NCBI RefSeq assembly: GCF_014137855.1
Contig: NZ_JACGWT010000001.1
Span: 992,001-1,056,000, forward strand
DNA: 64,000 nucleotides
Reading direction: 5' to 3'
Source of the DNA: Microlunatus kandeliicorticis
GTDB lineage: Bacteria; Actinomycetota; Actinomycetes; Propionibacteriales; Propionibacteriaceae
The notes under the pieces were generated by a model. It searched no databases, was not told the DNA's origin, and worked only from the letters and a program-made list of their open reading frames with translations. This document shows, piece after piece, positions 1-64,000 of this stretch; the stretch's first letter is position 1, and every line of letters starts with the position of its first letter. A program made the translations under genes and the position numbers.

Positions 1-1
1 C

Positions 2-1960
2 CGGCTGCCCGAGGAGACCCGGCGCTCGGTGATGACCGACCTGTTCAGCCCGCGTCAGGGGATCGGGCTCAGCTTCCTACGCAACCCCATGGGCGCCTCG
101 GACTTCGCCACCGACTCCTACAGCTACGACGACCAGCCGGCCGGGCAGACCGACCCGAGGTTGCGCGACTTCAGCATCGCCCGCGACGAGCAGGCGGTCA
201 TCCCGCGGCTGCGGGAGGCCCGCCGGATCAACCCCGGACTGACGCTGATGGGGACGCCGTGGTCACCGCCCGGCTGGATGAAGACCTCCGACTCGATGGT
301 CACCGGGACGCTGCTCCCGCAGTACGCGAAGACCTACGCCCGCTACTTCGTGAAATACCTCGAGGCCTACCGGGCGGCGGGGCTGCCGGTGCAGTACGTC
401 AGCGCCCAGAACGAGCCGCTCTACGAGCCGGCCACCTACCCGGGGATGAGCTTCACGGCCGACCAGGAGGCGGCGTTCATCGGGCGGGACCTCGGTCCGG
501 CCCTCGCCCGGGCCGGGCTGGGGACCAAGATCCTCGGCTACGACCACAACTGGGACGTCCCCGCCTACCCCGAACAGCTGCAGGCCGACCGGCGTGCCGC
601 CCGCTACGTCCCCGGGACGGCCTGGCACTGCTACGGCGGCGACGTCGGCGCGCAGTCGGTCGCGCACAACGACTACCCGCGGGCGCAGGCGTTCGAGACC
701 GAGTGCTCGGGCGGGACCTGGCAGGGGACCGACACCCAGGCGTTCGCGGCCACCATGCAGACCCTGATCGGGGTGCCGCGGAACTGGGGCCAGTCGGTGG
801 TGCTGTGGAACGTCGCCCTCGACGACCGGCGCGGGCCGCAGAACCACGGCTGCGACACCTGTCGCGGGCTGGTCACCGTGCACGACGACGGCACCGTGAC
901 CAAGGAACTCGACTACTGGGCGCTGGCCCAGGCCAGTCGGTTCGTCCGTCCCGGCGCGGTCCGGATCGCCTCCTCCGAGCCGGCGCTGCCGGCCGGCAGC
1001 ACCGGCCTCAGCGACGTCGCGTTCACCAACCCCGACGGCAGCCAGGCGGTGATCGTCTTCAACGGCGGGACGACCGCCGCCGACCTCACCCTGCGGGTCG
1101 GCGGCCGGCACGTCAGCACCAGCCTGGCCGCCGGCGCCGCGGCCACCTACACGTTCCGTGCTCCGGCCGGGGTCCGGCCGGCCGGGGACGCCCGGCTCGG
1201 GTGGACCGACCTCGACCTCGGCCGCGCACCCGCGGGGACGCCGACCGGGCGGTACACGCTGAGCGTCGGTCCGGCGCTGCTCGACCAGCTCGACCAGGTG
1301 CGGGTCGGCGACCGCTGGCTGGTGATGTCCCGGCCGTACGGGTCGCAGCTGGTCGCGCCGGCCAGCACCGCGCTGAGCCGCACCGGCTGGCAGGTGACCG
1401 CCTCGGCGAGCGACCCGGACTCCCCGGTGGCCAACCTGCTCGACGGCGACCTGTCCACCCGGTGGAGCTCCGGCACCGGACAGGTGCCGGGGATGTCGTT
1501 GACGGTCGACCTGGGCGCCGCCCGGACGTTCAGCCAGCTGGTGCTCGACAGCGGGACGAGCGTCGGGGACTACCTCCGCGGCTACGAGCTGCAGACCTCC
1601 CCGGACGGCTCCGCCTGGACCACGGTGGCCCGCGGTCAGGGCACCGGGCCGGTGACCACGGTGGCGCTGCCCCGGACCACCGCGCGCTACCTCAGGATCG
1701 TCAGCACCGAGAGCTCGGGCAGCTGGTGGTCGGTGGCCGAGCTCAACCTGCGGGAGGCGTCCGGCACGGTGCGGCAGACCAGCCGCGGCACGCTGCGGCG
1801 TGACAGCGCCCGGCTGCCCGACGGGACGCGGGTGCAGGCGGCGCTCAACGCCGGCCGCTCGACCGCCCGGGTGGCGATCCCCGTCGCCGGCTTCGACTAC
1901 CGCTACACCCTGCCCGCCGGGGCCGCGGTCACCTTCGCCGAGCGTCCGGTCACCGGCTGA
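2..1960 (+). CDS. Glycoside hydrolase family 30 enzyme with discoidin (F5/8C) domain, 5' end outside window
   Basis: The reading frame is open from the first bases, so the N-terminus lies upstream; 652 residues are visible. The start of the visible part (FSPRQGIGLSFLR, MGASDF) matches the GH30 (glucosylceramidase / beta-1,6-glucanase / xylanase) barrel. The likely acid/base Glu is in SAQNEP (codon 413-415) and the likely nucleophile Glu in FETECSGG (codon 701-703). After the barrel and a beta domain comes a discoidin-type carbohydrate-binding domain (about 1381-1760, with the typical LLDGDLSTRW and DLGA motifs), then a short C-terminal beta segment. It is probably secreted, but the signal peptide is not visible. 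Family assignment is firm; substrate is not. Confidence 0.88.
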   Translation, partial: RLPEETRRSVMTDLFSPRQGIGLSFLRNPMGASDFATDSYSYDDQPAGQTDPRLRDFSIARDEQAVIPRLREARRINPGLTLMGTPWSPPGWMKTSDSMVTGTLLPQYAKTYARYFVKYLEAYRAAGLPVQYVSAQNEPLYEPATYPGMSFTADQEAAFIGRDLGPALARAGLGTKILGYDHNWDVPAYPEQLQADRRAARYVPGTAWHCYGGDVGAQSVAHNDYPRAQAFETECSGGTWQGTDTQAFAATMQTLIGVPRNWGQSVVLWNVALDDRRGPQNHGCDTCRGLVTVHDDGTVTKELDYWALAQASRFVRPGAVRIASSEPALPAGSTGLSDVAFTNPDGSQAVIVFNGGTTAADLTLRVGGRHVSTSLAAGAAATYTFRAPAGVRPAGDARLGWTDLDLGRAPAGTPTGRYTLSVGPALLDQLDQVRVGDRWLVMSRPYGSQLVAPASTALSRTGWQVTASASDPDSPVANLLDGDLSTRWSSGTGQVPGMSLTVDLGAARTFSQLVLDSGTSVGDYLRGYELQTSPDGSAWTTVARGQGTGPVTTVALPRTTARYLRIVSTESSGSWWSVAELNLREASGTVRQTSRGTLRRDSARLPDGTRVQAALNAGRSTARVAIPVAGFDYRYTLPAGAAVTFAERPVTG

Positions 1961-1970
1961 GCCCGGAGCG

Positions 1971-2050
1971 CTTCGACAGGCTCAGCGCGCGGGACCACGA
2001 CGGTGCCCTCGGCGCGCGGAGCCCGAGACGGTGCCCTGAGCCTGTCGAAG
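1971..2050. repeat. Inverted pair of CTGAGCCTGTCGAAG elements between convergent genes
   Basis: A 15-base element CTTCGACAGGCTCAG at 1971-1985 and its exact reverse complement at 2036-2050 flank 50 bases. They sit between the ends of the convergent GH30 and VOC genes, so a transcript from either side could fold into a 15-bp stem and might end there. The same element recurs at 9.5, 36.5 and 41.7 kb. Confidence 0.85.
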
Positions 2051-2065
2051 GGCAGGCGATCGACG

Positions 2066-2443
2066 TCAGCCCGCGGCGCCCGCCCGGTGTTCCACCAGCC
2101 CCACCAGGTTGCCCTCGGGATCGCGGACGAACGCCTGCCACTCGGCCGTGCCGGCCGGGCCGAGGGTGTCATCCTGGTGCTCGAAGATCACGTGGGGGTC
2201 GGACTCGACCACCTCGCCGCGGGCGCGGAGCCGGTCGACGGTGCCCACGACGTCGTCGACCGCGAGATAGAGCGTCGCGCTCGGCGCACCCTGCTCGAGC
2301 AGCAGCCGGACGCCGTCGAGGTCGAAGAACACCAGGCCCGGCGGGTCGAACGACGCCGTCGGCGGCACCCCGAGCAGATCGGCGTAGAAGGCGGTCGCCC
2401 GCGCGAGGTCGTCGGCGTGCTGGGCGATCTGGACCAGTCTCAT
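2066..2443 (-). CDS. VOC (glyoxalase/bleomycin-resistance fold) family protein
   Basis: A 125-residue single vicinal-oxygen-chelate domain. It opens with the usual beta strand and helix (VQIAQHADDLARATAFYADLLG) and ends with FVRDPEGNLVGLVEH, the typical C-terminal strand carrying a metal-ligand Glu. Members include glyoxalases, dioxygenases and resistance proteins; the substrate cannot be told here. The ATG has a GGGGAG ribosome site. It lies 31 bases behind the truncated aldehyde dehydrogenase gene and on the same strand, so it may be the last gene of the deoC operon. Confidence 0.85.
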   Translation of the reverse strand: MRLVQIAQHADDLARATAFYADLLGVPPTASFDPPGLVFFDLDGVRLLLEQGAPSATLYLAVDDVVGTVDRLRARGEVVESDPHVIFEHQDDTLGPAGTAEWQAFVRDPEGNLVGLVEHRAGAAG

Positions 2444-2474
2444 GGTCGGCTCCCCGGTGGTCGAAGCGGCCGTG

Positions 2475-3362
2475 TCAGTAGCTGCTGCCGGCGGCCAGCG
2501 AGACCGCGCCGGTGGGGTGCCAGACGGTCTTGATCTCCAGGAACGCCCGCAGCCGGGCGGTGCCGGGGGCCGCGGCGAAGTCCGGGACGCCGGCCGGTCG
2601 GTAGACCCGCTTGACCGTCTCGGCGGAGTCGGCCTGGCAGGCGGCGGCCAGCTCGTCGTCGAGACCGGTGAGGTCGAGCGCGTCGACGTCGGCGTGCCGG
2701 GCCAGGTGGGGCGCGAGCTCGGCGGCGCTGCCGGTCAGCACGTTGACCACCCCGCCGGAGACGTCGGAGGTGGCCAGCACCTCGGCGAGCGCGATCGCCG
2801 TGCAGGCGTCGGGTTCGGCGGCCACCACCACCGCGGCGTTGCCCCCGGCGAGCACCGGCGCGAGCACCGACACCAGCCCGAGCAGCGGGGCGCCGGTCGG
2901 GGCGAAGACGGCCACCACCCCGGTCGGCTCGGGCGCGGAGTAGCTGAAGTAGGGCGCGGAGACCGGGTTGGCCGAGCCGAACACCGCGGCCAGCTTGTCG
3001 GTCCAGCCCGCGTAGTGCACCAGTCGCTCGACCGCCGTCTGCACCTCGGCGGTCGCGGTCCGGGCGGCCGCCCCGGTGGTCGTGGTGATCAGCTCGACGA
3101 ACTGCGCGCTGCGGCCCTCGAGCATCTCGGCGATCCGGTAGATCACCTGGCCGCGGTTGTACGCGGTCGCCCCCGACCAGGCCGTGAATCCCTTGCGGGC
3201 GGCCGAGACCGCGTCCCGGGCGTCCTTGCGCGAGGCCTGCGCGGCGTTGGCCAGGAACCGTCCCTGGACGTCGGTCACCGGATAGGTGCGCCCCGACTCC
3301 GAGCGCGGGAACTTCCCACCCAGATAGAGCTTGTAGGTCTTGGGCACGGTCAGGTGGGTCAT
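2475..3362 (-). CDS. Truncated aldehyde dehydrogenase-family protein (no catalytic domain core)
   Basis: A 295-residue protein whose first 200 residues follow the aldehyde dehydrogenase NAD-binding half (KLYLGGKFPRSESGR near the N-terminus; helix motifs with PTGAPLLGLVSVLAPVLAGGN). Where normal enzymes continue into the ELGGK and GQxC catalytic segments it instead jumps to a short tail ending in FLEIKTVWHPTG. The catalytic Cys and Glu are therefore absent. Its ATG overlaps the stop of the upstream full-length enzyme (ATGA), which suggests tight coupling and equal dosage. It may be a partner or regulatory subunit of that enzyme. A catalytic role is unlikely. Length is about 60% of the family norm, with no sign of a frameshift. 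Confidence 0.82.
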   Translation of the reverse strand: MTHLTVPKTYKLYLGGKFPRSESGRTYPVTDVQGRFLANAAQASRKDARDAVSAARKGFTAWSGATAYNRGQVIYRIAEMLEGRSAQFVELITTTTGAAARTATAEVQTAVERLVHYAGWTDKLAAVFGSANPVSAPYFSYSAPEPTGVVAVFAPTGAPLLGLVSVLAPVLAGGNAAVVVAAEPDACTAIALAEVLATSDVSGGVVNVLTGSAAELAPHLARHADVDALDLTGLDDELAAACQADSAETVKRVYRPAGVPDFAAAPGTARLRAFLEIKTVWHPTGAVSLAAGSSY

Positions 3363-4846
3363 CGGTCCCCGTCCCGGCCGGTGCTCGCCGGACGGGCCAG
3401 CACCGGTTCGTCGTCGTCGTGCAGGTAGGCGCGCATGCCCGCCGGACCGCCCTCGCGGCCGAATCCGGACTCGCGGTAGCCGCCGAAGGCGGCGGTGGGG
3501 TCGAAGCGGTTGAAGGTGTTGTCCCACACCACGCCCGCACGGAGCCCGGCCGCCATCGCCATCGCCCGCGAGCCCTTCTCGGTCCAGACCCCGGCGCTCA
3601 AGCCGTACGGGGTGTTGTTGGCCTTGGCCAGCGCCTCCTCCGGCGTCCGGAAGGTCATCACCGACAGCACCGGTCCGAAGATCTCCTCCCGGGCGACCCG
3701 CATCGAGGGGCTGGCCTGCTCGAAGATCGTCGGCGCCAGGTACCAACCGCGGTCGGGCAGCGGGCAGGACGACGTCCACCGTTCCGCGCCCTCGGCGTCG
3801 CCGGCCTCCAGCAGCGCGGTGATCCGGTCCAGCTGGGCCGCGGAGTTGATCGCGCCGACGTCGGTGTTCTTGTCCATCGGGTCGCCGACCCGCAGCGTCT
3901 CCACCCGGCTCTTCAACCGGGCGAGGAACTCCTCGGCGACGGGTTCCTGCACCAGCAGCCGCGAACCGGCGCAGCACACCTGGCCCTGGTTGAAGAAGAT
4001 CCCGTTGACCACGCCCTCGACCGCCTGGTCCTGGGCCGCGTCGGCGAAGACGATGTTGGCGCCCTTGCCGCCCAGCTCGAGGGTGAACTTGCGGCCGGTG
4101 CCGGCCAGCCGGCGCTGGATCTGCCGGCCGACCGCGGTCGACCCGGTGAAGGCGACCTTGTCGAGCCCGGGATGATCGACCAGAGCCGCCCCGACGTCCC
4201 CGGCTCCGGGGACGATGTTGACCACGCCCGGCGGCAGGTCGGCGTCGGCGATGATCTCGGCCAGCACCAGGATCGACAGCGGCGTGGTCTCGGCGGGCTT
4301 GATCACCACCGTGTTGCCGGCGGCGAGCGCGGGCGCGATCTTCCAGGCGGCCATCAGCAGCGGGAAGTTCCACGGGATCACCTGCCCGGCCACGCCCAGC
4401 GGGCGCGGGCTGGGGCCGAGCCCGAGGTGCTCGAGCTTGTCGGCCCAGCCGGCGTGGCTGAAGAAGTGCTGGGCCGCGGTCGGGACGTCGAAGTCCCGGG
4501 TCTCCTTGATCGGCTTGCCGTTGTCGAGGCACTCGACCACCGCCAGCTCACGCGACCGCTCTGCGATGCCGCGGGCGATCCGGAACAGGTAGGCCCCGCG
4601 CTGGGCGCCGGTCAGCCGCGACCAGGGTCCGTCGAACGCGGTCCGGGCCGCGCGGACGGCGACGTCGAGGTCCTCCTCGGCGACGGTCGAGACCACGCTG
4701 AGCAGTTCGCCGGTCCCCGGGTTGACCGTCTCCAGGTCGGCGCCCTTGCCCTCGACGAACTCGCCGTCGATGTAGGGCAGGTAGCGGTCGCGGACCCGGC
4801 CGATCGCCGCCGACTCGGGAGCCGCCGCGTAGCTGAAGTCGATCAT
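3359..4846 (-). CDS. NAD(P)-dependent aldehyde dehydrogenase
   Basis: A 495-residue, full-length enzyme that oxidises an aldehyde to its acid. It has the cofactor motif PWNFPLL and KPAE, the general base Glu in LELGGKGAN, and the nucleophile Cys291 in GQVCCAG. The ATG is preceded by a strong AGGAGGAG ribosome site. It follows deoC by 18 bases and overlaps the truncated paralogue. Because DeoC releases acetaldehyde and glyceraldehyde 3-phosphate, acetaldehyde oxidation to acetate is the most natural role. That inference comes from context alone. Confidence 0.9.
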   Translation of the reverse strand: MIDFSYAAAPESAAIGRVRDRYLPYIDGEFVEGKGADLETVNPGTGELLSVVSTVAEEDLDVAVRAARTAFDGPWSRLTGAQRGAYLFRIARGIAERSRELAVVECLDNGKPIKETRDFDVPTAAQHFFSHAGWADKLEHLGLGPSPRPLGVAGQVIPWNFPLLMAAWKIAPALAAGNTVVIKPAETTPLSILVLAEIIADADLPPGVVNIVPGAGDVGAALVDHPGLDKVAFTGSTAVGRQIQRRLAGTGRKFTLELGGKGANIVFADAAQDQAVEGVVNGIFFNQGQVCCAGSRLLVQEPVAEEFLARLKSRVETLRVGDPMDKNTDVGAINSAAQLDRITALLEAGDAEGAERWTSSCPLPDRGWYLAPTIFEQASPSMRVAREEIFGPVLSVMTFRTPEEALAKANNTPYGLSAGVWTEKGSRAMAMAAGLRAGVVWDNTFNRFDPTAAFGGYRESGFGREGGPAGMRAYLHDDDEPVLARPASTGRDGDR

Positions 4847-4864
4847 GGTTCTCCTCCTGCCGCG

Positions 4865-5833
4865 TCAGTCGAGGCTGACGTAGTCGGCGCCCCAGTAGTG
4901 CCCGGCGCGCTGCGCCTGCCGCTGCATGATCAGGTCGTTGAGCACCGACGAGGCCCCGAACCGGAACCAGTGCGGGTCGAGCCACTCGGGTCCGGCGACC
5001 TCGTGGACCGCCACCAGGTAACGGATTGCGTCCTTGGTGGTGCGGATGCCGCCGGCCGGCTTGACCGCCCGCTGCTCACCGGTCAGCAGCTTCCAGTCGC
5101 GCACGGCCTGGAGCAGCACGTGGGTGACCGGGAGCGTGGCCGCCGGCGACACCTTGCCGGTCGAGGTCTTGACGAAGTCGGCGCCGGCGAGCAGGGCGAG
5201 CCAGGCGGCCCGCCGGACGTTGTCGTAGGTGGCGAGCTCGCCGGTCTCGAGGATGACCTTCAACCGAGCCCGCCCGGCGGCCTGCTTGATCGCCACGATC
5301 TGATCATGGACGAGCCCGTACCGCCCGGCCAGGAAGGCGCCGCGGTCGATCACCATGTCGACCTCGTCGGCACCGGCGGCCACCGCGAGCTCGGTGTCGG
5401 CGATCTTGACCTCGAGGCTGCTCCGGCCGGCCGGGAACGCGCTGGCCACCGAGGCGACCAGCACCCCGGAGTCGCCGAGGGTCTCCTTGGCCACCGCCAC
5501 CCGGTCGGGGTAGACGCAGACCGCGGCCGGTCGCGGGGTGTCCGGAGCACCCGCGTCGGGAGTCAACGCCTTGCGGCACAGGTTGACGATCTTGCCCGGG
5601 GAGTCCGCGCCCTCGAGCGTGGTCAGGTCGACCATCGCGATGGCCAGGTCGATCGCGGCGAGCTTGCTGTCCTTCTTGATCGAACGGGTGGCCAGGCCGG
5701 CTGCACGCTGCTCGAGACCGACCGGGTCGACCGCCGGCAGCCCCTCGAGGAACCGCCGCAGGGCGGCCTCGTCGGCGCCGGCCGGGGGCAGCCCGGTGGC
5801 AGGCTCGCTCGGGGTCCCGACTGCCGTGCTCAT
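4865..5833 (-). CDS. deoC: Deoxyribose-phosphate aldolase
   Basis: A 322-residue class I aldolase that splits 2-deoxyribose 5-phosphate into acetaldehyde and glyceraldehyde 3-phosphate, the last step of deoxynucleoside salvage. The Schiff-base Lys is Lys222 in FVKTSTGK, and a second active-site Lys is in AVKPAGGIRT. Other family motifs are VCVYP and EVDMVIDRG. It is longer than the E. coli enzyme (about 260 residues) because of an N-terminal extension typical of actinobacteria. The ATG has no ribosome site; a TAGGAT box lies exactly six bases before it, so the mRNA is probably leaderless. It heads the aldehyde dehydrogenase operon. The purine phosphorylase and phosphosugar mutase genes that would feed it lie at 29.6-32.2 kb. 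Confidence 0.95.
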   Translation of the reverse strand: MSTAVGTPSEPATGLPPAGADEAALRRFLEGLPAVDPVGLEQRAAGLATRSIKKDSKLAAIDLAIAMVDLTTLEGADSPGKIVNLCRKALTPDAGAPDTPRPAAVCVYPDRVAVAKETLGDSGVLVASVASAFPAGRSSLEVKIADTELAVAAGADEVDMVIDRGAFLAGRYGLVHDQIVAIKQAAGRARLKVILETGELATYDNVRRAAWLALLAGADFVKTSTGKVSPAATLPVTHVLLQAVRDWKLLTGEQRAVKPAGGIRTTKDAIRYLVAVHEVAGPEWLDPHWFRFGASSVLNDLIMQRQAQRAGHYWGADYVSLD

Positions 5834-5839
5834 TGCTCG

Positions 5840-5845
5840 ATCCTA
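5840..5845 (-). promoter_or_regulatory. -10 box of leaderless deoC promoter
   Basis: TAGGAT on the minus strand, six bases before the deoC ATG. With transcription starting at the A of ATG there would be no leader, which explains the absence of a ribosome site. Confidence 0.5.
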
Positions 5846-5899
5846 GCCAGGACCGACCGTCCGGTGACGGCTCGATCCCGTCGGGCGCAGGATGACGGG

Positions 5900-6364
5900 A
5901 TGAGCGGAGCAACGGGTGACGACGCGGACCCGGCGACGTCGACCGGGCCGATCGGGCGTCCGCACCACCTGGTGGTCGACTCGGCCGATCCTGCGCGGGC
6001 GGCCGCCTTCTGGTCCGCGCTGCTCGGCCGCCCGGTGACCTGGTCCGAGCAGGACTTCGTGGTGGTGGCGCCGGACGACACCAGCTCCGGGCTCGCCTTC
6101 CAGCGGGCCCCGGACCACCGCCGTCCGACCTGGCCCGACCCGGCCGTGCCGCAGCAGCTGCACCTCGACGTGATGGTCGACGACCTCGACGCCGCCGGCG
6201 CGGCGGTGCTGGCGCTCGGGGCCACCCGGCTGCCCGACCACGGCGGCACGGACGGACGGAGCGACGTCTACGCGGACCCGGACGGACACCCCTTCTGTCT
6301 GATCCGGCGGCCGGGGTGGGCACCGCCGGTCGGCCGGGCCGGAACTGTCGGCGGTCACGGCTAA
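5900..6364 (+). CDS. VOC family protein
   Basis: A 154-residue VOC-fold protein divergent from deoC. The domain spans about residues 16-140, with HHLVVDSADPARAAAFWSALLG at the start and DVYADPDGHPFCLI at the end. This is the form usual for actinobacterial glyoxalase-like proteins of unknown substrate. The ATG was chosen because CAGGAT lies six bases upstream (leaderless pattern) and because the domain begins shortly after it. The much longer open frame that runs upstream through the antisense of the dehydrogenases is a GC-composition artefact. No function can be assigned beyond the fold. Confidence 0.82.
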   Translation: MSGATGDDADPATSTGPIGRPHHLVVDSADPARAAAFWSALLGRPVTWSEQDFVVVAPDDTSSGLAFQRAPDHRRPTWPDPAVPQQLHLDVMVDDLDAAGAAVLALGATRLPDHGGTDGRSDVYADPDGHPFCLIRRPGWAPPVGRAGTVGGHG

Positions 6365-6382
6365 CGTCCGGCGAGCCGGTAG

Positions 6383-6415
6383 GACGCCGGCACGACGCCG
6401 GCACGACGCCGGCTG
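6383..6415. repeat. Three tandem 11-bp repeats (GACGCCGGCAC)
   Basis: Units at 6383, 6394 and 6405, each containing the palindrome GCCGGC, lie between the VOC stop and the DNA glycosylase start. The function is unknown. Confidence 0.7.
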
Positions 6416-6432
6416 GACGCAGGGGTGGGGAC

Positions 6433-7278
6433 ATGGGGCGACACCGGGTGGAGACCGAGGTGCGCGGGCCGTGGCGGCTCGACGTGAGCCGGGCGTTCTG
6501 GGAGGGCTTCAGCCCGAACCGGCTGCGCGACCAGGACGCGGGGTCCGCTCTGACCATGACCTTCCGCTCCGACACCGACTGGTCGCGGGTCGAGGCGGTC
6601 GTCCACCAGCAGGGGAGCAGCGCCGCGATCGAGGTCAGCGGTCCCGGTGACCTCGACGCCGCCGTCGAGCAGGTGCGTCGGGTGCTGGCCCTCGACGTCG
6701 ACGGGACCGGGTGGCCCGCCGTCGGTGTCCGCGACCCCGTGATCGGGGCCGCCCAGGCCGAGCTGCCGGGGCTGCGTCCGTGCGGCTTCTACTCGCCCTA
6801 CGAGGCCGCGGTCTGGTCGGTGCTGTCGCAGCGGGTGCGGATCACCCAGGCCGCGGCGCTGCGCGAGCGGATCACCCGCGAGCTCGGCGACGACGGAGCG
6901 TTCCCGGCTCCGGACAGGCTGCTCCGCGCCGGTCTCGACCTGCCCGGCCGGAAGAACGAGTACCTCGAGGCGGTGCTGGAGGCCGCGCTCGACGGCCGGC
7001 TCGCCGGCGCCGCGTTGCGGGCGGTCGACCCCGAGGTCGCGCTCGAGCAGGTCCGGGCGATCAAGGGCCTCGGTCCGTTCGCGGCCGAGCTGGTGGTGCT
7101 CCGCGGCGCCAACGCGCCGGACGTGCTCCCCACCCAGGAGAAGCGGCTCGCCGCCGAGGTCGCCGACCGCTACGGCGGGCGGCCGCTGGCCGAGGTCGGG
7201 GACGGCTGGCGACCGTTCCGCACCTGGGCCTCGGTGCACCTGCGAGCCCTGCGTGAGCGCGCCCGCACCGCGGCCTGA
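6433..7278 (+). CDS. AlkA-like DNA-3-methyladenine glycosylase family protein (HhH-GPD), catalytic Asp replaced
   Basis: A 281-residue protein of the base-excision HhH-GPD superfamily. It has an N-terminal beta domain, SPYEAAVWSVLSQRVRI at the start of the helical core, and the helix-hairpin-helix at about residue 210 (IKGLGPFAAEL). In E. coli AlkA the catalytic Asp238 follows this hairpin in LPDDY. Here the matching stretch is VLPTQEKRL, so the Asp position holds Gln235, with Glu236 next to it. Either Glu serves as the base or the enzyme is altered. The ATG at 6433 agrees with the beginning of the conserved region. Confidence 0.78.
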   Translation: MGRHRVETEVRGPWRLDVSRAFWEGFSPNRLRDQDAGSALTMTFRSDTDWSRVEAVVHQQGSSAAIEVSGPGDLDAAVEQVRRVLALDVDGTGWPAVGVRDPVIGAAQAELPGLRPCGFYSPYEAAVWSVLSQRVRITQAAALRERITRELGDDGAFPAPDRLLRAGLDLPGRKNEYLEAVLEAALDGRLAGAALRAVDPEVALEQVRAIKGLGPFAAELVVLRGANAPDVLPTQEKRLAAEVADRYGGRPLAEVGDGWRPFRTWASVHLRALRERARTAA

Positions 7279-7335
7279 GCTCCCGGTCCGCGATCGGGTG
7301 CTTCCCGACCGGGTCATCGATTCCGTCGTTGGTTC

Positions 7336-7365
7336 TTGACACGTCGGGTCGGCCGGCGGTTCGAT
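7336..7365 (+). promoter_or_regulatory. Promoter of the GH76 gene (-35 TTGACA, weak -10 TTCGAT)
   Basis: A perfect TTGACA at 7336-7341 is followed after 18 bases by TTCGAT at 7360-7365. Transcription would start near 7372, just before the LacI-type palindrome. Confidence 0.5.
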
Positions 7366-7374
7366 GGCGGGACG

Positions 7375-7390
7375 CTGGAAACGTTTTCAG
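7375..7390. promoter_or_regulatory. LacI-family operator candidate upstream of GH76
   Basis: CTGGAAACGTTTTCAG is a 16-base inverted repeat with seven of eight pairs matching and a central CG, the hallmark of LacI/GalR operators. It overlaps the predicted transcription start, a classic repression position. Confidence 0.72.
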
Positions 7391-7450
7391 CACGAGTGGT
7401 CCACGGACCGCCCACCCCTCACGCTCACCTCCACGGAAGCAGGTCGAGTC

Positions 7451-9439
7451 ATGACCTTGGCAACGACGCCACCCCGTCCGCAGGATCCGCTCACGCCTGT
7501 CGAGCCCTCACCCGCCGCGGACCGGTCAGCTGTCCCTCGGACCCGACGGCGCGGCCGGCTCGCGGCCCTCTGTGCGTCCGTGCTGCTGCTGGTCACCGGT
7601 CCCGGGCTGACCACCGCGCACGCCGCACCGGAGCCGGCGGGGATCGCGGGTCCGTCGGGTCCGACCGCCGTCGCCCGGGCGCGGGTCGCCGCCGACGTGT
7701 TGATGAGCTCCTACGACCCGGACAAGGCGTGGTTCCCGTCGAGCTGGTGGAACTCGGCGGTCGCGCTGCAGACGATCGGCGACTACATGCAGCGGACGGG
7801 CGACCGGCGCTATCTCGGCCAGCTCGACAACACCTTCGTCAAGGACCAGGGCAGCTTCCCGGCCGGCGAGCTGTCCGGCGACCCGTTGCTCGGCAACTTC
7901 ACCAGCCGGGCGATCGACGACTCGGAGTGGTGGGGGCTCACCTGGGTGCAGGCCTACGACCTGACCCACCAGCGGAAGTACCTCGACATGGCGGTCAGGA
8001 TCGCCACCTACGTCCACGGCTACTGGGACACCAGCACCTGCGGCGGCGGCGTCTGGTGGGACGCCGAGCGGACCTACAAGAACGCGGTGACCAACGGTCT
8101 CTACGTCCGGCTGACCGCCGAGCTGCACAACCGGCTGCCCGGCGACACCCTCTGGCTCGGCCGGGCCACCGAGGCCTGGACCTGGTACACCCACAGCGGT
8201 CTGATCAACGCCGACGGTCTCGTCGACGACGGCCTGACCAGCACCTGCGCCAACAACGGCCAGACCGTCTGGAGCTACAACCAGGGGCTCGGGATCGGCG
8301 CCGGGCTGGAGATCTACCGGGCCACCGGGCAGAAGAGCGCGCTGCGCACCGCCGAACGGCTGGCCGACGCGACGCTCACCTCGCCGCTGGTCCGCGACGG
8401 CGTGCTGACCGAGTCCTGCGACGCCGCCGACCAGACCTGCGACGACAACGCCAAGCAGTTCAAGGGCGTCTTCCTGCGCTACTGGATGGACCTGGCCGAC
8501 ACCACCCACGCCGCCCGGTACACCCGGTTCGTGCACCGGCAGGCCCAGGCGGTCTGGACCGACGACCGCGACGCGGCCGACCGCCTGGGCACCCGGTGGT
8601 CGGGGGTGACCGGCGGGGACCACCCGAACGTCTTCGACTGGCGGACCCAGGCCAGCGCGCTCAGCGCCCTGATCGCCGACGTCCCGCAGCGGGCGCCGAA
8701 GCGCTCGCTGGCCGTGACCCTCGACCCCGCGCAGCCGGTGGTGATGCCGGCGAAGACCGGGACCACCACCGTGCGCACCACCGTGCGGGTCAGCGCCACC
8801 GGCCCGGCCGGCGCCCGGCTGCCCGTCCGGGTGCGGCTGAGCGCGCCGGGGGGCTGGGAGGTGACGCCGAGCAGCGCGACGCTCACCCTGACCACCCGCG
8901 GGGTCGCCCGGCCGGTGGCCGCGACCGTCACCGTCCGCGTCCGGGTCCCGGCCGGCGCCGCCACCGGGACCGGCACGGTGCGCGCCCGGGTCAGCGGCGG
9001 CGGCATGGCCTTCGACGGCCGGTCGGACGTGCTGGTCGCGCGCAGCATCGACTTCGACACCGGGACAGCGGCCGAGACCCCGTGGCTGTGGGACGCGGAC
9101 GGCTCGCAGAGCAACGGCGTCCAGAACCGGTTCGCCGACGGCGACCACGACTTCGTCTACCGGTTCCCGCTGCCCCGCGACACCACCGCGGCGAAGGTCA
9201 CGCTCACCATCGACGCCGAGTACCTGGTGCAGGCGAGCTCCGACGGCTCGACCTGGACCACCGTGCTCAAGGAGGACCAGCCGGTCACCGACGGTTCGAA
9301 CAAGGGCGACCACACCCTCGACCTGACGCCCTACCTCGGCACCACCAAGACCGTCTACCTCCGGATCGCCGACAGCTTCCCGGCTGACGGCTGGGGCGGC
9401 CGGCTCTACCACCTGACCGGCACCTACACCGAGGCCTGA
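7451..9439 (+). CDS. Secreted glycoside hydrolase family 76 (alpha-1,6-mannanase type)
   Basis: A 662-residue exported enzyme. An Arg-rich region (RTRRRGR) precedes a hydrophobic stretch (LAALCASVLLLVTG) and an AHA cleavage site at about residue 60. The GH76 (alpha/alpha)6 domain runs to about residue 400, with the catalytic Asp pair in IDDSEWWGLTW (codons 7916-7921) and the ALQTIGDY and SYNQGLGIGA motifs. A NEW3-like beta domain and a discoidin-like C-terminal domain follow. GH76 members cut alpha-1,6-mannan backbones of fungal or mycobacterial glycans, so the target may be fungal wall mannan. The ATG at 7451 is taken rather than an in-frame start further up, since that one would read through the operator. 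Confidence 0.88.
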   Translation: MTLATTPPRPQDPLTPVEPSPAADRSAVPRTRRRGRLAALCASVLLLVTGPGLTTAHAAPEPAGIAGPSGPTAVARARVAADVLMSSYDPDKAWFPSSWWNSAVALQTIGDYMQRTGDRRYLGQLDNTFVKDQGSFPAGELSGDPLLGNFTSRAIDDSEWWGLTWVQAYDLTHQRKYLDMAVRIATYVHGYWDTSTCGGGVWWDAERTYKNAVTNGLYVRLTAELHNRLPGDTLWLGRATEAWTWYTHSGLINADGLVDDGLTSTCANNGQTVWSYNQGLGIGAGLEIYRATGQKSALRTAERLADATLTSPLVRDGVLTESCDAADQTCDDNAKQFKGVFLRYWMDLADTTHAARYTRFVHRQAQAVWTDDRDAADRLGTRWSGVTGGDHPNVFDWRTQASALSALIADVPQRAPKRSLAVTLDPAQPVVMPAKTGTTTVRTTVRVSATGPAGARLPVRVRLSAPGGWEVTPSSATLTLTTRGVARPVAATVTVRVRVPAGAATGTGTVRARVSGGGMAFDGRSDVLVARSIDFDTGTAAETPWLWDADGSQSNGVQNRFADGDHDFVYRFPLPRDTTAAKVTLTIDAEYLVQASSDGSTWTTVLKEDQPVTDGSNKGDHTLDLTPYLGTTKTVYLRIADSFPADGWGGRLYHLTGTYTEA

Positions 9440-9502
9440 CCACCACGGCGCCCTGAGCCTGTCGAAGGGCGAAGGGTGCGGCGCTTCGACAGGCTCAGCG
9501 TG

Positions 9503-9518
9503 CGTTCCCGCGGGAACG
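9503..9518. repeat. 16-bp perfect palindrome, copy 1
   Basis: CGTTCCCGCGGGAACG is a perfect palindrome sitting just after a plus-oriented repeat element. An identical copy is at 9625. Confidence 0.85.
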
Positions 9519-9624
9519 TCGCCACGGTGCCCTGAGCCTGTCGAAGGGCGAGGGGTGCAGCGCTTCGACAGGCTCAGCGCGCGTTCCAAGGTGAGGGGTG
9601 CGGCGCTTCGACAGGCTCAGCGCG

Positions 9625-9640
9625 CGTTCCCGCGGGAACG
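9625..9640. repeat. 16-bp perfect palindrome, copy 2
   Basis: The same sequence as at 9503, at the same distance after a plus-oriented repeat element, so it belongs to the larger repeated unit. Confidence 0.85.
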
Positions 9641-9787
9641 TCGCCCACGGTGCCCTGAGCCCGTCGAAGGGCGAGCGCTGAGGCGCTTCGACAGGCTCAG
9701 CGTGCGTTCGAGGGCGAAGGGTGCAGCGCGCTTCGACAGGCTCACCGCTCGTGCGAGGAAGGCTCAGCGCGCGTCGTCGCGGGCGGG

Positions 9788-10825
9788 TCAGCGACGGGCG
9801 GCGAGGCAGCGGCCGAGGGAGGCGCGGGTGGCGGGGGAGCGGTCGCCGTTGGGGACGGCGGCCTCGGCGCCGTCGAGCAGACCCTGGGCGTAGGCGGTCT
9901 CCTGGGCGACCGTCAGCTCGCTGGTGGTGCTCCCACCGGCGCGGGCGCCGAGCTCGTTGTAGACCCACGGCCGGTGGGTGAGCAGCTGGACCAGGGCCAG
10001 GTTGCCGGGTTCGAGCGGGGGCCGGCCGGCGAAGTTCTCCTCGGCCAGCCGGACCGGGCGGCCCTCGGCGCGGCTCCGGGCGCGGGCGATCAGGCGGGCG
10101 GCCCGGTCGCTGGCGCGGGCCACCGACGGCTGGTCGAAGACCGTCCGGTGACTCCCGCGACCGCGCCACATCGCGTGGTGGCGTCCGTCCACGGTCAGCC
10201 CGAGCTGGCTGTAGACCGCTTGGAACGTCGGTCCCTGGCTGTGGTCGTCGTGGACGCTGATGGCCAGCGCGGCGTGCGCCCGGTCGGCGATCCGGGCCCG
10301 CTCGGTCAGGCTGACGCTCGAGCTCTCGTGGGCCTTGGTCAGCAGCACCCGGTAGCCGTCGCTCCGCAGCCCGGCGGCGACGCAGCTGCTGACGTCGAAG
10401 ACCTCGCGCATCTCCGGCTGGTTCGGGTAGTCGACGTCGAGCAGACCGTTCACCGTGCGGCTCCGGATCGACCGCCCGCTGTGACCCGGGTCGATGACGA
10501 TCACTGGGTGGCTGGTCGCCCCGCCGGAGCCGGCGGTGCTGGAGGGCCGGGTCGACACGCGGGCCGACGGCCTGGCCGAGGCGCTGGCCGAGGACGTGAC
10601 CGACGGCTTGCCTGACGGGGTGCCCGAGGGCGTGGCCGCGACGGTGGGAGGTGCGGTCGCGGTGGTCGGCGCGGGGAGCGCGGTCGCCGTGCTCACCGGC
10701 GCCGGGCCGGCCGACGGCACCGACCCGCACCCGGCCAGCGCGAGGCCCAGTGCGAGGCCCGGTGCGAGGCCCAGCGGCACCGGGACGATCAGGCGCGGGC
10801 GGCGGGGGCTCCGGGCGCGGCTCAC
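9788..10825 (-). CDS. Lipoprotein N-acetylmuramoyl-L-alanine amidase
   Basis: A 345-residue lipoprotein. It has a basic N-terminus, a hydrophobic segment and a lipobox LAGC at about residues 30-33. A long Ser/Thr/Pro/Ala linker to about residue 105 is followed by an Amidase_3 domain. Zinc ligands are the His of DPGHSG and the His of SVHDDH, with the catalytic Glu probably in YNELGA. It should cleave the amide bond between muramic acid and the peptide stem on the outer face of the membrane. The GTG is leaderless: TAGCGT lies six bases upstream. The last 60 residues show only weak motifs. Confidence 0.85.
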   Translation of the reverse strand: MSRARSPRRPRLIVPVPLGLAPGLALGLALAGCGSVPSAGPAPVSTATALPAPTTATAPPTVAATPSGTPSGKPSVTSSASASARPSARVSTRPSSTAGSGGATSHPVIVIDPGHSGRSIRSRTVNGLLDVDYPNQPEMREVFDVSSCVAAGLRSDGYRVLLTKAHESSSVSLTERARIADRAHAALAISVHDDHSQGPTFQAVYSQLGLTVDGRHHAMWRGRGSHRTVFDQPSVARASDRAARLIARARSRAEGRPVRLAEENFAGRPPLEPGNLALVQLLTHRPWVYNELGARAGGSTTSELTVAQETAYAQGLLDGAEAAVPNGDRSPATRASLGRCLAARR

Positions 10826-10831
10826 GGCGTC

Positions 10832-10837
10832 ACGCTA
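10832..10837 (-). promoter_or_regulatory. -10 box of leaderless amidase promoter
   Basis: TAGCGT on the minus strand, six bases before the GTG. It also supports that start codon. Confidence 0.45.
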
Positions 10838-10860
10838 ACCGGAGCCGGCCCGGTCGGGGG

Positions 10861-11631
10861 TCAGCCGAGCAGGATCGTCGGCTTGCGGTCGCTCCGCCCG
10901 GTCCGGACGATCAGCGCGGCCGCGACGACGACGGCGGCCAGCACGGCGGCCACCCGGACCACGTCCGACGGCGTGGCGACCACCACGGCCACCAGCGCCC
11001 ACAGCGCGGTGAAGGCGAACGCGGCCAGCGCGGTGGCCCGGCCGACCACCCACAGGCAGCACAGCGTGGCCGCGGCCAGCAGCAGCACCGAGACCACGGT
11101 CACCCAGGCGGCGGCCGGCGGCATCCCGAGGCTGCGGAACGTCACGCCGAACCCGGCGGTCGCGGCGAGCACGGCCCAGCCGAGATAGAGCGTGATCGGC
11201 AGCCGGACCAGCGCCCGCTCGGTGGTCCGCTGCGCCGGCCCGGTGCGGGCGGCCCGCACCGCCGCGGTGATCAGCGCGACGACCAGCACCAGGATCACGA
11301 TCTGCGACAGCCAGATCGTCCTGGTGGCGAAGATCGGCACCCAGACCGTGCTCGAGGCGAAGGCCAGTGCCATCCACCAGCCGGTCCGGCGCTGGACCGG
11401 GCGGGTCCGTTCGCTCGGGCGCAGCTGGTTGGTCGCGTAGGCGAGCGAGGCGAGATAGATCAGCCCCCAGATGCTGAAGGCGTAGCCGGCCGGGGTGATC
11501 AGGCTGCGGTTCGCGTCCGAGACCGCTCCGGTGTCGGGACCGATCCCGAGCAGGGTGGTCAGCGGCGAGCTGACGATCTGCAGGACGGCCAGCGCCAGGA
11601 CGACGACGGAGCGGGTGCGGTCGGAGGACAT
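10861..11631 (-). CDS. TspO/MBR-related multi-pass membrane protein
   Basis: A 256-residue membrane protein with about seven hydrophobic segments. The conserved PAGYAFSIWGLIYLASLAY at about residues 47-65 is the signature of TspO-like tryptophan-rich sensory proteins, and a second family-like stretch ends in GVTFRSLG. The classical TspO has five helices and about 160 residues, so this is the longer actinobacterial branch. Possible ligands are tetrapyrroles or lipids, but nothing here shows which. The neighbours (amidase, MDR oxidoreductase) give no functional hint. Confidence 0.75.
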   Translation of the reverse strand: MSSDRTRSVVVLALAVLQIVSSPLTTLLGIGPDTGAVSDANRSLITPAGYAFSIWGLIYLASLAYATNQLRPSERTRPVQRRTGWWMALAFASSTVWVPIFATRTIWLSQIVILVLVVALITAAVRAARTGPAQRTTERALVRLPITLYLGWAVLAATAGFGVTFRSLGMPPAAAWVTVVSVLLLAAATLCCLWVVGRATALAAFAFTALWALVAVVVATPSDVVRVAAVLAAVVVAAALIVRTGRSDRKPTILLG

Positions 11632-11701
11632 GCGCCCAGTATCGGCGCGACGCGCAAGACGTCCCGGGACGCCGAGCGCTCGCGCCGCACCGCGGCACCG
11701 C

Positions 11702-12712
11702 TCAGAAGGTGACGACCATCTTCCCGGTGTTCTCCCCGGCCAGCAGGCCGAGGAACGCCCCGACGGCGGAGTCGAGACCCTCGCGGACCGTCTCGCGCAC
11801 GACCAGGTCGCCCGCGGCGAACCAGCCGCCGACGCGCTCGGCGAACTCGCCCTGCAGGTCGCGGTGGTCGCCGACCAGGAAGCCCTCGAGCCGCAGCCGG
11901 TTGCTCACCATCAGACCGAGGTTGCGAGGCCCGGGCGGCGGCTCGGTGGCGTTGTAGGCCGAGATCGCCCCGCAGAGCGCACCGCGTCCGCGCAGCCGGA
12001 GCGCCCCGATGGCCGCCTCGAGCTGCTCGCCGCCGACGTTGTCGAAGTAGACGTCGATGCCGTCGGGGGCGGCCTCCCGCAGCCGGTCACGGACCGGGCC
12101 GTCGTGGTAGTCGAAGGCGGCGTCGAAGTGCAGTTCGTCGGTGAGGAAGGCGACCTTCTCGGCCGAGCCGGCGCTGCCGACGACCCGTCCGGCGCCGCCG
12201 AGCCTGGCGAACTGGCCGACCAGGGAGCCGACCGCGCCCGCGGCGCCGGAGACGAACACGGTCTCACCGGCCTGGAGGGCGCCGACCCGGAACAGCCCCG
12301 CGTACGCGGTCAGGCCGGGCATGCCCAGGACCCCGAGGTAGTGGCTGGGGGAAGCCCCCGGCACCTCGCGCAGCGGCTGGACGGCGTCGGCCGCGACCAG
12401 CGCGTGCTCGCGCCAGCCGAGGTTGTGCAGCACCAGGGTGCCGACCTCGACCGTGGTGTCCGGGCCTGCTGCCACCACTTCGCCGACCGCCCCGCCCTCG
12501 AGCGGAGCGTCGAGCCGGAACGGGGCCACGTAGGACTTGCTGTCGTTCATCCGGCCGCGCATGTACGGGTCGACCGACATCGCCCGGTTGCGGACCAGCA
12601 GCTGGCCGGGTCCGGGGTCGGGGAGCGTGGTCTCGACGAGCCGGAAGTCGTCCGGCGTCGGGGTGCCGTGCGGGCGCGCGGCGAGGTGGATCTCACGGGT
12701 CTGGGTGCTCAC
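11702..12712 (-). CDS. NADP-dependent MDR oxidoreductase (2-alkenal / prostaglandin reductase type)
   Basis: A 336-residue zinc-free medium-chain reductase. Substrate-domain motifs are MSVDPYMRGRM and DAPLEGGAVGEV, the latter typical of the CurA / leukotriene B4 dehydrogenase branch. The cofactor fold is at about residues 145-170 (VFVSGAAGAVGSLVGQFA), followed by CGAISAYN. Such enzymes reduce activated C=C bonds of enals and enones, often for detoxification. The GTG has a TAGCGT box six bases upstream, suggesting a leaderless mRNA. It stands alone on this strand. Confidence 0.88.
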   Translation of the reverse strand: MSTQTREIHLAARPHGTPTPDDFRLVETTLPDPGPGQLLVRNRAMSVDPYMRGRMNDSKSYVAPFRLDAPLEGGAVGEVVAAGPDTTVEVGTLVLHNLGWREHALVAADAVQPLREVPGASPSHYLGVLGMPGLTAYAGLFRVGALQAGETVFVSGAAGAVGSLVGQFARLGGAGRVVGSAGSAEKVAFLTDELHFDAAFDYHDGPVRDRLREAAPDGIDVYFDNVGGEQLEAAIGALRLRGRGALCGAISAYNATEPPPGPRNLGLMVSNRLRLEGFLVGDHRDLQGEFAERVGGWFAAGDLVVRETVREGLDSAVGAFLGLLAGENTGKMVVTF

Positions 12713-12718
12713 CGGGAC

Positions 12719-12724
12719 ACGCTA
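12719..12724 (-). promoter_or_regulatory. -10 box of leaderless MDR promoter
   Basis: TAGCGT on the minus strand, six bases before the GTG. Confidence 0.45.
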
Positions 12725-12762
12725 GGCCACCGCCGCAAACCGTGGCGGCGGTGGCCCCGGCG

Positions 12763-13653
12763 TCACTTCGAGAAGCCGGCGGTGAGCCCGGAGAGCAGCT
12801 GGCGTCGCCCGATCACGTAGAGCACCAGGATCGGCAGCGTGGTCAGCACCACCGAGGCCAGCACCGCGGGGACGTTGACGCTGTACTGGCCCTGGAAGCT
12901 CCACAGCGCCAGCGGGAGCACCCGCTTGTCCGGGCTCTGGGTCAGGATCAGCGGCAGCAGGAAGCCGTTCCAGATGCCGAGCGCGCTGTAGATGGTCACC
13001 GTGACCAGCGCCGGACGGGTCAGCGGGAAGGCGAGGTGCCACAGCGTGCCCCACTCCGAGGCCCCGTCCACCCGCATCGACTCGAAGAGCTCCTTGGGTA
13101 CGTCGCGGATGAAGTTGCTCAGCACCAGCACGGCCAGCGGGATCGAGAAGGCGATCGACGGCAGCGCGATCGCGGCCAGGGTGTCGTAGAGCCCGAGCTT
13201 GATGATCAGCAGGTAGACCGGGATCACGGTCGCCTGCAGCGGGATGGCCAGGCCCATCAGGAACAGCGAGTTGATGAACCGGAGCACCCGCGTCCCGCTG
13301 CGGACGATCGCGTAGGCCGCGACGAACGACACCAGCACTCCGGGCACCACGGCGCCGACGGTGACGATCACGCTGTTGAGGAAGTAGCGCGGGAAGTCCG
13401 AGGCGATCACCAGCGAGTAGTTCTCGATGGTGGGCGCGTCGGGAACCAGCGGATTCGTGGCGTAGTAGACGTTCTGGCTCTTGAAGCTGGTGATCACGAT
13501 CCAGTAGACCGGGATGATCACCAGCGCCAGCCAGACGATGCTCAGCACCCCGCCGATCACGTTGGGACGGAGCGTGGCCCGGCCCGACCGACGCGGCCGG
13601 CCGCCGGTGCTCACGGTGTCGGTGCGCTGCTCGGTGAGGGTCGCGGTCGCCAC
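12763..13653 (-). CDS. Carbohydrate ABC transporter permease (MalG type)
   Basis: A 296-residue inner-membrane permease with six predicted helices. The coupling-helix EAA motif is VDGASEWGTLWHLAFPLTRPAL (about residues 198-219), where the cytosolic ATPase docks. It is the third gene of the binding protein - permease - permease operon, starting one base after the preceding stop with a GTG. Substrate specificity lies mainly in the binding protein. No ATPase gene is nearby, so a shared MsiK-type ATPase elsewhere is expected, as in Streptomyces. Confidence 0.92.
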   Translation of the reverse strand: MATATLTEQRTDTVSTGGRPRRSGRATLRPNVIGGVLSIVWLALVIIPVYWIVITSFKSQNVYYATNPLVPDAPTIENYSLVIASDFPRYFLNSVIVTVGAVVPGVLVSFVAAYAIVRSGTRVLRFINSLFLMGLAIPLQATVIPVYLLIIKLGLYDTLAAIALPSIAFSIPLAVLVLSNFIRDVPKELFESMRVDGASEWGTLWHLAFPLTRPALVTVTIYSALGIWNGFLLPLILTQSPDKRVLPLALWSFQGQYSVNVPAVLASVVLTTLPILVLYVIGRRQLLSGLTAGFSK

Positions 13654-13654
13654 C

Positions 13655-14590
13655 TCAGGCTCCTTCCAGCTGGCTGTCGGTGCCGTTGCCGCCGAGCCGG
13701 CGGAGCAGCAGGGCGAGCACCAGGCCGACCAGTACGAGGATCACCGCGATGGCGCTCGCCGGCCCCATCAGGTTGGCCTGGAAACCGGTCTTGTACATGT
13801 CCAGCGCCAGCACCCGGGTGGCGTCGGCCGGGCCGCCCTCGGTCAGCACGAAGATCAGGTCGAAGAAGGTCAGCGACCCGACGACCATCAGCGTGGAGGA
13901 GGTGATGATCGTGTACTTCAGCTGCGGCAGGGTGATCGAGAAGAACTGCTGGAAGCGGCCGGCGCCGTCGATCAGCGCGGCCTCGTACATGCTGGTCGGG
14001 ATCTGCCGGACCCCGCCCTGGTAGATCAGCGAGTGGAACGGGATGTACTGCCAGGACACCACGAAGATCACCACGCCCATGGCCAGCCCGGGCTGGCCGA
14101 GCCAGTCCTGGCTGAGGGCGGCGATGTGCAGCCCGGCGCTGAGCCCGAAGTTCGGGTCGAGCAGGGCCTTGAAGGCGATGGCGATCGCCGCCGAGCTGAG
14201 CAGCAGCGGGATGAAGTAGAGCACCGCCAGCACCGCGCGGTAGCGCTGCTGGCCGGCGATGAAGGTGCCGAGCAGGATGCTCAGCGGCGTCTGCACCAGC
14301 CAGCTCAGCGCCATCACCTCGAAGGTGACCAGCAGCGAGTGCGGCAGCCCGGGATCGGACAGCACCGCCTTCCAGCTGGTCAGCCCGGACGGCCGGATCG
14401 CGCCGATGCCGTCCCAGGTGGTGAACGACAGCGCCAGCACCCCGATCAGCGGGACGATCCCGAACAGGGTGAAGAAGGCGAGCGCGGGCAGCGCCATCCA
14501 GGTGAGGTCGGCCCCCTTCAGGTGACCGGCGCGGGAGCCTTCCCCCGGCGGCGCGGCCTGCACCGCCGCCGGGGCCGCGAGGGCGGTCAC
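13655..14590 (-). CDS. Carbohydrate ABC transporter permease (MalF type)
   Basis: A 311-residue permease with six predicted helices. The EAA loop is in YEAALIDGAGRFQQFFSITLP. The GTG overlaps the stop of the binding-protein gene by GTGA, which indicates translational coupling. It pairs with the downstream MalG-type permease to form the heterodimeric channel. The N-terminal 30 residues are Ala/Pro-rich and cytosolic. Confidence 0.92.
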   Translation of the reverse strand: MTALAAPAAVQAAPPGEGSRAGHLKGADLTWMALPALAFFTLFGIVPLIGVLALSFTTWDGIGAIRPSGLTSWKAVLSDPGLPHSLLVTFEVMALSWLVQTPLSILLGTFIAGQQRYRAVLAVLYFIPLLLSSAAIAIAFKALLDPNFGLSAGLHIAALSQDWLGQPGLAMGVVIFVVSWQYIPFHSLIYQGGVRQIPTSMYEAALIDGAGRFQQFFSITLPQLKYTIITSSTLMVVGSLTFFDLIFVLTEGGPADATRVLALDMYKTGFQANLMGPASAIAVILVLVGLVLALLLRRLGGNGTDSQLEGA

Positions 14591-15945
14591 GATCCGATGG
14601 CCTTGTTCATGTTCTCGACCCACTGCTCGGGGGTGACGCTGAGCTGGAACAGCTTGGCGATGTTGTCGAGCAGGGTCTCGGCCTGGGTGGGGGAGAGCGC
14701 CTGGTCCCAGGACTGGGCGAAGTTCTTGGCCCCGCTGGCCGTCTTGTAGACGAAGGACAGGAAGTCCGCGTCGCCGCCGCTGCCGAAGTTCTTGTCGGCG
14801 CCGTTGACGATCGGGACGTTGCCGGCCTTGACCCAGGCCTGGGTCTCGGTGTCGTCGAGGACCGTGGTGGAGAAGAACTTCTTGGCCGCTTCCTTCTGCG
14901 CATCGGTCGCCTTGGCGGAGATCGACAGGTACTGGCCCGGGTTGCCGACGGTGTCGCTCGGGTCGCCCTTGCCGCCCTCGACGGTCGGGAAGTTCATGTA
15001 GCCGAGGTGGCCGCCGGTGACGAAGTCGCCGCCGCTCTCCTTCATGCTCCCGTAGGTCCAGCTGCCGTGCAGCATCATCGCGGCCTTGCCGGTGTAGAGC
15101 AGCGCCTGGTCGGCATTCGAGTCGGCGGTGATCGAGGAGAAGCCCTTGACGAAGCCCTTGGCCTTGACCAGGTCCTGGATCTTGGTCAGCATCTCGGTGA
15201 CCGCCGGGTCGGACCAGGCGTCGGACTTGCCCTCGAACACGTTCTGGAAGACGCCCGAGCCGCCGATCCGGTCGAGCAGGAACTCCAGCCACATCATGTT
15301 CGTCCAGCGCGACTGCCCGCCCAGCGAGAACGGGGCGACGCCGGCGCCGTTGAACCTGTCGACCAGGTTCATCACGTCGGTCCAGGTGCTCGGCGGTTGC
15401 GCCCCGACCTTGTCGAAGACCGACTTGTTGTAGTAGAGGACGATCGGGGCGACCGTCTCACACGGCATCGCGTAGATCTTGTCGTTCACGGTGGCCGCGG
15501 CGAACGAGGAGGCGAACAGCTTCTGCTTGAGGGCGTCGTTCTGGCCGAACCAGTCGGTGAGGTCCTCGACCTGGTCGTTCTTGACGTACTCCTGCAAGCC
15601 GCCGCCGCCCCAGCCCCAGATGATCGACGGACCCTGACCGGCCCCGAGCGCGGTCTTGATCTTGGTCTTGTAGGCGTCGTTCGCGAACTCGGTGTAGGCG
15701 ATCTTGCTGCTCGCGTTGGCCGCGTTGAACCGCTTGACGGTGTCCTCGCGGATCCCCTGGCCGGGCTGGCCGGTGAGGAACCAGTAGCTGGTGGAGCCGG
15801 CGTCGCCGCCCCCGTTGCCCCCGCCGCCGGCCGCACCGGTCTGGGTGGGGGTGGTGCCGCCGCAGGCGGCGAGCGCGGCCGCGCTCGCCGGGACGCCGAG
15901 GGCGAGGCCGAGGAACTTCCGGCGCGAGGTGATTCTGGGGTCCAC
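14587..15945 (-). CDS. Tat-exported lipoprotein sugar-binding protein of ABC transporter
   Basis: A 452-residue extracellular solute-binding protein (family 1). The N-terminus has a twin-arginine motif (SRRKFLG, Arg8-Arg9) and a lipobox LAAC with Cys28, so it is probably exported folded by Tat and lipid-anchored. A Gly/Asn-rich linker follows. The mature part contains motifs usual for oligosaccharide binders (PCETVAPIVLYYNK, GWGGGGLQEY, LLYTGKAAMMLHGSW). The GTG was chosen over an upstream ATG because GGGAG precedes it and the Tat signal begins right after. Divergent GH3 and LacI genes suggest that oligosaccharides are imported and cleaved. Xylo-oligosaccharides are the first guess, by analogy with the Streptomyces bxlEFGA genes. 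Confidence 0.92.
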   Translation of the reverse strand: MDPRITSRRKFLGLALGVPASAAALAACGGTTPTQTGAAGGGGNGGGDAGSTSYWFLTGQPGQGIREDTVKRFNAANASSKIAYTEFANDAYKTKIKTALGAGQGPSIIWGWGGGGLQEYVKNDQVEDLTDWFGQNDALKQKLFASSFAAATVNDKIYAMPCETVAPIVLYYNKSVFDKVGAQPPSTWTDVMNLVDRFNGAGVAPFSLGGQSRWTNMMWLEFLLDRIGGSGVFQNVFEGKSDAWSDPAVTEMLTKIQDLVKAKGFVKGFSSITADSNADQALLYTGKAAMMLHGSWTYGSMKESGGDFVTGGHLGYMNFPTVEGGKGDPSDTVGNPGQYLSISAKATDAQKEAAKKFFSTTVLDDTETQAWVKAGNVPIVNGADKNFGSGGDADFLSFVYKTASGAKNFAQSWDQALSPTQAETLLDNIAKLFQLSVTPEQWVENMNKAIGS

Positions 15946-16067
15946 GTTGATCTCCCTGTCGGTTGCCGGGACGGCGTCGCGTCCCACGAGCGCTGAGGCT
16001 GGGTGCCGCGGCGGCGACCGACCGAGGCTCGAGGTGAACCGCCGCCGCTGGCCGGGCCAACGTAAAT

Positions 16068-16075
16068 TTGCGCAA
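16068..16075. promoter_or_regulatory. LacI-type palindrome TTGCGCAA within the transporter promoter
   Basis: A perfect 8-base palindrome with the CG centre typical of LacI operators lies inside the 17-base spacer that follows the minus-strand TTGACA at 16083-16088. A bound repressor there would block RNA polymerase. Confidence 0.55.
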
Positions 16076-16160
16076 GATGTGCTGTCAAGCAATTCGCACC
16101 GATCGGTCCTGTGCCGTGATCTATTCGAGACCGAGCCGTCGGCGAGGTCGTCTTTCCCTG

Positions 16161-16189
16161 CTGACACGGGGGTTGTGGCGTTGTATGGT
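16161..16189 (+). promoter_or_regulatory. Promoter of the GH3 gene (CTGACA-17-TATGGT)
   Basis: -35 CTGACA at 16161-16166 and -10 TATGGT at 16184-16189 with ideal 17-base spacing. Transcription should start near 16196, about 60 bases before the GTG. Confidence 0.6.
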
Positions 16190-16215
16190 GCGTCGGTCGT
16201 CCGCCGGTCGCGACC

Positions 16216-16228
16216 TCGAAACTTTCGA
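16216..16228. promoter_or_regulatory. Operator candidate TCGAAACTTTCGA before GH3
   Basis: A perfect 13-base inverted repeat (TCGAAA-C-TTTCGA) between the predicted GH3 transcription start and its ribosome site. Its core GAAACTTTC resembles operators I recall for LacI-family xylan regulators of Streptomyces. Confidence 0.68.
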
Positions 16229-16256
16229 CAGCGGCTGGGCCCAACCTGGAGGTGCC

Positions 16257-18767
16257 GTGACCACGACCCCGATCCACGACCGCCGCGCCACCGATCCGAA
16301 TGCGGTCTGGCGCGACGTCGACCGGCCGGTGGCCGAACGGGTCACCGCGCTGCTGGCGGCGATGACCCTGGAGGAGAAGGTCGGGCAGCTGGGCAGCCGG
16401 TGGGTGGGCAACGACAGCGCGGACGGCGGCGGGGCGATGAGCCCCGAGCTCCAGCACCACGACGACGGCGCGCAGCACCCACCGGCCGCGACCGACACCA
16501 GCGAGACCGACACCAGCGAGAACGACACCGTCGGGGCGGACACCAGCTTCAACGTCGCCCCGCTGGCCGACGTGTTCGCCGCCGCGGGCAACCCCACGCT
16601 CGAGGAGGCCAGCCGCCACGGGCTCGGCCACCTGACCCGGGTCTACGGCAGCGTCCCGCTGACCCCGCGGCAGGGGGCCGAGGAGCTGGTCCGCCAGCAG
16701 CGGGTGGTGCTGGCCGGGTCACGGCTCGGGATCCCCGCGCTGGTGCACGAGGAGTGCCTGACCGGGTTCACCGCCTACGGCGCGACGGTCTATCCCGCGG
16801 CGATCGCCTGGGGGGCCGCCTTCGACCCGGGCCTGGTCGAGCGGATGGCCGCGGCGATCGGGGCGGACATGGCCGCGCTCGGTGTCCACCAGGGGCTGTC
16901 GCCGGTGCTCGACGTGGTCCGCGACTACCGCTGGGGGCGGGTCGAGGAGACCATCGGCGAGGACCCGTACCTGGTCGGCACGGTGGCGGCGGCCTACGTC
17001 CGCGGGTTGCAGAGCGCCGGGGTGATCGCCACCCTCAAGCACTTCGCGGGCTACTCCGCCTCGCGCGGCGCGCGCAACCACGGCCCGGTGCCGATGGGCC
17101 GACGCGAGCTGGCCGACGTGATCCTGCCGCCGTTCGAGCTGGCGGTCCGCGAGGCCGGCGTCGGCTCGGTGATGAACTCCTACGCCGACGTCGACAACGT
17201 CCCGGCCGCCGCCGACCGCTGGCTGCTCACCGAGCTGCTCCGCGACGCCTGGGGGTTCACCGGGACGGTGGTCTCCGACTACTGGGCGATCCCGTTCCTC
17301 GCCTCGATGCACCGGGTGGCCGGCGACTTCGACGACGCCGGCGTGCTCGCTCTGGAGGCCGGGATCGACGTCGAGCTGCCCGACACCATCGGCTACTCCC
17401 AGGTGCTCGCCGACCGGGTCCGTGCCGGCGAGCTCGACGAGGCACTGATCGACCGGGCGGTGACCCGGCTGCTGACCCAGAAGGTCGAGCTGGGTCTGCT
17501 CGACCCCGACTGGACGCCCGAGGGGTCGGTGGCCGGCGTCGGAGCGGTCGACCTCGACGGGCCGGGCAACCGGGCGCTGGCCCGCGAGCTCGCCGAGCGG
17601 TCGGTGGTGCTGCTCGAGCCGGGCAGCGCACTGCCGCTGCTCGCCCGTGACCGGACCCCCGGGCTGGGCACGGTGGCGGTGGTCGGGCCGTGCGCCGACG
17701 ACCCGCGGACGTTCATGGGCTGCTACGCCTTCCCCAATCACGTGCTGCCCCGGCACCCGGGCTTCGGGCTCGGTCTGGAGGTGCCGACACTGCGCGCCGC
17801 GCTGGCCGCCGAGCTCGGCGAACACGGGGTGGAGACCGTCCACGCCCCCGGCTGCGCGGTCTCGGGCGGCGACCGGTCCGGTTTCGCCGCGGCGGTCGAG
17901 GCGGCGTCCGCGGCCGACCTGTGCGTCGCCGTGGTCGGTGACCTGGCCGGTCTGTTCGGGCACGGCACCTCGGGCGAGGGCTGCGACGCCGAAGACCTGA
18001 GGCTGCCGGGCGTCCAGGCCGAGCTGCTCGAGGCGCTGTTCGCCACCGGCACCCCGGTGGTCGTGGTGGTGGTCTCCGGGCGGCCGTACGCGCTCGGTGC
18101 GGTCGCGCCCCGCGCGGCCGGGCTGGTGCAGGCCTTCATGCCCGGCGAGGAGGGCGGCGCCGCGGTCGCCGGCGTCCTCACCGGCCGGGTCCAACCGTCC
18201 GGACGCCTGCCGGTGCAGATCCCGCGGCGCCCCGGGGCGCAGCCCGGCACCTATCTGCAGCCGCCGCTGGGCAGTGAGCACGGCGGGACGACCAACCTCG
18301 ACCCGACGCCGCTCTACGGCTTCGGCCACGGCCGCAGCTACACCACCTTCGGCTACGACGACCTGCGGCTGAGCGCGTCCGAGATACCCACCGACGGCAC
18401 GGTCGAGATCTCGGTGCGGGTGACCAACACCGGCGACCGGGCGGGCTCCGAGGTGGTCCAGCTCTATCTCCACGACGTGGTCGCCTCGGTGGCCCGCCCC
18501 GTGCTCCAGCTGACCGGCTACGCCCGGGCGGACCTGGACCCCGGCACCTCGGCCCGGGTGACCTTCCGGGTGCACGCCGACCGGACGTCGTTCACCGGTG
18601 CCGACCTGCGCCGGGTGGTCGAACCCGGGGCCATCGAGGTGCTGGTCGGGCCGTCCGCGACCGACCTGCCGTGCCGTGGCCGGGTGACGCTGACCGGTCC
18701 GACACGACGGGTCGGCGTCGATCGCGTGCTGACCACCCCGGTCGACGTCTCCGTAGACTCGGCCTGA
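16257..18767 (+). CDS. Glycoside hydrolase family 3 (beta-xylosidase/beta-glucosidase)
   Basis: An 836-residue enzyme without a signal peptide, so it is probably cytosolic and acts on imported oligosaccharides. The GH3 N-terminal barrel carries GRVEETIGEDPYLVG, LKHFAGYS and the nucleophile Asp in GTVVSDYWA. The GH3 C-terminal alpha/beta domain starts at about residue 440, and a fibronectin III-like domain ends the chain. An acidic, His- and Thr-rich insertion at about residues 62-100 (with TDTSETDTSEND) is unusual. The GTG has GGAGG five to nine bases upstream. Release of xylose or glucose from short oligosaccharides is the likely job; the promoter operator favours xylose. Confidence 0.92.
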   Translation: MTTTPIHDRRATDPNAVWRDVDRPVAERVTALLAAMTLEEKVGQLGSRWVGNDSADGGGAMSPELQHHDDGAQHPPAATDTSETDTSENDTVGADTSFNVAPLADVFAAAGNPTLEEASRHGLGHLTRVYGSVPLTPRQGAEELVRQQRVVLAGSRLGIPALVHEECLTGFTAYGATVYPAAIAWGAAFDPGLVERMAAAIGADMAALGVHQGLSPVLDVVRDYRWGRVEETIGEDPYLVGTVAAAYVRGLQSAGVIATLKHFAGYSASRGARNHGPVPMGRRELADVILPPFELAVREAGVGSVMNSYADVDNVPAAADRWLLTELLRDAWGFTGTVVSDYWAIPFLASMHRVAGDFDDAGVLALEAGIDVELPDTIGYSQVLADRVRAGELDEALIDRAVTRLLTQKVELGLLDPDWTPEGSVAGVGAVDLDGPGNRALARELAERSVVLLEPGSALPLLARDRTPGLGTVAVVGPCADDPRTFMGCYAFPNHVLPRHPGFGLGLEVPTLRAALAAELGEHGVETVHAPGCAVSGGDRSGFAAAVEAASAADLCVAVVGDLAGLFGHGTSGEGCDAEDLRLPGVQAELLEALFATGTPVVVVVVSGRPYALGAVAPRAAGLVQAFMPGEEGGAAVAGVLTGRVQPSGRLPVQIPRRPGAQPGTYLQPPLGSEHGGTTNLDPTPLYGFGHGRSYTTFGYDDLRLSASEIPTDGTVEISVRVTNTGDRAGSEVVQLYLHDVVASVARPVLQLTGYARADLDPGTSARVTFRVHADRTSFTGADLRRVVEPGAIEVLVGPSATDLPCRGRVTLTGPTRRVGVDRVLTTPVDVSVDSA

Positions 18768-18804
18768 CGGTCTGAGCCCCAGGCCGGTGACCGTGGGAGG
18801 ACCA

Positions 18805-19899
18805 GTGGCGGCGGAGGAGACGGCAGCCGCCGACGGCGGCCGACGGACCGGGGACCGGGCACGCGGCCGTCGGCGCGGCGGCACCGCGAACCTGGCCACC
18901 GTGGCCGCCTCGGCCGGGGTCTCGATCGCCACCGTCTCCAAGGTGGTCAACGGCCGCTCGGACGTCGGACCCGAGACCCGGGCCCGGGTGCAGAGCCTGC
19001 TCGAGCAGCACAACTACGTCGGCCGTCGGGCCGAGCCGGCGACCGGGACCGGCCCCCGGACCGTCGAGCTGGTCTTCCACGGCGACCAGACCGGCTACGC
19101 GCTGGCCATCCTCGACGGAGTGCTCGAGGCGGCCGCCCGGGCCGGGGTGAGCGTCGCAGTCAGCGTCCGGGCCCGGCGCGACCACCCGGTGGAGCAGCCG
19201 CCCGCCAACGTCTGGGTGCGGCAGCTGGTCGCGCTCGACCGGACCGCGGTGATCGACGTCGTCGACGACGCCCGGCACGGCGACCTGGCCGCGCTGGCCC
19301 GCTCGAAGGTCCCGTTCGTGCTGCTCGACCCGCTGAGCCTGCCGCAGCGCGAGGTGCCCAGCATCGGCACCACCAACTTCTCCGGCGCGCTCACCGCCAC
19401 CCAGCACCTGATCGACCTCGGCCACCGGCGGATCGCCCACTACGGCGGGCCGCCGGAGTTCCTGTTCAGCCGGGCCCGGGCGCACGGCTACCGCGCCGCG
19501 ATGGAGGGGGCCGGGCTGCCGGTGCCCGACGGCTACGTCGGCGTCGGCTCCTACGACCACGCCGGCGGGGTGGCCGGGGGCGGTGCGCTGCTCGACCGGC
19601 CGGACCGGCCGACCGCGATCTTCGCGGCCACCGACGAGAGCGCGGCCGGCGTCATCGAGGCGGCCCGGCTGCGGGGGCTCCGGGTGCCCGAGGACCTGAG
19701 CCTGGTCGGCTTCGACGACGCGCCGATCTCCCGGCTGCTCTCGCCGCCGCTGACCACCGTGCGCCAGCCGCTGCTCGAGATGGGCCGGGTGGCGCTGCAG
19801 ACCGCGCTGCGGCTGGCCGCCGGCGAGCCGCTCGAGGTGCACCACGTCGAGCTGGCCACCGAGCTGATCGTCCGGGCCTCCACCGCACCGCCGGTCTGA
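18805..19899 (+). CDS. LacI/GalR family transcriptional regulator
   Basis: A 364-residue regulator. The N-terminal helix-turn-helix is at about residues 27-50 (NLATVAASAGVSIATVSKVVNG) with the hinge region up to about residue 75. A periplasmic-binding-protein-like effector domain follows (GYALAILDGVLEAA, STNF-type loop, DESAAGVIEAARLRG, GFDDAPISRLLSPPLTT). The second of two in-frame GTG codons (18805) is preferred because GGGAGGA lies just upstream. It follows GH3 by 37 bases and is the obvious candidate to bind the palindromes at 16068 and 16216, and perhaps 7375, and to be released by an imported sugar. Confidence 0.92.
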   Translation: MAAEETAAADGGRRTGDRARGRRRGGTANLATVAASAGVSIATVSKVVNGRSDVGPETRARVQSLLEQHNYVGRRAEPATGTGPRTVELVFHGDQTGYALAILDGVLEAAARAGVSVAVSVRARRDHPVEQPPANVWVRQLVALDRTAVIDVVDDARHGDLAALARSKVPFVLLDPLSLPQREVPSIGTTNFSGALTATQHLIDLGHRRIAHYGGPPEFLFSRARAHGYRAAMEGAGLPVPDGYVGVGSYDHAGGVAGGGALLDRPDRPTAIFAATDESAAGVIEAARLRGLRVPEDLSLVGFDDAPISRLLSPPLTTVRQPLLEMGRVALQTALRLAAGEPLEVHHVELATELIVRASTAPPV

Positions 19900-19946
19900 G
19901 GCGCACGCACCGCCGGATCGCTCCCCGGCCGTGATCGAATGCGGCC

Positions 19947-21059
19947 GTGGCAGCACGACAGGTCGGGCCCTACCGACTCAGGCGCGCGCTGAGCAAGGGT
20001 GCCGGCGGCAGCGTCCACCGCGCGGTCGGCCCGACCGGCACCACCGTCCTGGTGGTGCTCGCCCCGGCGAGTCCGGCCGAGGCGGTGTCGGCGTTCGTCT
20101 CGCGGGTGAACGCCGCCGCGATCGGCACCATCGAGAACAGCAGCCTCTACGAGGACCGGCCGTGGGCCGCGGTCCCGGCCTCGCGTCCCGACGTCGCCTG
20201 GGGCCTGCTCGGACAGGCCGCCCCGGCCGCCGCCGGCGCCCCGGCCGTGTCGAGCTACGTCGGCTCCGGTCCGGCCGGAGCCGACCGGCCGGAGAGCCGG
20301 GCCGAGATGCTCCGGCGCGTCTACCCCCGGACCGCCGACAGCTACCCGCCGCCGTCCGCGGCCCGGCCGACCAGGCTGCTGGTCGCCGCGGTCACCACCG
20401 CGGTGCTGATCACGGTCGTCATCGTGACCGTGGTGCTCCACCGGCCCGCCGAGACCTCGGGACCGCTGCCGCTGCCGTCACCGACCACGACGCGCAACCC
20501 GACCCCGCGGGGTCCGGTGCCGACCCGGGACCCGAGCAGCGGGCCGCGTCCGGACGTCCCGATGCTGTCGCACCGCTGGGGCGTCACCGACGACGTCTAC
20601 CGGATGGCCCTCGGCGGCGTCCCGTTCGCCTTCCGGGCGCCCGGCAGCTGGGGCTGCATGGCCCGCGGTGATGCCGTGCACGTCTACTGGGAATGCGTGA
20701 ACGAGCAGAGCAAGGACCCGGTGCCGTCGGTGATGCGGCTGTTCGTCGAGCCGTGTTCGCCGTGCACCGGCAGCCGGGAGAAGGCGCTGGTCGACGCCCT
20801 GGGCAGCCGACGACAGGCCCGGGCCGACCTGTGGGAGTCGACGAAGCAGGTCGAGACCGGCACCCGGGTTTTCGAGGAGCACCTGAGCGGCCAGGCCGCG
20901 AAGGACACCTGGCCGCACGACTACGCGCTGATCCGCCAGCTCGACGAGAACGCCGACGGCAAGCCCGACGCGGTGCTGATCGCCTTCGCCTACGCCAACG
21001 ACGACGACCGGCTCGGCACCGAGAAGATGTTCGGCGACCTCTACGACGGCAGCCGCTGA
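19947..21059 (+). CDS. Single-pass membrane protein with degenerate Ser/Thr-kinase N-lobe
   Basis: A 370-residue protein. The first 25 residues (VGPYRLRRALSKGAGGSVHRAV) look like the start of a bacterial Ser/Thr kinase, including a shortened glycine loop. The VAIK lysine is replaced by a VLVVLAP stretch, and no HRD or DFG motifs follow, so it cannot be a kinase. A predicted membrane helix lies at about residues 144-166. A Pro/Thr-rich linker leads to an extracellular domain of about 160 residues with Cys in SWGC, WECV and EPCSPC. No known domain is recognised in the outer part. TCGAAT six bases before the GTG suggests a leaderless mRNA. Function unknown; a sensor or anchor is possible. Confidence 0.72.
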   Translation: MAARQVGPYRLRRALSKGAGGSVHRAVGPTGTTVLVVLAPASPAEAVSAFVSRVNAAAIGTIENSSLYEDRPWAAVPASRPDVAWGLLGQAAPAAAGAPAVSSYVGSGPAGADRPESRAEMLRRVYPRTADSYPPPSAARPTRLLVAAVTTAVLITVVIVTVVLHRPAETSGPLPLPSPTTTRNPTPRGPVPTRDPSSGPRPDVPMLSHRWGVTDDVYRMALGGVPFAFRAPGSWGCMARGDAVHVYWECVNEQSKDPVPSVMRLFVEPCSPCTGSREKALVDALGSRRQARADLWESTKQVETGTRVFEEHLSGQAAKDTWPHDYALIRQLDENADGKPDAVLIAFAYANDDDRLGTEKMFGDLYDGSR

Positions 21060-21069
21060 GGGCGGGCGT

Positions 21070-22293
21070 TCAGCTGAACGCGTTCTGGCCGGTCAGGGCC
21101 TGACCGATGATCAGCTGGTGCACCTCGGAGGTGCCCTCGTAGGTGAGCACCGACTCGAGGTTGTTGGCGTGCCGGAGCACCGGGTACTCGCCGGTGATGC
21201 CGTTGGCGCCGAGGATCGTCCGGCAGGTGCGGGCGATCTGCAGCGCCTCGCGGACGTTGTTGAGCTTGCCCAGGCTGACCTGTCGCGGGTCGAGGGCGTG
21301 GTCGTCCTTGAGCCGGCCGAGGTGCAGGGCGAGCAGGAACCCCTTCTGCAGCTCGAGGGCCATGTCGGCGAGCTTGGCCTGGGTCAGCTGGAAACCACCC
21401 AGCGGCCGGTCGAAGACCTCGCGGCTGGCCGCGTAGTCGATCGCGGACTGCAGGCAGTCCCGGGCCGCGCCGAGGGCGCCGAAGACGATCCCGAAACGCG
21501 CCTCGTTGAGGCAGGACAGCGGACCGCGCAGGCCGCGGACCTCGGGCAGCACCGCGTCGGCGGGCAGCCGGACCCCCTCGAGCACCAGCTCGGAGGTGAT
21601 CGAGGCCCGCAGCGACAGCTTGTTCCTGATCTTGGGGGCGCTGAAGCCGGGGGTGTCGGTCGGCACCAGGAAGCCGCGGATCCCGCTGCCCTGCTTGACC
21701 GAACCGTCGGGGTGGTGGTCGACCTCGTCGGTCTGCGCCCAGACCACCGCGACGTCGGCGACCGAGCCGTTGGTGATCCACATCTTGGTGCCGTCGAGCA
21801 CCCAGTCGGCGTCCTCCCCGGTGCCGTCGCGGCGGGCCCGGGTGCGCATCGCCGCCGGGTTCGACCCGAAGTCGGGTTCGGTCAGCCCGAAGCAGCCGAT
21901 GGTCTCGCCCTCGGCCATCCGCGGCAGCCAGCGCTGCTTCTGCTCCTCGCTGCCGAACTTCCAGATCGCGAACATGGCCAGCGATCCCTGCACCGAGACC
22001 ATCGAGCGGACGCCCGAGTCGCCGGCCTCGAGCTCGAGGCAGGCCAGGCCGTAGCTGACCGCGTTGGTGCCGGCGCAGCCGTAACCCTGCAGGTGCATGC
22101 CGAGCAGCCCGAGCGACCCGGCCTCCTTGATCAGGGACAGGTCGACCTCGCCGCGCTCGTACCAGTCGGTGACGTAGGGCCGCACCCGCTGGTCGACGAA
22201 CTCGCGCACGGCGCCGGCGATGTCGCGCTCGTCGTCGGTGAGCAGGTGGTCGATCTTGAGCAGCTCCAGGGGCGTGGGGTTGGTCCCGGTCAT
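21070..22293 (-). CDS. gcdH: Glutaryl-CoA dehydrogenase-like acyl-CoA dehydrogenase
   Basis: A 407-residue FAD enzyme. The three acyl-CoA dehydrogenase domains are intact: GCFGLTEPDFGSNP (FAD/substrate), WITNG, and the catalytic Glu in TYEGTSEVHQL with the tail GQALTGQNAF, which resembles glutaryl-CoA dehydrogenases. Those enzymes oxidise and decarboxylate glutaryl-CoA to crotonyl-CoA. It is the last gene of the lat operon, starting one base after the E1 stop. Its place after lysine aminotransferase and an ALDH7 enzyme supports the glutaryl-CoA assignment over other acyl-CoAs. Confidence 0.85.
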   Translation of the reverse strand: MTGTNPTPLELLKIDHLLTDDERDIAGAVREFVDQRVRPYVTDWYERGEVDLSLIKEAGSLGLLGMHLQGYGCAGTNAVSYGLACLELEAGDSGVRSMVSVQGSLAMFAIWKFGSEEQKQRWLPRMAEGETIGCFGLTEPDFGSNPAAMRTRARRDGTGEDADWVLDGTKMWITNGSVADVAVVWAQTDEVDHHPDGSVKQGSGIRGFLVPTDTPGFSAPKIRNKLSLRASITSELVLEGVRLPADAVLPEVRGLRGPLSCLNEARFGIVFGALGAARDCLQSAIDYAASREVFDRPLGGFQLTQAKLADMALELQKGFLLALHLGRLKDDHALDPRQVSLGKLNNVREALQIARTCRTILGANGITGEYPVLRHANNLESVLTYEGTSEVHQLIIGQALTGQNAFS

Positions 22294-22294
22294 C

Positions 22295-24502
22295 TCATCG
22301 TCCTCTCCCGGCCAGCTCGGAGGCGGCCTTCTCGATCTCGTCCTCGCCGAGCAGCACGTGCTCGGTGGCGCGTCCCAGCGGGACGAAGCTGTCGATGCTG
22401 CTGACCCGGGTGATCGGCCCGGTGAACCCGTGCTCGACCAGCGCGGTGATCACGCCCTCGCCGACGCCGCCGCTGTGCCGGGTCTCGTCGACCACCAGCA
22501 CCCGTCCGGTGGCCCGGGCCTGCTCGACGATCTGGGCCACCGGCAGCGGCGACAACCAGCGCAGGTCGAGCACCCGCGACCCGACGCCGGCCTCGGCCAG
22601 CCGCCGGGCGACCCGCAGGCTCATCGGCACCCCGTTGCCGAAGGTGATCATGGTCAGCTGCTCCTCGGCCGCGCTGCCGTGCGCCCGGTGCACCCGGCCC
22701 ACCCCGACCGGCGCGTCGGTGCGGTCGTCGGCGGCCAGCCAGCCGCCGTCCCCGGGCTCGTGCAGGTCGCGGCGGTGGTAGAGCGCGATCGGCTCGAGGA
22801 ACACGCAGACGCTGCCGTCGACGTCGGCGGCGGCCAGACAGGTGCGGAGCATCGCGGCCGCGTCGTCGCCGCGGGACGGGCAGGCCACCACCAGGCCGGG
22901 GACGTCGCGGAGCGAGGCCAGCGCGTTGTCGTTGTGGAAGTGACCGCCGAACCCCTTCTGGTAGGCGAGTCCCGCCACCCGGACGACGAGCGGGTTGCGG
23001 TACTGCCCCGAGGAGAAGAACGACAAGGTGGCCGCCTCGCCGCGGAGCTGGTCGATCGCGTTGTGCAGGTAGGCCAGGTACTGGATCTCGGGGACCGGCC
23101 GCAGCCCGGCCAGCCCGGCGCCGAGGGCCAGCCCGAGGATCGACTGCTCGTCGAGCACGCTGTCGAACACCCGCGCGGCCCCGAACCGCCGGGCCAGCCC
23201 GCCGGTGACGCCGTAGACCCCGCCCTTCACCCCGACGTCCTCGCCGAAGACGGTGGTGCGCGGGTCGGCGGCCAGCGCGTCGGCCAGGGTGGCGTTGATC
23301 GACTCGGCCAGGGTGCGCGGCGGCCCGGACTGGGATCCGCCGCCGAGCTCGCGCGCCCGCGCCGCCACCACGGCCGGACGCCGTGGAGCGAGCGGGGCGA
23401 TCACCTCCGACGTCGAGGCCAGCCCCGATTCGGGGGCGATCTCGGCCGCGGCGGCGTCCACCGCGGCGCGGGCGGCGTCGTAGCGGGCCAGCACCGCGTC
23501 GGCGGAGAGGCCCTGGCCGACCAGGGCGCGGCCGAGTCCGAGCAGCGGGTCGCGGGCGTGGTCGGCCTCGACCGACCGCGGCGTGCGGTAGGCGATCTCG
23601 GCGTCGCTGCCGGCGTGCGCGCCGAACCGGACCGTCCGCAGGTGCAGGAAGACCGGCTGGCCGGCGCGCGCCGTCGCGACGGCGGCGGTGGCCGCGGCCC
23701 AGACCGCGGACGGGTCGGCGCCGTCGGCGGTCAGGTAGGTCAGCCCCGGACGCGAGCCGTACGCCTGGGCGATCCAGCCGGCCGGCGTGGGCACCGAGAT
23801 GCCCCAGCCGTTGTCCTCGCAGACCAGCAGCAGCGGGACCGGGAGCCGCCGGTAGGCCGCGTTCAGCGCGGTGTTCACCGCACCGGCCGCGGTCGAGTGG
23901 TTGGCCGAGGCGTCGCCGAAGCTGCACACCACCACGGCGTCGTCGGGGTAGGGGGTCTCCAGACCGAGCCGGGTGGCCCGGCGCAGCGACAGCGCGAGTC
24001 CGACGGCCCGCGGCAGGTGCGAGGCGATGGTCGAGGTCTGCGGGACCACCCTCAGCGCGGCGTGGCCGAACACCTTGTGCCGGCCGCCGGCGATCGGCTC
24101 GGTCGCCTTGCCGGTCAGCCCGCGCAGGACGTCGTGCACCGGCGTGCTGCCGGGCACCTGCCCGGCCCGGGCGGCGTAGAAGCCGCCTGACCGGTAGTGC
24201 AGCAGCGCCGGGTCGGTCGGCCGGAGGGCCAGCGCCACCAGCGCGTTGCTCTCGTGACCGGAGGACCCGATCGTGTAGAAGCCCTCCCCGCGGGCCTGCA
24301 GCTCGCGGGCCACGACGTCGAGGTGCCGGCTGCTCGCCGCCGCCGCGAATGCCGCCTCGAGCACCGGCACCGGCACCGGCACCGGCGCCGGCTGGGTCGG
24401 GTCGGTGTCGGCCGTACCGGGTCGCGCCGCTGCGAGCGCCGACCGGAGGTGCCGGTCGAGCGCGGCACCGGGAGCCGGGCCGCTCCCGCTCGGGACGTTC
24501 AT
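22295..24502 (-). CDS. Fused E1 alpha-beta 2-oxo acid dehydrogenase (thiamine diphosphate)
   Basis: A 735-residue fusion of both E1 subunits of a 2-oxo acid dehydrogenase. The alpha half (about 40-335) carries the thiamine motif GDASANHS and CEDNGWGIS. The beta half (about 370-735) carries AESINATLADALA, VFGEDVG and LPGD-type loops. E1 decarboxylates the 2-oxo acid and passes the acyl group to a lipoyl E2, which is not encoded here. The branched-chain type is closest by motif. However, the gene lies between the lysine-derived semialdehyde dehydrogenase and glutaryl-CoA dehydrogenase, which suggests 2-oxoadipate as substrate. The linker near residue 40 has a Pro-Val repeat from a DNA microsatellite. 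Confidence 0.85.
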   Translation of the reverse strand: MNVPSGSGPAPGAALDRHLRSALAAARPGTADTDPTQPAPVPVPVPVLEAAFAAAASSRHLDVVARELQARGEGFYTIGSSGHESNALVALALRPTDPALLHYRSGGFYAARAGQVPGSTPVHDVLRGLTGKATEPIAGGRHKVFGHAALRVVPQTSTIASHLPRAVGLALSLRRATRLGLETPYPDDAVVVCSFGDASANHSTAAGAVNTALNAAYRRLPVPLLLVCEDNGWGISVPTPAGWIAQAYGSRPGLTYLTADGADPSAVWAAATAAVATARAGQPVFLHLRTVRFGAHAGSDAEIAYRTPRSVEADHARDPLLGLGRALVGQGLSADAVLARYDAARAAVDAAAAEIAPESGLASTSEVIAPLAPRRPAVVAARARELGGGSQSGPPRTLAESINATLADALAADPRTTVFGEDVGVKGGVYGVTGGLARRFGAARVFDSVLDEQSILGLALGAGLAGLRPVPEIQYLAYLHNAIDQLRGEAATLSFFSSGQYRNPLVVRVAGLAYQKGFGGHFHNDNALASLRDVPGLVVACPSRGDDAAAMLRTCLAAADVDGSVCVFLEPIALYHRRDLHEPGDGGWLAADDRTDAPVGVGRVHRAHGSAAEEQLTMITFGNGVPMSLRVARRLAEAGVGSRVLDLRWLSPLPVAQIVEQARATGRVLVVDETRHSGGVGEGVITALVEHGFTGPITRVSSIDSFVPLGRATEHVLLGEDEIEKAASELAGRGR
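24362..24391. repeat. CACCGG hexamer microsatellite inside the E1 gene
   Basis: Four exact CACCGG units and one variant encode the alternating Pro-Val stretch near the E1 N-terminus. Slippage here would change linker length in steps of two residues. Confidence 0.8.
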
Positions 24503-24524
24503 CGTGTCCGGACCCGCCGAGGGC

Positions 24525-26021
24525 TCAGGACCCGAGCCGGAAGCCGGCGTCGCCGGTCAGCTCGCCGACGTCCATCTGCGCCTTCTGCAGCCGGCCGGAG
24601 TAGTCCCAGTTGACCGACTGCCAGCGGGTGAACTGGTCGAGCACCCAGATGCCCGACTGCCGCGACCCGTTGCCCGACTTGCCGTTCCCGCCGAACGGCA
24701 GGTGCGCCTCGGCGCCGGAGGTCGAGTTGTTGACGCTGACCATCCCGGCGCTGATCCCGTCGCGGAAGCGGAACGCCTCGAGCGCGTCGGAGGTGTAGAT
24801 CGCCGAGCTCAGCCCGTACCCGGGGTGGTTGGCCATCGCGATCGCCTCGTCGAGGTCGCGGTAGGTGGCCACCCCGACGATCGGCCCGAAGGTCTCCTCG
24901 TCGAACAGCCGGTCGCCCGGGCGGGTGCCGTCGACCACGACCGGGTGGTAGTAGAGCCCGGCCCCGGGGTCACCGACGAAACCGTCGCGCGGGTTGTCGG
25001 CGCCGATCCGGCCGGTGGCGCCGTGCACCTTGTGGTGCGGTGCGACCCAGCCGAGGTACTCCTCGTAGCGCTCGGCGAACTTGGCGTCGAGCATCGGGCC
25101 CATCAGCACGTCCTCGGTCGGGTCGCCGACCCGGGCGGCGGCGACCGCCGCGGTGAACCGGGCCAGGAAGTCGTCGTGCACCGACTCGTGGACGATCACC
25201 GTGCCCAGCGAGGTGCAGCGCTGCCCGGCGGTGCCGAACCCGCTGAACAGCGCACCCTCGACGGCCAGGTCGAGGTCGGCGCTCGGCGTGACGACCAGCG
25301 GGTTCTTGCCGCCGAGCTCGAGGCAGGCGGTCTGCAGGTGCCGGCCGGCCAGCGCCCCGATCTCGGCGCCGACGGCCGAGCTGCCGGTGAAGCCGACCTT
25401 GTCGACCAGCCCCTGGTCGAGGGAGCGGCTGAGCCCCTCGAAGGTGGCCGCGCCGTCGGCCTGGACCAGGGTGAAGACCCCGTCGGGCAGCCCGCCGCCG
25501 CGGACGAACAGGTCGCGGAACGCCTCCGAGACCACCGGGGAGTAGTCGGCCGGCTTCCAGACGATGGTGTTGCCGGCCAGCAGCGCCGGGACGATGTACC
25601 AGCTCGGCACCGCGACCGGGAAGTTGCCGGCGGTGATCACCGCGACGGTGCCGACCGGCTTGCGGAAGGTGAACAGCTGCTTGTCGGGCATCTCGCTCGG
25701 GACGGTCTGGCCGTAGAGCCGCCGCCCCTCGCCGAGGAAGAAGTCGCAGGTGTCGACGATCTCGCGGACCTCGCCGAGCGCCTCGGCGTAGGGCTTGCCG
25801 ATCTCGGCGGTGACCAGCCGGGCCAGCGCCTCGGCGTTGGCCTCCACCACCCGGCCGATCTGGGCGATGGCGCGGCCGCGCACCGGGGCCGGGATCCGGG
25901 CCCAGCCGGGCTGCGCGTCGTGGGCCGACTGGGCGGCGGCGACGAAGGTGTCGGCGTCGCCGAGCTCGACCTCGCCGACGACCTGGTCGAGGTGTGCCGG
26001 GTTGGTGCTGGTGATGATCAT
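24525..26021 (-). CDS. Aminoadipate-semialdehyde dehydrogenase (ALDH7-like)
   Basis: A 498-residue aldehyde dehydrogenase with NFPVAVPSW, WKPAD, the base Glu in LELGGKNP and the nucleophile Cys in GTAGQRCTS. The NFPVAV pattern and C-terminal GKSGNGSRQSG fit the ALDH7/antiquitin branch, which converts 2-aminoadipate 6-semialdehyde to 2-aminoadipate. It lies directly behind the lysine 6-aminotransferase gene (80-base gap), whose product is exactly that semialdehyde. The ATG has GGAG upstream and begins the conserved region. The longer upstream frame is discarded because it would overlap lat. Confidence 0.88.
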   Translation of the reverse strand: MIITSTNPAHLDQVVGEVELGDADTFVAAAQSAHDAQPGWARIPAPVRGRAIAQIGRVVEANAEALARLVTAEIGKPYAEALGEVREIVDTCDFFLGEGRRLYGQTVPSEMPDKQLFTFRKPVGTVAVITAGNFPVAVPSWYIVPALLAGNTIVWKPADYSPVVSEAFRDLFVRGGGLPDGVFTLVQADGAATFEGLSRSLDQGLVDKVGFTGSSAVGAEIGALAGRHLQTACLELGGKNPLVVTPSADLDLAVEGALFSGFGTAGQRCTSLGTVIVHESVHDDFLARFTAAVAAARVGDPTEDVLMGPMLDAKFAERYEEYLGWVAPHHKVHGATGRIGADNPRDGFVGDPGAGLYYHPVVVDGTRPGDRLFDEETFGPIVGVATYRDLDEAIAMANHPGYGLSSAIYTSDALEAFRFRDGISAGMVSVNNSTSGAEAHLPFGGNGKSGNGSRQSGIWVLDQFTRWQSVNWDYSGRLQKAQMDVGELTGDAGFRLGS

Positions 26022-26101
26022 GGTGGGTGTCTCCTCACGACCACCGCGCCGCGGCGCCCGCCGGCTCGCGGGGCCGGCGTCGGTGGTCTCGAACGATCGG
26101 G

Positions 26102-27433
26102 TCAGACGATACGGGCGAGCGAGCGGCGCAGCGCGTCGACGGCCTCGTCGAGCTCGGCCTCGGTGACGCTCAGCGCCGGGCGGAACCGGACGGCCCGCTC
26201 GCCGCTGGCCAGCGCCAGCACGTGCTCGGTCTCGCGCAGGTCGGTGAGCAGGGTGTCGCGGGTGCCGCGGTCGGGCAGGTCGGCGGCGATCATCAGCCCG
26301 CGGCCACGGACGTTGGACAGCACGCCGGTCTCGGTGGCGAGCTGCCACAGCCGAGCCACCATCCGGTTGCCCTTCGGCCCGGCCTGCTCGATCAACCCCT
26401 CGGCCTCGATGATCTCCAGCAGCCGGGTGCTGCGGACCATGTCGACCAGGCCGCCGCCCCAGGTGGAGTTGATCCGGCCGGAGACCGCGAACACGTTGTC
26501 GGGGACCTCGTCGACGCGACCGCCGGCCATGATGCCGCCGACCTGCGCCTTCTTGGAGAACGCCACCACGTCAGGGGAGACCCCGAGCTGCTGGTAGGCC
26601 CAGGCGGTGCCGGTGGTGCCGAGCCCGGTCTGCACCTCGTCCATGATCATCAGCGCGTCGTGGTCGTGGACCAGCCGCTGCATGGCCTGCAGGAACTCCG
26701 GCCGCAGGTGGTTGTCGCCGCCCTCGCCCTGGATCGGCTCGCAGACGAAGGCGGCGATGTCGTGCGGGTGCGCGGCGAACGCGGCGCGCGCCTGGTCGAG
26801 CGCGCGCGCCTCGGCAGCCTCGACCTCGGCCCGGTGGTCGGCCAGCGGGAAGGTGATCGCGGGGACGTCGATCCGGGGCCAGTCGAAGGCCGGGAAGCGC
26901 TCGGTCTTGACCGGCTCGGTGTTGGTCAGCGACATCGTGTAGCCGCTGCGGCCGTGGAAGGCGCGGGTCAGGTGCAGGATCCGGGTGCCGAGCCGTGGGT
27001 CGCGGCCGGCGGCCTCGTTCTGTCGGCTCTTCCAGTCGAAGGCCACCTTGAGGGCGTTCTCCACGGCCAGCGCGCCGCCCTCGACGAAGAAGAGGTGCGG
27101 CAGCGCCGGGTCGCCGACGACCCGGGCGAAGGTCTCGACGAACTCGGCGTAGGCGGTGCTGTAGACGTCGGAGTTGGCCGGCTTGTTGGCCGCCACCTGA
27201 CCGAGCCGCTCCATGAACGCCGGGTCGTCGACCACGCCGGTCGGGTTGAGCCCCAGCGGGGCCGAGGCGAAGAAGGTGTAGAGGTCGAGGTAGCGCTGCC
27301 CGGTGCGGGCGTCGACCACCCGGCTGCCGCGGCTGGCGGTCAGGTCGATGACCAGCTTGAAGCCGTCGGTGAGGACGTGGCGCCCGAGGACCTCGTGGAC
27401 CTCGGCGGGGGCGACGGTGGCATGTTCGGCCAT
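26102..27433 (-). CDS. lat: L-lysine 6-transaminase
   Basis: A 443-residue class III aminotransferase using pyridoxal phosphate. Recognisable motifs are LYTFFASAPLG, FFVEGGALAVENALKVAFDWK, CEPIQGEGGDNH, MDEVQTGLG and the Schiff-base Lys in AFSKKAQVGG. The double glycine and the FDWKSRQN context are typical of lysine-epsilon aminotransferases, known from cephamycin producers and mycobacteria. It moves the epsilon amino group to 2-oxoglutarate, giving aminoadipate semialdehyde. It is the first gene of a four-gene operon. The ATG follows GGAGT by seven bases. Confidence 0.93.
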   Translation of the reverse strand: MAEHATVAPAEVHEVLGRHVLTDGFKLVIDLTASRGSRVVDARTGQRYLDLYTFFASAPLGLNPTGVVDDPAFMERLGQVAANKPANSDVYSTAYAEFVETFARVVGDPALPHLFFVEGGALAVENALKVAFDWKSRQNEAAGRDPRLGTRILHLTRAFHGRSGYTMSLTNTEPVKTERFPAFDWPRIDVPAITFPLADHRAEVEAAEARALDQARAAFAAHPHDIAAFVCEPIQGEGGDNHLRPEFLQAMQRLVHDHDALMIMDEVQTGLGTTGTAWAYQQLGVSPDVVAFSKKAQVGGIMAGGRVDEVPDNVFAVSGRINSTWGGGLVDMVRSTRLLEIIEAEGLIEQAGPKGNRMVARLWQLATETGVLSNVRGRGLMIAADLPDRGTRDTLLTDLRETEHVLALASGERAVRFRPALSVTEAELDEAVDALRRSLARIV

Positions 27434-27737
27434 CGTGGGACTCCGTTCGGTTGCGCCCCGCGGGATGGGCGGGACGATCTCCAGTGAGAACGCGTGTCAA
27501 GCGTAAGACTTGCGGCGACTCTAGGGAACGGCAGAAGGATCCACCAAACGACACGTCGGCGGGCGGTGGTCGGGTCCTCGGCGCGGCCGGATGCGCGCAG
27601 TCGGACCGGGTGCGGACGGTCGCGGTCACCCCGGCAGGTCCTAGGCTCGGCCGTCGGACACGACCGGGACACGACCCGCCTGACGACTGGGGACAAGACC
27701 CGGGCGATGGGCACGAGCAGGCGGACGGAGGAGGCGG
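27434..27737. promoter_or_regulatory. Divergent intergenic region of lat operon and Ser/Thr kinase
   Basis: No gene is seen in these 304 bases. On the minus strand a perfect TTGACA (27500-27495) lies 62 bases before the lat ATG, without a convincing -10. It overlaps an inverted repeat CAAG-7-CTTG at 27498-27512 that could bind a regulator. On the plus side only the kinase ribosome site (GGAGGAGG) is clear. Confidence 0.45.
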
Positions 27738-29579
27738 ATGAGCGCGCCGGGTGACCTGATCGCCGACCGCTACCGGCTCGTCCGGCTGGTCGGCAGCGGT
27801 GGCATGGGCGCGGTCTGGGAGGCCCGCGACGAGCGGCTGGCCCGGCCGGTCGCGCTCAAGCAGCTGCACGCCCAGGTCGGGGTGCCGCCCGCCGAGGCCG
27901 GTCTGGCCGAGCAGCGGGCGATGCGGGAGGCGCGGATCACCGCCCGGCTGCACCACCCCAACGCGGTGCCGGTCTTCGACGTGGTCGAGCACGAGGGCCG
28001 CCCGTGCCTGGTGATGCAGTACCTGCCGTCGACCCCGCTGTCCGAGCTGCTCCGCCGGGACGGCGCGCTCGACCCGGCTCGGGTCGCGGTGATCGGCCAG
28101 CAGACCTCGTCCGCGCTGGCCGCCGCGCACGCGGTCGGGATCGTGCACCGCGACGTCAAGCCGGGCAACATCCTGATCACCGAGGACGGCTCGGCGGTGC
28201 TCAGCGACTTCGGCATCTCGCACGCGCTCGGCGACGCCACCCTGACCAGCACCGGGCTGGTGCACGGCACGCCCGCGTTCCTCGCCCCCGAGGTGGCCCG
28301 CGGCGCCGAGTCCGGGTTCGCCTCCGACGTCTACTCGCTCGGGGCCACCCTCTACACCGCGGTCGAGGGCGCGCCGCCGTTCGGCACCGATCCGAACGCG
28401 ATGGCCCTGCTGCACCGGATCGCCTCCGAGCAGCCGCGCCCGGTGCAGCGGGCGGCCGCACTCGGCCCGCTGATCGAGTCGATGCTCGCGCCGTCCCCGC
28501 AGGACCGGCCGGCGATGGCCGAGGTGACGCGTCGGCTCCGCGGGCTGGTGGACACCGGTGTGCTGCCGGCCGCCGACCCGGACGCGACGGTGGCGCTCAC
28601 CGCACCGACCGTGCTCGACCGGAGCGAGCAGGGGGACGACCAGGTCACCCCCGCGCGGCCGACCGCCCGGGTCGCGCCACTCGCCCCGACGCCGTCACCC
28701 GCCGCGACGGTCCCGGTCAGCCCGGACGGGACCCGGCTGCTGGCCACGCCCACCGACCCTGGCCGAGCCGACCCGGACGACGACGCGCGGCGTCGGACCG
28801 CACCCGTGGTCGCCCGGTCGGTCTCGGAGGCCCCTCCCGGCCGGACGCCCCCGGCCGAGCGGTCCCGGCGCCGGGCCGGCTGGATCGCGCCGCTGGTCGC
28901 CCTGCTCGCGGTCGTGGTGCTCGCCGGTGCACTCGGCTGGTACCTGCTCCGCGACACCGGCTCGGCCGCCGGCCCGACCGGAGGCACCACGGCACCGTCG
29001 TCCGGCCGGACGACCGGCTCGGGCTCGACCGGGTCGGCCCGCCCGTCGGCGTCGAGCACGCCGTCGACGTCCGCCAGCCCGACGAGCTCGCCCTCCGCGT
29101 CGGCGACGTCGGCCTCGTCCAGCCCCTCGGCCTCGGCCGGGCAGCTGGCCGCGGCGATCAGCAGCTACTACGCAGTGATGCCCGGCGACACCGACGCCGG
29201 GTGGCAGCGTCTGACCACCCGCTACCAGCAGAGCACCGCCGGCGGCCGGTCGGCGTACGACCGGTTCTGGGGTCAGGTGCGCGCGGTGTCGGTGCAGGAC
29301 GTCAGCGGCGACCCGCCCGACCAGGCGATCGCCACGATCGTCTACACCTACGACGACGGCCGGGTGGTCACCGACCGCACCCGGTTCGGGCTGGTCCCCG
29401 TCGACGGCACGCTGGAGATCGACAGCAGCCAGGTGCTCAGCTCGACCACCGCGGGCAGCACGTCCGGACCCGGCTCGAGCGGGAAGGGCTCGGGGGACGA
29501 CAAGGGCGGCGACCGCGGTCCCGGCAAGGGCCCGGGGAAGCCCGGCGACGGCCCGGCTTCGCCCAAGGGTGACGGCTGA
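27738..29579 (+). CDS. Transmembrane Ser/Thr protein kinase
   Basis: A 613-residue receptor-type kinase. The catalytic domain spans residues 10-270: glycine loop VGSGGMGAVWEA (18-29), Lys41 in VALKQ, HRDVKPGN, DFGIS and APE. A juxtamembrane region rich in Pro, Arg and Thr leads to one membrane helix at about 382-404. A Ser/Thr linker follows, then a small extracellular domain (about 470-560) resembling a nuclear-transport-factor-like fold in pattern only, and a charged Gly/Lys/Asp tail (GKGSGDDKGGDRG). There are no PASTA repeats, so it is not a PknB cell-wall sensor. The ATG has GGAGGAGG upstream. The phosphorylation target is unknown. Confidence 0.93.
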   Translation: MSAPGDLIADRYRLVRLVGSGGMGAVWEARDERLARPVALKQLHAQVGVPPAEAGLAEQRAMREARITARLHHPNAVPVFDVVEHEGRPCLVMQYLPSTPLSELLRRDGALDPARVAVIGQQTSSALAAAHAVGIVHRDVKPGNILITEDGSAVLSDFGISHALGDATLTSTGLVHGTPAFLAPEVARGAESGFASDVYSLGATLYTAVEGAPPFGTDPNAMALLHRIASEQPRPVQRAAALGPLIESMLAPSPQDRPAMAEVTRRLRGLVDTGVLPAADPDATVALTAPTVLDRSEQGDDQVTPARPTARVAPLAPTPSPAATVPVSPDGTRLLATPTDPGRADPDDDARRRTAPVVARSVSEAPPGRTPPAERSRRRAGWIAPLVALLAVVVLAGALGWYLLRDTGSAAGPTGGTTAPSSGRTTGSGSTGSARPSASSTPSTSASPTSSPSASATSASSSPSASAGQLAAAISSYYAVMPGDTDAGWQRLTTRYQQSTAGGRSAYDRFWGQVRAVSVQDVSGDPPDQAIATIVYTYDDGRVVTDRTRFGLVPVDGTLEIDSSQVLSSTTAGSTSGPGSSGKGSGDDKGGDRGPGKGPGKPGDGPASPKGDG

Positions 29580-29612
29580 GGCCGCCACTGGGCCCCGCAC
29601 TGGGCGAAGAGG

Positions 29613-31364
29613 TCAGCCGAGACCGAGCAGGGTCGCGACCTCGCCGCGGAGCAGCTCCAGCCGCGTCGCCACCGATTCCGCGGCTCCCGCCCCCTCGGCC
29701 GGGTCCGCCGCGACCTCCAGGTAGCTCTTGAGCTTGGGCTCGGTCCCCGACGGCCGGACGACCACGGTGATCCCGCCGCCGGTGAACAGCAGCCCGTCGG
29801 TCGGCGGCAGCTCCGGACCGCCCTGCGCGGCACTGTCACCGGCCAGGTCGACGCACCGGACCGGCGACCCGCCGAGCACGGTCGGGGGGTCGGTGCGCAG
29901 CCGTGCCATCAGGGTGCGCAGGGCGGCCGGGTCGTCGGTGCGGAGCGACAGCTGGGTGGTGCGGACCACGCCGTACCGGTCGTCGATCTCGGCCAGCCGG
30001 TCGGCCAGAGTGCGACCCTCGGCCCGCAGCCCGGCGGCGAGCGTCAGCACCCGGGCCAGTGCGCTGATCCCGTCCTTGTCGGCCACGGCGGACGGGTCAC
30101 AGCAGTAGCCGATCGCCTCCTCGTAGCCGAAGGCCAGCCCGGGGACCCGGCCGATCCACTTGAACCCGGTGAGCGTCCGGACGAACGGCTGCCCGTGGGC
30201 CGCGGCCATCCGTGCCAGCAGCGAGCTCGAGACGATCGAGCAGGCGTAGGTCCCGGTGACCCCGCGGCGGAGGGCGTCGTCGGCGAGCAGCGCGCCGAGC
30301 TCGTCGCCGCTGAGCACCCGCCAGCCGGTCCGGTCGGGCCCGAACGGTGCCGCGACCGCGCACCTGTCGGCATCCGGGTCGTTGGCCACCACCAGCTCGG
30401 CCCCGTTCTCGGCCGCGGCGGCCAGCGCCAGGTCGAGCGCGCCCGGCTCCTCGGGGTTGGGGAAGGCCACGGTCGGGAAGGCGGGATCGGGCTGCTCCTG
30501 CGCGGTCACCACCGTCGGCTCGCGGAACCCGGTGGCGGCCAGGGCGGCGGCGACCACCCGGGCGCCCACGCCGTGCAGCGGGGTGTAGACCCAGTCGAGC
30601 TCGCGCGGTGCGTCGGCGGGGACCAGCGAGGCCAGCCGGGTCACGTAGCCGTCGAGCAGCTCGGGACCGACGGTGGTGGTCGCGTCGCCGCGCGGGACGT
30701 CGGCGAGCGGGCGGCCCGCGACCACCTCGATCCGGGCGGCGATCTCCGCGTCGACCGGCGGGACGATCTGCGACCCGTCGCCGAGGTAGACCTTGTAGCC
30801 GTTGTCCTGGGCCGGGTTGTGCGAAGCGGTGACCACCACGCCGGCCACGCAGCCGAGGGCGCGGATCCCGTAGGCGATCACCGGGGTGGGGGTCGGGTGG
30901 TCGACCAGCAGCGGGTGCAGACCGGCGCCGGCCAGGATCTCGGCGGTGTCGCGGGCGAAGACCGCCGAGTTGTACCGGGCGTCGTGGCCGACGACGACCC
31001 GCGCGGGTCCGCCGGCGTCGGCGGCGGCGGTGTCGGTCAGCCGGTCGGTGAGCCAGGCGGCCAGTCCGGCCGCGGCCTGGCCGACCACCACCCGGTTCAT
31101 CCGGTTCGGCCCCGGGCCCAGGGCGCCCCGCAGCCCGGCGGTGCCGAAGGCGAGCCGACCGGAGAAGGCGTCCTCGAGCTCGGCGCGGGCACCGGCGTCG
31201 CCGTCCGCGGCCCGGGTCACCAGCCCGTCGAGGGCCAGCTGGGTGACCGGGTCGGGGTCGTCCGCGCGCCAGCCCGCCACCCGCGCGCCGAGCTCGGCGC
31301 CGAACACGTGCCGCGGGTCGGGGACGGCCGCGCTGACCGGGTCGTGGCCGCCGGGGACGGTCAC
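29613..31364 (-). CDS. Phospho-sugar mutase (phosphopentomutase/phosphomannomutase type)
   Basis: A 583-residue alpha-D-phosphohexomutase. It has the phosphoserine loop TASHNPAQDNGYKVY, the metal loop NDPDADR, the sugar loop GYEEAIGY and the phosphate loop RPSGTEPKLK. The GTG overlaps the purine phosphorylase stop (GTGA). Coupling to that enzyme suggests isomerising (deoxy)ribose 1-phosphate to the 5-phosphate, which is then used by DeoC. Glucose or mannose 1-phosphate are alternatives. The same gene pair occurs in M. tuberculosis (deoD-pmmB), as I recall. Confidence 0.9.
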   Translation of the reverse strand: MTVPGGHDPVSAAVPDPRHVFGAELGARVAGWRADDPDPVTQLALDGLVTRAADGDAGARAELEDAFSGRLAFGTAGLRGALGPGPNRMNRVVVGQAAAGLAAWLTDRLTDTAAADAGGPARVVVGHDARYNSAVFARDTAEILAGAGLHPLLVDHPTPTPVIAYGIRALGCVAGVVVTASHNPAQDNGYKVYLGDGSQIVPPVDAEIAARIEVVAGRPLADVPRGDATTTVGPELLDGYVTRLASLVPADAPRELDWVYTPLHGVGARVVAAALAATGFREPTVVTAQEQPDPAFPTVAFPNPEEPGALDLALAAAAENGAELVVANDPDADRCAVAAPFGPDRTGWRVLSGDELGALLADDALRRGVTGTYACSIVSSSLLARMAAAHGQPFVRTLTGFKWIGRVPGLAFGYEEAIGYCCDPSAVADKDGISALARVLTLAAGLRAEGRTLADRLAEIDDRYGVVRTTQLSLRTDDPAALRTLMARLRTDPPTVLGGSPVRCVDLAGDSAAQGGPELPPTDGLLFTGGGITVVVRPSGTEPKLKSYLEVAADPAEGAGAAESVATRLELLRGEVATLLGLG

Positions 31365-32167
31365 AGTCGTTCGGCGAGCCCGGCCAGCAGGGTCTGCAGC
31401 CGCGGCGCGGCGGCCCGGCCGGCGGCGATCACCTCGGCGTGGTCGAGCGGCTCGGGCGAGATCCCGGCGGCCAGGTTGGTGACCAGCGACAGCCCCAGCA
31501 CCTCGAGCCCGGCCTCGCGGGCGGCGACGGTCTCCAGGCTGGTGGACATGCCGACGAGGTCGCCGCCGATCGCTCCGGCCATCCGCACCTCGGCCGGGGT
31601 CTCGTACGACGGGCCGCGGAACTGGACGTAGACCCCCTCGGGCAGCGCCGGGTCGACCTCGCGGGCCAGCGCGCGGAGCCGGCGGCTGTAGGCCTCGGTC
31701 AGGTCGATGAACGTCGGGCCGCGGAGCGGGGTGGCCGCGGTCAGGTTGATGTGGTCGCTGATCAGCACGACCGTGCCGGGACCCCACTCGGTGCGGAGCC
31801 CGCCGCACCCGTTGGTCAGCACCAGGGTGCGGACGCCCGCGGCCGCCGCGGTCCGCACGCCGTGCACCACCGGCTCGACACCGCGGCCCTCGTAGAAGTG
31901 GGTGCGCCCGGTGAACACGAGCGCGGTCCGGCCCGCGGTGGTCCGGACCAGCCGCAGCTCTCCGCCGTGACCGGCCACCACCGGTGCCGCGAACCCGGGC
32001 AGCGTCTCGAGCGGGACGCTCCCGACCGTCTCGCCGAGCCGGTCGGCGGCCGCCGACCAGCCCGAGCCGAGCACGAAGGCGACGTCGGCACCCTCGACCC
32101 CGAACCGGTCACGGACAGCCTGGGCCGCCTCGGCCGCGAGCCGGGCGGGATCGTCGGTGTCGGTCAC
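31361..32167 (-). CDS. punA: Purine-nucleoside phosphorylase
   Basis: A 268-residue trimeric-type phosphorylase that splits purine (deoxy)nucleosides with phosphate into base and (deoxy)ribose 1-phosphate. Phosphate-binding FVLGSGW, GRTHFYEG, TNGCGGL, SDHINLT and QFRGPSYETPAE motifs are all present. The GTG start is supported by a TACACT box seven bases upstream (leaderless) and by the beginning of the conserved region. The upstream extension of the frame is not used. It is translationally coupled to the mutase. Confidence 0.94.
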   Translation of the reverse strand: MTDTDDPARLAAEAAQAVRDRFGVEGADVAFVLGSGWSAAADRLGETVGSVPLETLPGFAAPVVAGHGGELRLVRTTAGRTALVFTGRTHFYEGRGVEPVVHGVRTAAAAGVRTLVLTNGCGGLRTEWGPGTVVLISDHINLTAATPLRGPTFIDLTEAYSRRLRALAREVDPALPEGVYVQFRGPSYETPAEVRMAGAIGGDLVGMSTSLETVAAREAGLEVLGLSLVTNLAAGISPEPLDHAEVIAAGRAAAPRLQTLLAGLAERL

Positions 32168-32174
32168 GCCCCGA

Positions 32175-32180
32175 AGTGTA
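32175..32180 (-). promoter_or_regulatory. -10 box of leaderless punA promoter
   Basis: TACACT on the minus strand, seven bases before the GTG. Confidence 0.5.
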
Positions 32181-32268
32181 GGGAACGCCCACCTCTGGGC
32201 CGTCCCGCCCGTGGGTGCGGGTGACGGGGGGGGCTGGGGTGCGGACGGCGGAGCGGTGGCCGCGGCGG

Positions 32269-32718
32269 TCACCAGCCGCTGGTGCACTCCCGGCTGCGGA
32301 GGGCCTGGACGTAGTCGGCGGGGGCTCCGGCGACCTCGGCCGCGTCGGAGAGGATGCCCAGGGTGCGGGCGCTCGGCACGCCGCCCTCGAAGTCGTCCAG
32401 TGCGTAGACCCAGGCGGTCACGTCCCCGTCGAGGGTGGCCACCCGCACCGTGAGCTTGCGGTAGAGCCCGGTGTCGGCGCTCTCCCACTGGTCGAGCGTG
32501 GCGGTGTCAGCCTCGCTGACGTCGTAGAGGCCGACGAAGACCTGCGCGTCGGGGTCGGTGGTGTCCTCGACCACGGTGGGCAGCGGCCCGTCCCAGCCGT
32601 CCCCGCCGAAGGTGAGGCGCCAGCCGGTCAGCCAGCCGGTGCCGCGGAGCGGGGAGTGCGGACAGCGGTGCGCCATCTGCTCGGGGTCGAGGTTGCTCCC
32701 GTAGGCGGCGTACAGCAC
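32269..32718 (-). CDS. Gamma-glutamylcyclotransferase-like protein
   Basis: A 149-residue BtrG/AIG2-like fold. The N-terminal YAAYGSNLDPEQM is the substrate-binding signature and is followed by LYDVSEADTATLDQWE, which carries an acidic residue at the usual catalytic place. Family members cyclise gamma-glutamyl groups. The pxpABC 5-oxoprolinase genes in this window (44.8-47.2 kb) could consume the product 5-oxoproline, but they are not adjacent. The GTG has TACCCT eight bases upstream, fitting a leaderless mRNA. Confidence 0.8.
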   Translation of the reverse strand: MLYAAYGSNLDPEQMAHRCPHSPLRGTGWLTGWRLTFGGDGWDGPLPTVVEDTTDPDAQVFVGLYDVSEADTATLDQWESADTGLYRKLTVRVATLDGDVTAWVYALDDFEGGVPSARTLGILSDAAEVAGAPADYVQALRSRECTSGW

Positions 32719-32726
32719 GGCACCAG

Positions 32727-32732
32727 AGGGTA
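32727..32732 (-). promoter_or_regulatory. -10 box of leaderless cyclotransferase gene
   Basis: TACCCT on the minus strand, eight bases before the GTG. Confidence 0.4.
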
Positions 32733-32751
32733 GCCGCCGACCCGCCCGGCG

Positions 32752-33381
32752 TCAGTCAGGCGACGGACCCGGACCCGGCATGTTCGGCGGTCGGACCCCG
32801 GGCCGCCCGGCCGCGGCGAGCGTCCGGCCGATCTCCTCACCGGCCCGGCGGCCGACCCGGCTGAGCGCGGACTCGGGCTGGCCGGAGATCCGCGGCGGCA
32901 TGATCACCACCGGGCAGGCGGCGGCGTAGACCAGCCGGTGCGCCAGCATCGGGGTGGTCTTGAGATCGGTCCGGCGCGGTGCGTCGAGCACCAGCAGCAG
33001 GGCGCTCTCGGACAGCCACTGCAGCACGGACAGCGCGGTCCCGTCGTGCAGCTCGCAGCGGGCCCCGTGATCGGGACCGAGGACGTCCTCGACGTCGGCC
33101 TCGAGGCGGGCCACGGCATAGCTGCGCTCGGCCTCGGTGTCGCGGCTCACCACGGGAGGACGTCCGCTCGCCGCGGCCGGCGGGTGGCTCGGTCGCCAGG
33201 CCCGGACGGCCAGCAGCTCGGCGCCGGTGCGTTCGGCCTCGGCCGCCGCCCACCGGACCGCGGTGGGCGAGTGGCTGGTCTGGCTCACCCCGACCACGAT
33301 CACCGGTCGGGGTTCGGCTCCGGGACCGGCGTCCTCCAGCGCGGTCGCCGGGTCCGGGGTGGTGCTGGTCGGTTCGGTCAT
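32752..33381 (-). CDS. Universal stress protein (single UspA domain)
   Basis: A 209-residue protein with one UspA domain at about residues 25-165 (PVIVVGVSQTSHSPTAVRWAAAEA at the start; LAHRLVYAAACPVVIMPP at the end). The usual ATP loop (GxxGx9GS) is not seen between the last strand and helix, so it belongs to the non-nucleotide type. The C-terminal 40 residues are Pro/Gly-rich. Its ATG overlaps the stop of the upstream MFS transporter (ATGA). The pairing suggests a role linked to that transporter. Confidence 0.82.
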   Translation of the reverse strand: MTEPTSTTPDPATALEDAGPGAEPRPVIVVGVSQTSHSPTAVRWAAAEAERTGAELLAVRAWRPSHPPAAASGRPPVVSRDTEAERSYAVARLEADVEDVLGPDHGARCELHDGTALSVLQWLSESALLLVLDAPRRTDLKTTPMLAHRLVYAAACPVVIMPPRISGQPESALSRVGRRAGEEIGRTLAAAGRPGVRPPNMPGPGPSPD

Positions 33382-34826
33382 GCGGCCTTCCCTCCGGTCG
33401 GCTGGTCGGCCCGCGAGAGCGGGTCGGCGATGTCCTCCAGGGCCTTGCCCTCGGCGTTCACGCCGCAGGCGAAGGCGACCACGCCGCCGATGATCATGAT
33501 CACCGAGGCGCCGACGTACCCGATCGACAGCGGCCCGCGGCCGCCCTCGACCAGCGCGCCGTAGGTGACCGGGCCGAGGGCCCCGAAGCCCTGGGCGACG
33601 ATGAAGAAGTAGCTGATCGCCTGGCCGCGGAGCTCGAGCGGGAAGATCTCGCTCACCGTCAGGTAGGCCGACGACGCACCCGCCGAGGCGAAGAAGAAGC
33701 AGATGCACCACAGCACGGTCTGGGTCACGGCGCTCAGGGCGTCGGCGGCGAACAGCGCGGCCGAGACGGCCAGCACGGCCCCGGCGACGCCGTAGGTCAG
33801 CAAGATCATCTTCCGGCGGCCGACGGTGTCGAACAGGTGACCGAGCACCAGCGGGCCGAGCAGGTTGCCGATGGCGAACGGGAAGAAGTAGTACGACGTG
33901 TGCGAGCTGTCCACGCCGTAGTAGGTGCCCAGCACGGTCGCGTAGGAGAAGAAGATCGCGTTGTAGAGGAACGACTGGGTGATCATCATCGTCAGGCCCA
34001 TGATCGTCCGCTTGGGGTAGCGGCGGAGGAAGATCCCGGCCAGCGTGCGGAACGGGATCGACTCGGTCGGCTTGACCGACATCGCCTTGCTCTGGTCGAC
34101 CTCGGGCAGCTGGTGGCCCGACTCACGGACCCGCCGCTCGATCTCCTCGACGTTGTTCTCGGCCTCCTGGTGCCGGCCGTGGGTCATCAGCCAGCGCGGG
34201 GACTCCGGGATGTGCCGGCGCAGGTAGATGATCGACAGACCGAGCACCGGGCCGATGAAGAACGCGATCCGCCAGCCGATGTTCTCGCTGAACAGGTCGG
34301 TGTTGAGGAAGAACAGGTTGCCGAAGGCGCCGAGCGCGGCGCCGGCCCAGTAGGTGCCGTTGACCGCGATGTCCACCCGGCCGCGGTACTTGCTGGGGAT
34401 CAGCTCGTCGATCGCGGAGTTGATCGCGGTGTACTCGCCGCCGATGCCGGCACCGGCGATGAACCGGAAGATCCAGAAGATGATCATGTTCGGCGCGAGG
34501 CCGGCCGCCGCGCTGCCGATCAGGTAGATGGCCAGGGTGAGGATGAACAGCCGTTTGCGTCCGAGTCGGTCGGTCATCCGGCCGAAGACCAGCGCACCGG
34601 CGACCTGGCCGAGCAGGTAGATCGTGCCGGTCAGGCCGATCTCGGTGGCGTTCATCCCGAGGCTCTTGGCGAAGCCGTTGGCCGAGACGATCTGGATCTC
34701 CAGGCCGTCGAGGATCCAGCTCACCCCGAGGCCGACGACCACCGACCAGTGGAAGCGTGACCAGGGCAGTCGGTCCAGCCGGGCCGGGACCAGGCTGACC
34801 TGCGGTTCGGACGTCGTCGTACTCAC
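33378..34826 (-). CDS. MFS transporter (metabolite:proton symporter type)
   Basis: A 482-residue, 12-helix major facilitator. It has loop 2-3 motif GRMTDRLGRKR, RFIAGAGIGGEYTAI in helix 4, PESPRWL after helix 6, and a second RR-K loop (FDTVGRRKM). These features fit the sugar/organic acid porter branch. The GTG is supported by a TAGTGT box eight bases upstream (leaderless pattern) and by the first helix beginning about 25 residues later. It is divergent from a PfkB sugar kinase, so a sugar or polyol is the likely cargo, though this rests on position alone. Confidence 0.88.
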   Translation of the reverse strand: MSTTTSEPQVSLVPARLDRLPWSRFHWSVVVGLGVSWILDGLEIQIVSANGFAKSLGMNATEIGLTGTIYLLGQVAGALVFGRMTDRLGRKRLFILTLAIYLIGSAAAGLAPNMIIFWIFRFIAGAGIGGEYTAINSAIDELIPSKYRGRVDIAVNGTYWAGAALGAFGNLFFLNTDLFSENIGWRIAFFIGPVLGLSIIYLRRHIPESPRWLMTHGRHQEAENNVEEIERRVRESGHQLPEVDQSKAMSVKPTESIPFRTLAGIFLRRYPKRTIMGLTMMITQSFLYNAIFFSYATVLGTYYGVDSSHTSYYFFPFAIGNLLGPLVLGHLFDTVGRRKMILLTYGVAGAVLAVSAALFAADALSAVTQTVLWCICFFFASAGASSAYLTVSEIFPLELRGQAISYFFIVAQGFGALGPVTYGALVEGGRGPLSIGYVGASVIMIIGGVVAFACGVNAEGKALEDIADPLSRADQPTGGKAA

Positions 34827-34834
34827 AGTTAGGG

Positions 34835-34840
34835 ACACTA
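34835..34840 (-). promoter_or_regulatory. -10 box of leaderless MFS promoter
   Basis: TAGTGT on the minus strand, eight bases before the GTG. Confidence 0.4.
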
Positions 34841-34920
34841 TCCACGCTGGAACGGGCTCCGGACGCGGGTCCCGACCGGGTGCAGACTGGGCGCACCAAC
34901 CGACCGGAGCGGAGGACCCG

Positions 34921-35940
34921 ATGAGCAGCGAGACCGACGCGGCGAGCGGGCCCCGGCTGGACGCGCTGTTCGCCGGCACGGTGTTCCTCGACCTGGTCTT
35001 CGCCCAGGTGCCGAACCCCGAGGCCGGCACCGAGGTCTTCGCCCGGGCCTTCACCATCTCCCCTGGTGGGGCGGCCAACCGGGCGGTCGCCGCGGCCCGG
35101 CTGGGGCTGCACACGGCGCTGCTCGCCGAGCTCGGCAACGACCCGCTGGGCAACACGCTGCGCGAGGTGCTGGCCCAGGAGGTCAACCTCGACATCTCCT
35201 GGATCGCCCAGCGGGCGGGGTTCCAGAGCCCGGTCACGGTCAGCCTGACCAACGACGCCGACCGCCGGTTCGTGACCTACGCCGAGGAACAGGCCGATCT
35301 CTGCTGGCCGGCCTCGCTGCCGCTGGTCCGGCTCGCGCAGGTCGAGGTGGCGCACGCGCTGCCGCACTGGTCGGCGGCGCTGCGCAGCCGCGGCACGGTG
35401 TTCTACGGCGGCGTCGGCTGGGACGACACCGGCGAGTGGTCACCGACCGTGCTCGACCGGCTGGCCGAGGTCGACGTCTTCGTCCCCAACGACGTCGAGG
35501 CGATGCGCTACACCCGCACCGACCGTCCGGAGGAGGCCGCGCGGGTGCTCGGCGAGCGCGTCGGGCTGGTGGTGGTCACCTGCGGCGCCGACGGGGCGAT
35601 CGCCTACGAGCGCGAGACCGGTGAGCTGACCCGGGTGCCGACGGTGCCGGTCCGGGCCACCGACCCCACCGGTGCCGGCGACACCTTCGTGGCCGCCCTG
35701 ATGGCCAGCCACGACCTCGGCTGGCCGATGGAGCAGCGGCTGTCGCTGGGCTGCCTGGCCGCGTCGTACTCGGTCCAGTCGCTGGGCGGGGCGAGCAGCG
35801 CGCCCCGGCCCGCCGACCTCCGGCGGTTCCTCGGCCAGGTGCGCCCGCCGGGCGACTGGGCCGCGATCGCCGCCTGGCTCGAGACGGTGGACGCCTCCCG
35901 GCCGACCCGGTACGAGCCGAGCCCGGGCGCCGGTGGGTAG
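34921..35940 (+). CDS. PfkB (ribokinase) family carbohydrate kinase
   Basis: A 339-residue kinase. The substrate motif SPGGAANRAVAAARLG is near residue 45, and the ATP/anion hole with the catalytic Asp is in DPTGAGDTFVAALM near residue 250. PfkB members phosphorylate ribose, fructose, ketohexose derivatives or nucleosides; the exact sugar is open. The ATG has GGAGGA upstream. The gene is divergent from the MFS transporter and overlaps the next Nudix gene by eight bases. Confidence 0.92.
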   Translation: MSSETDAASGPRLDALFAGTVFLDLVFAQVPNPEAGTEVFARAFTISPGGAANRAVAAARLGLHTALLAELGNDPLGNTLREVLAQEVNLDISWIAQRAGFQSPVTVSLTNDADRRFVTYAEEQADLCWPASLPLVRLAQVEVAHALPHWSAALRSRGTVFYGGVGWDDTGEWSPTVLDRLAEVDVFVPNDVEAMRYTRTDRPEEAARVLGERVGLVVVTCGADGAIAYERETGELTRVPTVPVRATDPTGAGDTFVAALMASHDLGWPMEQRLSLGCLAASYSVQSLGGASSAPRPADLRRFLGQVRPPGDWAAIAAWLETVDASRPTRYEPSPGAGG

Positions 35941-36445
35941 TTGCGCGCACGGCGCCGCCGGCCCGGCTGGCGAGCGGCTGCTCGGCCGACAGGAGTTCCT
36001 GGCCACCCTGCCGCGACGGCGGCTGGCCGCCGGTGCGCTGGTCCGCGACGAGCAGGGCCGGTTCTGCCTGGTCGAGCCGACCTACAAGCCGCGCTGGATC
36101 CTGCCCGGCGGGACGGTCGAGACCGGCGAGTCCCCGCGGGAGGCCTGTGCGCGCGAGATCGTCGAGGAGCTCGGGGTCGCGCTGCCGGTCGGCCGGCTGC
36201 TGGTGCTCGACCCGGTGGCGCCGGACCCGCCGGTCGACCCGCACGGCGCGCTGATCCTCGCCTACGACGGCGGCGTCTGGGACGGGGCGACCATCGCGCG
36301 GTTCCGGCTGCCCGGCGACGAGCTGCGGTCGTTCCGGTTCGTCGACGTGGACGAGGCGACCGGTCTGCTCGACGCCGTGAACCACCGCCGGGTGGTCGCC
36401 GCCCTCGACGCGTTGCGGACGGGCACGGTCGCCGAGCTCGGCTGA
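35933..36445 (+). CDS. Nudix hydrolase
   Basis: A 170-residue pyrophosphohydrolase with a complete Nudix box, GGTVETGESPREACAREIVEELG in outline (Gly at the start, REIVEELG at the end, about residues 59-81). It hydrolyses a nucleoside diphosphate linked to another group; the substrate is unknown. The GTG overlaps the PfkB gene by eight bases. The first 25 residues are not conserved, and a later in-frame start cannot be excluded. Confidence 0.88.
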   Translation: MGSCAHGAAGPAGERLLGRQEFLATLPRRRLAAGALVRDEQGRFCLVEPTYKPRWILPGGTVETGESPREACAREIVEELGVALPVGRLLVLDPVAPDPPVDPHGALILAYDGGVWDGATIARFRLPGDELRSFRFVDVDEATGLLDAVNHRRVVAALDALRTGTVAELG

Positions 36446-36456
36446 CCCCGGGCGCC

Positions 36457-36521
36457 CTTCGACCGGCTCGGGTCCCGCGCCCTTCGACGGGCTCAGGGCA
36501 CCGTGGTCTCGACAGGCTCAG
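36457..36521. repeat. Three diverged CTTCGACAGGCTCAG elements
   Basis: Plus-oriented variants at 36457, 36482 and 36507, each with one to three changes and evenly spaced by 25 bases. They lie between the convergent Nudix and YceH-methyltransferase genes. Confidence 0.75.
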
Positions 36522-36574
36522 GGCACGGCGAGTGGGACTGGTCGGTCGGGTCACCCGGGGTGTGGACGCGACGG

Positions 36575-37798
36575 TCAGGACGGACGGCGAGCGAGGACGT
36601 AGAGACGTTCGGTCGGGGCCTCGTGGGGGAGCGGGCCGCGGCGGTACCACTCGACGTCGGTGAGGCCGGCGGCGGTCACCGCGGCCAGCACCGCCGCGGG
36701 ATCGTGCAGGACGAAGTCGAGGTCGGAGTCGACGCCGAACAGCGTGCCGGGGTGCTCGACCGACGAACCGACGTGGGTGGCCAGCGCGAGCCGGCCGCGG
36801 GGTTGCACCACCCGAGCCCAGGCCGCGACCGTCCGCTCGAGCTCGGAGCCGGCCAGGTGGACCAGCGCGTACCAGGCGGTCACCACCGCCCAGCCGGGAC
36901 GACGCGGGTCCCCGCCCCGGGGCATCGGCGGGACCGCGAACCCGCCCTGGACGAAGTCGACGTCCGGGTGCAGCCCGCGGGCCCGGTCCAGCATCCCGGC
37001 GGACAGGTCGAGCCCGGTCATCCGCAGCCCGTGCCCGGCCAGCCGCCCGGCGACCTGCCCCGGCCCGCAGCCGAGGTCGAGCCCGGGCGCCCCGGCCTCG
37101 GTGTCGGCGGCCAGCCGGTCGAGCACCCAGCGGTCGAACGGCTTGTCGGCGAGGTCGTCGCTCAGCGCCTCGGTGTAGGCCCCGGCCAGCCGGTCGTAGC
37201 CGGCCGCCACGCGGCGGTCACGCGCCGGGGCGCCGTCGGCCAGCACCGCCTCGCGGTCGACCGTGGGTGCGGTCGCCACCGTCGGTGCGGCGAGCGTCCC
37301 GGCGCCGAGCAGGTGCGCCCAGCGCGGGTCGTGCTGGCCGGCGCGACGCTCGCGTTGCTCGACCAGCGGCGGGTCGAGGGCGGCCAGCTCGGCCAGCGTC
37401 CGCTCGACGGCCTCGCGGTCGGCGAAGCCGTGCAGCCGCTCGGTGCGGGTCTTCAGCTCGCCCGCCGACTGCGGCCCGCGGAGCAGCAGCACCGCGACCA
37501 GCGCGGCCCCCGCCGGGTCGAGAACGAGACGCTCCTCGAGCCGCTGGTGGTACTTGACCACCCGCAGCCCGGTGGTCCTGACGAACCGCACCAGCTCGCG
37601 GTCGCGGAGCCGTCCCAGGACGTCGACCAGGGTGGGTTCGTCGTAGTCGGTCACCGGTTCGCGGCTGGTCGCCTGGTTGCAGGCGGCGCGGAGCGCGTTG
37701 AGCGAGAGCGGATAGCTGTCCGGGACGGTCCGCTGCTTCTCGAGCAGCGCACCGAGCACCCGCTGCTCGACCGGGTCGAGGGTCAGCCGGTCCGACAC
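36575..37798 (-). CDS. YceH (DUF480) - class I SAM methyltransferase fusion
   Basis: A 407-residue two-domain protein. Residues 1-165 form the DUF480/YceH paired winged-helix domain (LDPVEQRVLGALLEKQRTVPDSYPLSLNAL, then ELVRFVRT and LLLRGPQSAGELKTRTERLH). Residues 200-405 form a methyltransferase with the SAM motif LDLGCGPGQVAGRLAGHG and the acidic motif DLSAGMLDRAR. E. coli YceH is a stand-alone protein of unclear function. The join could give a DNA-binding methyltransferase or a regulator. The methyl acceptor is unknown. Confidence 0.85.
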   Translation of the reverse strand: MSDRLTLDPVEQRVLGALLEKQRTVPDSYPLSLNALRAACNQATSREPVTDYDEPTLVDVLGRLRDRELVRFVRTTGLRVVKYHQRLEERLVLDPAGAALVAVLLLRGPQSAGELKTRTERLHGFADREAVERTLAELAALDPPLVEQRERRAGQHDPRWAHLLGAGTLAAPTVATAPTVDREAVLADGAPARDRRVAAGYDRLAGAYTEALSDDLADKPFDRWVLDRLAADTEAGAPGLDLGCGPGQVAGRLAGHGLRMTGLDLSAGMLDRARGLHPDVDFVQGGFAVPPMPRGGDPRRPGWAVVTAWYALVHLAGSELERTVAAWARVVQPRGRLALATHVGSSVEHPGTLFGVDSDLDFVLHDPAAVLAAVTAAGLTDVEWYRRGPLPHEAPTERLYVLARRPS

Positions 37799-37820
37799 GA
37801 CCTCAGCGTGTCACACCTGG

Positions 37821-38429
37821 TCAGCGGTCCAGCACCCGACGCATCACCACCCGCTCGCGGCCGCCGCTGTGCGCGGTGGTGGCGGCGGCGCGGGTGAACC
37901 CGGCCCGGGCAAACAGCCGGGTGGTGCCGACGTAGCCGGAGATCACGTCGACGCGCTCGTCGGGCCGGAGGTCGACCGGATAGCCCTCGACCGCGCCGGC
38001 GCCGTGCCGGGCGGCGTGGTCCACCGCGCCGTCGAGCAGCACGTCCATCAGGCCGTGGCGGCGGAACCCGGCCCGGACGACGAAGCAGACGGCGACCCAG
38101 GTCTCGCCCCCGGGCTCGTCCTCGAGGACCGGAATCGTCCGCGACCGGAGCAGCCGGCGGTACTGCGAGCGCGCGGCGACCGAGCACCAGCCGGCGGCGA
38201 CGTCGTCGACGTAGGCGAGCACCCCCGGCCCGGGCTCGGTGTCGCACAGCGCCGCGACGGCGTCCGGTCGCTCGGCGTTGGGAATGCGGCTGTCGCGGTA
38301 GGACAGGCACCAGCAGGCACCGGCGCCCGGCGTCCGGGTGCCCACCAGGGTCACGACGTCCTCGAACCGCCCGAGCGCCGGGCGGACTTCGATCGTCGGC
38401 TCGTGGTCGGTCGGGAAGCGCGGTCGCAC
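37821..38429 (-). CDS. GNAT family N-acetyltransferase
   Basis: A 202-residue acetyltransferase. The acetyl-CoA motif A is about residues 115-150 (VAVCFVVRAGFRRHGLMDVLLDGAV, with a modified Q/RxxGxG/A loop) and the C-terminal strand is in GYVGTTRLFARAGF. ACWCLSYRD near residue 40 is typical of a branch of actinobacterial GNATs with unknown substrates. The GTG is preceded by TAGCGT at six bases. It is divergent from udgX. Confidence 0.82.
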   Translation of the reverse strand: MRPRFPTDHEPTIEVRPALGRFEDVVTLVGTRTPGAGACWCLSYRDSRIPNAERPDAVAALCDTEPGPGVLAYVDDVAAGWCSVAARSQYRRLLRSRTIPVLEDEPGGETWVAVCFVVRAGFRRHGLMDVLLDGAVDHAARHGAGAVEGYPVDLRPDERVDVISGYVGTTRLFARAGFTRAAATTAHSGGRERVVMRRVLDR

Positions 38430-38435
38430 GCGACC

Positions 38436-38441
38436 ACGCTA
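38436..38441 (-). promoter_or_regulatory. -10 box of leaderless GNAT gene
   Basis: TAGCGT on the minus strand, six bases before the GTG. Confidence 0.45.
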
Positions 38442-38504
38442 GGGCCGCCCACCGACATCCGACCCGGACGAATCCAGCAGCGGCCCGGACGGGAAGGTGG
38501 GGAC

Positions 38505-39149
38505 ATGCCTGCGCACCCTGCCCCGGTCGGCGCCGCCCAGTGGGTCGACCCCGACGCCGACGTCCCCGCCCTGCGAGAGGCCGCGGCCGGGTGCCGCGGC
38601 TGCGAGCTCTGGGAGCCCGCCACCCAGGTGGTCTTCTCGGCCGGCAACGACCACGCCCCGCTGATGCTGGTGGGCGAGCAGCCCGGCGACCAGGAGGACC
38701 AACGCGGCATCCCGTTCGTCGGCCCCGCGGGGCAGGTGCTGCAGCGGGCGCTGGCCGAGGCCGGGATCGAGCGCAGCCGGGTCTACGTCACCAACGCGGT
38801 CAAGCACTTCCGGTTCGAGCTCCGCGGCAAGCGAAGGATCCACCAGACCCCGCAGGTCAGCCACATCAAGGCGTGCAAGCCGTGGCTCGAGGCGGAGGTG
38901 GCGCAGGTGCGTCCGGCGCTGGTGATCGCGCTCGGTGCGACCGCGGGCAAGTCGCTGCTCGGCAGCGACTTCCGGATCACCCAGCAGCGCGGCCGCCGGC
39001 TCGAGGCCGTGGTCGGCCCGACCACCGTGCCGGTGGTGGCCACCATCCACCCCTCGGCGGTGCTGCGGACCGAGGAGGGCCCGGACCGCGACGCCGCCTA
39101 CGCCGGGCTGGTCGCCGACCTGAGGACAGCGCTGGCCGAGGCCGGGTGA
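38505..39149 (+). CDS. udgX: Uracil-DNA-binding glycosylase UdgX
   Basis: A 214-residue member of the uracil-DNA glycosylase superfamily. It has the Cys pair that begins an iron-sulfur site (CRGCEL), motif 1 GEQPGDQEDQRGIPFVGPAGQ and motif 2 HPSAVLR. The UdgX-only insert KRRIH lies at residues 109-113. In the studied mycobacterial UdgX the His of this insert forms a covalent bond to the sugar after uracil release, trapping the protein on DNA; His113 is in that place here. The ATG follows a purine-rich GGGAAGG. It stands alone between divergent GNAT and co-directional lpdA. Confidence 0.94.
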   Translation: MPAHPAPVGAAQWVDPDADVPALREAAAGCRGCELWEPATQVVFSAGNDHAPLMLVGEQPGDQEDQRGIPFVGPAGQVLQRALAEAGIERSRVYVTNAVKHFRFELRGKRRIHQTPQVSHIKACKPWLEAEVAQVRPALVIALGATAGKSLLGSDFRITQQRGRRLEAVVGPTTVPVVATIHPSAVLRTEEGPDRDAAYAGLVADLRTALAEAG

Positions 39150-39264
39150 TCGCGCAGGAAACCGCGGCTCGATCGGCCCCGAGCCCGCGCAACGCGGGTG
39201 GACGGCGATCGAGCCGCCGTTTTCTGCACTCGGCCGGTGCGCGGTCGCGTGGAAGGATGGGCGT

Positions 39265-40677
39265 GTGACTCGCGTGGTGATCGTCGGTGGCGGCCCCGGT
39301 GGCTACGAGGCCGCCCTGGTGGGCAGCCAGCTCGGCGGCGACGTCACGCTGGTCGACACCGACGGGCTCGGCGGCTCGGCCGTGCTGACCGACTGCGTCC
39401 CGTCGAAGACCCTGATCGCCACCGCCGAGGTGATGACCGAGGTCAAGGCCTCGACCGAGCTCGGGCTGCGGTTCGGCCGGCACGGCGAGGATACCGTCGA
39501 GGGTCAGGTGAACGTCGACCTGGCGATGGTCAACCAGCGGGTCAAGCGGCTCGCCCAGGCCCAGAGCGCCGACATCGTCGACCGGATCCGGCGCGAGGGC
39601 ATCCGGGTGGTCACCGGACGCGGCCGGCTCGACGGCCCGGAGCGGGTGGTCGCCGAGACCGCCGACGGCGAGCAGAGCTTCGACGCCGACGTGGTGCTGA
39701 TCGCCACCGGCGCGCACCCGCGGGTGCTGCCCGACGCGGTGCCCGACGGCGAGCGGATCCTCACCTGGACCCAGGTCTACGAGCTCACCGAGCTGCCCGA
39801 GCGGCTGATCGTGGTCGGCTCCGGCGTGACCGGGGCCGAGTTCGCCAGCGCCTACGACGCGCTCGGCGTCGACGTGGTGCTGGTCAGCTCGCGCGACCGG
39901 GTGCTCCCCGGCGAGGACGCCGACGCGGCCCGGGTGCTCGAGGACGTCTTCACCCGCCGCGGGATGACCGTGCTGTCGCGGTCGCGGGCCGCGGGGGTGG
40001 TCCGCGACGGCGACCAGGTCACCGTCACCCTGACCGACGGCCGCATCGTCACCGGCTCGCACTGTCTGCTGGCGGTCGGGTCGATCCCCAACACCGCGGA
40101 CATGGGGCTTGACACCGCCCGGGTGGACGTCGACCGCGGCGGCTTCGTCACCGTCGACCGGGTGTCGCGGACCTCGGCTCGCGGCGTCTACGCGGCCGGC
40201 GACTGCACCGGCGTGATGATGCTGGCCTCGGTGGCCGCCATGCAGGGCCGGATCGCCATGTGGCACGCGCTGGGCGACGCGGTCAGCCCGCTCGACCTGC
40301 GCTCGGTCAGCTCGAACGTCTTCACCTCGCCCGAGATCGCCACCGTCGGCGCCACCCAGGAGCAGGTCGACAACGGCGAGGTCCGCGCGATCAAGGTCAG
40401 CCTGCCGCTCCGCGGGAACGCCCGGGCCAAGATGCAGGGCATCCGGGACGGCTTCGTCAAGCTGTTCTGCCTGCCCGCCACCGGGATCATCGTCGGCGGG
40501 GTGGTGGTGGCCCCGCGAGCCAGCGAGCTGATCCACGCCGTGTCGGTCGCGGTCGCCGAGCGGATCACCGTCGACCAGCTGGCCGCCGACTTCACCGTCT
40601 ACCCGTCGCTGTCCGGATCGGTGGCCGAGGCGGCGCGGCGGCTGCACGGCCACAGCGTGGCGCAGCTGGTCACGTGA
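39265..40677 (+). CDS. lpdA: NAD(P)H-quinone dehydrogenase (LpdA-type flavoprotein)
   Basis: A 470-residue protein of the flavoprotein disulfide reductase family. It has the FAD motif GGGPGGYEAA, the NAD motif VVGSGVTGAEFASAY and FAD motif YAAGDCTG. The redox pair CxxxxC of lipoamide dehydrogenases is replaced by SAVLTDC, leaving one Cys, and the C-terminal HPT-type catalytic region is not conserved. It is therefore an LpdA (Rv3303c-like) quinone reductase and not an E3 subunit. The GTG at 39265 precedes the first strand directly. It overlaps the sirtuin start. Confidence 0.9.
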   Translation: MTRVVIVGGGPGGYEAALVGSQLGGDVTLVDTDGLGGSAVLTDCVPSKTLIATAEVMTEVKASTELGLRFGRHGEDTVEGQVNVDLAMVNQRVKRLAQAQSADIVDRIRREGIRVVTGRGRLDGPERVVAETADGEQSFDADVVLIATGAHPRVLPDAVPDGERILTWTQVYELTELPERLIVVGSGVTGAEFASAYDALGVDVVLVSSRDRVLPGEDADAARVLEDVFTRRGMTVLSRSRAAGVVRDGDQVTVTLTDGRIVTGSHCLLAVGSIPNTADMGLDTARVDVDRGGFVTVDRVSRTSARGVYAAGDCTGVMMLASVAAMQGRIAMWHALGDAVSPLDLRSVSSNVFTSPEIATVGATQEQVDNGEVRAIKVSLPLRGNARAKMQGIRDGFVKLFCLPATGIIVGGVVVAPRASELIHAVSVAVAERITVDQLAADFTVYPSLSGSVAEAARRLHGHSVAQLVT

Positions 40678-41621
40678 CCGTCCCGGCGAGCCGCCCGGTG
40701 GGGCTGCGGACGACCGGTCCGCGGGCGTGGTCGGCGCCGGGCTCGGCGGCGCGGTTCTCCGCCCGGGCCCTCGGGCCGGACTGGCGCGCGATCGACCCCG
40801 CCGACCTCGACCGGGTGCGGGCGATGCTGGACGGCCGCCGCTGGGTGTGTCTGACCGGCGCCGGGATGTCCACCGACAGCGGGATCCCCGACTACCGGGG
40901 CCCGGACTCGCCGCAAGCCTCGCCGATGCTCTACGCCGAGTTCTTCGGCTCGGTGGAGAACCGTCGCCGCTACTGGGCCCGCAGCTTCCTCGGCTGGAGC
41001 CGGATGGGGCTGGCCGAGCCGAACGCCGGGCACCGCGCGCTGGCCGCGCTGGGAGCCCTCGCCGACCCGTGGGCCGGGGTGACCGGCGTGATCACCCAGA
41101 ACGTCGACGGGCTGCACGAGGCCGCCGGCAGCGACCCGGTGGTCGCGCTGCACGGCCGGATCGCCGACGTGATCTGTCTGGACTGCGGCACCGTCCGGTC
41201 GCGGGCCGAGGTGCAGGGCCGGTTGGCGGCGCTCAACCCTGGCTACGCCACCGAACGGCCGGTCGGCCACGCCGAGCTGCGACCCGACGGCGACGCGGTG
41301 GTGGGGGACTGGCAGGACTTCGTGCTGGCCGACTGCCCGGTCTGCGGCGGCCGGCTCAAGCCCGATGTGGTGTTCTTCGGCGAGACGGTGCCTCGGGCAC
41401 GGGTGGACGCGGCCTACGCGCTGGTCGACGACGCCGACCTGCTGCTGGTCGCGGGCTCGTCGCTGACCGTGATGTCGGGGCTGCGGTTCGTCCGGCACCA
41501 GGTCCGGCACGGCCGCGAGGTGGTGATCGTCAACCGGGGCGCGACCCGCGGCGACGATCTCGCCACGCTCAAGATCGACGGCGGCACCACCGAGCTGTTC
41601 ACCGCGCTGCTCGAGTCCTGA
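40674..41621 (+). CDS. Sir2-type NAD-dependent protein deacetylase
   Basis: A 315-residue sirtuin. It has the NAD motif GAGMSTDSGIPDYRG, TQNVDGLH with the Asn/Asp pair, the catalytic His in LHGR, zinc Cys pairs CLDCG and CPVCGG, and a GSSLTVMSG C-terminal motif. It removes acyl groups from lysines at the cost of NAD. The GTG overlaps the lpdA stop (GTGA), so both are made together. LpdA recycles NAD(P)H, which makes a redox link plausible. The first 45 residues are an unconserved basic extension. Confidence 0.92.
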   Translation: MTVPASRPVGLRTTGPRAWSAPGSAARFSARALGPDWRAIDPADLDRVRAMLDGRRWVCLTGAGMSTDSGIPDYRGPDSPQASPMLYAEFFGSVENRRRYWARSFLGWSRMGLAEPNAGHRALAALGALADPWAGVTGVITQNVDGLHEAAGSDPVVALHGRIADVICLDCGTVRSRAEVQGRLAALNPGYATERPVGHAELRPDGDAVVGDWQDFVLADCPVCGGRLKPDVVFFGETVPRARVDAAYALVDDADLLLVAGSSLTVMSGLRFVRHQVRHGREVVIVNRGATRGDDLATLKIDGGTTELFTALLES

Positions 41622-41629
41622 GGGCCGCC

Positions 41630-41866
41630 CTTCGACAGGCTCAGGGAGCGCGGTGGTGCTCGAGGCCCGAGACGTGCGCTGAGCCTGTCGAAGCGCAGGC
41701 CCAGGACGTGCGTTGAGCCTGTCGAAGCGCCCAGGCCCAGGACGTGCGTTGAGCCTGTCGAAGCGCCCAGGCCCAGGACGTGCGCTGAGCCTGTCGAAGC
41801 GCCCAGGCCCTTCGACAGGCTCAGGGAGCGGTGGTGGGGCGCGCTCACGCCCTTCGACAGGCTCAG
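41630..41866. repeat. Repeat block: 36-bp tandem array and flanking CTTCGACAGGCTCAG elements
   Basis: Plus-oriented elements lie at 41630, 41810 and 41852. Minus-oriented copies begin at 41679, 41713, 41749 and 41785, spaced 34, 36 and 36 bases, because each carries the same GCGCCCAGGCCCAGGACGTGCG-like linker. The middle two have TTGAG in place of CTGAG. No gene is present between the convergent sirtuin and Gly-rich genes. Confidence 0.9.
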
Positions 41867-41879
41867 GGGTCGGTCGGGA

Positions 41880-42725
41880 TCAGTCGCCGCCGAAGAAGTC
41901 GCCGATGCCGTCGAACATGTCGCCGATGCCGCTGCCGATGTCCCCGAGGCCGTCGCCGATGCCCTCGCCGATCCCGCCGATGCCCTCGCCGATGCCCTCG
42001 CCGAGGCCGTCGAGGCCCTCACCGATGCCGCCGAAGATGTTGCCCATCCCGCCGAAGAGGAACGAGCCGATCAGCACGCCGGACAGCAGGTCGCTGCCGT
42101 TCCACCGGCTGTAGTAGCCCTGCGCCCACGGGGCGTAGGCCTGACCGCCCTGCCAGTAGGGCACCCGCTGGGCGCCGACCTGGACGGTGCGGATGTAGGG
42201 GTCGGCCCCGGCCAGCACCCGCTCGGCGTCGGCCGCGCAGGCCGGCACGTCCCGCGGGGTGCCCCCGGCAGGCGCCCACTCGACGTTCTGGGTCGAGGGG
42301 CCGTGGGCCGGGTTGAAGAAGCACGGCGGCCGCTTCTGCGGCAGCGGGTCACCGGCGATCCGCGCCTTGACGCAGGCGATCGCGTAGCGGCCGTCCTCGA
42401 GGATCTCGGTGACGTGACGGATCTCCTCGGGCTTGCGGACCGCGTCGAGCGACATCTTGGCGTCGTCGTAGGCGTCGAGGGCCCGCTGGTAGTCCTGCTG
42501 CATGGCCTCGTCGAGCGGGTGGCCGGCGACGTCGGTGTCCAGCCTCTGCAGCTCCTCGCCGAACTTGGTCACGTCCTCGTCGGCCGCCTTCTTCGAGGTG
42601 GTCAGCTGGCTCTCCAGCTCGGCCTGGGCGGCTGCCTCGCGCTGCCGGGTGGCGTGTCTGCCGTAGAGCAGCGCGCCGCCGCCACCGATGACGGCGACGA
42701 CGAGCAGAAGGAGGATCAGATCCAT
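41880..42725 (-). CDS. Membrane-anchored protein with Gly-rich repeat tail
   Basis: A 281-residue protein of unknown function. Residues 3-21 are one membrane helix (LILLLLVVAVIGGGGALLY). A predicted coiled coil follows at about 25-100 (rich in Lys, Glu, Ala, Gln), then a Cys-containing middle part (ACVKARI, PPCFFNPAHG, VPACAADAERV). The last 60 residues are repeats of GIGEG/GIGDG type, close to a glycine zipper. Related proteins occur in actinobacteria, as far as I recall, without a known role. The Gly repeats come from tandem DNA repeats at about 41885-42055. Confidence 0.75.
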   Translation of the reverse strand: MDLILLLLVVAVIGGGGALLYGRHATRQREAAAQAELESQLTTSKKAADEDVTKFGEELQRLDTDVAGHPLDEAMQQDYQRALDAYDDAKMSLDAVRKPEEIRHVTEILEDGRYAIACVKARIAGDPLPQKRPPCFFNPAHGPSTQNVEWAPAGGTPRDVPACAADAERVLAGADPYIRTVQVGAQRVPYWQGGQAYAPWAQGYYSRWNGSDLLSGVLIGSFLFGGMGNIFGGIGEGLDGLGEGIGEGIGGIGEGIGDGLGDIGSGIGDMFDGIGDFFGGD

Positions 42726-42772
42726 GGTTCCAGTGTCTCCGGGAGGTCGCGGATGGTGCTGACGGACAGGCG

Positions 42773-42800
42773 ATTCTTAAAGCTTCATTAGTTCGTTTCA
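42773..42800 (-). promoter_or_regulatory. AT-rich promoter candidate of the Gly-rich membrane protein
   Basis: On the minus strand TGAAAC (42800-42795) and AAGAAT (42778-42773) are separated by 16 bases inside the most AT-rich stretch of this area. It would give a leader of about 40 bases. Confidence 0.35.
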
Positions 42801-42898
42801 GGCACGCGTCCGCCGGATCCCGCAGGATCCGCCGCTCGCGCGCGATGCCGAGGGAGAACGCGGATCGACGCCGTCCCGCACGCTCCGGGACGTCACCG

Positions 42899-44761
42899 TC
42901 AACCGTTCGCCACGTCGACGATCTCGCAGATCGTGGACCCGCTGGTCACCGCTCCGCCGACCTCGACGGAGAGCTCGCTCACCTTCCCGGCGCGGTGAGC
43001 GGTCAGCGGCTGTTCCATCTTCATCGCCTCGAGCACGACGATCAAGTCTCCGGTCTCGACCAGGTCACCCTCGGCGACCGCGACCCGGACGATCGTGCCC
43101 TGCATCGGCGAGGTCAGCGCGGTCGCCGGCGGCCCGCTCGACGCGGCTCCCGACCCGGTTCCCGTCCTCGTAGCCGGTCTCGTACCCGGTCTCGTGCGCG
43201 CGGCCGGTCGGCTCGTCCGGCCGGACGTCCCGGCCGCCGGGCCCGCCGTGGGTGCGGGACCGGGGCCCGGCGCGGTGGCGCGGGCCCCCCATCCGGTCGG
43301 CAGCCGGACCTCGAGCCGCCGGCCGTCGACCTCGACCGCCACCGTCTCGCGGCCAGCCGGGCCGCCGGGCGAGTCGGGAGCGCCCGGGGTGCCGTCCCAG
43401 GGCGGGATCGTCCCGGCGAACTCGGTCTCGATCCAGCGGGTGTGGACGCCGAACCGACCGTCCGCGGCGGTGAACGCCGGGTCGTCGACCACGGCGCGGT
43501 GGAACGGCAGCACGGTCGGCATCCCGTCGACCGCCAGCTCGGCCAGCGCGCGGCGGGCCCGGGCCAGCGCCTGCGCCCGGTCGGCGCCGGTGACCACCAG
43601 CTTGGCCAGCAGCGAGTCGAAGGCGCCGGGGACGGTGTCGCCGGCCCGGTAGCCCTCGTCGACCCGGACGCCGGGACCGGTCGGCGGGGTCCAGACGGTC
43701 AGGGTGCCGGGGGCGGGCAGGAAGTGGCGGCCCGGGTCCTCGGCGTTGAGCCGGAACTCGATCGCGTGGCCGCGAGGTGAAGGGTCGTCGTAGCCGAGCG
43801 GCTCGCCGTCGGCGATCCGGAACATCTCGGCGACCAGGTCGAGCCCGGTCACCTCCTCGCTGACCGGGTGCTCGACCTGGAGCCGGGTGTTGACCTCGAG
43901 GAACGACAGGGTGCCGTCCTGGCCGATCAGGAACTCGCAGGTGCCGGCACCGACGTAGCCCGCCTTCCGGAGGATCGCCTTCGACGCAGCCACCAGCCGG
44001 TCGTGCTGGTCGCGGTCGAGGAACGGTGCCGGTGCCTCCTCGACCAGCTTCTGGTGCCGCCGCTGCAGCGAGCAGTCGCGGGTGGAGACCACCACGACGT
44101 CGCCGTGCCGGTCGGCCAGGCACTGGGTCTCCACGTGCCGGGGCCGGTCGAGGTAGCGCTCGACGAAGCACTCGCCGCGGCCGAAGGCCGCCGTGGCCTC
44201 GCGGACCGCCGAGTCGAAAAGCTCGGGGATCTCCTCGAGGGTCCGGGCCACCTTGAGCCCGCGGCCGCCGCCGCCGTAGGCCGCCTTGATCGCCACCGGC
44301 AGCCCGTGTTCCTCGGCGAACGCGACCACCGCGGCCGCGTCGGCGACCGGCCCGGGGGTGCCCGGGACCAGCGGCGCCCCCACCTGCTCGGCGATCCGGC
44401 GGGCGGTGACCTTGTCGCCGAGCGCGTCGATGGCCTCCGGCGGCGGACCGATCCAGACCAGCCCGGCCGCGAGCACCGCACGGGCGAAGCTCGCGTTCTC
44501 GGAGAGGAAGCCGTAGCCGGGGTGGACCGAGTCGGCACCGGACCGGCGGGCGACGGCGAGGATCCTCTCGATGTCGAGGTAGCTGTCGGCCGGCGTGCTG
44601 CCGCCGAGGGCGAACGCTTCGTCGGCCAACCCGACGAAGAGGGCGTCGGCGTCGGGTTCGGCGTAGACCGCCACGCTGGCCAGCCCGCAGTCGGCGGCGG
44701 CCCGAATCACCCGGACCGCGATCTCGCCCCGGTTGGCCACCAGCACCTTGCTGATCGACAC
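42899..44761 (-). CDS. Acyl-CoA carboxylase alpha subunit (biotin carboxylase + biotin carrier)
   Basis: A 620-residue protein. The biotin carboxylase part (1-450) has [17 protein letters not shown], the ATP-grasp loop [12 protein letters not shown] and [16 protein letters not shown] linker of Gly, Thr, Pro and Arg (about 480-545) precedes the biotin carrier domain with the biotinyl Lys in EAMKME. It carboxylates biotin for a separate carboxyltransferase. The carboxyltransferase gene at 51151 is the nearest partner. The GTG follows AGGGG. It lies 80 bases behind pxpC on the same strand and may be cotranscribed with pxpABC. Confidence 0.92.
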
Positions 44762-44841
44762 CGCTCACCCCTCGTCGTCGTGGAGTCGTCGTGGGACCTG
44801 CCCCCGGACCGGTGCGCGGGGCGCCGCCGGGCGACGGAAAT

Positions 44842-45741
44842 CTACCGGGCGGTCGCCGGGGCCCCGGGCTCGACCGGGTGCGCACCACCCGCCGGCCCGG
44901 GCCGGAACCGCAGCCGGACCCGGTCGCCCGGCCGCAGCTGCGCGGCGGCGTCGGCGCTGGTCGGGGTGAGCACCGCGACCACCGGGTAGCCGCCGGTGAC
45001 CGGGTGGTCGGCGCCGAACAGCACCGGCTGGCCCGACGGCGGCAGCTGGACCGCACCCCGGACCAGGCCCTCGGACGGCAGCTCCGCGTCGGTGCGACGG
45101 GGGACCGGCGGCCCGGTCAGCCGGACCCCGACCCGGTTCGACTCGGCGCTCACCTCCCAGGTGGTGCCGACCAGCGCCGACCACCCCGTGCCGTCCAGCC
45201 AGTCCCGGCGTGGTCCGGTGGTCAGCCACAGCTCGCCGACCGCCGCCGGCGGGGGCAGCCGCACCGCGGGCGGCAGCGGGCCGGTGGGGTCGCCGACCGG
45301 CAGCCGGTCGCCGGCGCGGAGCGGGGCCGGTCCGAGCCCGGAGAGCAGGTCGGTCGACCGGCTGCCGAGCACCGGTGGCGGGACCAGCCCGCCGCGGACC
45401 GCGACGTAGTGACGCAGCCCGCGCGGCGGCGCGGCGACGACCAGCGGGACGTCCGGGGGGAGCAGCACCCGGCGGTGCGTCCCGACCGGTCGGCCGTCGA
45501 CCGTGACCGCGGTGGCCGGGCCGGTAACGGCGCACCAGAGCGGGTCGTCGGAACGCAGCTCGAGACCACCGAGGACGGTCTCGAGCAGGGCCGCGTCCGG
45601 TCGGTTGCCCACCAGCCGGTGGGCCAGCGCGGCCTGGCCGCGGTCGGCCGCGCCGGACGTCGGGACGCCGATCGCGGCCAGCCCGGGGCGGCCGAGGTCC
45701 TGGAGCAGCGCGAGCGGCCCGGGCCGGACGACGGTGATCAC
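44842..45741 (-). CDS. pxpC: 5-oxoprolinase subunit C (KipA-type)
   Basis: A 299-residue biotin-carboxyltransferase-like protein. It has [17 protein letters not shown] at the start, [18 protein letters not shown], and [18 protein letters not shown] near the end, all typical of KipA/PxpC. With PxpA and PxpB it opens 5-oxoproline to glutamate using ATP. The GTG overlaps the pxpB stop (GTGA). Confidence 0.92.
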
Positions 45742-46457
45742 CGGGCGGCGCCGAGGTCGGTGAACCGGACCCGGGCGCCGGGCCGCAGCAGCGCCGGCGG
45801 GTCGGCGTCGGGGTCGAACAGCACCAGGTCGGTCCGGCCGATCAGCTGCCAGCCCCCCGGTCCGCTCCGCGGGTAGACCCCCGAGTACGACCCGGCCAGC
45901 CCGACCGCGCCGGCCGGGACCGCGGTCCGCGGGCTGTCCCGGCGGGGCACGGTCAGGTGCCCGCCGGAGGTCTGGGGCACCAGGTAGCCGAAGCCGGGGG
46001 CGAACCCGCCGAAGGCCACCGTCCAGACCGTCCCGGTGTGCCGGCGGACGACCTCGGCCGGATCGACCCCGAGCAGCGCGGCGACCGCGGCCAGGTCCTC
46101 GCCGTCGTAGCGGACCGGGATCTCGACCGGTGCTCCGACCGCTGTGGGCGCGGCGCCACGGCCCGGACCGCCCGCGTCGTCCGGGGTGGCGGGTGCGGTC
46201 AGCAGCCGGGCGGTCAGCGCCGCCACGGCCGGGTCGTCGATCCCGGTCCGCAGCCGCAGCAGCAGGGTCCGCGCGCCCGGGACCACCTCGGCCACGGGTC
46301 CGCCGCCGGCGGGCGCCGGTCCGGTGCGCTCGAGCGCGGCGAGCACGGCACGGGCGTCGGCCAGGTCGGCGCACTCGACCAGCACCGCCTCGTCGCCACA
46401 GGGCAGCAACCGGCGGCCGGGGACCCCGGCGGGCACAGCCCGGAACGGGTCGGTCAC
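45738..46457 (-). CDS. pxpB: 5-oxoprolinase subunit B (KipI-type)
   Basis: A 239-residue protein of the allophanate hydrolase subunit 1 / KipI family. Motifs are [15 protein letters not shown] at the N-terminus, [11 protein letters not shown]-like (here [14 protein letters not shown]), [14 protein letters not shown] and the end [10 protein letters not shown]. It forms the complex with PxpC. It starts one base after pxpA ends. Confidence 0.93.
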
Positions 46458-46458
46458 G

Positions 46459-47190
46459 TCAGCTGAACGGCTCGAGCGTGATCCCGGCCGCGGTCAGGGC
46501 CTCGCGGACCGCCCGGGCCATCTGCACCGCGCCGGGGCTGTCCCCGTGCGTGCAGAACGACCGCGCCCGCCCGTCGCGGGCGGCGGCGACCGCCCGCTCG
46601 GCGGCCTCGGCCGGGTCGTCGATCAACGCGTCCGGACGCCGGCGGTCGACCAGTCGCCCGTCGTCGGTGTAGTTCCGGTCGACGAAGTACTCGGTCACCG
46701 CCGGCAGTCCGCGGGCGGCGGCCCGGTCGAGCAGCACCGATCCCGGCAGGCCGAGCACCGGCAGCGCCGCGCCGGTCGCCTCCGACCAGGCGACGACGGC
46801 GTCGAGCACCGCCTCGGCCTGCCTTGGGTGGTCGACCACGGTGTTGTAGAGCGCGCCGTGCGGCTTGAGATAGCCCACCCGGCTGCCCGCCGTCCGGGCC
46901 AGACCGTCGAGGGCGCCGAGCTGATAGAGGACGTCCGCGGCGAGGTCGTCCGGGGCGACGTCGACGAACCGCCGGCCGAAGCCGGCCAGGTCGCGGTAGC
47001 CGACCTGCGCGCCGATCCGGACGCCGCGCTCGGCGGCCTGCCGGCAGGTCGTCCGCAGCGTCGTCGGGTCGCCTGCGTGGAAGCCGCAGGCCACGTTGGC
47101 CGAGGTGATCAGGTCGAGCATCGCCGCGTCGTCGCCCAGCCGCCAGCGCCCGAAGGACTCCCCGAGGTCGGCGTTGAGGTCGACGGTCAC
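46459..47190 (-). CDS. pxpA: 5-oxoprolinase subunit A (LamB/YcsF)
   Basis: A 243-residue LamB/YcsF family protein with [11 protein letters not shown] at the N-terminus, [25 protein letters not shown] and KPHGALYN. It phosphorylates 5-oxoproline in the PxpABC reaction, as described for the bacterial enzyme. It is the first gene of the pxpABC operon. The GTG start directly precedes the conserved region. Confidence 0.94.
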
Positions 47191-47278
47191 GGCACGAGTC
47201 TGGCAGCCGCTCGGCCGGGCTCCGCTACAGCGTCGGCAATCCGGCCGGGTCGCCGGGGGTCGGGGGCCCGTGAGGGGC

Positions 47279-47284
47279 TAGCCT
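47279..47284 (+). promoter_or_regulatory. -10 box of leaderless DinB gene
   Basis: TAGCCT, six bases before the ATG at 47291. It fixes that start and implies no leader. Confidence 0.5.
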
Positions 47285-47290
47285 GACGCG

Positions 47291-47845
47291 ATGCCACGTC
47301 CGCCGCTCGAGCCGCCGCCGCCGGACCGCAAGGACTGGACCTGGACGCTCGACCGGCGCTGCCCCGAGTGCGGGCTCGCCGCCGGTGAGGTCCCGATCGA
47401 GGAGGTGGCCGACCGTGCGGAGGCGGCCGCCGCCGAGTGGGTGCAGATCCTGACCTCGAACCCGGCCGCCGCGGCCCGGCCCGCCCCGGCGGTCTGGTCG
47501 CCGCTCGAGTACGGCGCGCACGTCCGCGACGTCTACGCCGTCTTCGACGAGCGGCTCGGGTCGATGCTCGACCAGGACGACCCGGTCTTCGCCGACTGGG
47601 ACCAGGACGCGACCGCGGTCAGCGACGACTACGCCGGCCAGGACCCGGACGTGGTGGCCGAGGAGCTGTTCGCCGCCGCCGGGTCGCTGGTCTCCCGGTT
47701 GCGCGGTCTGCGGCCGGAGCAGCTCGACCGGCCCGGCCGGCGTTCGGAGGGCTCGCGGTTCACCGTCACCACGCTCGCCCAGTACTTCCTGCACGACGTG
47801 CTGCACCACCTCTGGGACGTGACCGGCCAGCCGGCCCGGCCGTGA
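47291..47845 (+). CDS. DinB-family protein
   Basis: A 184-residue four-helix-bundle protein of the DinB/YfiT type. The metal ligands are probably His in EYGAHVRDVY and the His pair in FLHDVLHHLWDV. A Cys pair at the N-terminus (RCPECG) is common in the actinobacterial branch. Some relatives are thiol-dependent transferases (mycothiol or bacillithiol S-transferases), which is possible here. Its stop overlaps the start of the tandem-TetR gene (GTGA), so the regulator may control this gene. Confidence 0.85.
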   Translation: MPRPPLEPPPPDRKDWTWTLDRRCPECGLAAGEVPIEEVADRAEAAAAEWVQILTSNPAAAARPAPAVWSPLEYGAHVRDVYAVFDERLGSMLDQDDPVFADWDQDATAVSDDYAGQDPDVVAEELFAAAGSLVSRLRGLRPEQLDRPGRRSEGSRFTVTTLAQYFLHDVLHHLWDVTGQPARP

Positions 47846-49161
47846 AGGGTCCCCAGGAGGACGGGGCGGGCGCCCACGGCGGCAGCCCGGACGGGGCGGC
47901 CGACCGGGACGGCGGGGAGGCCGGTCGGGCCGTCGGTGGGGAACGCGAGCGCCTGCTCGACCTCGTGGTCGCGCACGCCCGGAACAACGGCCTGGCCGAG
48001 CAGAGCCTGCGCCGGATCGCCGACGCGGTCGGCAGCAGCCACCGGATGCTGCTCTACCACTTCGGGTCGCGCGACGGACTGATCGCGGCGGTCGCGGAGC
48101 GCGGCGGTGATCATCTCAGCCGCTCCTCGCACGAGCTCACCGTCCAGGGCCTCGACGAGCTGGAGGACCGGGGCGACTTCCTCGACGTCTGGCGCGAGAC
48201 CGAGGACCGATTGGCCAGCGACGGTCCGCTGATGCTCGAGCTGTGGGTCCGGGCGATGACCGGGGAGTCGGTGGACGAGCCGGACCACTCGGTCGGTGCC
48301 GACCTCGCTCCGCTGCGGTCGTTCTGGGTCCAACACGGATACCCCGAACCAGTGGCCGAGGACCTGGCCGCCGTCCAGGTGGCCATCGGGCGGGGTCTGG
48401 TGCTGGACCGGCTGTTGGGCGGGACGCACGAGGACCTCGGTCGGCTGGTGAGCTGGTACGCGCGGCTGCTGCACCCCGACCGGCCCGCGGTCCGCGCGCT
48501 GATCCGGCTGCACCCCGAGACCGACGACCGAGCGCGGCTCTCCGCGGGCCGGCGGCCGGTCGCGCCGACGTCGCGACCGGCGGTGAGCGTCCGGCAGCAG
48601 TTGCTCGACGCCTTGATCGCCAACGCTGGAGGCTCCGGCTTCGGCCGCCTGAGCCTGCGCCGGCTGGCAGCGGCAGCCGGGAGCAGTCACCGGATGCTGA
48701 TCTACCACTTCGGGTCGCGGGAGGGCGTGCTGGCGGCTCTGGTCGAACGGATCGAGAGCCACCAGGCCGCCGACCTCGACGTGTTGGTGGACCGCCACCC
48801 GGGCGGGGATCCCAACGACGCCGCGTTCGGGGACCTGTGGAACCGGATCCTCCGCCGGCTGGACGGCAGCGGCCCGCTGGTCTTCGAGCTCGCGCTGCTC
48901 GCCGTCCACGGCGAACAGCCGGTGAAGCAGATCCGCGGCCTGGTCATCGACAGCTACGCCGGACCGCTGGCCCGGTTCTGGTCCACCCAGGGTCTCGACG
49001 AGCGAGCCGCGGGCCTGGCCGGCCGGCTGCACGTCGCGTTGGCCCGCGGGTTGATGATCGACTACCTGGTCCGGGGCGACGGCCCGCTCACCCACGCCGC
49101 CTTCGGGAAGTTCAACCGCCTGTTGCTGGCCACGGTCGACGAGCCGATGCCGCTCGACTGA
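47842..49161 (+). CDS. Tandem TetR-type regulator with two DNA-binding domains in one chain
   Basis: A 439-residue protein made of two TetR/AcrR halves. Helix-turn-helix 1 is at residues 55-75 and helix-turn-helix 2 at 271-291. They share 18 of 22 residues (SLRRxAxAxGSSHRMLxYHFGS) and are exactly 216 residues apart. Each is followed by its own ligand domain with matching motifs (GPLMLEL / GPLVFEL, AIGRGLVLD / ALARGLMID). The first 33 residues are a Gly/Asp-rich extension. Normal TetR proteins are about 200-residue homodimers; this is a covalent pair that should bind one palindrome as a monomer. GTG overlaps the DinB stop. Confidence 0.9.
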   Translation: MKGPQEDGAGAHGGSPDGAADRDGGEAGRAVGGERERLLDLVVAHARNNGLAEQSLRRIADAVGSSHRMLLYHFGSRDGLIAAVAERGGDHLSRSSHELTVQGLDELEDRGDFLDVWRETEDRLASDGPLMLELWVRAMTGESVDEPDHSVGADLAPLRSFWVQHGYPEPVAEDLAAVQVAIGRGLVLDRLLGGTHEDLGRLVSWYARLLHPDRPAVRALIRLHPETDDRARLSAGRRPVAPTSRPAVSVRQQLLDALIANAGGSGFGRLSLRRLAAAAGSSHRMLIYHFGSREGVLAALVERIESHQAADLDVLVDRHPGGDPNDAAFGDLWNRILRRLDGSGPLVFELALLAVHGEQPVKQIRGLVIDSYAGPLARFWSTQGLDERAAGLAGRLHVALARGLMIDYLVRGDGPLTHAAFGKFNRLLLATVDEPMPLD

Positions 49162-49327
49162 GCCGAGCGGGAGCGTTGGGCGCCACCGCGGCGGCGTTCC
49201 ATCGCACGACCGTCCTGACCGGCGCGCTCGGGGGAATGTGCGGCCGCTCGCGGGGCAACCGATCGCCGCCGCAGTGGGTTGTACCGAAAGGTACACAGCC
49301 GGGACTCGGGCGCGCAAAAGCCTGCTC
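49162..49327. other. Short intergenic region between convergent tandem-TetR and MerR genes
   Basis: No gene is seen in these 166 bases. They contain the perfect inverted repeat TGTACC-GAAA-GGTACA at 49280-49295. Confidence 0.6.
49280..49295. promoter_or_regulatory. Palindrome TGTACCGAAAGGTACA
   Basis: A 6-bp perfect stem with a GAAA loop. It could be a TetR-type operator (inverted repeat with a 4-base centre) or an RNA hairpin with a GNRA tetraloop at the 3' ends of two convergent transcripts. No T run follows. Confidence 0.5.
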
Positions 49328-49816
49328 TCAGCGTGTCGTGGGTTTCTTCTCAGTCGGCTGAGCGCGCCGCTCCGCGGGTCGTCGACCGGACCGCAGTCGG
49401 CGGAGATCCGCGCGGCAGCGGCGTTCGACCGCGTCGAGCTCGGCGAGCGTCTGCGCGATGTCGGCGCGCCGCTGCTCGAGCTCGGCGCGGCGTCGTCCGA
49501 TCTGGTCGAGCAGGTAGTCGAGCTGACCGGCCTCGCCGGGCTCGGCGTCGTACATGTCCACGATGGTGGCGATCTCGCCGAGGCTGAAGCCGAGCCGCTT
49601 GCCGCGGAGGATCAGCTGCAGCCGGACCCGGTCACGGGGGTGGTAGACCCGGCGGGTGCCGACGCGCTCGGGGGTGAGCAGCCCGGAGTCCTCGTAGAAC
49701 CGGATGGTCCGCAGCGTGGTGTCGTTCTCGGCGGCGAGCTCGCCGATGCTCCAGGTCCGGTCCTGTTCGCCCTGCGGCGCAGCCGTCGGACCGGTCGCCG
49801 TCCTGCTCCCCGTCAC
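49328..49816 (-). CDS. MerR-family regulator (LiuR-like)
   Basis: A 162-residue MerR protein. The winged helix is at residues 22-90 (WSIGELAAENDTTLRTIRFYEDSGLLTPER) and a dimerising coiled coil follows (QLDYLLDQIGRRRAELEQRRADIAQTLAEL). No Cys cluster for metal sensing is present. It is divergent from an acyl-CoA dehydrogenase - carboxyltransferase operon and shares with it a TTACG-4-CGTAA palindrome. That matches LiuR, the MerR regulator of leucine breakdown. The GTG has a good AGGAGG. Confidence 0.9.
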   Translation of the reverse strand: MTGSRTATGPTAAPQGEQDRTWSIGELAAENDTTLRTIRFYEDSGLLTPERVGTRRVYHPRDRVRLQLILRGKRLGFSLGEIATIVDMYDAEPGEAGQLDYLLDQIGRRRAELEQRRADIAQTLAELDAVERRCRADLRRLRSGRRPAERRAQPTEKKPTTR

Positions 49817-49842
49817 ACGCGCCTCCTGGCCCCCGAGTTCCC

Positions 49843-49858
49843 TTTACGTAAGCGTAAG
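49843..49858. promoter_or_regulatory. LiuR-type operator TTTACGTAAGCGTAAG
   Basis: Arms TTACG and CGTAA with a 4-base centre lie midway between the divergent MerR and acyl-CoA dehydrogenase genes. The form is close to the LiuR motif TTTACGTAAACGTAAA known from proteobacteria. Confidence 0.7.
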
Positions 49859-49900
49859 CTGGTTTCGCGCGACGACGCGCGAGGCTCACGGGAGGACGAC

Positions 49901-51154
49901 GTGGCGGGCGACCCGGTACGCACAGCACAGACCCGACGGAGGACACCGGCCCGGGCGGTCCCCGGGTCGTTCCGGCTCGACGAGGACCACGAGGACCTGC
50001 GGGCGGTGGTCGCCGACTTCGCGGCGGCCGAGATCGCCCCGCACGCCGCCGCGTGGGACCGCGAGCACGTCTTCCCGGTCGACGTGGTCCGGCGGATGGG
50101 CGAGCTCGGGCTGTTCGGGCTGTCGGCCCCCGAGGAGTACGGCGGCGCCGGCGACCTCACCGGCCTCTGCGTCGCGGTCGAGGAGATCGGCCGGGTCGAC
50201 CAGTCGCTCGGCATCACCCTCGAGGCCGCGGTCGGGCTGGGGATCACCCCGATCGCCCGCTACGGCACCGAGGAGCAGAAGCAGCGCTGGCTGCCCGACC
50301 TGGTGGCCGGGCGGGCCCTGGCGGCCTTCGCGCTGACCGAGGCCGACGGCGGCTCCGACGCCGGCGCGCTGCGGACCACCGCCACTCTCGTCGACGGGCA
50401 CTGGACGCTGGCCGGCAGCAAGCAGTTCATCACCAACTCGGGCACCGCGCTCACGTCGGTGATCAGCGTCGCGGCCCGCACCGGACGGCACCCCGACGGC
50501 CGGCCGGAGGTCTCGACCCTGCTGGTGCCGGCCGGGACGCCCGGCCTGGTCGTCGGCCCCGCCTACGACAAGCTCGGCTGGCACGCGTCGGACACCCACC
50601 CGCTGGTGCTCGAGGGCGCCCGGGTGCCGCAGGACCACCTGCTCGGCACCCGCGGGCGCGGGATGGCCCAGTTCCTCTCCACCCTCGACGACGGCCGGGT
50701 GGCGGTGGCGGCGCTCGCGCTCGGCTGCATCCGGGCCTGCCGCGACCTGGCTCTCGACCACGCCGGCACCCGGACCGCCTTCGGCGGCCCGATCGGCGCC
50801 AAGCAGGGAGTGGCCTTCCCGATCGCCGATCTCGACGTGATGGCCCGCACCGCCCACCTGATGGTCTATGCCGCGGCCGCGCTCCGCGACGACGCCACCG
50901 CCGGGCGGATCGCCGAGGACGCCCGGTTCCGGGCCGAGTACAGCCGGGCCGCGGCGGCCGCCAAGCTGCACGCCACCGAGGCCGCCGTCACCGCCACCCG
51001 GGTCGCCGCCCAGGTGTTCGGCGGCTACGGCTTCGTCGAGGAGTACCCGATCGCCCGCTTCTACCGGGACGCCAAGATCCTTGAGATCGGTGAGGGCACC
51101 TCGGAGATCCAACGGCTGGTGATCGCTCGCGGCCTCGGGCTGCCGGTCGCATGA
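49901..51154 (+). CDS. Acyl-CoA dehydrogenase (short/branched-chain)
   Basis: A 417-residue FAD enzyme. It has AFALTEADGGSDAGAL, FITNSG, and QVFGGYGFVEEYPIARFYRDAKILEIGEGTSEIQ at the C-terminus. The latter Glu-containing stretch is typical of short-chain and branched-chain members, where the base can lie elsewhere. It is cotranscribed with a carboxyltransferase subunit (ATGA overlap), an order recalled from the fadE19-accD1 region of mycobacteria. Isovaleryl-CoA is thus the preferred guess. The GTG at 49901 has GGAGG five bases upstream; the longer frame is not used. Confidence 0.88.
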   Translation: MAGDPVRTAQTRRRTPARAVPGSFRLDEDHEDLRAVVADFAAAEIAPHAAAWDREHVFPVDVVRRMGELGLFGLSAPEEYGGAGDLTGLCVAVEEIGRVDQSLGITLEAAVGLGITPIARYGTEEQKQRWLPDLVAGRALAAFALTEADGGSDAGALRTTATLVDGHWTLAGSKQFITNSGTALTSVISVAARTGRHPDGRPEVSTLLVPAGTPGLVVGPAYDKLGWHASDTHPLVLEGARVPQDHLLGTRGRGMAQFLSTLDDGRVAVAALALGCIRACRDLALDHAGTRTAFGGPIGAKQGVAFPIADLDVMARTAHLMVYAAAALRDDATAGRIAEDARFRAEYSRAAAAAKLHATEAAVTATRVAAQVFGGYGFVEEYPIARFYRDAKILEIGEGTSEIQRLVIARGLGLPVA

Positions 51155-52740
51155 CCGGCGGCCCGAACGACAGCGGCGAGGGCGGTCCGACCGGGGTGCC
51201 GCGGCCGACCGACGCCGAGCGGTGGGCCGCCGCGCGCGCCGCGACCGACGCCCCGAGCCCGCGGGCCGCGGTTCGGCTGGCCGAGCAGGGCAAGCTCTGG
51301 GTCCGCGACCGGATCGCCCTGCTGGTCGACCCGGGCAGCTTCGTCGAGGACGGCCGGCTGGCCAACGCCGTGGCCACCCTCGACGGGGCCGGGCTGCCCG
51401 CCGACGGGGTGGTCACCGGACGCGGGCTGGTGGACGGGCGGCCGGCGCTGGTGGTGGCCAACGACCCGGGCGTCAAGGCCGGCTCCTGGGGTGCCCGCAC
51501 CGTGGAGAAGATCATCCGGGTCACCGAGACCGCGCTCCGCGAGGAGCTGCCGGTCTTCTGGCTGATCGACTCGGCCGGAGCCCGGATCACCGACCAGATC
51601 GAGCTGTTCCCCGGCCGACGGGGCGCCGGGCGGATCTTCGCCAACCAGGTCGCGCTCTCGGGCAAGGTGCCGCAGATCTGCTGCCTGTTCGGGCCGAGCG
51701 CGGCGGGCGGCGCCTACATCCCGGCGTTCTGCGACCTGGTGATCATGGTCGAGGCGAACGCGTCGATGTACCTGGGGTCGCCGCGGATGGCCGAGATGGT
51801 GGTGGGAGAGAAGGTCGGGTTGACCGAGATGGGCGGCGCCCGGATGCACGCCGAGGTGTCCGGCTGCGGCGACCAGCTGGCCGTCGACGACGAGGACGCC
51901 ATCACCCAGGCCCGGCAGTTCTTCGGCTACCTCCCGACCAGCTGGCGGCAGCCGCCGCCGGTGTTCGACCCGACCCCTCCGGCCGTCGACTTCACCGACG
52001 ACCTGGTGCCGGCCGACGAGGGCGTCGGTTACGACGTCCACACCGTGATCGACGCGGTGCTCGACGCCGACAGCTTCGTCGAGGTCAAGCCGCTCTTCGC
52101 CCCCGAGCTGGTGGTCGGGCTCGGGCTGCTCGACGGCCACCCGGTCGGCGTGCTGGCCAACCAGCCGGCGGTCAAGGGCGGGGTGCTGTTCGTCGACTCC
52201 GCCGACAAGGCCGCCCGGTTCATCTGGTTCTGCGACGCGTTCGGCCTGCCGCTGCTCTACCTGGCCGACGTCCCCGGGTTCATGATCGGCAGCGCGGTGG
52301 AGCGGCAGGGGATCATCCGGCACGGCGCGAAGATGATCACCGCGGTGGCCGAGGCGACGGTCCCGACGGTCTCGGTGATCGTCCGCAAGGCCTACGGCGC
52401 AGGGTTGTACGCGATGTGCGGCCCGGGCTTCGGCCCCGACGCCTGTCTGGCCCTGCCCACCGCGCGGATCGCGGTGATGGGTCCGGAGGCCGCGGTGAAC
52501 GCGGTCTGGGCGAACAAGATCGCCGCGATCGACGACCCGGACGAGCGGTCGCAGTTCGTCAGCGACCGGCGCCGCGCGTACGAGACCGACCTCGACCTGC
52601 TCCGGCTGGCCTCCGACCTGGTGATCGACGCTGTGGTCGAGCCCGCCGACCTGCGGGGCGAGCTGATCGTCCGGTACGCGGCGGCGGGGGGCAAGGACCG
52701 CAGCCGGCCGGCCAAGCGGCACGGCGTCCCCCCGGTCTGA
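51151..52740 (+). CDS. Acyl-CoA carboxylase beta subunit (carboxyltransferase)
   Basis: A 529-residue carboxyltransferase that moves the carboxyl group from biotin to an acyl-CoA. It has the N-domain with GGSFVEDG-like start, GARITDQIELFPGRRGAG, FGPSAAGGAYIPAFCD and the C-domain GVLFVDSADKAARFIW, KAYGAGLYAMCG. The domain order and length fit methylcrotonyl-CoA carboxylase beta and its AccD1 relatives. The ATG overlaps the acyl-CoA dehydrogenase stop. The partner alpha subunit is probably the gene at 42899-44761. Confidence 0.9.
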   Translation: MTGGPNDSGEGGPTGVPRPTDAERWAAARAATDAPSPRAAVRLAEQGKLWVRDRIALLVDPGSFVEDGRLANAVATLDGAGLPADGVVTGRGLVDGRPALVVANDPGVKAGSWGARTVEKIIRVTETALREELPVFWLIDSAGARITDQIELFPGRRGAGRIFANQVALSGKVPQICCLFGPSAAGGAYIPAFCDLVIMVEANASMYLGSPRMAEMVVGEKVGLTEMGGARMHAEVSGCGDQLAVDDEDAITQARQFFGYLPTSWRQPPPVFDPTPPAVDFTDDLVPADEGVGYDVHTVIDAVLDADSFVEVKPLFAPELVVGLGLLDGHPVGVLANQPAVKGGVLFVDSADKAARFIWFCDAFGLPLLYLADVPGFMIGSAVERQGIIRHGAKMITAVAEATVPTVSVIVRKAYGAGLYAMCGPGFGPDACLALPTARIAVMGPEAAVNAVWANKIAAIDDPDERSQFVSDRRRAYETDLDLLRLASDLVIDAVVEPADLRGELIVRYAAAGGKDRSRPAKRHGVPPV

Positions 52741-52784
52741 GCCGGCCGGATAACCGGTTGTCCGCACGCCGGCCGGACGCGACG

Positions 52785-53153
52785 ATGATGATCATGATCC
52801 CGTCGGACTGGCTGCCGCACCGGCGCGAGAGCGACGACGAGCTCGTCGGCTATCTCGCGCCCGTCGGCGACGACTTCCTGCCGCTCACCGTCTTCGGCTA
52901 CCCGCTCGGGGTCGCCGCGGACTACCTCGACGCCGCGGCGCTGCTCGAGGCGGAGGGGATGGCCTGCCTGGCCGAGTACTGGTGGTTCGAGCCGGCGGCG
53001 GTCGGCCGCGGCGGCGACGGCTACCGGGTGCGGATCCACGAGGCGACCCCGGACCGGCTGACCGTGGTGGTCGACGACTTCGGCGTCGGGGCGGACCTCG
53101 GCACCCGGGTCGACCTGCCGGTCCCGGTGACCGCCGGACTGACCCGGCTCTGA
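52785..53153 (+). CDS. Hypothetical protein
   Basis: A 122-residue acidic protein without a signal peptide or membrane segment. It opens with WLPHRRESDDELVGYLAPVGDDFLPLTVFGYPLG, a pattern I have seen in uncharacterised actinobacterial proteins, and ends with a beta-rich part (YRVRIHEATPDRLTVVVDDFG). Three in-frame ATG codons (52785, 52788, 52794) compete as starts; no clear ribosome site separates them. It lies 44 bases behind the carboxyltransferase and may be cotranscribed. Confidence 0.7.
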   Translation: MMIMIPSDWLPHRRESDDELVGYLAPVGDDFLPLTVFGYPLGVAADYLDAAALLEAEGMACLAEYWWFEPAAVGRGGDGYRVRIHEATPDRLTVVVDDFGVGADLGTRVDLPVPVTAGLTRL

Positions 53154-53188
53154 GCCGGCCGGGCGACCGCTGCGGCAGAATCGGGCCG

Positions 53189-53953
53189 GTGCAGACCTCG
53201 GCGATGTTCGACCTGACCGGACGGGTGGCCGCGGTCACCGGGAGCAGCCGCGGGATCGGCCGGGCGATCGCCCGCGGGCTGGCCGAGGCCGGCGCCGACG
53301 TCGCGCTGCTGCAGCGCAGCACCGAGGACACCGGGTTCCGCGACGAGCTGCGGGCGCTCGGCCGGCGGTGCGAGCTGGTCCGCTGCGACGTGGCGGACAA
53401 CGACCAGGTGCGCGGGGTCGTTCCGGAGGTGGTCGACCGGTTCGGCACCCTCGACGTGCTGGTGCCCTCGGCCGGGGTGCAGCACCGCGAGCCGTCGGTC
53501 GACTTCGTGGAGGACGCCTGGGACCACGTGCTTCAGGTCAACCTCAAGAGCGTCTGGCTGCTGGCCCAGGCCGCCGGCCGGGTGATGGTCCCGCGCGGCT
53601 CGGGCAAGATCGTCCTGATCGCCTCGGTGACCACCTTCCAGGGCGGCTTCACCGTGCCCGCCTACGCCGCGGCCAAGGGCGCGGTCGGTCAGCTGACCAA
53701 GGCGCTGGCCAACGAGTGGGCCGCCGCCGGGGTCAACGTCAACGCGCTGGTGCCCGGCTACGTCGCCACCGACATGAACGCCGCGCTGCTGGCCGACGAG
53801 ACCCGGAACCGGCAGATCTCCGAGCGGATCCCGGCCGGCCGGTGGGCCACCCCGGAGGACTTCGTCGGTCCCGCGGTGTTCCTGGCCTCGGACGCCTCGG
53901 CCTACGTCCACGGTCACCTGCTGGCCGTCGACGGCGGCTGGCTGGGACGCTGA
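53189..53953 (+). CDS. Short-chain dehydrogenase/reductase (KduD-like)
   Basis: A 254-residue classical SDR. It has the cofactor loop TGSSRGIGRAIARGLAEAGA, Asn in VLQVNLKSVW, the Ser in LIASVTTF and the pair YAAAK (Tyr-x3-Lys), ending in VDGGWLGR. Sequence style resembles 2-deoxy-D-gluconate 3-dehydrogenase and gluconate 5-dehydrogenase. The GTG start adds five residues before MFDLTGR; an ATG at 53204 is the alternative. No ribosome site is seen before either. Confidence 0.86.
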   Translation: MQTSAMFDLTGRVAAVTGSSRGIGRAIARGLAEAGADVALLQRSTEDTGFRDELRALGRRCELVRCDVADNDQVRGVVPEVVDRFGTLDVLVPSAGVQHREPSVDFVEDAWDHVLQVNLKSVWLLAQAAGRVMVPRGSGKIVLIASVTTFQGGFTVPAYAAAKGAVGQLTKALANEWAAAGVNVNALVPGYVATDMNAALLADETRNRQISERIPAGRWATPEDFVGPAVFLASDASAYVHGHLLAVDGGWLGR

Positions 53954-53976
53954 GCGGCCGGGCGCCGGGTTCCGGT

Positions 53977-53982
53977 TAGGCT
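53977..53982 (+). promoter_or_regulatory. -10 box of leaderless cyclodeaminase-family gene
   Basis: TAGGCT, eight bases before the GTG at 53991. Confidence 0.45.
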
Positions 53983-53990
53983 CCGGCCGC

Positions 53991-54599
53991 GTGGGCACGA
54001 GTCTCTGGTCGTCGACCGCGACCGATCTGCTGACCCGGACGGCGTCGGCCGATCCGACCCCCGGGGGCGGTTCGGTCGCCGCGCTGTCCGGAGCGTTCGG
54101 GATCGCGCTGCTGCAGATGGCGGTGGCCGTCACCGACGACCCCGACCTCGAGCAGCACGCCGCCCGGCTCGCCGCGCTGCGGGCCGAGGTGGAGCCGGCC
54201 GCCGACGAGGACGTCGCCGTCTTCGACGCGCTGATGGCGGCCTACCGGCTCCCGCGTGACGACGAGGGCGCCCGCGCCACCCGGACCGCAGCGGTGACCG
54301 GCGCCACCGTCGCCGCCACCGACGCGCCCCTGCGGCTCGCCGAGACGCTCGCCGCCGCCCGGGCGCTGTCGTTCGTGCTCGAACCGCTCGTCAAGCGCGG
54401 CATCCGCAGCGACGTGCTCGCCGGTCGCGACCTGATCGAGGGGGCGGTGCGCGCCGCCGTCCGGACCGCCGACATCAACCTGACCGCCCTCGAGCGGACC
54501 GGCGCCGACCAGGCGCCCGCGTTCCGGGACCGGCGTGACGCGGTGCTCGCCGGGCTGGACCCGGCCCCGGTGCCGGCCGGCGAGGGGAGCGGGGTGTGA
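53991..54599 (+). CDS. Cyclodeaminase/cyclohydrolase family protein (FchA-like)
   Basis: A 202-residue all-helical protein of the formiminotetrahydrofolate cyclodeaminase family. It has TADPTPGGGSVAALSGAFG-like SADPTPGGGSVAAL at about residue 25, the folate-binding glycine loop, and AVRTADINL near residue 160. Free-standing members can act as methenyl-tetrahydrofolate cyclohydrolase (FchA). Its stop overlaps the start of a FolD-like dehydrogenase that seems unable to do the cyclohydrolase step, which strongly favours that activity here. Confidence 0.85.
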   Translation: MGTSLWSSTATDLLTRTASADPTPGGGSVAALSGAFGIALLQMAVAVTDDPDLEQHAARLAALRAEVEPAADEDVAVFDALMAAYRLPRDDEGARATRTAAVTGATVAATDAPLRLAETLAAARALSFVLEPLVKRGIRSDVLAGRDLIEGAVRAAVRTADINLTALERTGADQAPAFRDRRDAVLAGLDPAPVPAGEGSGV

Positions 54600-55528
54600 C
54601 CGCCCGGGTGCTCGACCCGGCCACGGTGGCCGAGGCCTACCGCGAGGAGGTCCGCGCCGACGTGGGTGCGCTGGCCGGGGCCGGACGCCGGCTGCGGGTG
54701 GTCGGGCTGCTCGGCCGGACCGACGGGCCGGCCGCCACCTACGCCCGGTACGCCCGCCGCGGCTGCCGCGCGGTGGGCATCGACTTCGACCTGCGGCACG
54801 TCGGCCCGGCCGAGGTCGAGGGCGCCATCGCCGCGGCGAACGTCGAGCCCGACACCGACGGGGTGTTCCTCTACTACCCGCTCGACAACCCGGCCGGGGA
54901 CCGCTGGCTCCGCGAGCTCGTCGACCCGCGCAAGGACGTCGAGGGACTGCACTCGTTCTGGAGCCGGCTGCTCTACGAGAACCAGCGCTACCTCGACCCC
55001 GACCGGACCCAGCGGGCGATCCTGCCCTGCACGCCGCTGGCGATCCTCAAGCTGCTCCAGCACGCCGGGATGGCCGGGCGCCCGGCGGAGCAGAGCACCG
55101 ACGCGGTGGCGCCGCTCGAGGGACTGACCGCCTGCGTGATCAACCGGAGCGACCTGGTCGGCCGGCCGCTGGCGGCGATGCTGGCCAACGACGGCGCCCT
55201 GGTGCACTCGCTGGACGTCACCGGCAGCGTGGTCTTCGAGCCCGCGATCGGCCGGCACACCCACGACGTCCGCGAGTCCGGCGTCGGGCGGGCCGAGGCG
55301 CTGGCCGCCGCCGACGTGGTGATCTCCGCGGTGCCGGCCGCCGACTTCACCCGGATCCGCGGCGAGGAGATCAAGCCCGGGGCGATCTGCGTCAACGTGG
55401 CCGAGCGCGCCAACTTCGACGACAGCGCGCTCGACGTGGCCGGGGTGTTCGTCCCGCGGGTCGGCCCGCTCACCGTCACCATGGCGACCCGCAACCTGGT
55501 CCGGCTGGCCGGGCTCGGGCTGCGCTGA
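54596..55528 (+). CDS. Methylenetetrahydrofolate dehydrogenase, FolD-like without catalytic Lys
   Basis: A 310-residue FolD-fold protein. It has GVFLYYPLDNP, DVEGLHSFW, PCTPLAILKLL, the dinucleotide segment VINRSDLVGRPLAAML and a C-terminal GPLTVTMATRNLV. The folate-site Tyr is Tyr49, but the Lys four residues later in bifunctional FolD is Ala53. Loss of this Lys abolishes the cyclohydrolase half; the yeast Mtd1 enzyme is a known example. It should only oxidise methylene- to methenyl-tetrahydrofolate, probably with NAD. GTGA overlap with the FchA-like gene. Confidence 0.87.
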   Translation: MTARVLDPATVAEAYREEVRADVGALAGAGRRLRVVGLLGRTDGPAATYARYARRGCRAVGIDFDLRHVGPAEVEGAIAAANVEPDTDGVFLYYPLDNPAGDRWLRELVDPRKDVEGLHSFWSRLLYENQRYLDPDRTQRAILPCTPLAILKLLQHAGMAGRPAEQSTDAVAPLEGLTACVINRSDLVGRPLAAMLANDGALVHSLDVTGSVVFEPAIGRHTHDVRESGVGRAEALAAADVVISAVPAADFTRIRGEEIKPGAICVNVAERANFDDSALDVAGVFVPRVGPLTVTMATRNLVRLAGLGLR

Positions 55529-55583
55529 CCCGGACCCGAGGGGAAAGCCGGGAGCAGAGCGGGGACCGGGGTGGCGCTCGGGC

Positions 55584-56390
55584 TCAGAGCCCCTGGGCGG
55601 CCCACCAGGTGGTCCCGGCGGCCAGCGCCTCGGCCAGCGGCGGCGCCTCGGGGTGCCACTTGAGCTCGTACTCCAGGCTGTACCAGCCGGGGTAGCCGTC
55701 GGCCTCGAGCGCCCGGACGATCGCGGCCACCGGTACGTCGCCGTCGCCGAGGAACAGCGGGACCTGCCCGGGCCGCTCGTCCTTGATCTGGACGTGGGCG
55801 AGGTGCGGGCGCAGCCGGTCGAGGGTGTCGGTCCAGGCCTCGCCGCCCTTGGGCGGGTGGGCCAGGTCCCAGATCGCCCGCACCCGCGGGTGGTCGACCG
55901 CGGCGAGCACCCGGGCCACGTCGGCGCCGGTGCGGTGCGAATCGTGGGTCTCCAGCCACAGCTCCACGCCGTCGGGCAGCCGGTCGGCGGCGGCGCGGAG
56001 CCGCCGGACCATCGCCTGCTCGCGCTCGGCGTGCTCGGCCGTGCCGGGGTCGGCGGCGGCGCCCGGGAACACCCGGACCGCCGGCGCGCCGAGGGCGACC
56101 GCGAGCTCGGCCTCGGCCACCGCGGCGGCCACCACCGCGTCGTCGTCGAGGTCCGGGCTGCCGCTGCGGACGTAGGAGTTGGTGGCCAGCACGGTCACCC
56201 CGGCCAGTGCCTCGCGGGCGGCGGCGACCGCCTCCGCGTCCATCCCGACGTGCACCGGTTCGTCGTCCGCGCTGCGCAGCTCGACCCCGCGCCAGCCGCT
56301 GCGGACCGCGAGCGCGGCCACCTCGGTGAGCGGGGCCCCGGGGATGCCGAGGGTGGTGAAGGCGAGCCGGTCGACGGTGGGGCTGGTCAC
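55584..56390 (-). CDS. Sugar phosphate isomerase/epimerase family TIM-barrel protein
   Basis: A 268-residue xylose-isomerase-like barrel. It has GWRGVELRSADDEPVH near residue 30, LWLETHDSHRTG (metal-binding Glu and His) near residue 150, AIWDLAHPP, VQIKDERPG and YSLEYELKWHP near the C-terminus. Members isomerise or epimerise sugars or inositol derivatives; the substrate is open. An upstream TTG (56399) is possible, but the TAGGTT box at 56403-56398 overlaps it and lies seven bases before the GTG at 56390, which is therefore preferred. Confidence 0.85.
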   Translation of the reverse strand: MTSPTVDRLAFTTLGIPGAPLTEVAALAVRSGWRGVELRSADDEPVHVGMDAEAVAAAREALAGVTVLATNSYVRSGSPDLDDDAVVAAAVAEAELAVALGAPAVRVFPGAAADPGTAEHAEREQAMVRRLRAAADRLPDGVELWLETHDSHRTGADVARVLAAVDHPRVRAIWDLAHPPKGGEAWTDTLDRLRPHLAHVQIKDERPGQVPLFLGDGDVPVAAIVRALEADGYPGWYSLEYELKWHPEAPPLAEALAAGTTWWAAQGL

Positions 56391-56397
56391 CGTCGCC

Positions 56398-56403
56398 AAC
56401 CTA
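56398..56403 (-). promoter_or_regulatory. -10 box that selects the isomerase start
   Basis: TAGGTT on the minus strand, seven bases before GTG 56390 and overlapping the competing TTG. Confidence 0.45.
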
Positions 56404-56432
56404 CCGAGGGTGGTCGGGGCTCGGGATCCCGG

Positions 56433-57188
56433 TCAGATCGGCAGCTTGCGGAACAGCGGCCGCGGCACGTGCCGCAGCCCCGACATCACGCCGCGCATGG
56501 CGGTCGGGACCCAGATCAGCTCGCGGCGCGCGCGGACCGCGGCGACGGTCGCCTCGGCGACCTGTTCGGCGGTGACCGACAGCGGGGCGGCGTCCATCCC
56601 GTCGGTCATCTTGGTCCGGACGAAGCCGGGCCGGACCACGGTCACCGAGACCCCGGTGTCGCGGAGCGCCTCGCCGAGCCCGAGGAAGAAGCCGTCGAAG
56701 CCGGCCTTGGTCGAGCCGTAGACGAAGTTCGAGCGGCGCACCCGCTCGCCGGCCACGCTGGACAGGGCGACGATCCGGCCGTGGCCCTGGGCCTTGAGCC
56801 GGTCGGCCAGCAGCACGCCGAGGTGCACCGGGGCGGCGTAGTTGACCTCGGCCAGCTCGAGCGCGTGCTCGGCGTCGGTCCAGGCCCGCTCGGCGTCGCC
56901 GAGCAAGCCGAACGCGACCACCGCGACGTCGACGTCCCCGCCGGCGAACGCCTGCTCGATCGTCGCCGCGTGGCTGGCGTGGTCGCGGGCGTCGAGGTCG
57001 ACCTCGGTGACCGTGCAGCCGTGCCCGCTCAACCGCTGGGCAGCCGCGGTCCGGCGCTCGCCGGGCCGGGCGGCCAGCACCACCCGCAGCGGGCGGTGCG
57101 CCGCGTAGCGCTCGGCGATGGCCAGGGCGATGTCCGAGGTGCCGCCGAGCAGCAGCAGCGACTGGGGCGCGCCGAGCGCGTCGATCAC
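56433..57188 (-). CDS. dprE2: Decaprenylphosphoryl-D-2-keto-erythropentose reductase
   Basis: A 251-residue SDR with LLLGGTSDIALAIAERYA at the cofactor site and the Tyr-x3-Lys pair in YGSTKAGFD. It follows dprE1 by 16 bases with a clear AAGGAGA before its GTG. DprE2 reduces the keto intermediate made by DprE1, completing the change of decaprenylphosphoryl-ribose to decaprenylphosphoryl-arabinose. That lipid is the arabinose donor for cell-wall arabinan. Confidence 0.92.
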   Translation of the reverse strand: MIDALGAPQSLLLLGGTSDIALAIAERYAAHRPLRVVLAARPGERRTAAAQRLSGHGCTVTEVDLDARDHASHAATIEQAFAGGDVDVAVVAFGLLGDAERAWTDAEHALELAEVNYAAPVHLGVLLADRLKAQGHGRIVALSSVAGERVRRSNFVYGSTKAGFDGFFLGLGEALRDTGVSVTVVRPGFVRTKMTDGMDAAPLSVTAEQVAEATVAAVRARRELIWVPTAMRGVMSGLRHVPRPLFRKLPI

Positions 57189-57204
57189 GGGGTTCTCCTT
57201 CGGG

Positions 57205-58671
57205 TCAGACGAGGTCGAGCCGACGGGCCAGGTCGGAGGTGAAGACGGCGTTCGGGTCGAGCCGGCGGCGGACGGCCATGAAGTCGTCGAGCCGCGGGTA
57301 CATCTGCCGGAACGTCGCGGCGCTCAGCCGGGAGTCCTTGGCCAGGTAGATCCGGCCGCCGACCGACAGCACCTGCTCGTCGAGCCGGTCGCAGAGCCGG
57401 TCCAGGCCCGGTTCGATCGGCAGGTCGACGGCCAGCGTCCAGCCCGGCGTCGGGAACGAGAGCGGGCCGGGGTTCGCGGCGCCGAACCGCTTGAGCACGT
57501 TGAGGCAGGACACGTGTCCGGAGGTGGCGATCAGCTCGACGCACCGGGCGAAGGTGTCCTCGGCGCCGAACGGCACCACGAACTGGTACTGCAGGAAGCC
57601 GTTCGGGCCGTAGAGCCGGTTCCACTCGCTGACGATGTCGAGCGGGTGGAAGAACTGGGTGATGTTCTGGATCTCGCCGACCCGGTGCTTGGGCGCCTTG
57701 CGGTACCAGAACTCGCTGAACGCCTTGCCGGTCGCCTTGTTGACCAGCCGGTTGGGGAAGATCGCCGGGATGGTCCCGAACGAGGGGGCCTTGAACTCGA
57801 GCGCCCGGGGCCGCAGCTTGGCCGGCAGATCGGCCAGCTTCGCGGCCCGGCCGCGGGTGAGCACGGCCCGGCCGAGGTGCTTGCCGGTGCTGACCGCGTC
57901 GAACCAGGCCACCGAGTAGGTGTAGTTCTCGTCGCCGGTGGCCATCGCGGTCATCAGCTCGTCGAGGTCGGCGGTGCGGTCGGTGTCGACGCTGAAGTAG
58001 GCGGTCTCGGCCCGCTTGAGCTCGAGCACGGCGCTGAGCACGACGCCGGTCAGCCCCATCCCGCCGACGGTGGCCCAGAAGGCGGCGTTGTCGTCGGGGT
58101 CGGCGCTGTCGGGGCTGAGGTCGAGCACCCGGCCGTCGGCGACCAGCAGCCGCAGCGAGCGGACGTGGTTGCCGAAGCTGCCCTCGGTGTGGTGGTTCTT
58201 GCCGTGGACGTCGGCCGCGATCGCCCCGCCGATGGTGACCTGCCGGGTCCCGGGCAGCACCGGCACCCACAGACCGAACGGCAGCAGCGCCTTCATCAGC
58301 TTGTCGAGGCTGACGCCGGCCTGGACGTCGACGGTCGGCGGGTCGGCCTCGGCGTCGACGTGCAGGATCCGGTTCAGCGTGGTCAGGTCGAGGGCCGTGC
58401 CGCCGGCGTTCTGCGCGGCGTCGCCGTAGCTGCGGCCGAGCCCGCGCGGGGTGACCCCGCGGGCGGCGTACCCGCCGGACTCGGCCTGGCGCAGCGCGGA
58501 CACCGCACCGGCGACCGAGTCGATGCTGGCGACGTGCGCGCGGCTGGCGTTGGCCCGGCCCCAGCCGTGCAGCGGGGTGAGCTGGTCGGGGACCAGCGGC
58601 AGCTCCGGGGCGGGCGGGGTGGGCCGGATCGACGGCACCTGCGTGCCGACGGTCTCGGGGAAGTCGCTCAC
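57205..58671 (-). CDS. dprE1: Decaprenylphosphoryl-beta-D-ribose oxidase
   Basis: A 488-residue FAD oxidoreductase of the VAO type. It has the FAD domain with GLGRSYGDAAQNAGG and LPGTRQVTIGGAIAADVHGKNHH, and a substrate domain with LQYQFVVPFG, SGHVSCLNVLKRFG and a C-terminal RRLDPNAVFTSDLARRL. It oxidises the ribose 2'-hydroxyl. The residue matching mycobacterial Cys387 (in PGWNICVD) is Ala414 (PGWTLAVD), as in some naturally benzothiazinone-insensitive mycobacteria. The GTG lies three bases after the ubiA stop codon on this strand. Confidence 0.93.
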   Translation of the reverse strand: MSDFPETVGTQVPSIRPTPPAPELPLVPDQLTPLHGWGRANASRAHVASIDSVAGAVSALRQAESGGYAARGVTPRGLGRSYGDAAQNAGGTALDLTTLNRILHVDAEADPPTVDVQAGVSLDKLMKALLPFGLWVPVLPGTRQVTIGGAIAADVHGKNHHTEGSFGNHVRSLRLLVADGRVLDLSPDSADPDDNAAFWATVGGMGLTGVVLSAVLELKRAETAYFSVDTDRTADLDELMTAMATGDENYTYSVAWFDAVSTGKHLGRAVLTRGRAAKLADLPAKLRPRALEFKAPSFGTIPAIFPNRLVNKATGKAFSEFWYRKAPKHRVGEIQNITQFFHPLDIVSEWNRLYGPNGFLQYQFVVPFGAEDTFARCVELIATSGHVSCLNVLKRFGAANPGPLSFPTPGWTLAVDLPIEPGLDRLCDRLDEQVLSVGGRIYLAKDSRLSAATFRQMYPRLDDFMAVRRRLDPNAVFTSDLARRLDLV

Positions 58672-58673
58672 GG

Positions 58674-59609
58674 TCAGGCTCCTGTCTGCTGGCGACCGGT
58701 GAAGACGGCGACGGCGATCAGCACCAGCCAGATCAGCCCGAAGATCTGCAGCACCCGGTCGCGGAGCACCACGTCCTCGGGTTCGCCGGCGTTGCCGGCG
58801 TCGACGTCCATCGCGTAGCGGAGCAGACCGAGCGTGAACGGTGCGATGGAGATCGCGGTCCAGCCGATCCCGAACGCGCCCCGGCTGAGGTTCTCGAACG
58901 CCCAGAGGCTGTAGCTGATCAGCACCATCGCGGCGGCCAGCATCCAGGCGAACCGCAGGTAGGACTCGGAGTAGCGGGCCAGCGACCGGCGGGTGCCGGC
59001 CTCGGCGCCGAGGCTGAGCATCTCGGAGTAGCGCTTGCCCGCCACCATGAACAGTGAGCCGAACGACGCGACGAGCAGGAACCACTGGCTGAGCGCGAGG
59101 TCGTTGGCCACGCCGCCGGCCACCGCGCGGAGCAGGAAGCCGCTCGAGACCATGGCCAGGTCGATCACCGGCTGGTGCTTGAGGAAGGTCGAGTAGATGA
59201 TCTGCAGGCCGAGGTAGACGGCCAGGGTGATGCCGAGCTCGACCGAGGTGGCGAACCCGATGGCGAACCCGGCGACCCCGACGATGCCGGCCAGCACCCA
59301 GGCCGCACTGATCCGCAGCTCACCGGCCGGGATCGGCCGCAGCCGCTTCTTCGGGTGGAGCCGGTCCTCCTCGATGTCGCGGATGTCGTTGATCAGGTAG
59401 ACGCACCCGCTGATCAGGCAGAACGCCACGAAGGCGAGCGCGGAGTCGAGCAGCACGGCGGGCCGGAAGAGCACCCCGGCGGCCAGCGGGACGGTCAGCA
59501 CCAGCACGTTCTTGATCCACTGGCGCGGACGCAGGGCGCGGACGGCCGCGGGCACCCGGGACCGCCGGACGGCGGTGCCGGACTCGGGCTCGGCGGATTG
59601 CACAACCAT
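58674..59609 (-). CDS. ubiA: Decaprenyl-phosphate phosphoribosyltransferase (UbiA family)
   Basis: A 311-residue membrane enzyme with about eight helices. The prenyl-diphosphate Asp motif is NDIRDIEEDRLHP at about residues 72-85. It transfers phosphoribose from PRPP to decaprenyl phosphate, giving the substrate that, after dephosphorylation, goes to DprE1. First gene of the ubiA-dprE1-dprE2 operon. Its ATG lies 17 bases downstream of a GATAAC-like box on the minus strand. Confidence 0.92.
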   Translation of the reverse strand: MVVQSAEPESGTAVRRSRVPAAVRALRPRQWIKNVLVLTVPLAAGVLFRPAVLLDSALAFVAFCLISGCVYLINDIRDIEEDRLHPKKRLRPIPAGELRISAAWVLAGIVGVAGFAIGFATSVELGITLAVYLGLQIIYSTFLKHQPVIDLAMVSSGFLLRAVAGGVANDLALSQWFLLVASFGSLFMVAGKRYSEMLSLGAEAGTRRSLARYSESYLRFAWMLAAAMVLISYSLWAFENLSRGAFGIGWTAISIAPFTLGLLRYAMDVDAGNAGEPEDVVLRDRVLQIFGLIWLVLIAVAVFTGRQQTGA

Positions 59610-59678
59610 GACCCGACGAGGTTATCGGGGTGGACGGGTCCGCCGCGATTCGACGCGACCGCGCTGGCTCCGTCCTCA

Positions 59679-59756
59679 GTGTGGTCCTGCCGTGTGGTCG
59701 TGCAGTGTGGTGATGCGGTGTGGTCCTGCCGTGTGGTCGTGCCGTGTGGTGGCCCG
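59679..59756. repeat. 13-bp minisatellite, six units
   Basis: Units GTGTGGTCCTGCC-like begin at 59679, 59692, 59705, 59718, 59731 and 59744. The first six bases GTGTGG are constant, the rest varies, and units 1 and 4 are identical. It lies between the ubiA start (minus) and a lipoprotein start (plus). Confidence 0.9.
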
Positions 59757-59812
59757 GCCCGCTCGGGTCGGCGTCTGGCTGAGCGGCGGCCGGACCCGGC
59801 CGTCCCAGCCCG

Positions 59813-59818
59813 TACCGT
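59813..59818 (+). promoter_or_regulatory. -10 box of leaderless lipoprotein gene
   Basis: TACCGT, six bases before the GTG at 59825. Confidence 0.45.
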
Positions 59819-59824
59819 GGGCGC

Positions 59825-60307
59825 GTGCGGTGGGAGCGCGAGCGGGGACGCGGGATGGCGACGGCCGTCGCCGTCGCCGTCGCCGGCACGGCTCTCGCGC
59901 TCTCCGGCTGCGCGGGCACGCCGATCGGTGCCCGCACCACGCCGACCCCGCAGCCCTCCGGGCCGAGCACGGCCGCGGTCTCGCCCAGCGCGATCCCCGA
60001 CTGCGGGGTGACGCTGGCCTCGCTCGGGTTCACGAACGGGCCGCGGCTGGCCTTCACCGTCCCGCGGGACAGCTACGTCACCGCGGCCTCCGACCAGGCC
60101 GGCCTGGTCACCGTGGTGTTCGCGGCACCCACAGCCGACGACGTCTACGAATACCTGCTCGTGGCACTGCCGAAGACCGGGTTCACCGTCACCGCGCGGC
60201 ACGCGGACCCGACCACGCCCGCGCTCGCGTTCACCGGGCAGGGCTGGACCGGCGAGTTCACCGGCAACGGCACCACCTCCGCGATCACCCTGCGCCCGGT
60301 CGGCTGA
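59825..60307 (+). CDS. Small lipoprotein of unknown function
   Basis: A 160-residue exported protein. A hydrophobic segment and lipobox LSGC (Cys29) are followed by a Thr/Pro/Ser linker to about residue 55 and a compact beta-rich domain (DCGVTLASLGFTNGPR, LVTVVFAAPTADDVYEYLLVALPKTGF). No family is recognised. It ends eight bases before the Nramp gene and may be cotranscribed with it, so a role in metal handling could be considered; there are no obvious metal-binding clusters. Confidence 0.8.
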   Translation: MRWERERGRGMATAVAVAVAGTALALSGCAGTPIGARTTPTPQPSGPSTAAVSPSAIPDCGVTLASLGFTNGPRLAFTVPRDSYVTAASDQAGLVTVVFAAPTADDVYEYLLVALPKTGFTVTARHADPTTPALAFTGQGWTGEFTGNGTTSAITLRPVG

Positions 60308-60314
60308 GGCCGCG

Positions 60315-61574
60315 ATGACCGTCACCCGCGAGCCGTCCACCGCGACCCGGCCCGGACGCGCCGCACTCGACCGGCTCCGGCTGCTCGGCCCGGCGTTCGT
60401 GGCGGCCATCGCCTACGTCGACCCGGGCAACGTGGCCACCAACACCGCCGCCGGCGCCGGGTTCGGCTATCTACTGCTCTGGGTGCTGGTCGGCGCCACC
60501 GTGATGGCCGGGTTGGTCCAGTACCTGTCGGCCAAGGTCGGGCTGCTCACCGGGCGGTCGCTGCCCGAGCTGGTCGGGCAGCGGAACCGCCGCGGCGCCC
60601 GGGTGGCCTACTGGCTGCAGGCCGAGGCGGTGGCGATGGCCACCGACCTGGCCGAGGTGGTCGGCGGCAGCGTCGCGCTCCAGCTCCTGTTCGGGCTGCC
60701 GCCGGTCGCCGGGGCGGTGGTCGTCGTGGTGGTCTCGACCACCCTGCTGCTGGCCCAGGACCGGCTCGGGCAGCGGACGTTCGAACGGGTGATCACCGGT
60801 CTGCTCGGCATCGTCACCCTCGGGTTCCTGGCCGGGCTGGTGTTCTCCCCGCCCGATCCGGTCGGGGTCGCGTCCGGTCTGCTGCCGCGGCTGGAGGGCA
60901 CCGACAGCGTGCTGCTGGCGGTCGGCATCCTCGGCGCCACGGTGATGCCGCACGCGATCTACCTGCACTCGGCGCTGGTCCGCGACCGGCACGGCAGCCT
61001 CGACGCGGCGGGGGTGCGCCGGCTGCTGCCCGCCGTCCGGCTCGACGTGGTGCTGGCCATGCTGGTGGCCGGCGGGGTCAACGTCGGGATGCTGCTGCTG
61101 GCCGCCGACGCGCTGTCCGGACGTCCGGAGGCGGTGGCCGCGGCGGACGGGCTGCAGGCCGCCCACGCGGCGATCGGCGCGGTGCTCGGGCCGGTCATCG
61201 CCACCTGCTTCGCCCTCGCCCTGCTGGCCTCCGGGCTGGCCTCCACCTCGGTCGGCGGCTACGCCGGTGCGGTGATCATGAGCGGGCTGCTGCACCGGCG
61301 GCTGCCGGTGCTGGTCCGCCGGCTGGTCACCGCGGTGCCGGCGCTGGTGCTGCTGGCGGTCGGGCTCGACCCGACCCGGATGCTGATCATCAGCCAGGTG
61401 GTGCTGTCCTTCGGGCTGCCGTTCGCGCTGGTCCCGCTGATCAGGATCGCGGGCGACCGGAGGCTGCTGGCGGCGGCGCCGACCCGCCGGGTCACCCTCG
61501 GGCTCGGCTGGTTGGTGGTCGGGCTGGTCTCGCTGCTCAACGTCGCGCTGATCGTCCTCACCGTCGTCGGCTGA
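60315..61574 (+). CDS. mntH: Nramp-family divalent metal transporter
   Basis: A 419-residue, 11-helix transporter. Helix 1 has the metal motif DPGNVATN and helix 6 has MPHAIYLHSAL (with the usual Met-Pro-His). The consensus transport loop and TDLAEVVGG are also present. It imports Mn(II) or Fe(II) with protons. The N-terminus is basic and short. The lipoprotein gene just upstream is the only probable operon partner. Confidence 0.93.
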   Translation: MTVTREPSTATRPGRAALDRLRLLGPAFVAAIAYVDPGNVATNTAAGAGFGYLLLWVLVGATVMAGLVQYLSAKVGLLTGRSLPELVGQRNRRGARVAYWLQAEAVAMATDLAEVVGGSVALQLLFGLPPVAGAVVVVVVSTTLLLAQDRLGQRTFERVITGLLGIVTLGFLAGLVFSPPDPVGVASGLLPRLEGTDSVLLAVGILGATVMPHAIYLHSALVRDRHGSLDAAGVRRLLPAVRLDVVLAMLVAGGVNVGMLLLAADALSGRPEAVAAADGLQAAHAAIGAVLGPVIATCFALALLASGLASTSVGGYAGAVIMSGLLHRRLPVLVRRLVTAVPALVLLAVGLDPTRMLIISQVVLSFGLPFALVPLIRIAGDRRLLAAAPTRRVTLGLGWLVVGLVSLLNVALIVLTVVG

Positions 61575-61607
61575 GCGCGCCCCGGACGGCGGTCGTCGGC
61601 CGCCGGG

Positions 61608-62237
61608 TCAGGAGGCGGGGCGGGCCCAGAGGTCGGGCCAGTCCAGCCCGAGCTCGCCGACCAGGGCCCGCAGCAGCGGCAGGCTGATCCCGACGACGTT
61701 GTGCGGGTCGCCCTCGATCCCGGTGACGAAGGCGCCACCCAGCCCGTCCAGGGTGAAGGCGCCGGCCACCACCAGCGGTTCGCCGGTGGCCACGTAGGCC
61801 TCGATCTCGGCGTCGGTGAGGTCGGCGAAGTGGACGGTGGTCGCGGCGGCCCGTCCGACCCGGCGCACGTCGCCGCCCTCGACCAGCAGCAGCCGGTGGC
61901 CGGTGTGGAGCACCCCGGACCGACCGCGCATCCGCCGCCACCGCTCGGTGGCCACCGCGGCGGTGTGCGGCTTGCCGAAGACCTCGCCGTCGAGCTCGAG
62001 CACCGAGTCGCAGCCGATCACCAGGGCCGGGCCGGCACCGACCCGCGGCAGCACGGCGTCGGCCTTGAGCTCGGCCAGCTGCTGGGCCAGCTCGGCGGGG
62101 ACGGTGGTGGTCACCACGGTCTCGTCGACCCCGGAGACGATCACCTCCGGGTCCAGCCCGGCGGACCGCAGCGTGGCCAGCCGGGCCGGCGAGGCGGAGC
62201 CGAGGACGACCCGGAGCCGGGACCCGGCCGGGATCAC
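61608..62237 (-). CDS. maf: Maf-family nucleoside triphosphate pyrophosphatase
   Basis: A 209-residue house-cleaning phosphatase with LGSASPARLATLRSAG at the N-terminus, GCDSVLELDGEVFGKP and GDPHNVVGISLPLL near the end. It hydrolyses non-canonical or specific nucleoside triphosphates and is linked to septum formation in some bacteria. The GTG overlaps the DUF885 stop (GTGA), so the two are coupled; the longer upstream frame belongs to the antisense/shifted reading of DUF885. Confidence 0.93.
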   Translation of the reverse strand: MIPAGSRLRVVLGSASPARLATLRSAGLDPEVIVSGVDETVVTTTVPAELAQQLAELKADAVLPRVGAGPALVIGCDSVLELDGEVFGKPHTAAVATERWRRMRGRSGVLHTGHRLLLVEGGDVRRVGRAAATTVHFADLTDAEIEAYVATGEPLVVAGAFTLDGLGGAFVTGIEGDPHNVVGISLPLLRALVGELGLDWPDLWARPAS

Positions 62238-63964
62238 AACCGGGCCAGCGCGCGGCGCAGCGGGTCGAGCCCCATCGGGCCGAGGTTGAGCGCGTCGGCG
62301 TGGAACTGCCGCAGGTCGAACGCGTCGCCCTGGCGGGCCTGCGTCTCGGCGCGCGCCTCGAGCCAGATCCGCTCGCCGATCTTGTAGCTCGGCGCCTGGC
62401 CCGGCCAGCCGAGGTAGCGGTCGACCTCGAACCGCAGCGTCGGCTCGTCGGTGGAGGTGTGGGCCATGATGAACTCGAGCCCGGCCTGCGGGGTCCACCG
62501 CTCACCCGGGCGGAAACCGAGGTGGTTGTCGGCGGGGATGGGCAGCTGCAAATGCATGCCGATGTCGATGATCACCCGGATGGCCCGGAACGCCTGCGCG
62601 TCGAGCATCCCCATCTTGTTGCCGGGGTCGTCGAGATAGCCGAGGTCGTCCATCAGCCGCTCGGCGTAGAGCGCCCACCCCTCGCCGTGCCCGGAGACCC
62701 AGCAGAGCTGCCGCTGCCAGCGGTTGAACAGGTCCGCCCGATAGGCGTTCTGGGCGACCTGGAGGTGGTGACCGGGGACGCCCTCGTGGTAGACGGTGGT
62801 CACCTCCTTCCAGGTGGAGAAGGTGTCGATGCCCTCCGGCACCGCCCACCACATCCGGCCCGGGCGGGAGAAGTCCTCGGTGGGGCCGGTGTAGTAGATC
62901 GCCCCGTCGTGGGTGGGGGCCAGGCAGCACTCGATCTTGCGGATCGGCTCCGGGATGTCGAAGTGGGTGCCCGACAGATCGGCCAGCGCACGGTCGGCGA
63001 GCCCCTGCATCCAGTCGCGGAAGGCCTCGGCGCTGGCGATCCGGCGCTGCGGGTCGGCGTCGAGCGCGGCCCAGGCGGCGTGGATGTCGTCGCTGCCGGT
63101 GAGCTCGCGGGCGATCCGCCGCTGCTGGTCCTGCAGCCGCCGCAGCTCCTCCCAGCCCCACTGGTAGGTCTCGAGCAGGTCCACCGCGGCGCCGAGGAAG
63201 TAGCGGCTGTTGAGGGCGTAGCGCTCCTCGCCGACCGCGTCGAGACTCGGCGCCTTGGGGGCGAGATCGTCGGTCAGCCAGCGGCCGAAGTCGGCGAACG
63301 CGGTCCGCGCGGTGTCGGCGGCCTCCCGCAGCTCGGCCCCGACCTCGTCGGCGTACTCCGCGGGCAGGCCGTCCACGAGCCCGGCGAAGAAGTCGTCGCT
63401 GCCGGACTGCCCGGTCCAGGACCGGATCTGCTCGACGGTGCCGTTGATCTGCCGGACGGCCGAGACGTTGCCGTCCTGCGCCTCGGCGGCGAGCGTCTCG
63501 CGGACCTGGCCGAGCGGGGTGCCGATCTCGCGCAGCCGGGTGGCGACGTGGTGCCACGCCTCGGCGCTGTCGGTCGGCATCAGGTCGAAGATCGAGCGGA
63601 TCTCCTGCGCGGCACCGGCGATCACGCTGACCCGGCTGGTGCTGATCCGCGCGTCGTAGAGCTCACCGGCCAGCCCAAGCCGTTCGAGCATCGCCTCCTT
63701 GGCGGTGTTCTCGCGCTCGTCGGTGGGTGCGGCGGCGACCAGGGCGGCGACCGTCCGGCGGTCGAGATCGGCCAGCGCCGCGTGCCCCTCGGGGCTGTAG
63801 TCGCTCCAGCGGTCGTCGTGACCGGGGACGCCGAGCAGAGTGGCCAGCTCGGGCTGCAGGGCGATCAGGTCGTCGACGTAGCGGTCGGCGATGGCGTCGA
63901 TCGGACGCGCGGCGGCGTCGGTGTGCTGCTCGGACCCGGACGTCCCGGACTGCGGTTCGGACAC
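62234..63964 (-). CDS. DUF885 family putative zinc peptidase
   Basis: A 576-residue protein, largely helical. The zinc-like motif HEGVPGHHLQ at about residue 392 and the downstream GEGWALYAERLMDDLG are the signature of DUF885, a family related to M3/M32-like metallopeptidases. It lacks a signal peptide, so is probably cytosolic. The GTG start is supported by TAGGGT seven bases upstream (leaderless). It is coupled to maf. The enzyme's substrate is unknown. Confidence 0.88.
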   Translation of the reverse strand: MSEPQSGTSGSEQHTDAAARPIDAIADRYVDDLIALQPELATLLGVPGHDDRWSDYSPEGHAALADLDRRTVAALVAAAPTDERENTAKEAMLERLGLAGELYDARISTSRVSVIAGAAQEIRSIFDLMPTDSAEAWHHVATRLREIGTPLGQVRETLAAEAQDGNVSAVRQINGTVEQIRSWTGQSGSDDFFAGLVDGLPAEYADEVGAELREAADTARTAFADFGRWLTDDLAPKAPSLDAVGEERYALNSRYFLGAAVDLLETYQWGWEELRRLQDQQRRIARELTGSDDIHAAWAALDADPQRRIASAEAFRDWMQGLADRALADLSGTHFDIPEPIRKIECCLAPTHDGAIYYTGPTEDFSRPGRMWWAVPEGIDTFSTWKEVTTVYHEGVPGHHLQVAQNAYRADLFNRWQRQLCWVSGHGEGWALYAERLMDDLGYLDDPGNKMGMLDAQAFRAIRVIIDIGMHLQLPIPADNHLGFRPGERWTPQAGLEFIMAHTSTDEPTLRFEVDRYLGWPGQAPSYKIGERIWLEARAETQARQGDAFDLRQFHADALNLGPMGLDPLRRALARL

Positions 63965-63971
63965 GGCTCCG

Positions 63972-63977
63972 ACCCTA
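63972..63977 (-). promoter_or_regulatory. -10 box of leaderless DUF885 promoter
   Basis: TAGGGT on the minus strand, seven bases before the GTG. Confidence 0.45.
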
Positions 63978-64000
63978 GCCGAACGCCCCGGTCCGGCCCC

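Follow-up and report, generated by a model that had tools for sequence, protein, structure and literature searches.

The four genes lat, aldehyde dehydrogenase (ALDH), fused E1 and acyl-CoA dehydrogenase (GCDH), located in the window (i.e. the whole 64 kb stretch of DNA analysed, from a bacterium allied to the Propionibacteriaceae), probably form an operon leading from L-lysine to crotonyl-CoA, in which the fused E1 would act on 2-oxoadipate as an orphan dehydrogenase E1 with borrowed E2 and E3, outside the OGDH/DHTKD1 lineage. In animals the 2-oxoadipate step is performed by an OGDH-like E1, and an earlier note on this DNA had proposed a fused alpha-beta E1 as a different solution for this step. 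The gene order, its recurrence in distant genomes, the contrast with split E1 loci and invariant residues absent from the compared E1s argue for this proposal.

Operon layout and gene identities

The relevant features are as follows:

27433-26102, minus strand: lat, 443 aa
26021-24525, minus strand: aldehyde dehydrogenase gene, 498 aa
24502-22295, minus strand: fused E1 gene, 735 aa
23438..24331, minus strand: E1 alpha part, residues 58-355, with H102, the invariant R141, H142 and K143, and H202
22370..23317, minus strand: E1 beta part, residues 396-711, with E452, Y478, H480, R487 and H523
22293-21070, minus strand: acyl-CoA dehydrogenase gene (GCDH), 407 aa
39265-40677 of the window: E3-family protein, first Cys of the CxxxxC pair missing

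All four operon genes lie on the minus strand, and rechecking of the coordinates confirmed their order and the spacers of 80, 22 and 1 bases. By its curated family model the lat product is an L-lysine 6-aminotransferase (LAT), which would convert lysine to 2-aminoadipate 6-semialdehyde/P6C: it carries an Aminotran_3 domain and reaches 697.2 bits against TIGR03251 (L-lysine 6-transaminase; cut-off 520.8), bearing out the original call.

For the ALDH (PF00171, 432 bits) the label "ALDH7-type" given in the earlier note is loose. Among solved chains, four entries titled "Aldehyde dehydrogenase" come nearest, with 6fjx first (493-500 bits), followed by Pcd 6rtr (302 bits), 6dbb (261) and antiquitin 2jg7 (256); 6fjx is named in a paper on the Thermus thermophilus enzyme. 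The best NCBIfam model is NF050084 (P6C dehydrogenase), whose cut-off of 730 is not reached (353.9 bits). The ALDH gene comes after lat in relatives as well, and we infer that the enzyme is an aminoadipate-semialdehyde/P6C dehydrogenase.

The acyl-CoA dehydrogenase is, by its sequence family, a predicted glutaryl-CoA dehydrogenase that would form crotonyl-CoA from glutaryl-CoA, as had been suggested before. Its best solved matches are the glutaryl-CoA dehydrogenases 3swo (597 bits) and 3sf6 (586), with human 1siq at 362 bits, and R96 and E386 align with the active-site Arg and Glu of 1siq. Against NCBIfam NF045552 it scores 183 bits, below the cut-off of 470.

Domain make-up and invariant residues of the fused E1

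In a single open frame the fused E1 combines PF00676 (residues 58-354), PF02779 (398-569) and PF02780 (612-711), i.e. the E1_dh, Transket_pyr and Transketolase_C domains of the PDH/BCKDH-type alpha-beta E1 fold. The AlphaFold2 model (pLDDT 87.9, pTM 0.90) matches 1w85_B and 1um9_B with its beta part at TMt 0.90-0.91, and OdhA/KGD is also among the fold matches. The earlier description as a "fused branched-chain-type E1" thus holds for the single-chain alpha-beta architecture, but "PDH/BCKDH alpha-beta type" is the better term, as no NCBIfam E1 cut-off is reached. Human DHTKD1 is an OGDH-like E1; unlike it, the window E1 ends in Transketolase_C, and no OGDH model is found among its three Pfam and seven NCBIfam matches, so that it departs from the OGDH-type domain make-up. 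Members of the family occur in Actinomycetota, Myxococcota, Alpha- and Gammaproteobacteria, and are annotated in general terms as "alpha-ketoacid dehydrogenase subunit alpha/beta" or "thiamine pyrophosphate-dependent enzyme", with no substrate given.

For comparison, the alpha2beta2 BCKDH E1s (T. thermophilus 1um9, human 1dtw, P. putida 1qs0) share the alpha-beta fold, and their catalytic beta Glu and His as well as an alpha Tyr-Arg pair align with the fused E1. They differ from it in being made of two chains, in their linked E2, in their gene neighbours and at three positions, where neutral or aromatic residues stand opposite H480, R487 and H102 of the fused E1. Among the 126 family rows R487 is present in all, H480 in 125 and H102 in 124. 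The bkd E1 of the same genome has Val, Phe and Thr, respectively, at these positions, five solved beta subunits exhibit Val/Cys/Leu and Phe/Tyr/Trp opposite R487 and H480, and human BCKDH alpha has Gln opposite H102. Placed by alignment, H102, H480 and R487 would face the substrate.

The equally invariant R141-H142-K143 may hint at a further family mark; it falls in a gap of the genome's own bkd E1 and, in the HMMER alignment, lies opposite Gln-Met-Pro of human BCKDH alpha, where a one-residue shift would pair both Arg. Four other candidates were rejected: K426, invariant in the family but Arg in 1um9 and Lys in 1ik6 (two of five solved beta subunits); H521, which is His in 1um9; R112, which is Arg in human BCKDH alpha; and H162, at whose position the alpha subunit of T. 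thermophilus also has a His.

Gene neighbourhoods and co-occurrence

The complete LAT-ALDH-E1-GCDH order recurs in nine of eleven same-genus regions, the other two showing LAT-E1-GCDH, and in two more distant loci (L035, L036). ALDH-E1-GCDH is found on a short contig (L037), and LAT-ALDH-E1 in L040, L041 (on a contig as long as that of L164), L163 and L185, with 2.1 kb between ALDH and E1 in the last; L043 carries the same set with LAT divergent. In Saccharopolyspora, Actinomadura and Kribbella the E1 adjoins an ALDH together with a DAO-type oxidase or an ELFV-type dehydrogenase, and L170 exhibits the order GCDH-E1-ALDH-ELFVdh-DAO. In the E1 tree L170 groups near the mycobacterial rows; only groups within the family were used, the root and deep order being set aside because the outgroups came from overlong or wrong frames and had branch lengths of 8 to 10 changes per column. 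Outside the Actinomycetota, the orders aminotransferase-GCDH-E1 (Ruegeria) and GCDH-E1 (Shewanella) were observed, whose acyl-CoA dehydrogenases match the window GCDH at 47%. The Ruegeria E1s WP_117873059 and WP_152460113 (the latter ~49% identical to the window E1) adjoin the GCDH-type gene like the window E1, but a malonyltransferase-like gene then follows, which has no match in 131 other loci and the window region.

Counting loci with at least one of LAT, ALDH, GCDH, DAO or ELFVdh within 6 kb of E1, neighbours of lysine, pipecolate or aminoadipate type accompany 38 of 126 fused-E1 loci (20/80 in the genome-wide scan set), twelve of the 38, window included, belonging to one genus. The remaining 88 loci hold none of the five within 6 kb, some contigs ending sooner. 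Near split E1 genes the same neighbour types occur in none of 19 regions.

In a phylum-wide sample the fused E1 is present in 38 of 396 genomes, i.e. about a tenth. It occurs together with LAT in 18 genomes where 3.3 are expected (n=396), and at genus level in 13 versus 2.0 (n=246). Co-occurrence with GCDH (19 genomes versus 12.5 expected) was too weak to serve as a second line of support; 11 of the 18 E1+LAT genomes lack a GCDH at E<=1e-100, nine of these having a 36-43% relative (226-281 bits) and two only a match of 172 bits.

The many fused-E1 loci with no lysine gene nearby would fit an enzyme whose main substrate is a different dicarboxylic 2-oxo acid (2-oxoglutarate, 2-oxopimelate or a product of ring cleavage), with 2-oxoadipate as a secondary substrate. 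So would certain mycobacterial loci that are not plainly lysine settings: in L048 and L054 a xanthine-dehydrogenase-like hydroxylase gene precedes the GCDH-E1 pair, as does an amidohydrolase-like gene (named by eye, no NCBIfam match) in these and L063. We regard this as unlikely, as the GCDH beside E1 makes glutaryl-CoA the likely product there too, and the LAT-E1 co-occurrence also speaks against it. Like the 88 loci devoid of the five neighbours, the Nocardia setting, in which the fused E1 adjoins a 6-phosphogluconolactonase gene, weighs against the 2-oxoadipate reading.

E2, E3 and further E1s

In line with the earlier claim, no E2 was evident in the window: the E2s of the same genome find no match in its 64 kb, and hence no dedicated E2, as a branched-chain dehydrogenase would have, was detected there. 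The corresponding claim for E3 needs qualification, since one E3-family protein is encoded in the window; lacking one of two redox cysteines, it was rejected as an E3. Among 135 loci and the window only L110 and L159 show E2 matches near the fused E1, versus 17 of 19 split-E1 regions. The missing E2 in nearly all loci points to shared E2/E3 components, as for human DHTKD1, an E1a which reportedly shares subunits with another complex (PMC9367764, PMC10415282). The fused E1 would resemble DHTKD1 in its proposed use of common subunits, its proposed reaction from 2-oxoadipate to glutaryl-CoA and its place in lysine breakdown before GCDH.

The genome also contains a bkd E1a-E1b-E2 operon (contig C2) and an OdhA-like frame (C5), which makes the fused E1 an additional E1. 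Split-type beta subunits were likewise present in all twelve fused-E1 genomes tested (ten at 70-77% and two at 58-59% to the genome's own bkd beta). This bears on the notion that the fused E1 is one more dehydrogenase for branched-chain or general aliphatic 2-oxo acids, co-transcribed with lysine genes by chance. The PDH/BCKDH alpha-beta type is in line with such a function, and in Streptosporangiaceae the genes found within a few kb of the fused E1 include those for acyl-CoA carboxylase, HMG-CoA lyase and an ACAD, which could be leucine genes. It is nevertheless rather improbable in view of the existing bkd-type enzymes, the split-E1 regions devoid of lysine genes, the invariant H102, H480 and R487, and the GCDH-E1 pairing across phyla.

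Proposed pathway

Following transamination of lysine by LAT, the ALDH would yield 2-aminoadipate, which an enzyme encoded elsewhere in the genome would convert to 2-oxoadipate. The fused E1, as an extra member of the PDH/BCKDH alpha-beta lineage adapted to a dicarboxylic 2-oxo acid, would decarboxylate 2-oxoadipate on ThDP and load the glutaryl group onto a lipoyl domain; shared E2/E3 would then form glutaryl-CoA and NADH, leaving crotonyl-CoA formation to the GCDH.

The four-gene operon contains no aminoadipate aminotransferase. Relatives probably carry out this deamination with an aminotransferase, as in Ruegeria, or with a dehydrogenase of the Glu/Leu/Phe/Val type, as in Saccharopolyspora and L170. 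A search of the window's own genome gave no match for the ELFV-type dehydrogenase, which is therefore seemingly not the missing step there, and the protein there that comes closest to the Ruegeria aminotransferase is only 36% identical to it; these two queries pinned down no aminoadipate-deaminating enzyme.

Alternatively, OdhA or another E1 might perform the 2-oxoadipate step, the operon mainly making 2-aminoadipate or removing P6C. The OdhA homologue MsKGD is reported to process 2-oxoadipate, forming intermediates from it (PMC10415282), so that the step could strictly do without a dedicated E1, and another report describes cephamycin aminoadipate as made by LAT and Pcd in Streptomyces (PMC9854754). 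We consider this very improbable, because E1 and GCDH belong to the operon too, with a single base between them in the window, and are found paired repeatedly. The actinobacterial two-in-one 2-oxoglutarate dehydrogenase OdhA/KGD resembles the proposed system in receiving its lipoyl group in trans, but joins an OGDH-type E1 and a succinyltransferase domain in one protein and is encoded here by a separate gene.

If the 2-oxoadipate dehydrogenase assignment is true, an E1 family annotated in general terms fills the bacterial gap between 2-oxoadipate and glutaryl-CoA. This step would then have arisen twice, each time from a separate E1 lineage, and E1 genes would be able to move between genomes unaccompanied by an E2 of their own. 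The literature matches listed included no bacterial enzyme of this fused kind, and the accessible portions of related literature gave no name for a bacterial enzyme of this step. More tentatively, we propose that orphan single-chain alpha-beta E1s form a family widespread in bacteria, a second, independently evolved 2-oxoadipate dehydrogenase with invariant basic residues for dicarboxylic 2-oxo acids. It might join the actinobacterial PDH-ODH supercomplex as third E1, with the shared E2 providing the lipoyl domains and the OdhA succinyltransferase domain acting as glutaryl transferase. In the window's own genome the acyl transfer possibly falls to the OdhA-like protein through its succinyltransferase domain. 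The most likely partner of the fused E1 would be the E2-E3 pair on contig C3, whose E3-like gene, adjoining the E2, encodes both redox cysteines and whose E2 carries two lipoyl-type repeats (by eye).

Results

A lysine operon with a fused E1

The window spans bases 992001-1056000 of contig C1 in a genome of 4.3 Mb. As the gene coordinates bear out, the fused E1 (a single-chain alpha-beta 2-oxo acid dehydrogenase E1) lies in the four-gene operon described in the earlier note. This operon is real: the genes are on the minus strand throughout, with intergenic gaps of 80, 22 and 1 bases.

27433-26102, minus strand: lat, L-lysine 6-aminotransferase (LAT); L-lysine 6-transaminase model TIGR03251, 697 bits vs cut-off 521
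26021-24525, minus strand: aldehyde dehydrogenase (ALDH), presumptive function from its place after lat
24502-22295, minus strand: fused E1; PF00676, PF02779 and PF02780 in a single 735-residue frame
22293-21070, minus strand: acyl-CoA dehydrogenase (ACAD), closest to glutaryl-CoA dehydrogenases (GCDH)

R96 and E386 of the ACAD, whose nearest relatives are glutaryl-CoA dehydrogenases, align with the active-site Arg and Glu of human GCDH. Among solved chains the ALDH is closer to 6fjx and its kin than to Pcd or antiquitin, and it scored below the cut-off of the P6C dehydrogenase model, so that its presumptive function was assigned from the position after lat. The best of the readings weighed is that of the earlier note, by which the fused E1 would be a 2-oxoadipate dehydrogenase E1 in lysine breakdown. 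The novelty is a new lineage, of predicted activity, for a known reaction.

MsKGD can process 2-oxoadipate, from which it forms intermediates (PMC10415282). The passages on Agrobacterium describe resting cells converting 2-oxoadipate to biotin or its precursor and name no enzyme for 2-oxoadipate to glutaryl-CoA (PMC7645780), and those on Phaeobacter trace lysine label via 2-aminoadipate and pipecolate routes with 2-oxoadipate undetected (PMC5653290). No bacterial alpha-beta 2-oxoadipate E1 appeared among the matches listed in the open literature (titles and abstract starts, subscription journals being mostly outside).

Recurrence of the gene order

The four-gene order proved to be conserved in other genomes. 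A full or near-full fused E1 occurs in 14 of 20 same-genus genomes (own genome counted), and regions were obtained for 11 of the 13 others, nine with LAT-ALDH-E1-GCDH and two with LAT-E1-GCDH. The complete order was also found at locus L035 and in Phytoactinopolyspora (L036), and LAT-ALDH-E1 in Intrasporangium L040 (whose contig stops there), Streptomyces L041, L163 and L185; Streptomyces L041 and L164 are apparently one contig. The three genes also lie together at L043, with LAT divergent. The named row nearest to the window in the E1 tree is L037, from a Propionibacteriaceae MAG.

Other settings include ALDH-ELFV-E1 (ELFV, ELFV-type dehydrogenase) in Saccharopolyspora L039, ALDH-DAO-ELFV-E1 (DAO, DAO-type oxidase) in Saccharopolyspora L045, and E1, ALDH and DAO in Kribbella and the f2 genomes grouping with it (L064, L067, L160, L161). 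At L170 (6473-13792) GCDH, E1, ALDH (39%), ELFV and DAO, the last split into two adjoining pieces, stand in a row on one strand; this looks like a whole operon for turning pipecolate or aminoadipate into crotonyl-CoA, and it includes a candidate 2-aminoadipate dehydrogenase. DAO would be a pipecolate-type oxidase and ELFV a 2-aminoadipate dehydrogenase. The Kribbella DAO scored far under the pipecolate oxidase cut-off (63 vs 600 bits); for ELFV, glutamate dehydrogenase models were nearest, yet it stayed under cut-off. Judged by gene content, these settings point to the same putative chemistry as the lysine operon.

At least one of LAT, ALDH, GCDH, DAO and ELFV lies within 6 kb of the fused E1 at 38 of 126 loci (same strand in 34), a count that is not one of independent events because the window and its genus account for 12 of the 38; in the genome-wide scan subset the figure was 20 of 80. 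For comparison, split bkd-type E1 genes (separate alpha and beta subunits) were examined in 19 regions of roughly 15 kb; none held any of these five, and 17 held an E2. These regions, two of them shortened by contig ends, came from genomes that also hold a fused E1, a set smaller and taxonomically narrower than the fused E1 set.

Among 396 genomes, own genome included, fused E1 was present in 38, LAT in 34 and GCDH in 130. With relatedness ignored, E1 and LAT coincided in 18 genomes vs 3.3 expected (one-sided Fisher p 5e-12) and in 13 of 246 genera vs 2.0 expected, and E1 and GCDH in 19 genomes vs 12.5 expected (p 0.016).

Fold and conserved residues

The AlphaFold2 model of the fused E1, built with a 38-sequence alignment, reached pLDDT 87.9 and pTM 0.90. 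Foldseek aligned most of it to ThDP enzymes of single-chain type (transketolase, OdhA, the MsKGD SucA domain; TMq ~0.6, rmsd 7-12 A). The beta part fits PDH and BCKDH beta subunits closely (TMt ~0.9).

R487 is found in 126 of 126 family rows, H480 in 125 and H102 in 124, whereas the corresponding residues of own bkd E1 are Val, Phe and Thr, respectively. Five solved beta subunits carry Val, Cys or Leu at R487 and Phe, Tyr or Trp at H480, and human BCKDH alpha has Gln opposite H102. H480 stands two residues downstream of Y478 and H102 immediately before a Tyr-Arg pair, in segments of the BCKDH active site. All three residues are possible binders of the far carboxylate. R141-H142-K143 is likewise invariant, within a hard-to-align stretch. 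K426 was rejected as a family mark: although invariant in the family, it stands opposite Arg in 1um9 and Lys in 1ik6.

E2 and E3 supply

With own E2s as queries, no E2 was detected near the window E1, in agreement with the earlier note, and among 135 further loci only L110 and L159 had one, although a very different E2 could escape this search. The matches are L110:8657-9937 and L159:11812-12360, and in the tree both E1s cluster with L114. In own genome PF00676 matched bkd alpha (contig C2), an OdhA-like frame (C5), the fused E1 and, weakly, one frame on C4; PF00198 matched E2s on C3 and C2 and a domain within the C5 frame. By eye the C3 E2 has two lipoyl-type repeats, and the adjoining E3-like gene carries CxxxxC. 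All 12 tested fused-E1 genomes also hold a split-type beta subunit (70-77% identity to own bkd beta in ten, 58-59% in two), which makes the fused E1 an extra E1. Actinobacterial OdhA receives the lipoyl group in trans, and E2p is reported as the sole lipoylated protein in two species (PMC10415282).

The protein at 39265-40677 (plus strand) was rejected as E3; it is lipoamide-dehydrogenase-like but lacks one member of the redox cysteine pair, and is probably of the quinone reductase type.

Other settings and a possible further role

None of the five neighbors lies within 6 kb at 88 of the 126 loci. In Nocardia the fused E1 gene follows a 6-phosphogluconolactonase gene, and in Streptosporangiaceae carboxylase, HMG-CoA lyase and ACAD genes, which could form a leucine block, lie a few kb away. 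Of the 18 genomes in which E1 and LAT coincide, 11 lack a close GCDH; nine of these have a relative of 36-43% (226-281 bits) and two nothing above 172 bits. A different role is therefore possible for some family members, although H102, H480 and R487 are retained in nearly all rows.

Mycobacterial L048 (2097-12184), L054 and L063 hold an amidohydrolase-like gene, GCDH and the fused E1. In the first two loci xanthine-dehydrogenase-like hydroxylase subunits are also present; the contig of L063 begins later. These loci perhaps serve a ring-compound breakdown ending in 2-oxoadipate. At L176:4077-9841 and L184:5756-11582 the fused E1 appears, by eye, to lie within a homoserine dehydrogenase - threonine synthase - homoserine kinase operon.

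Plasmid loci in other phyla

Five plasmid records were found, and three (two Ruegeria, one Shewanella) carry the fused E1 beside a GCDH-type ACAD; the others are Nonomuraea, whose region is without annotation, and Legionella. The gene order is aminotransferase - GCDH-type ACAD - E1 - malonyltransferase-like gene in Ruegeria and ACAD - E1 - malonyltransferase-like gene in Shewanella. Against the window GCDH the ACAD shows 47% identity in either genus, and against the window E1 the fused E1 shows 49% in Ruegeria and 45% in Shewanella, Ruegeria being represented by one of its two records. The malonyltransferase-like protein directly 3' of E1 (L202:10055-11092, L203:10055-11092, L204:10142-11215) could use the E1 product as an acyl transferase, substituting for E2. 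It matches FabD/MdcH models, far under their cut-offs in L202 and L204, and GNSMG replaces GHSxG.
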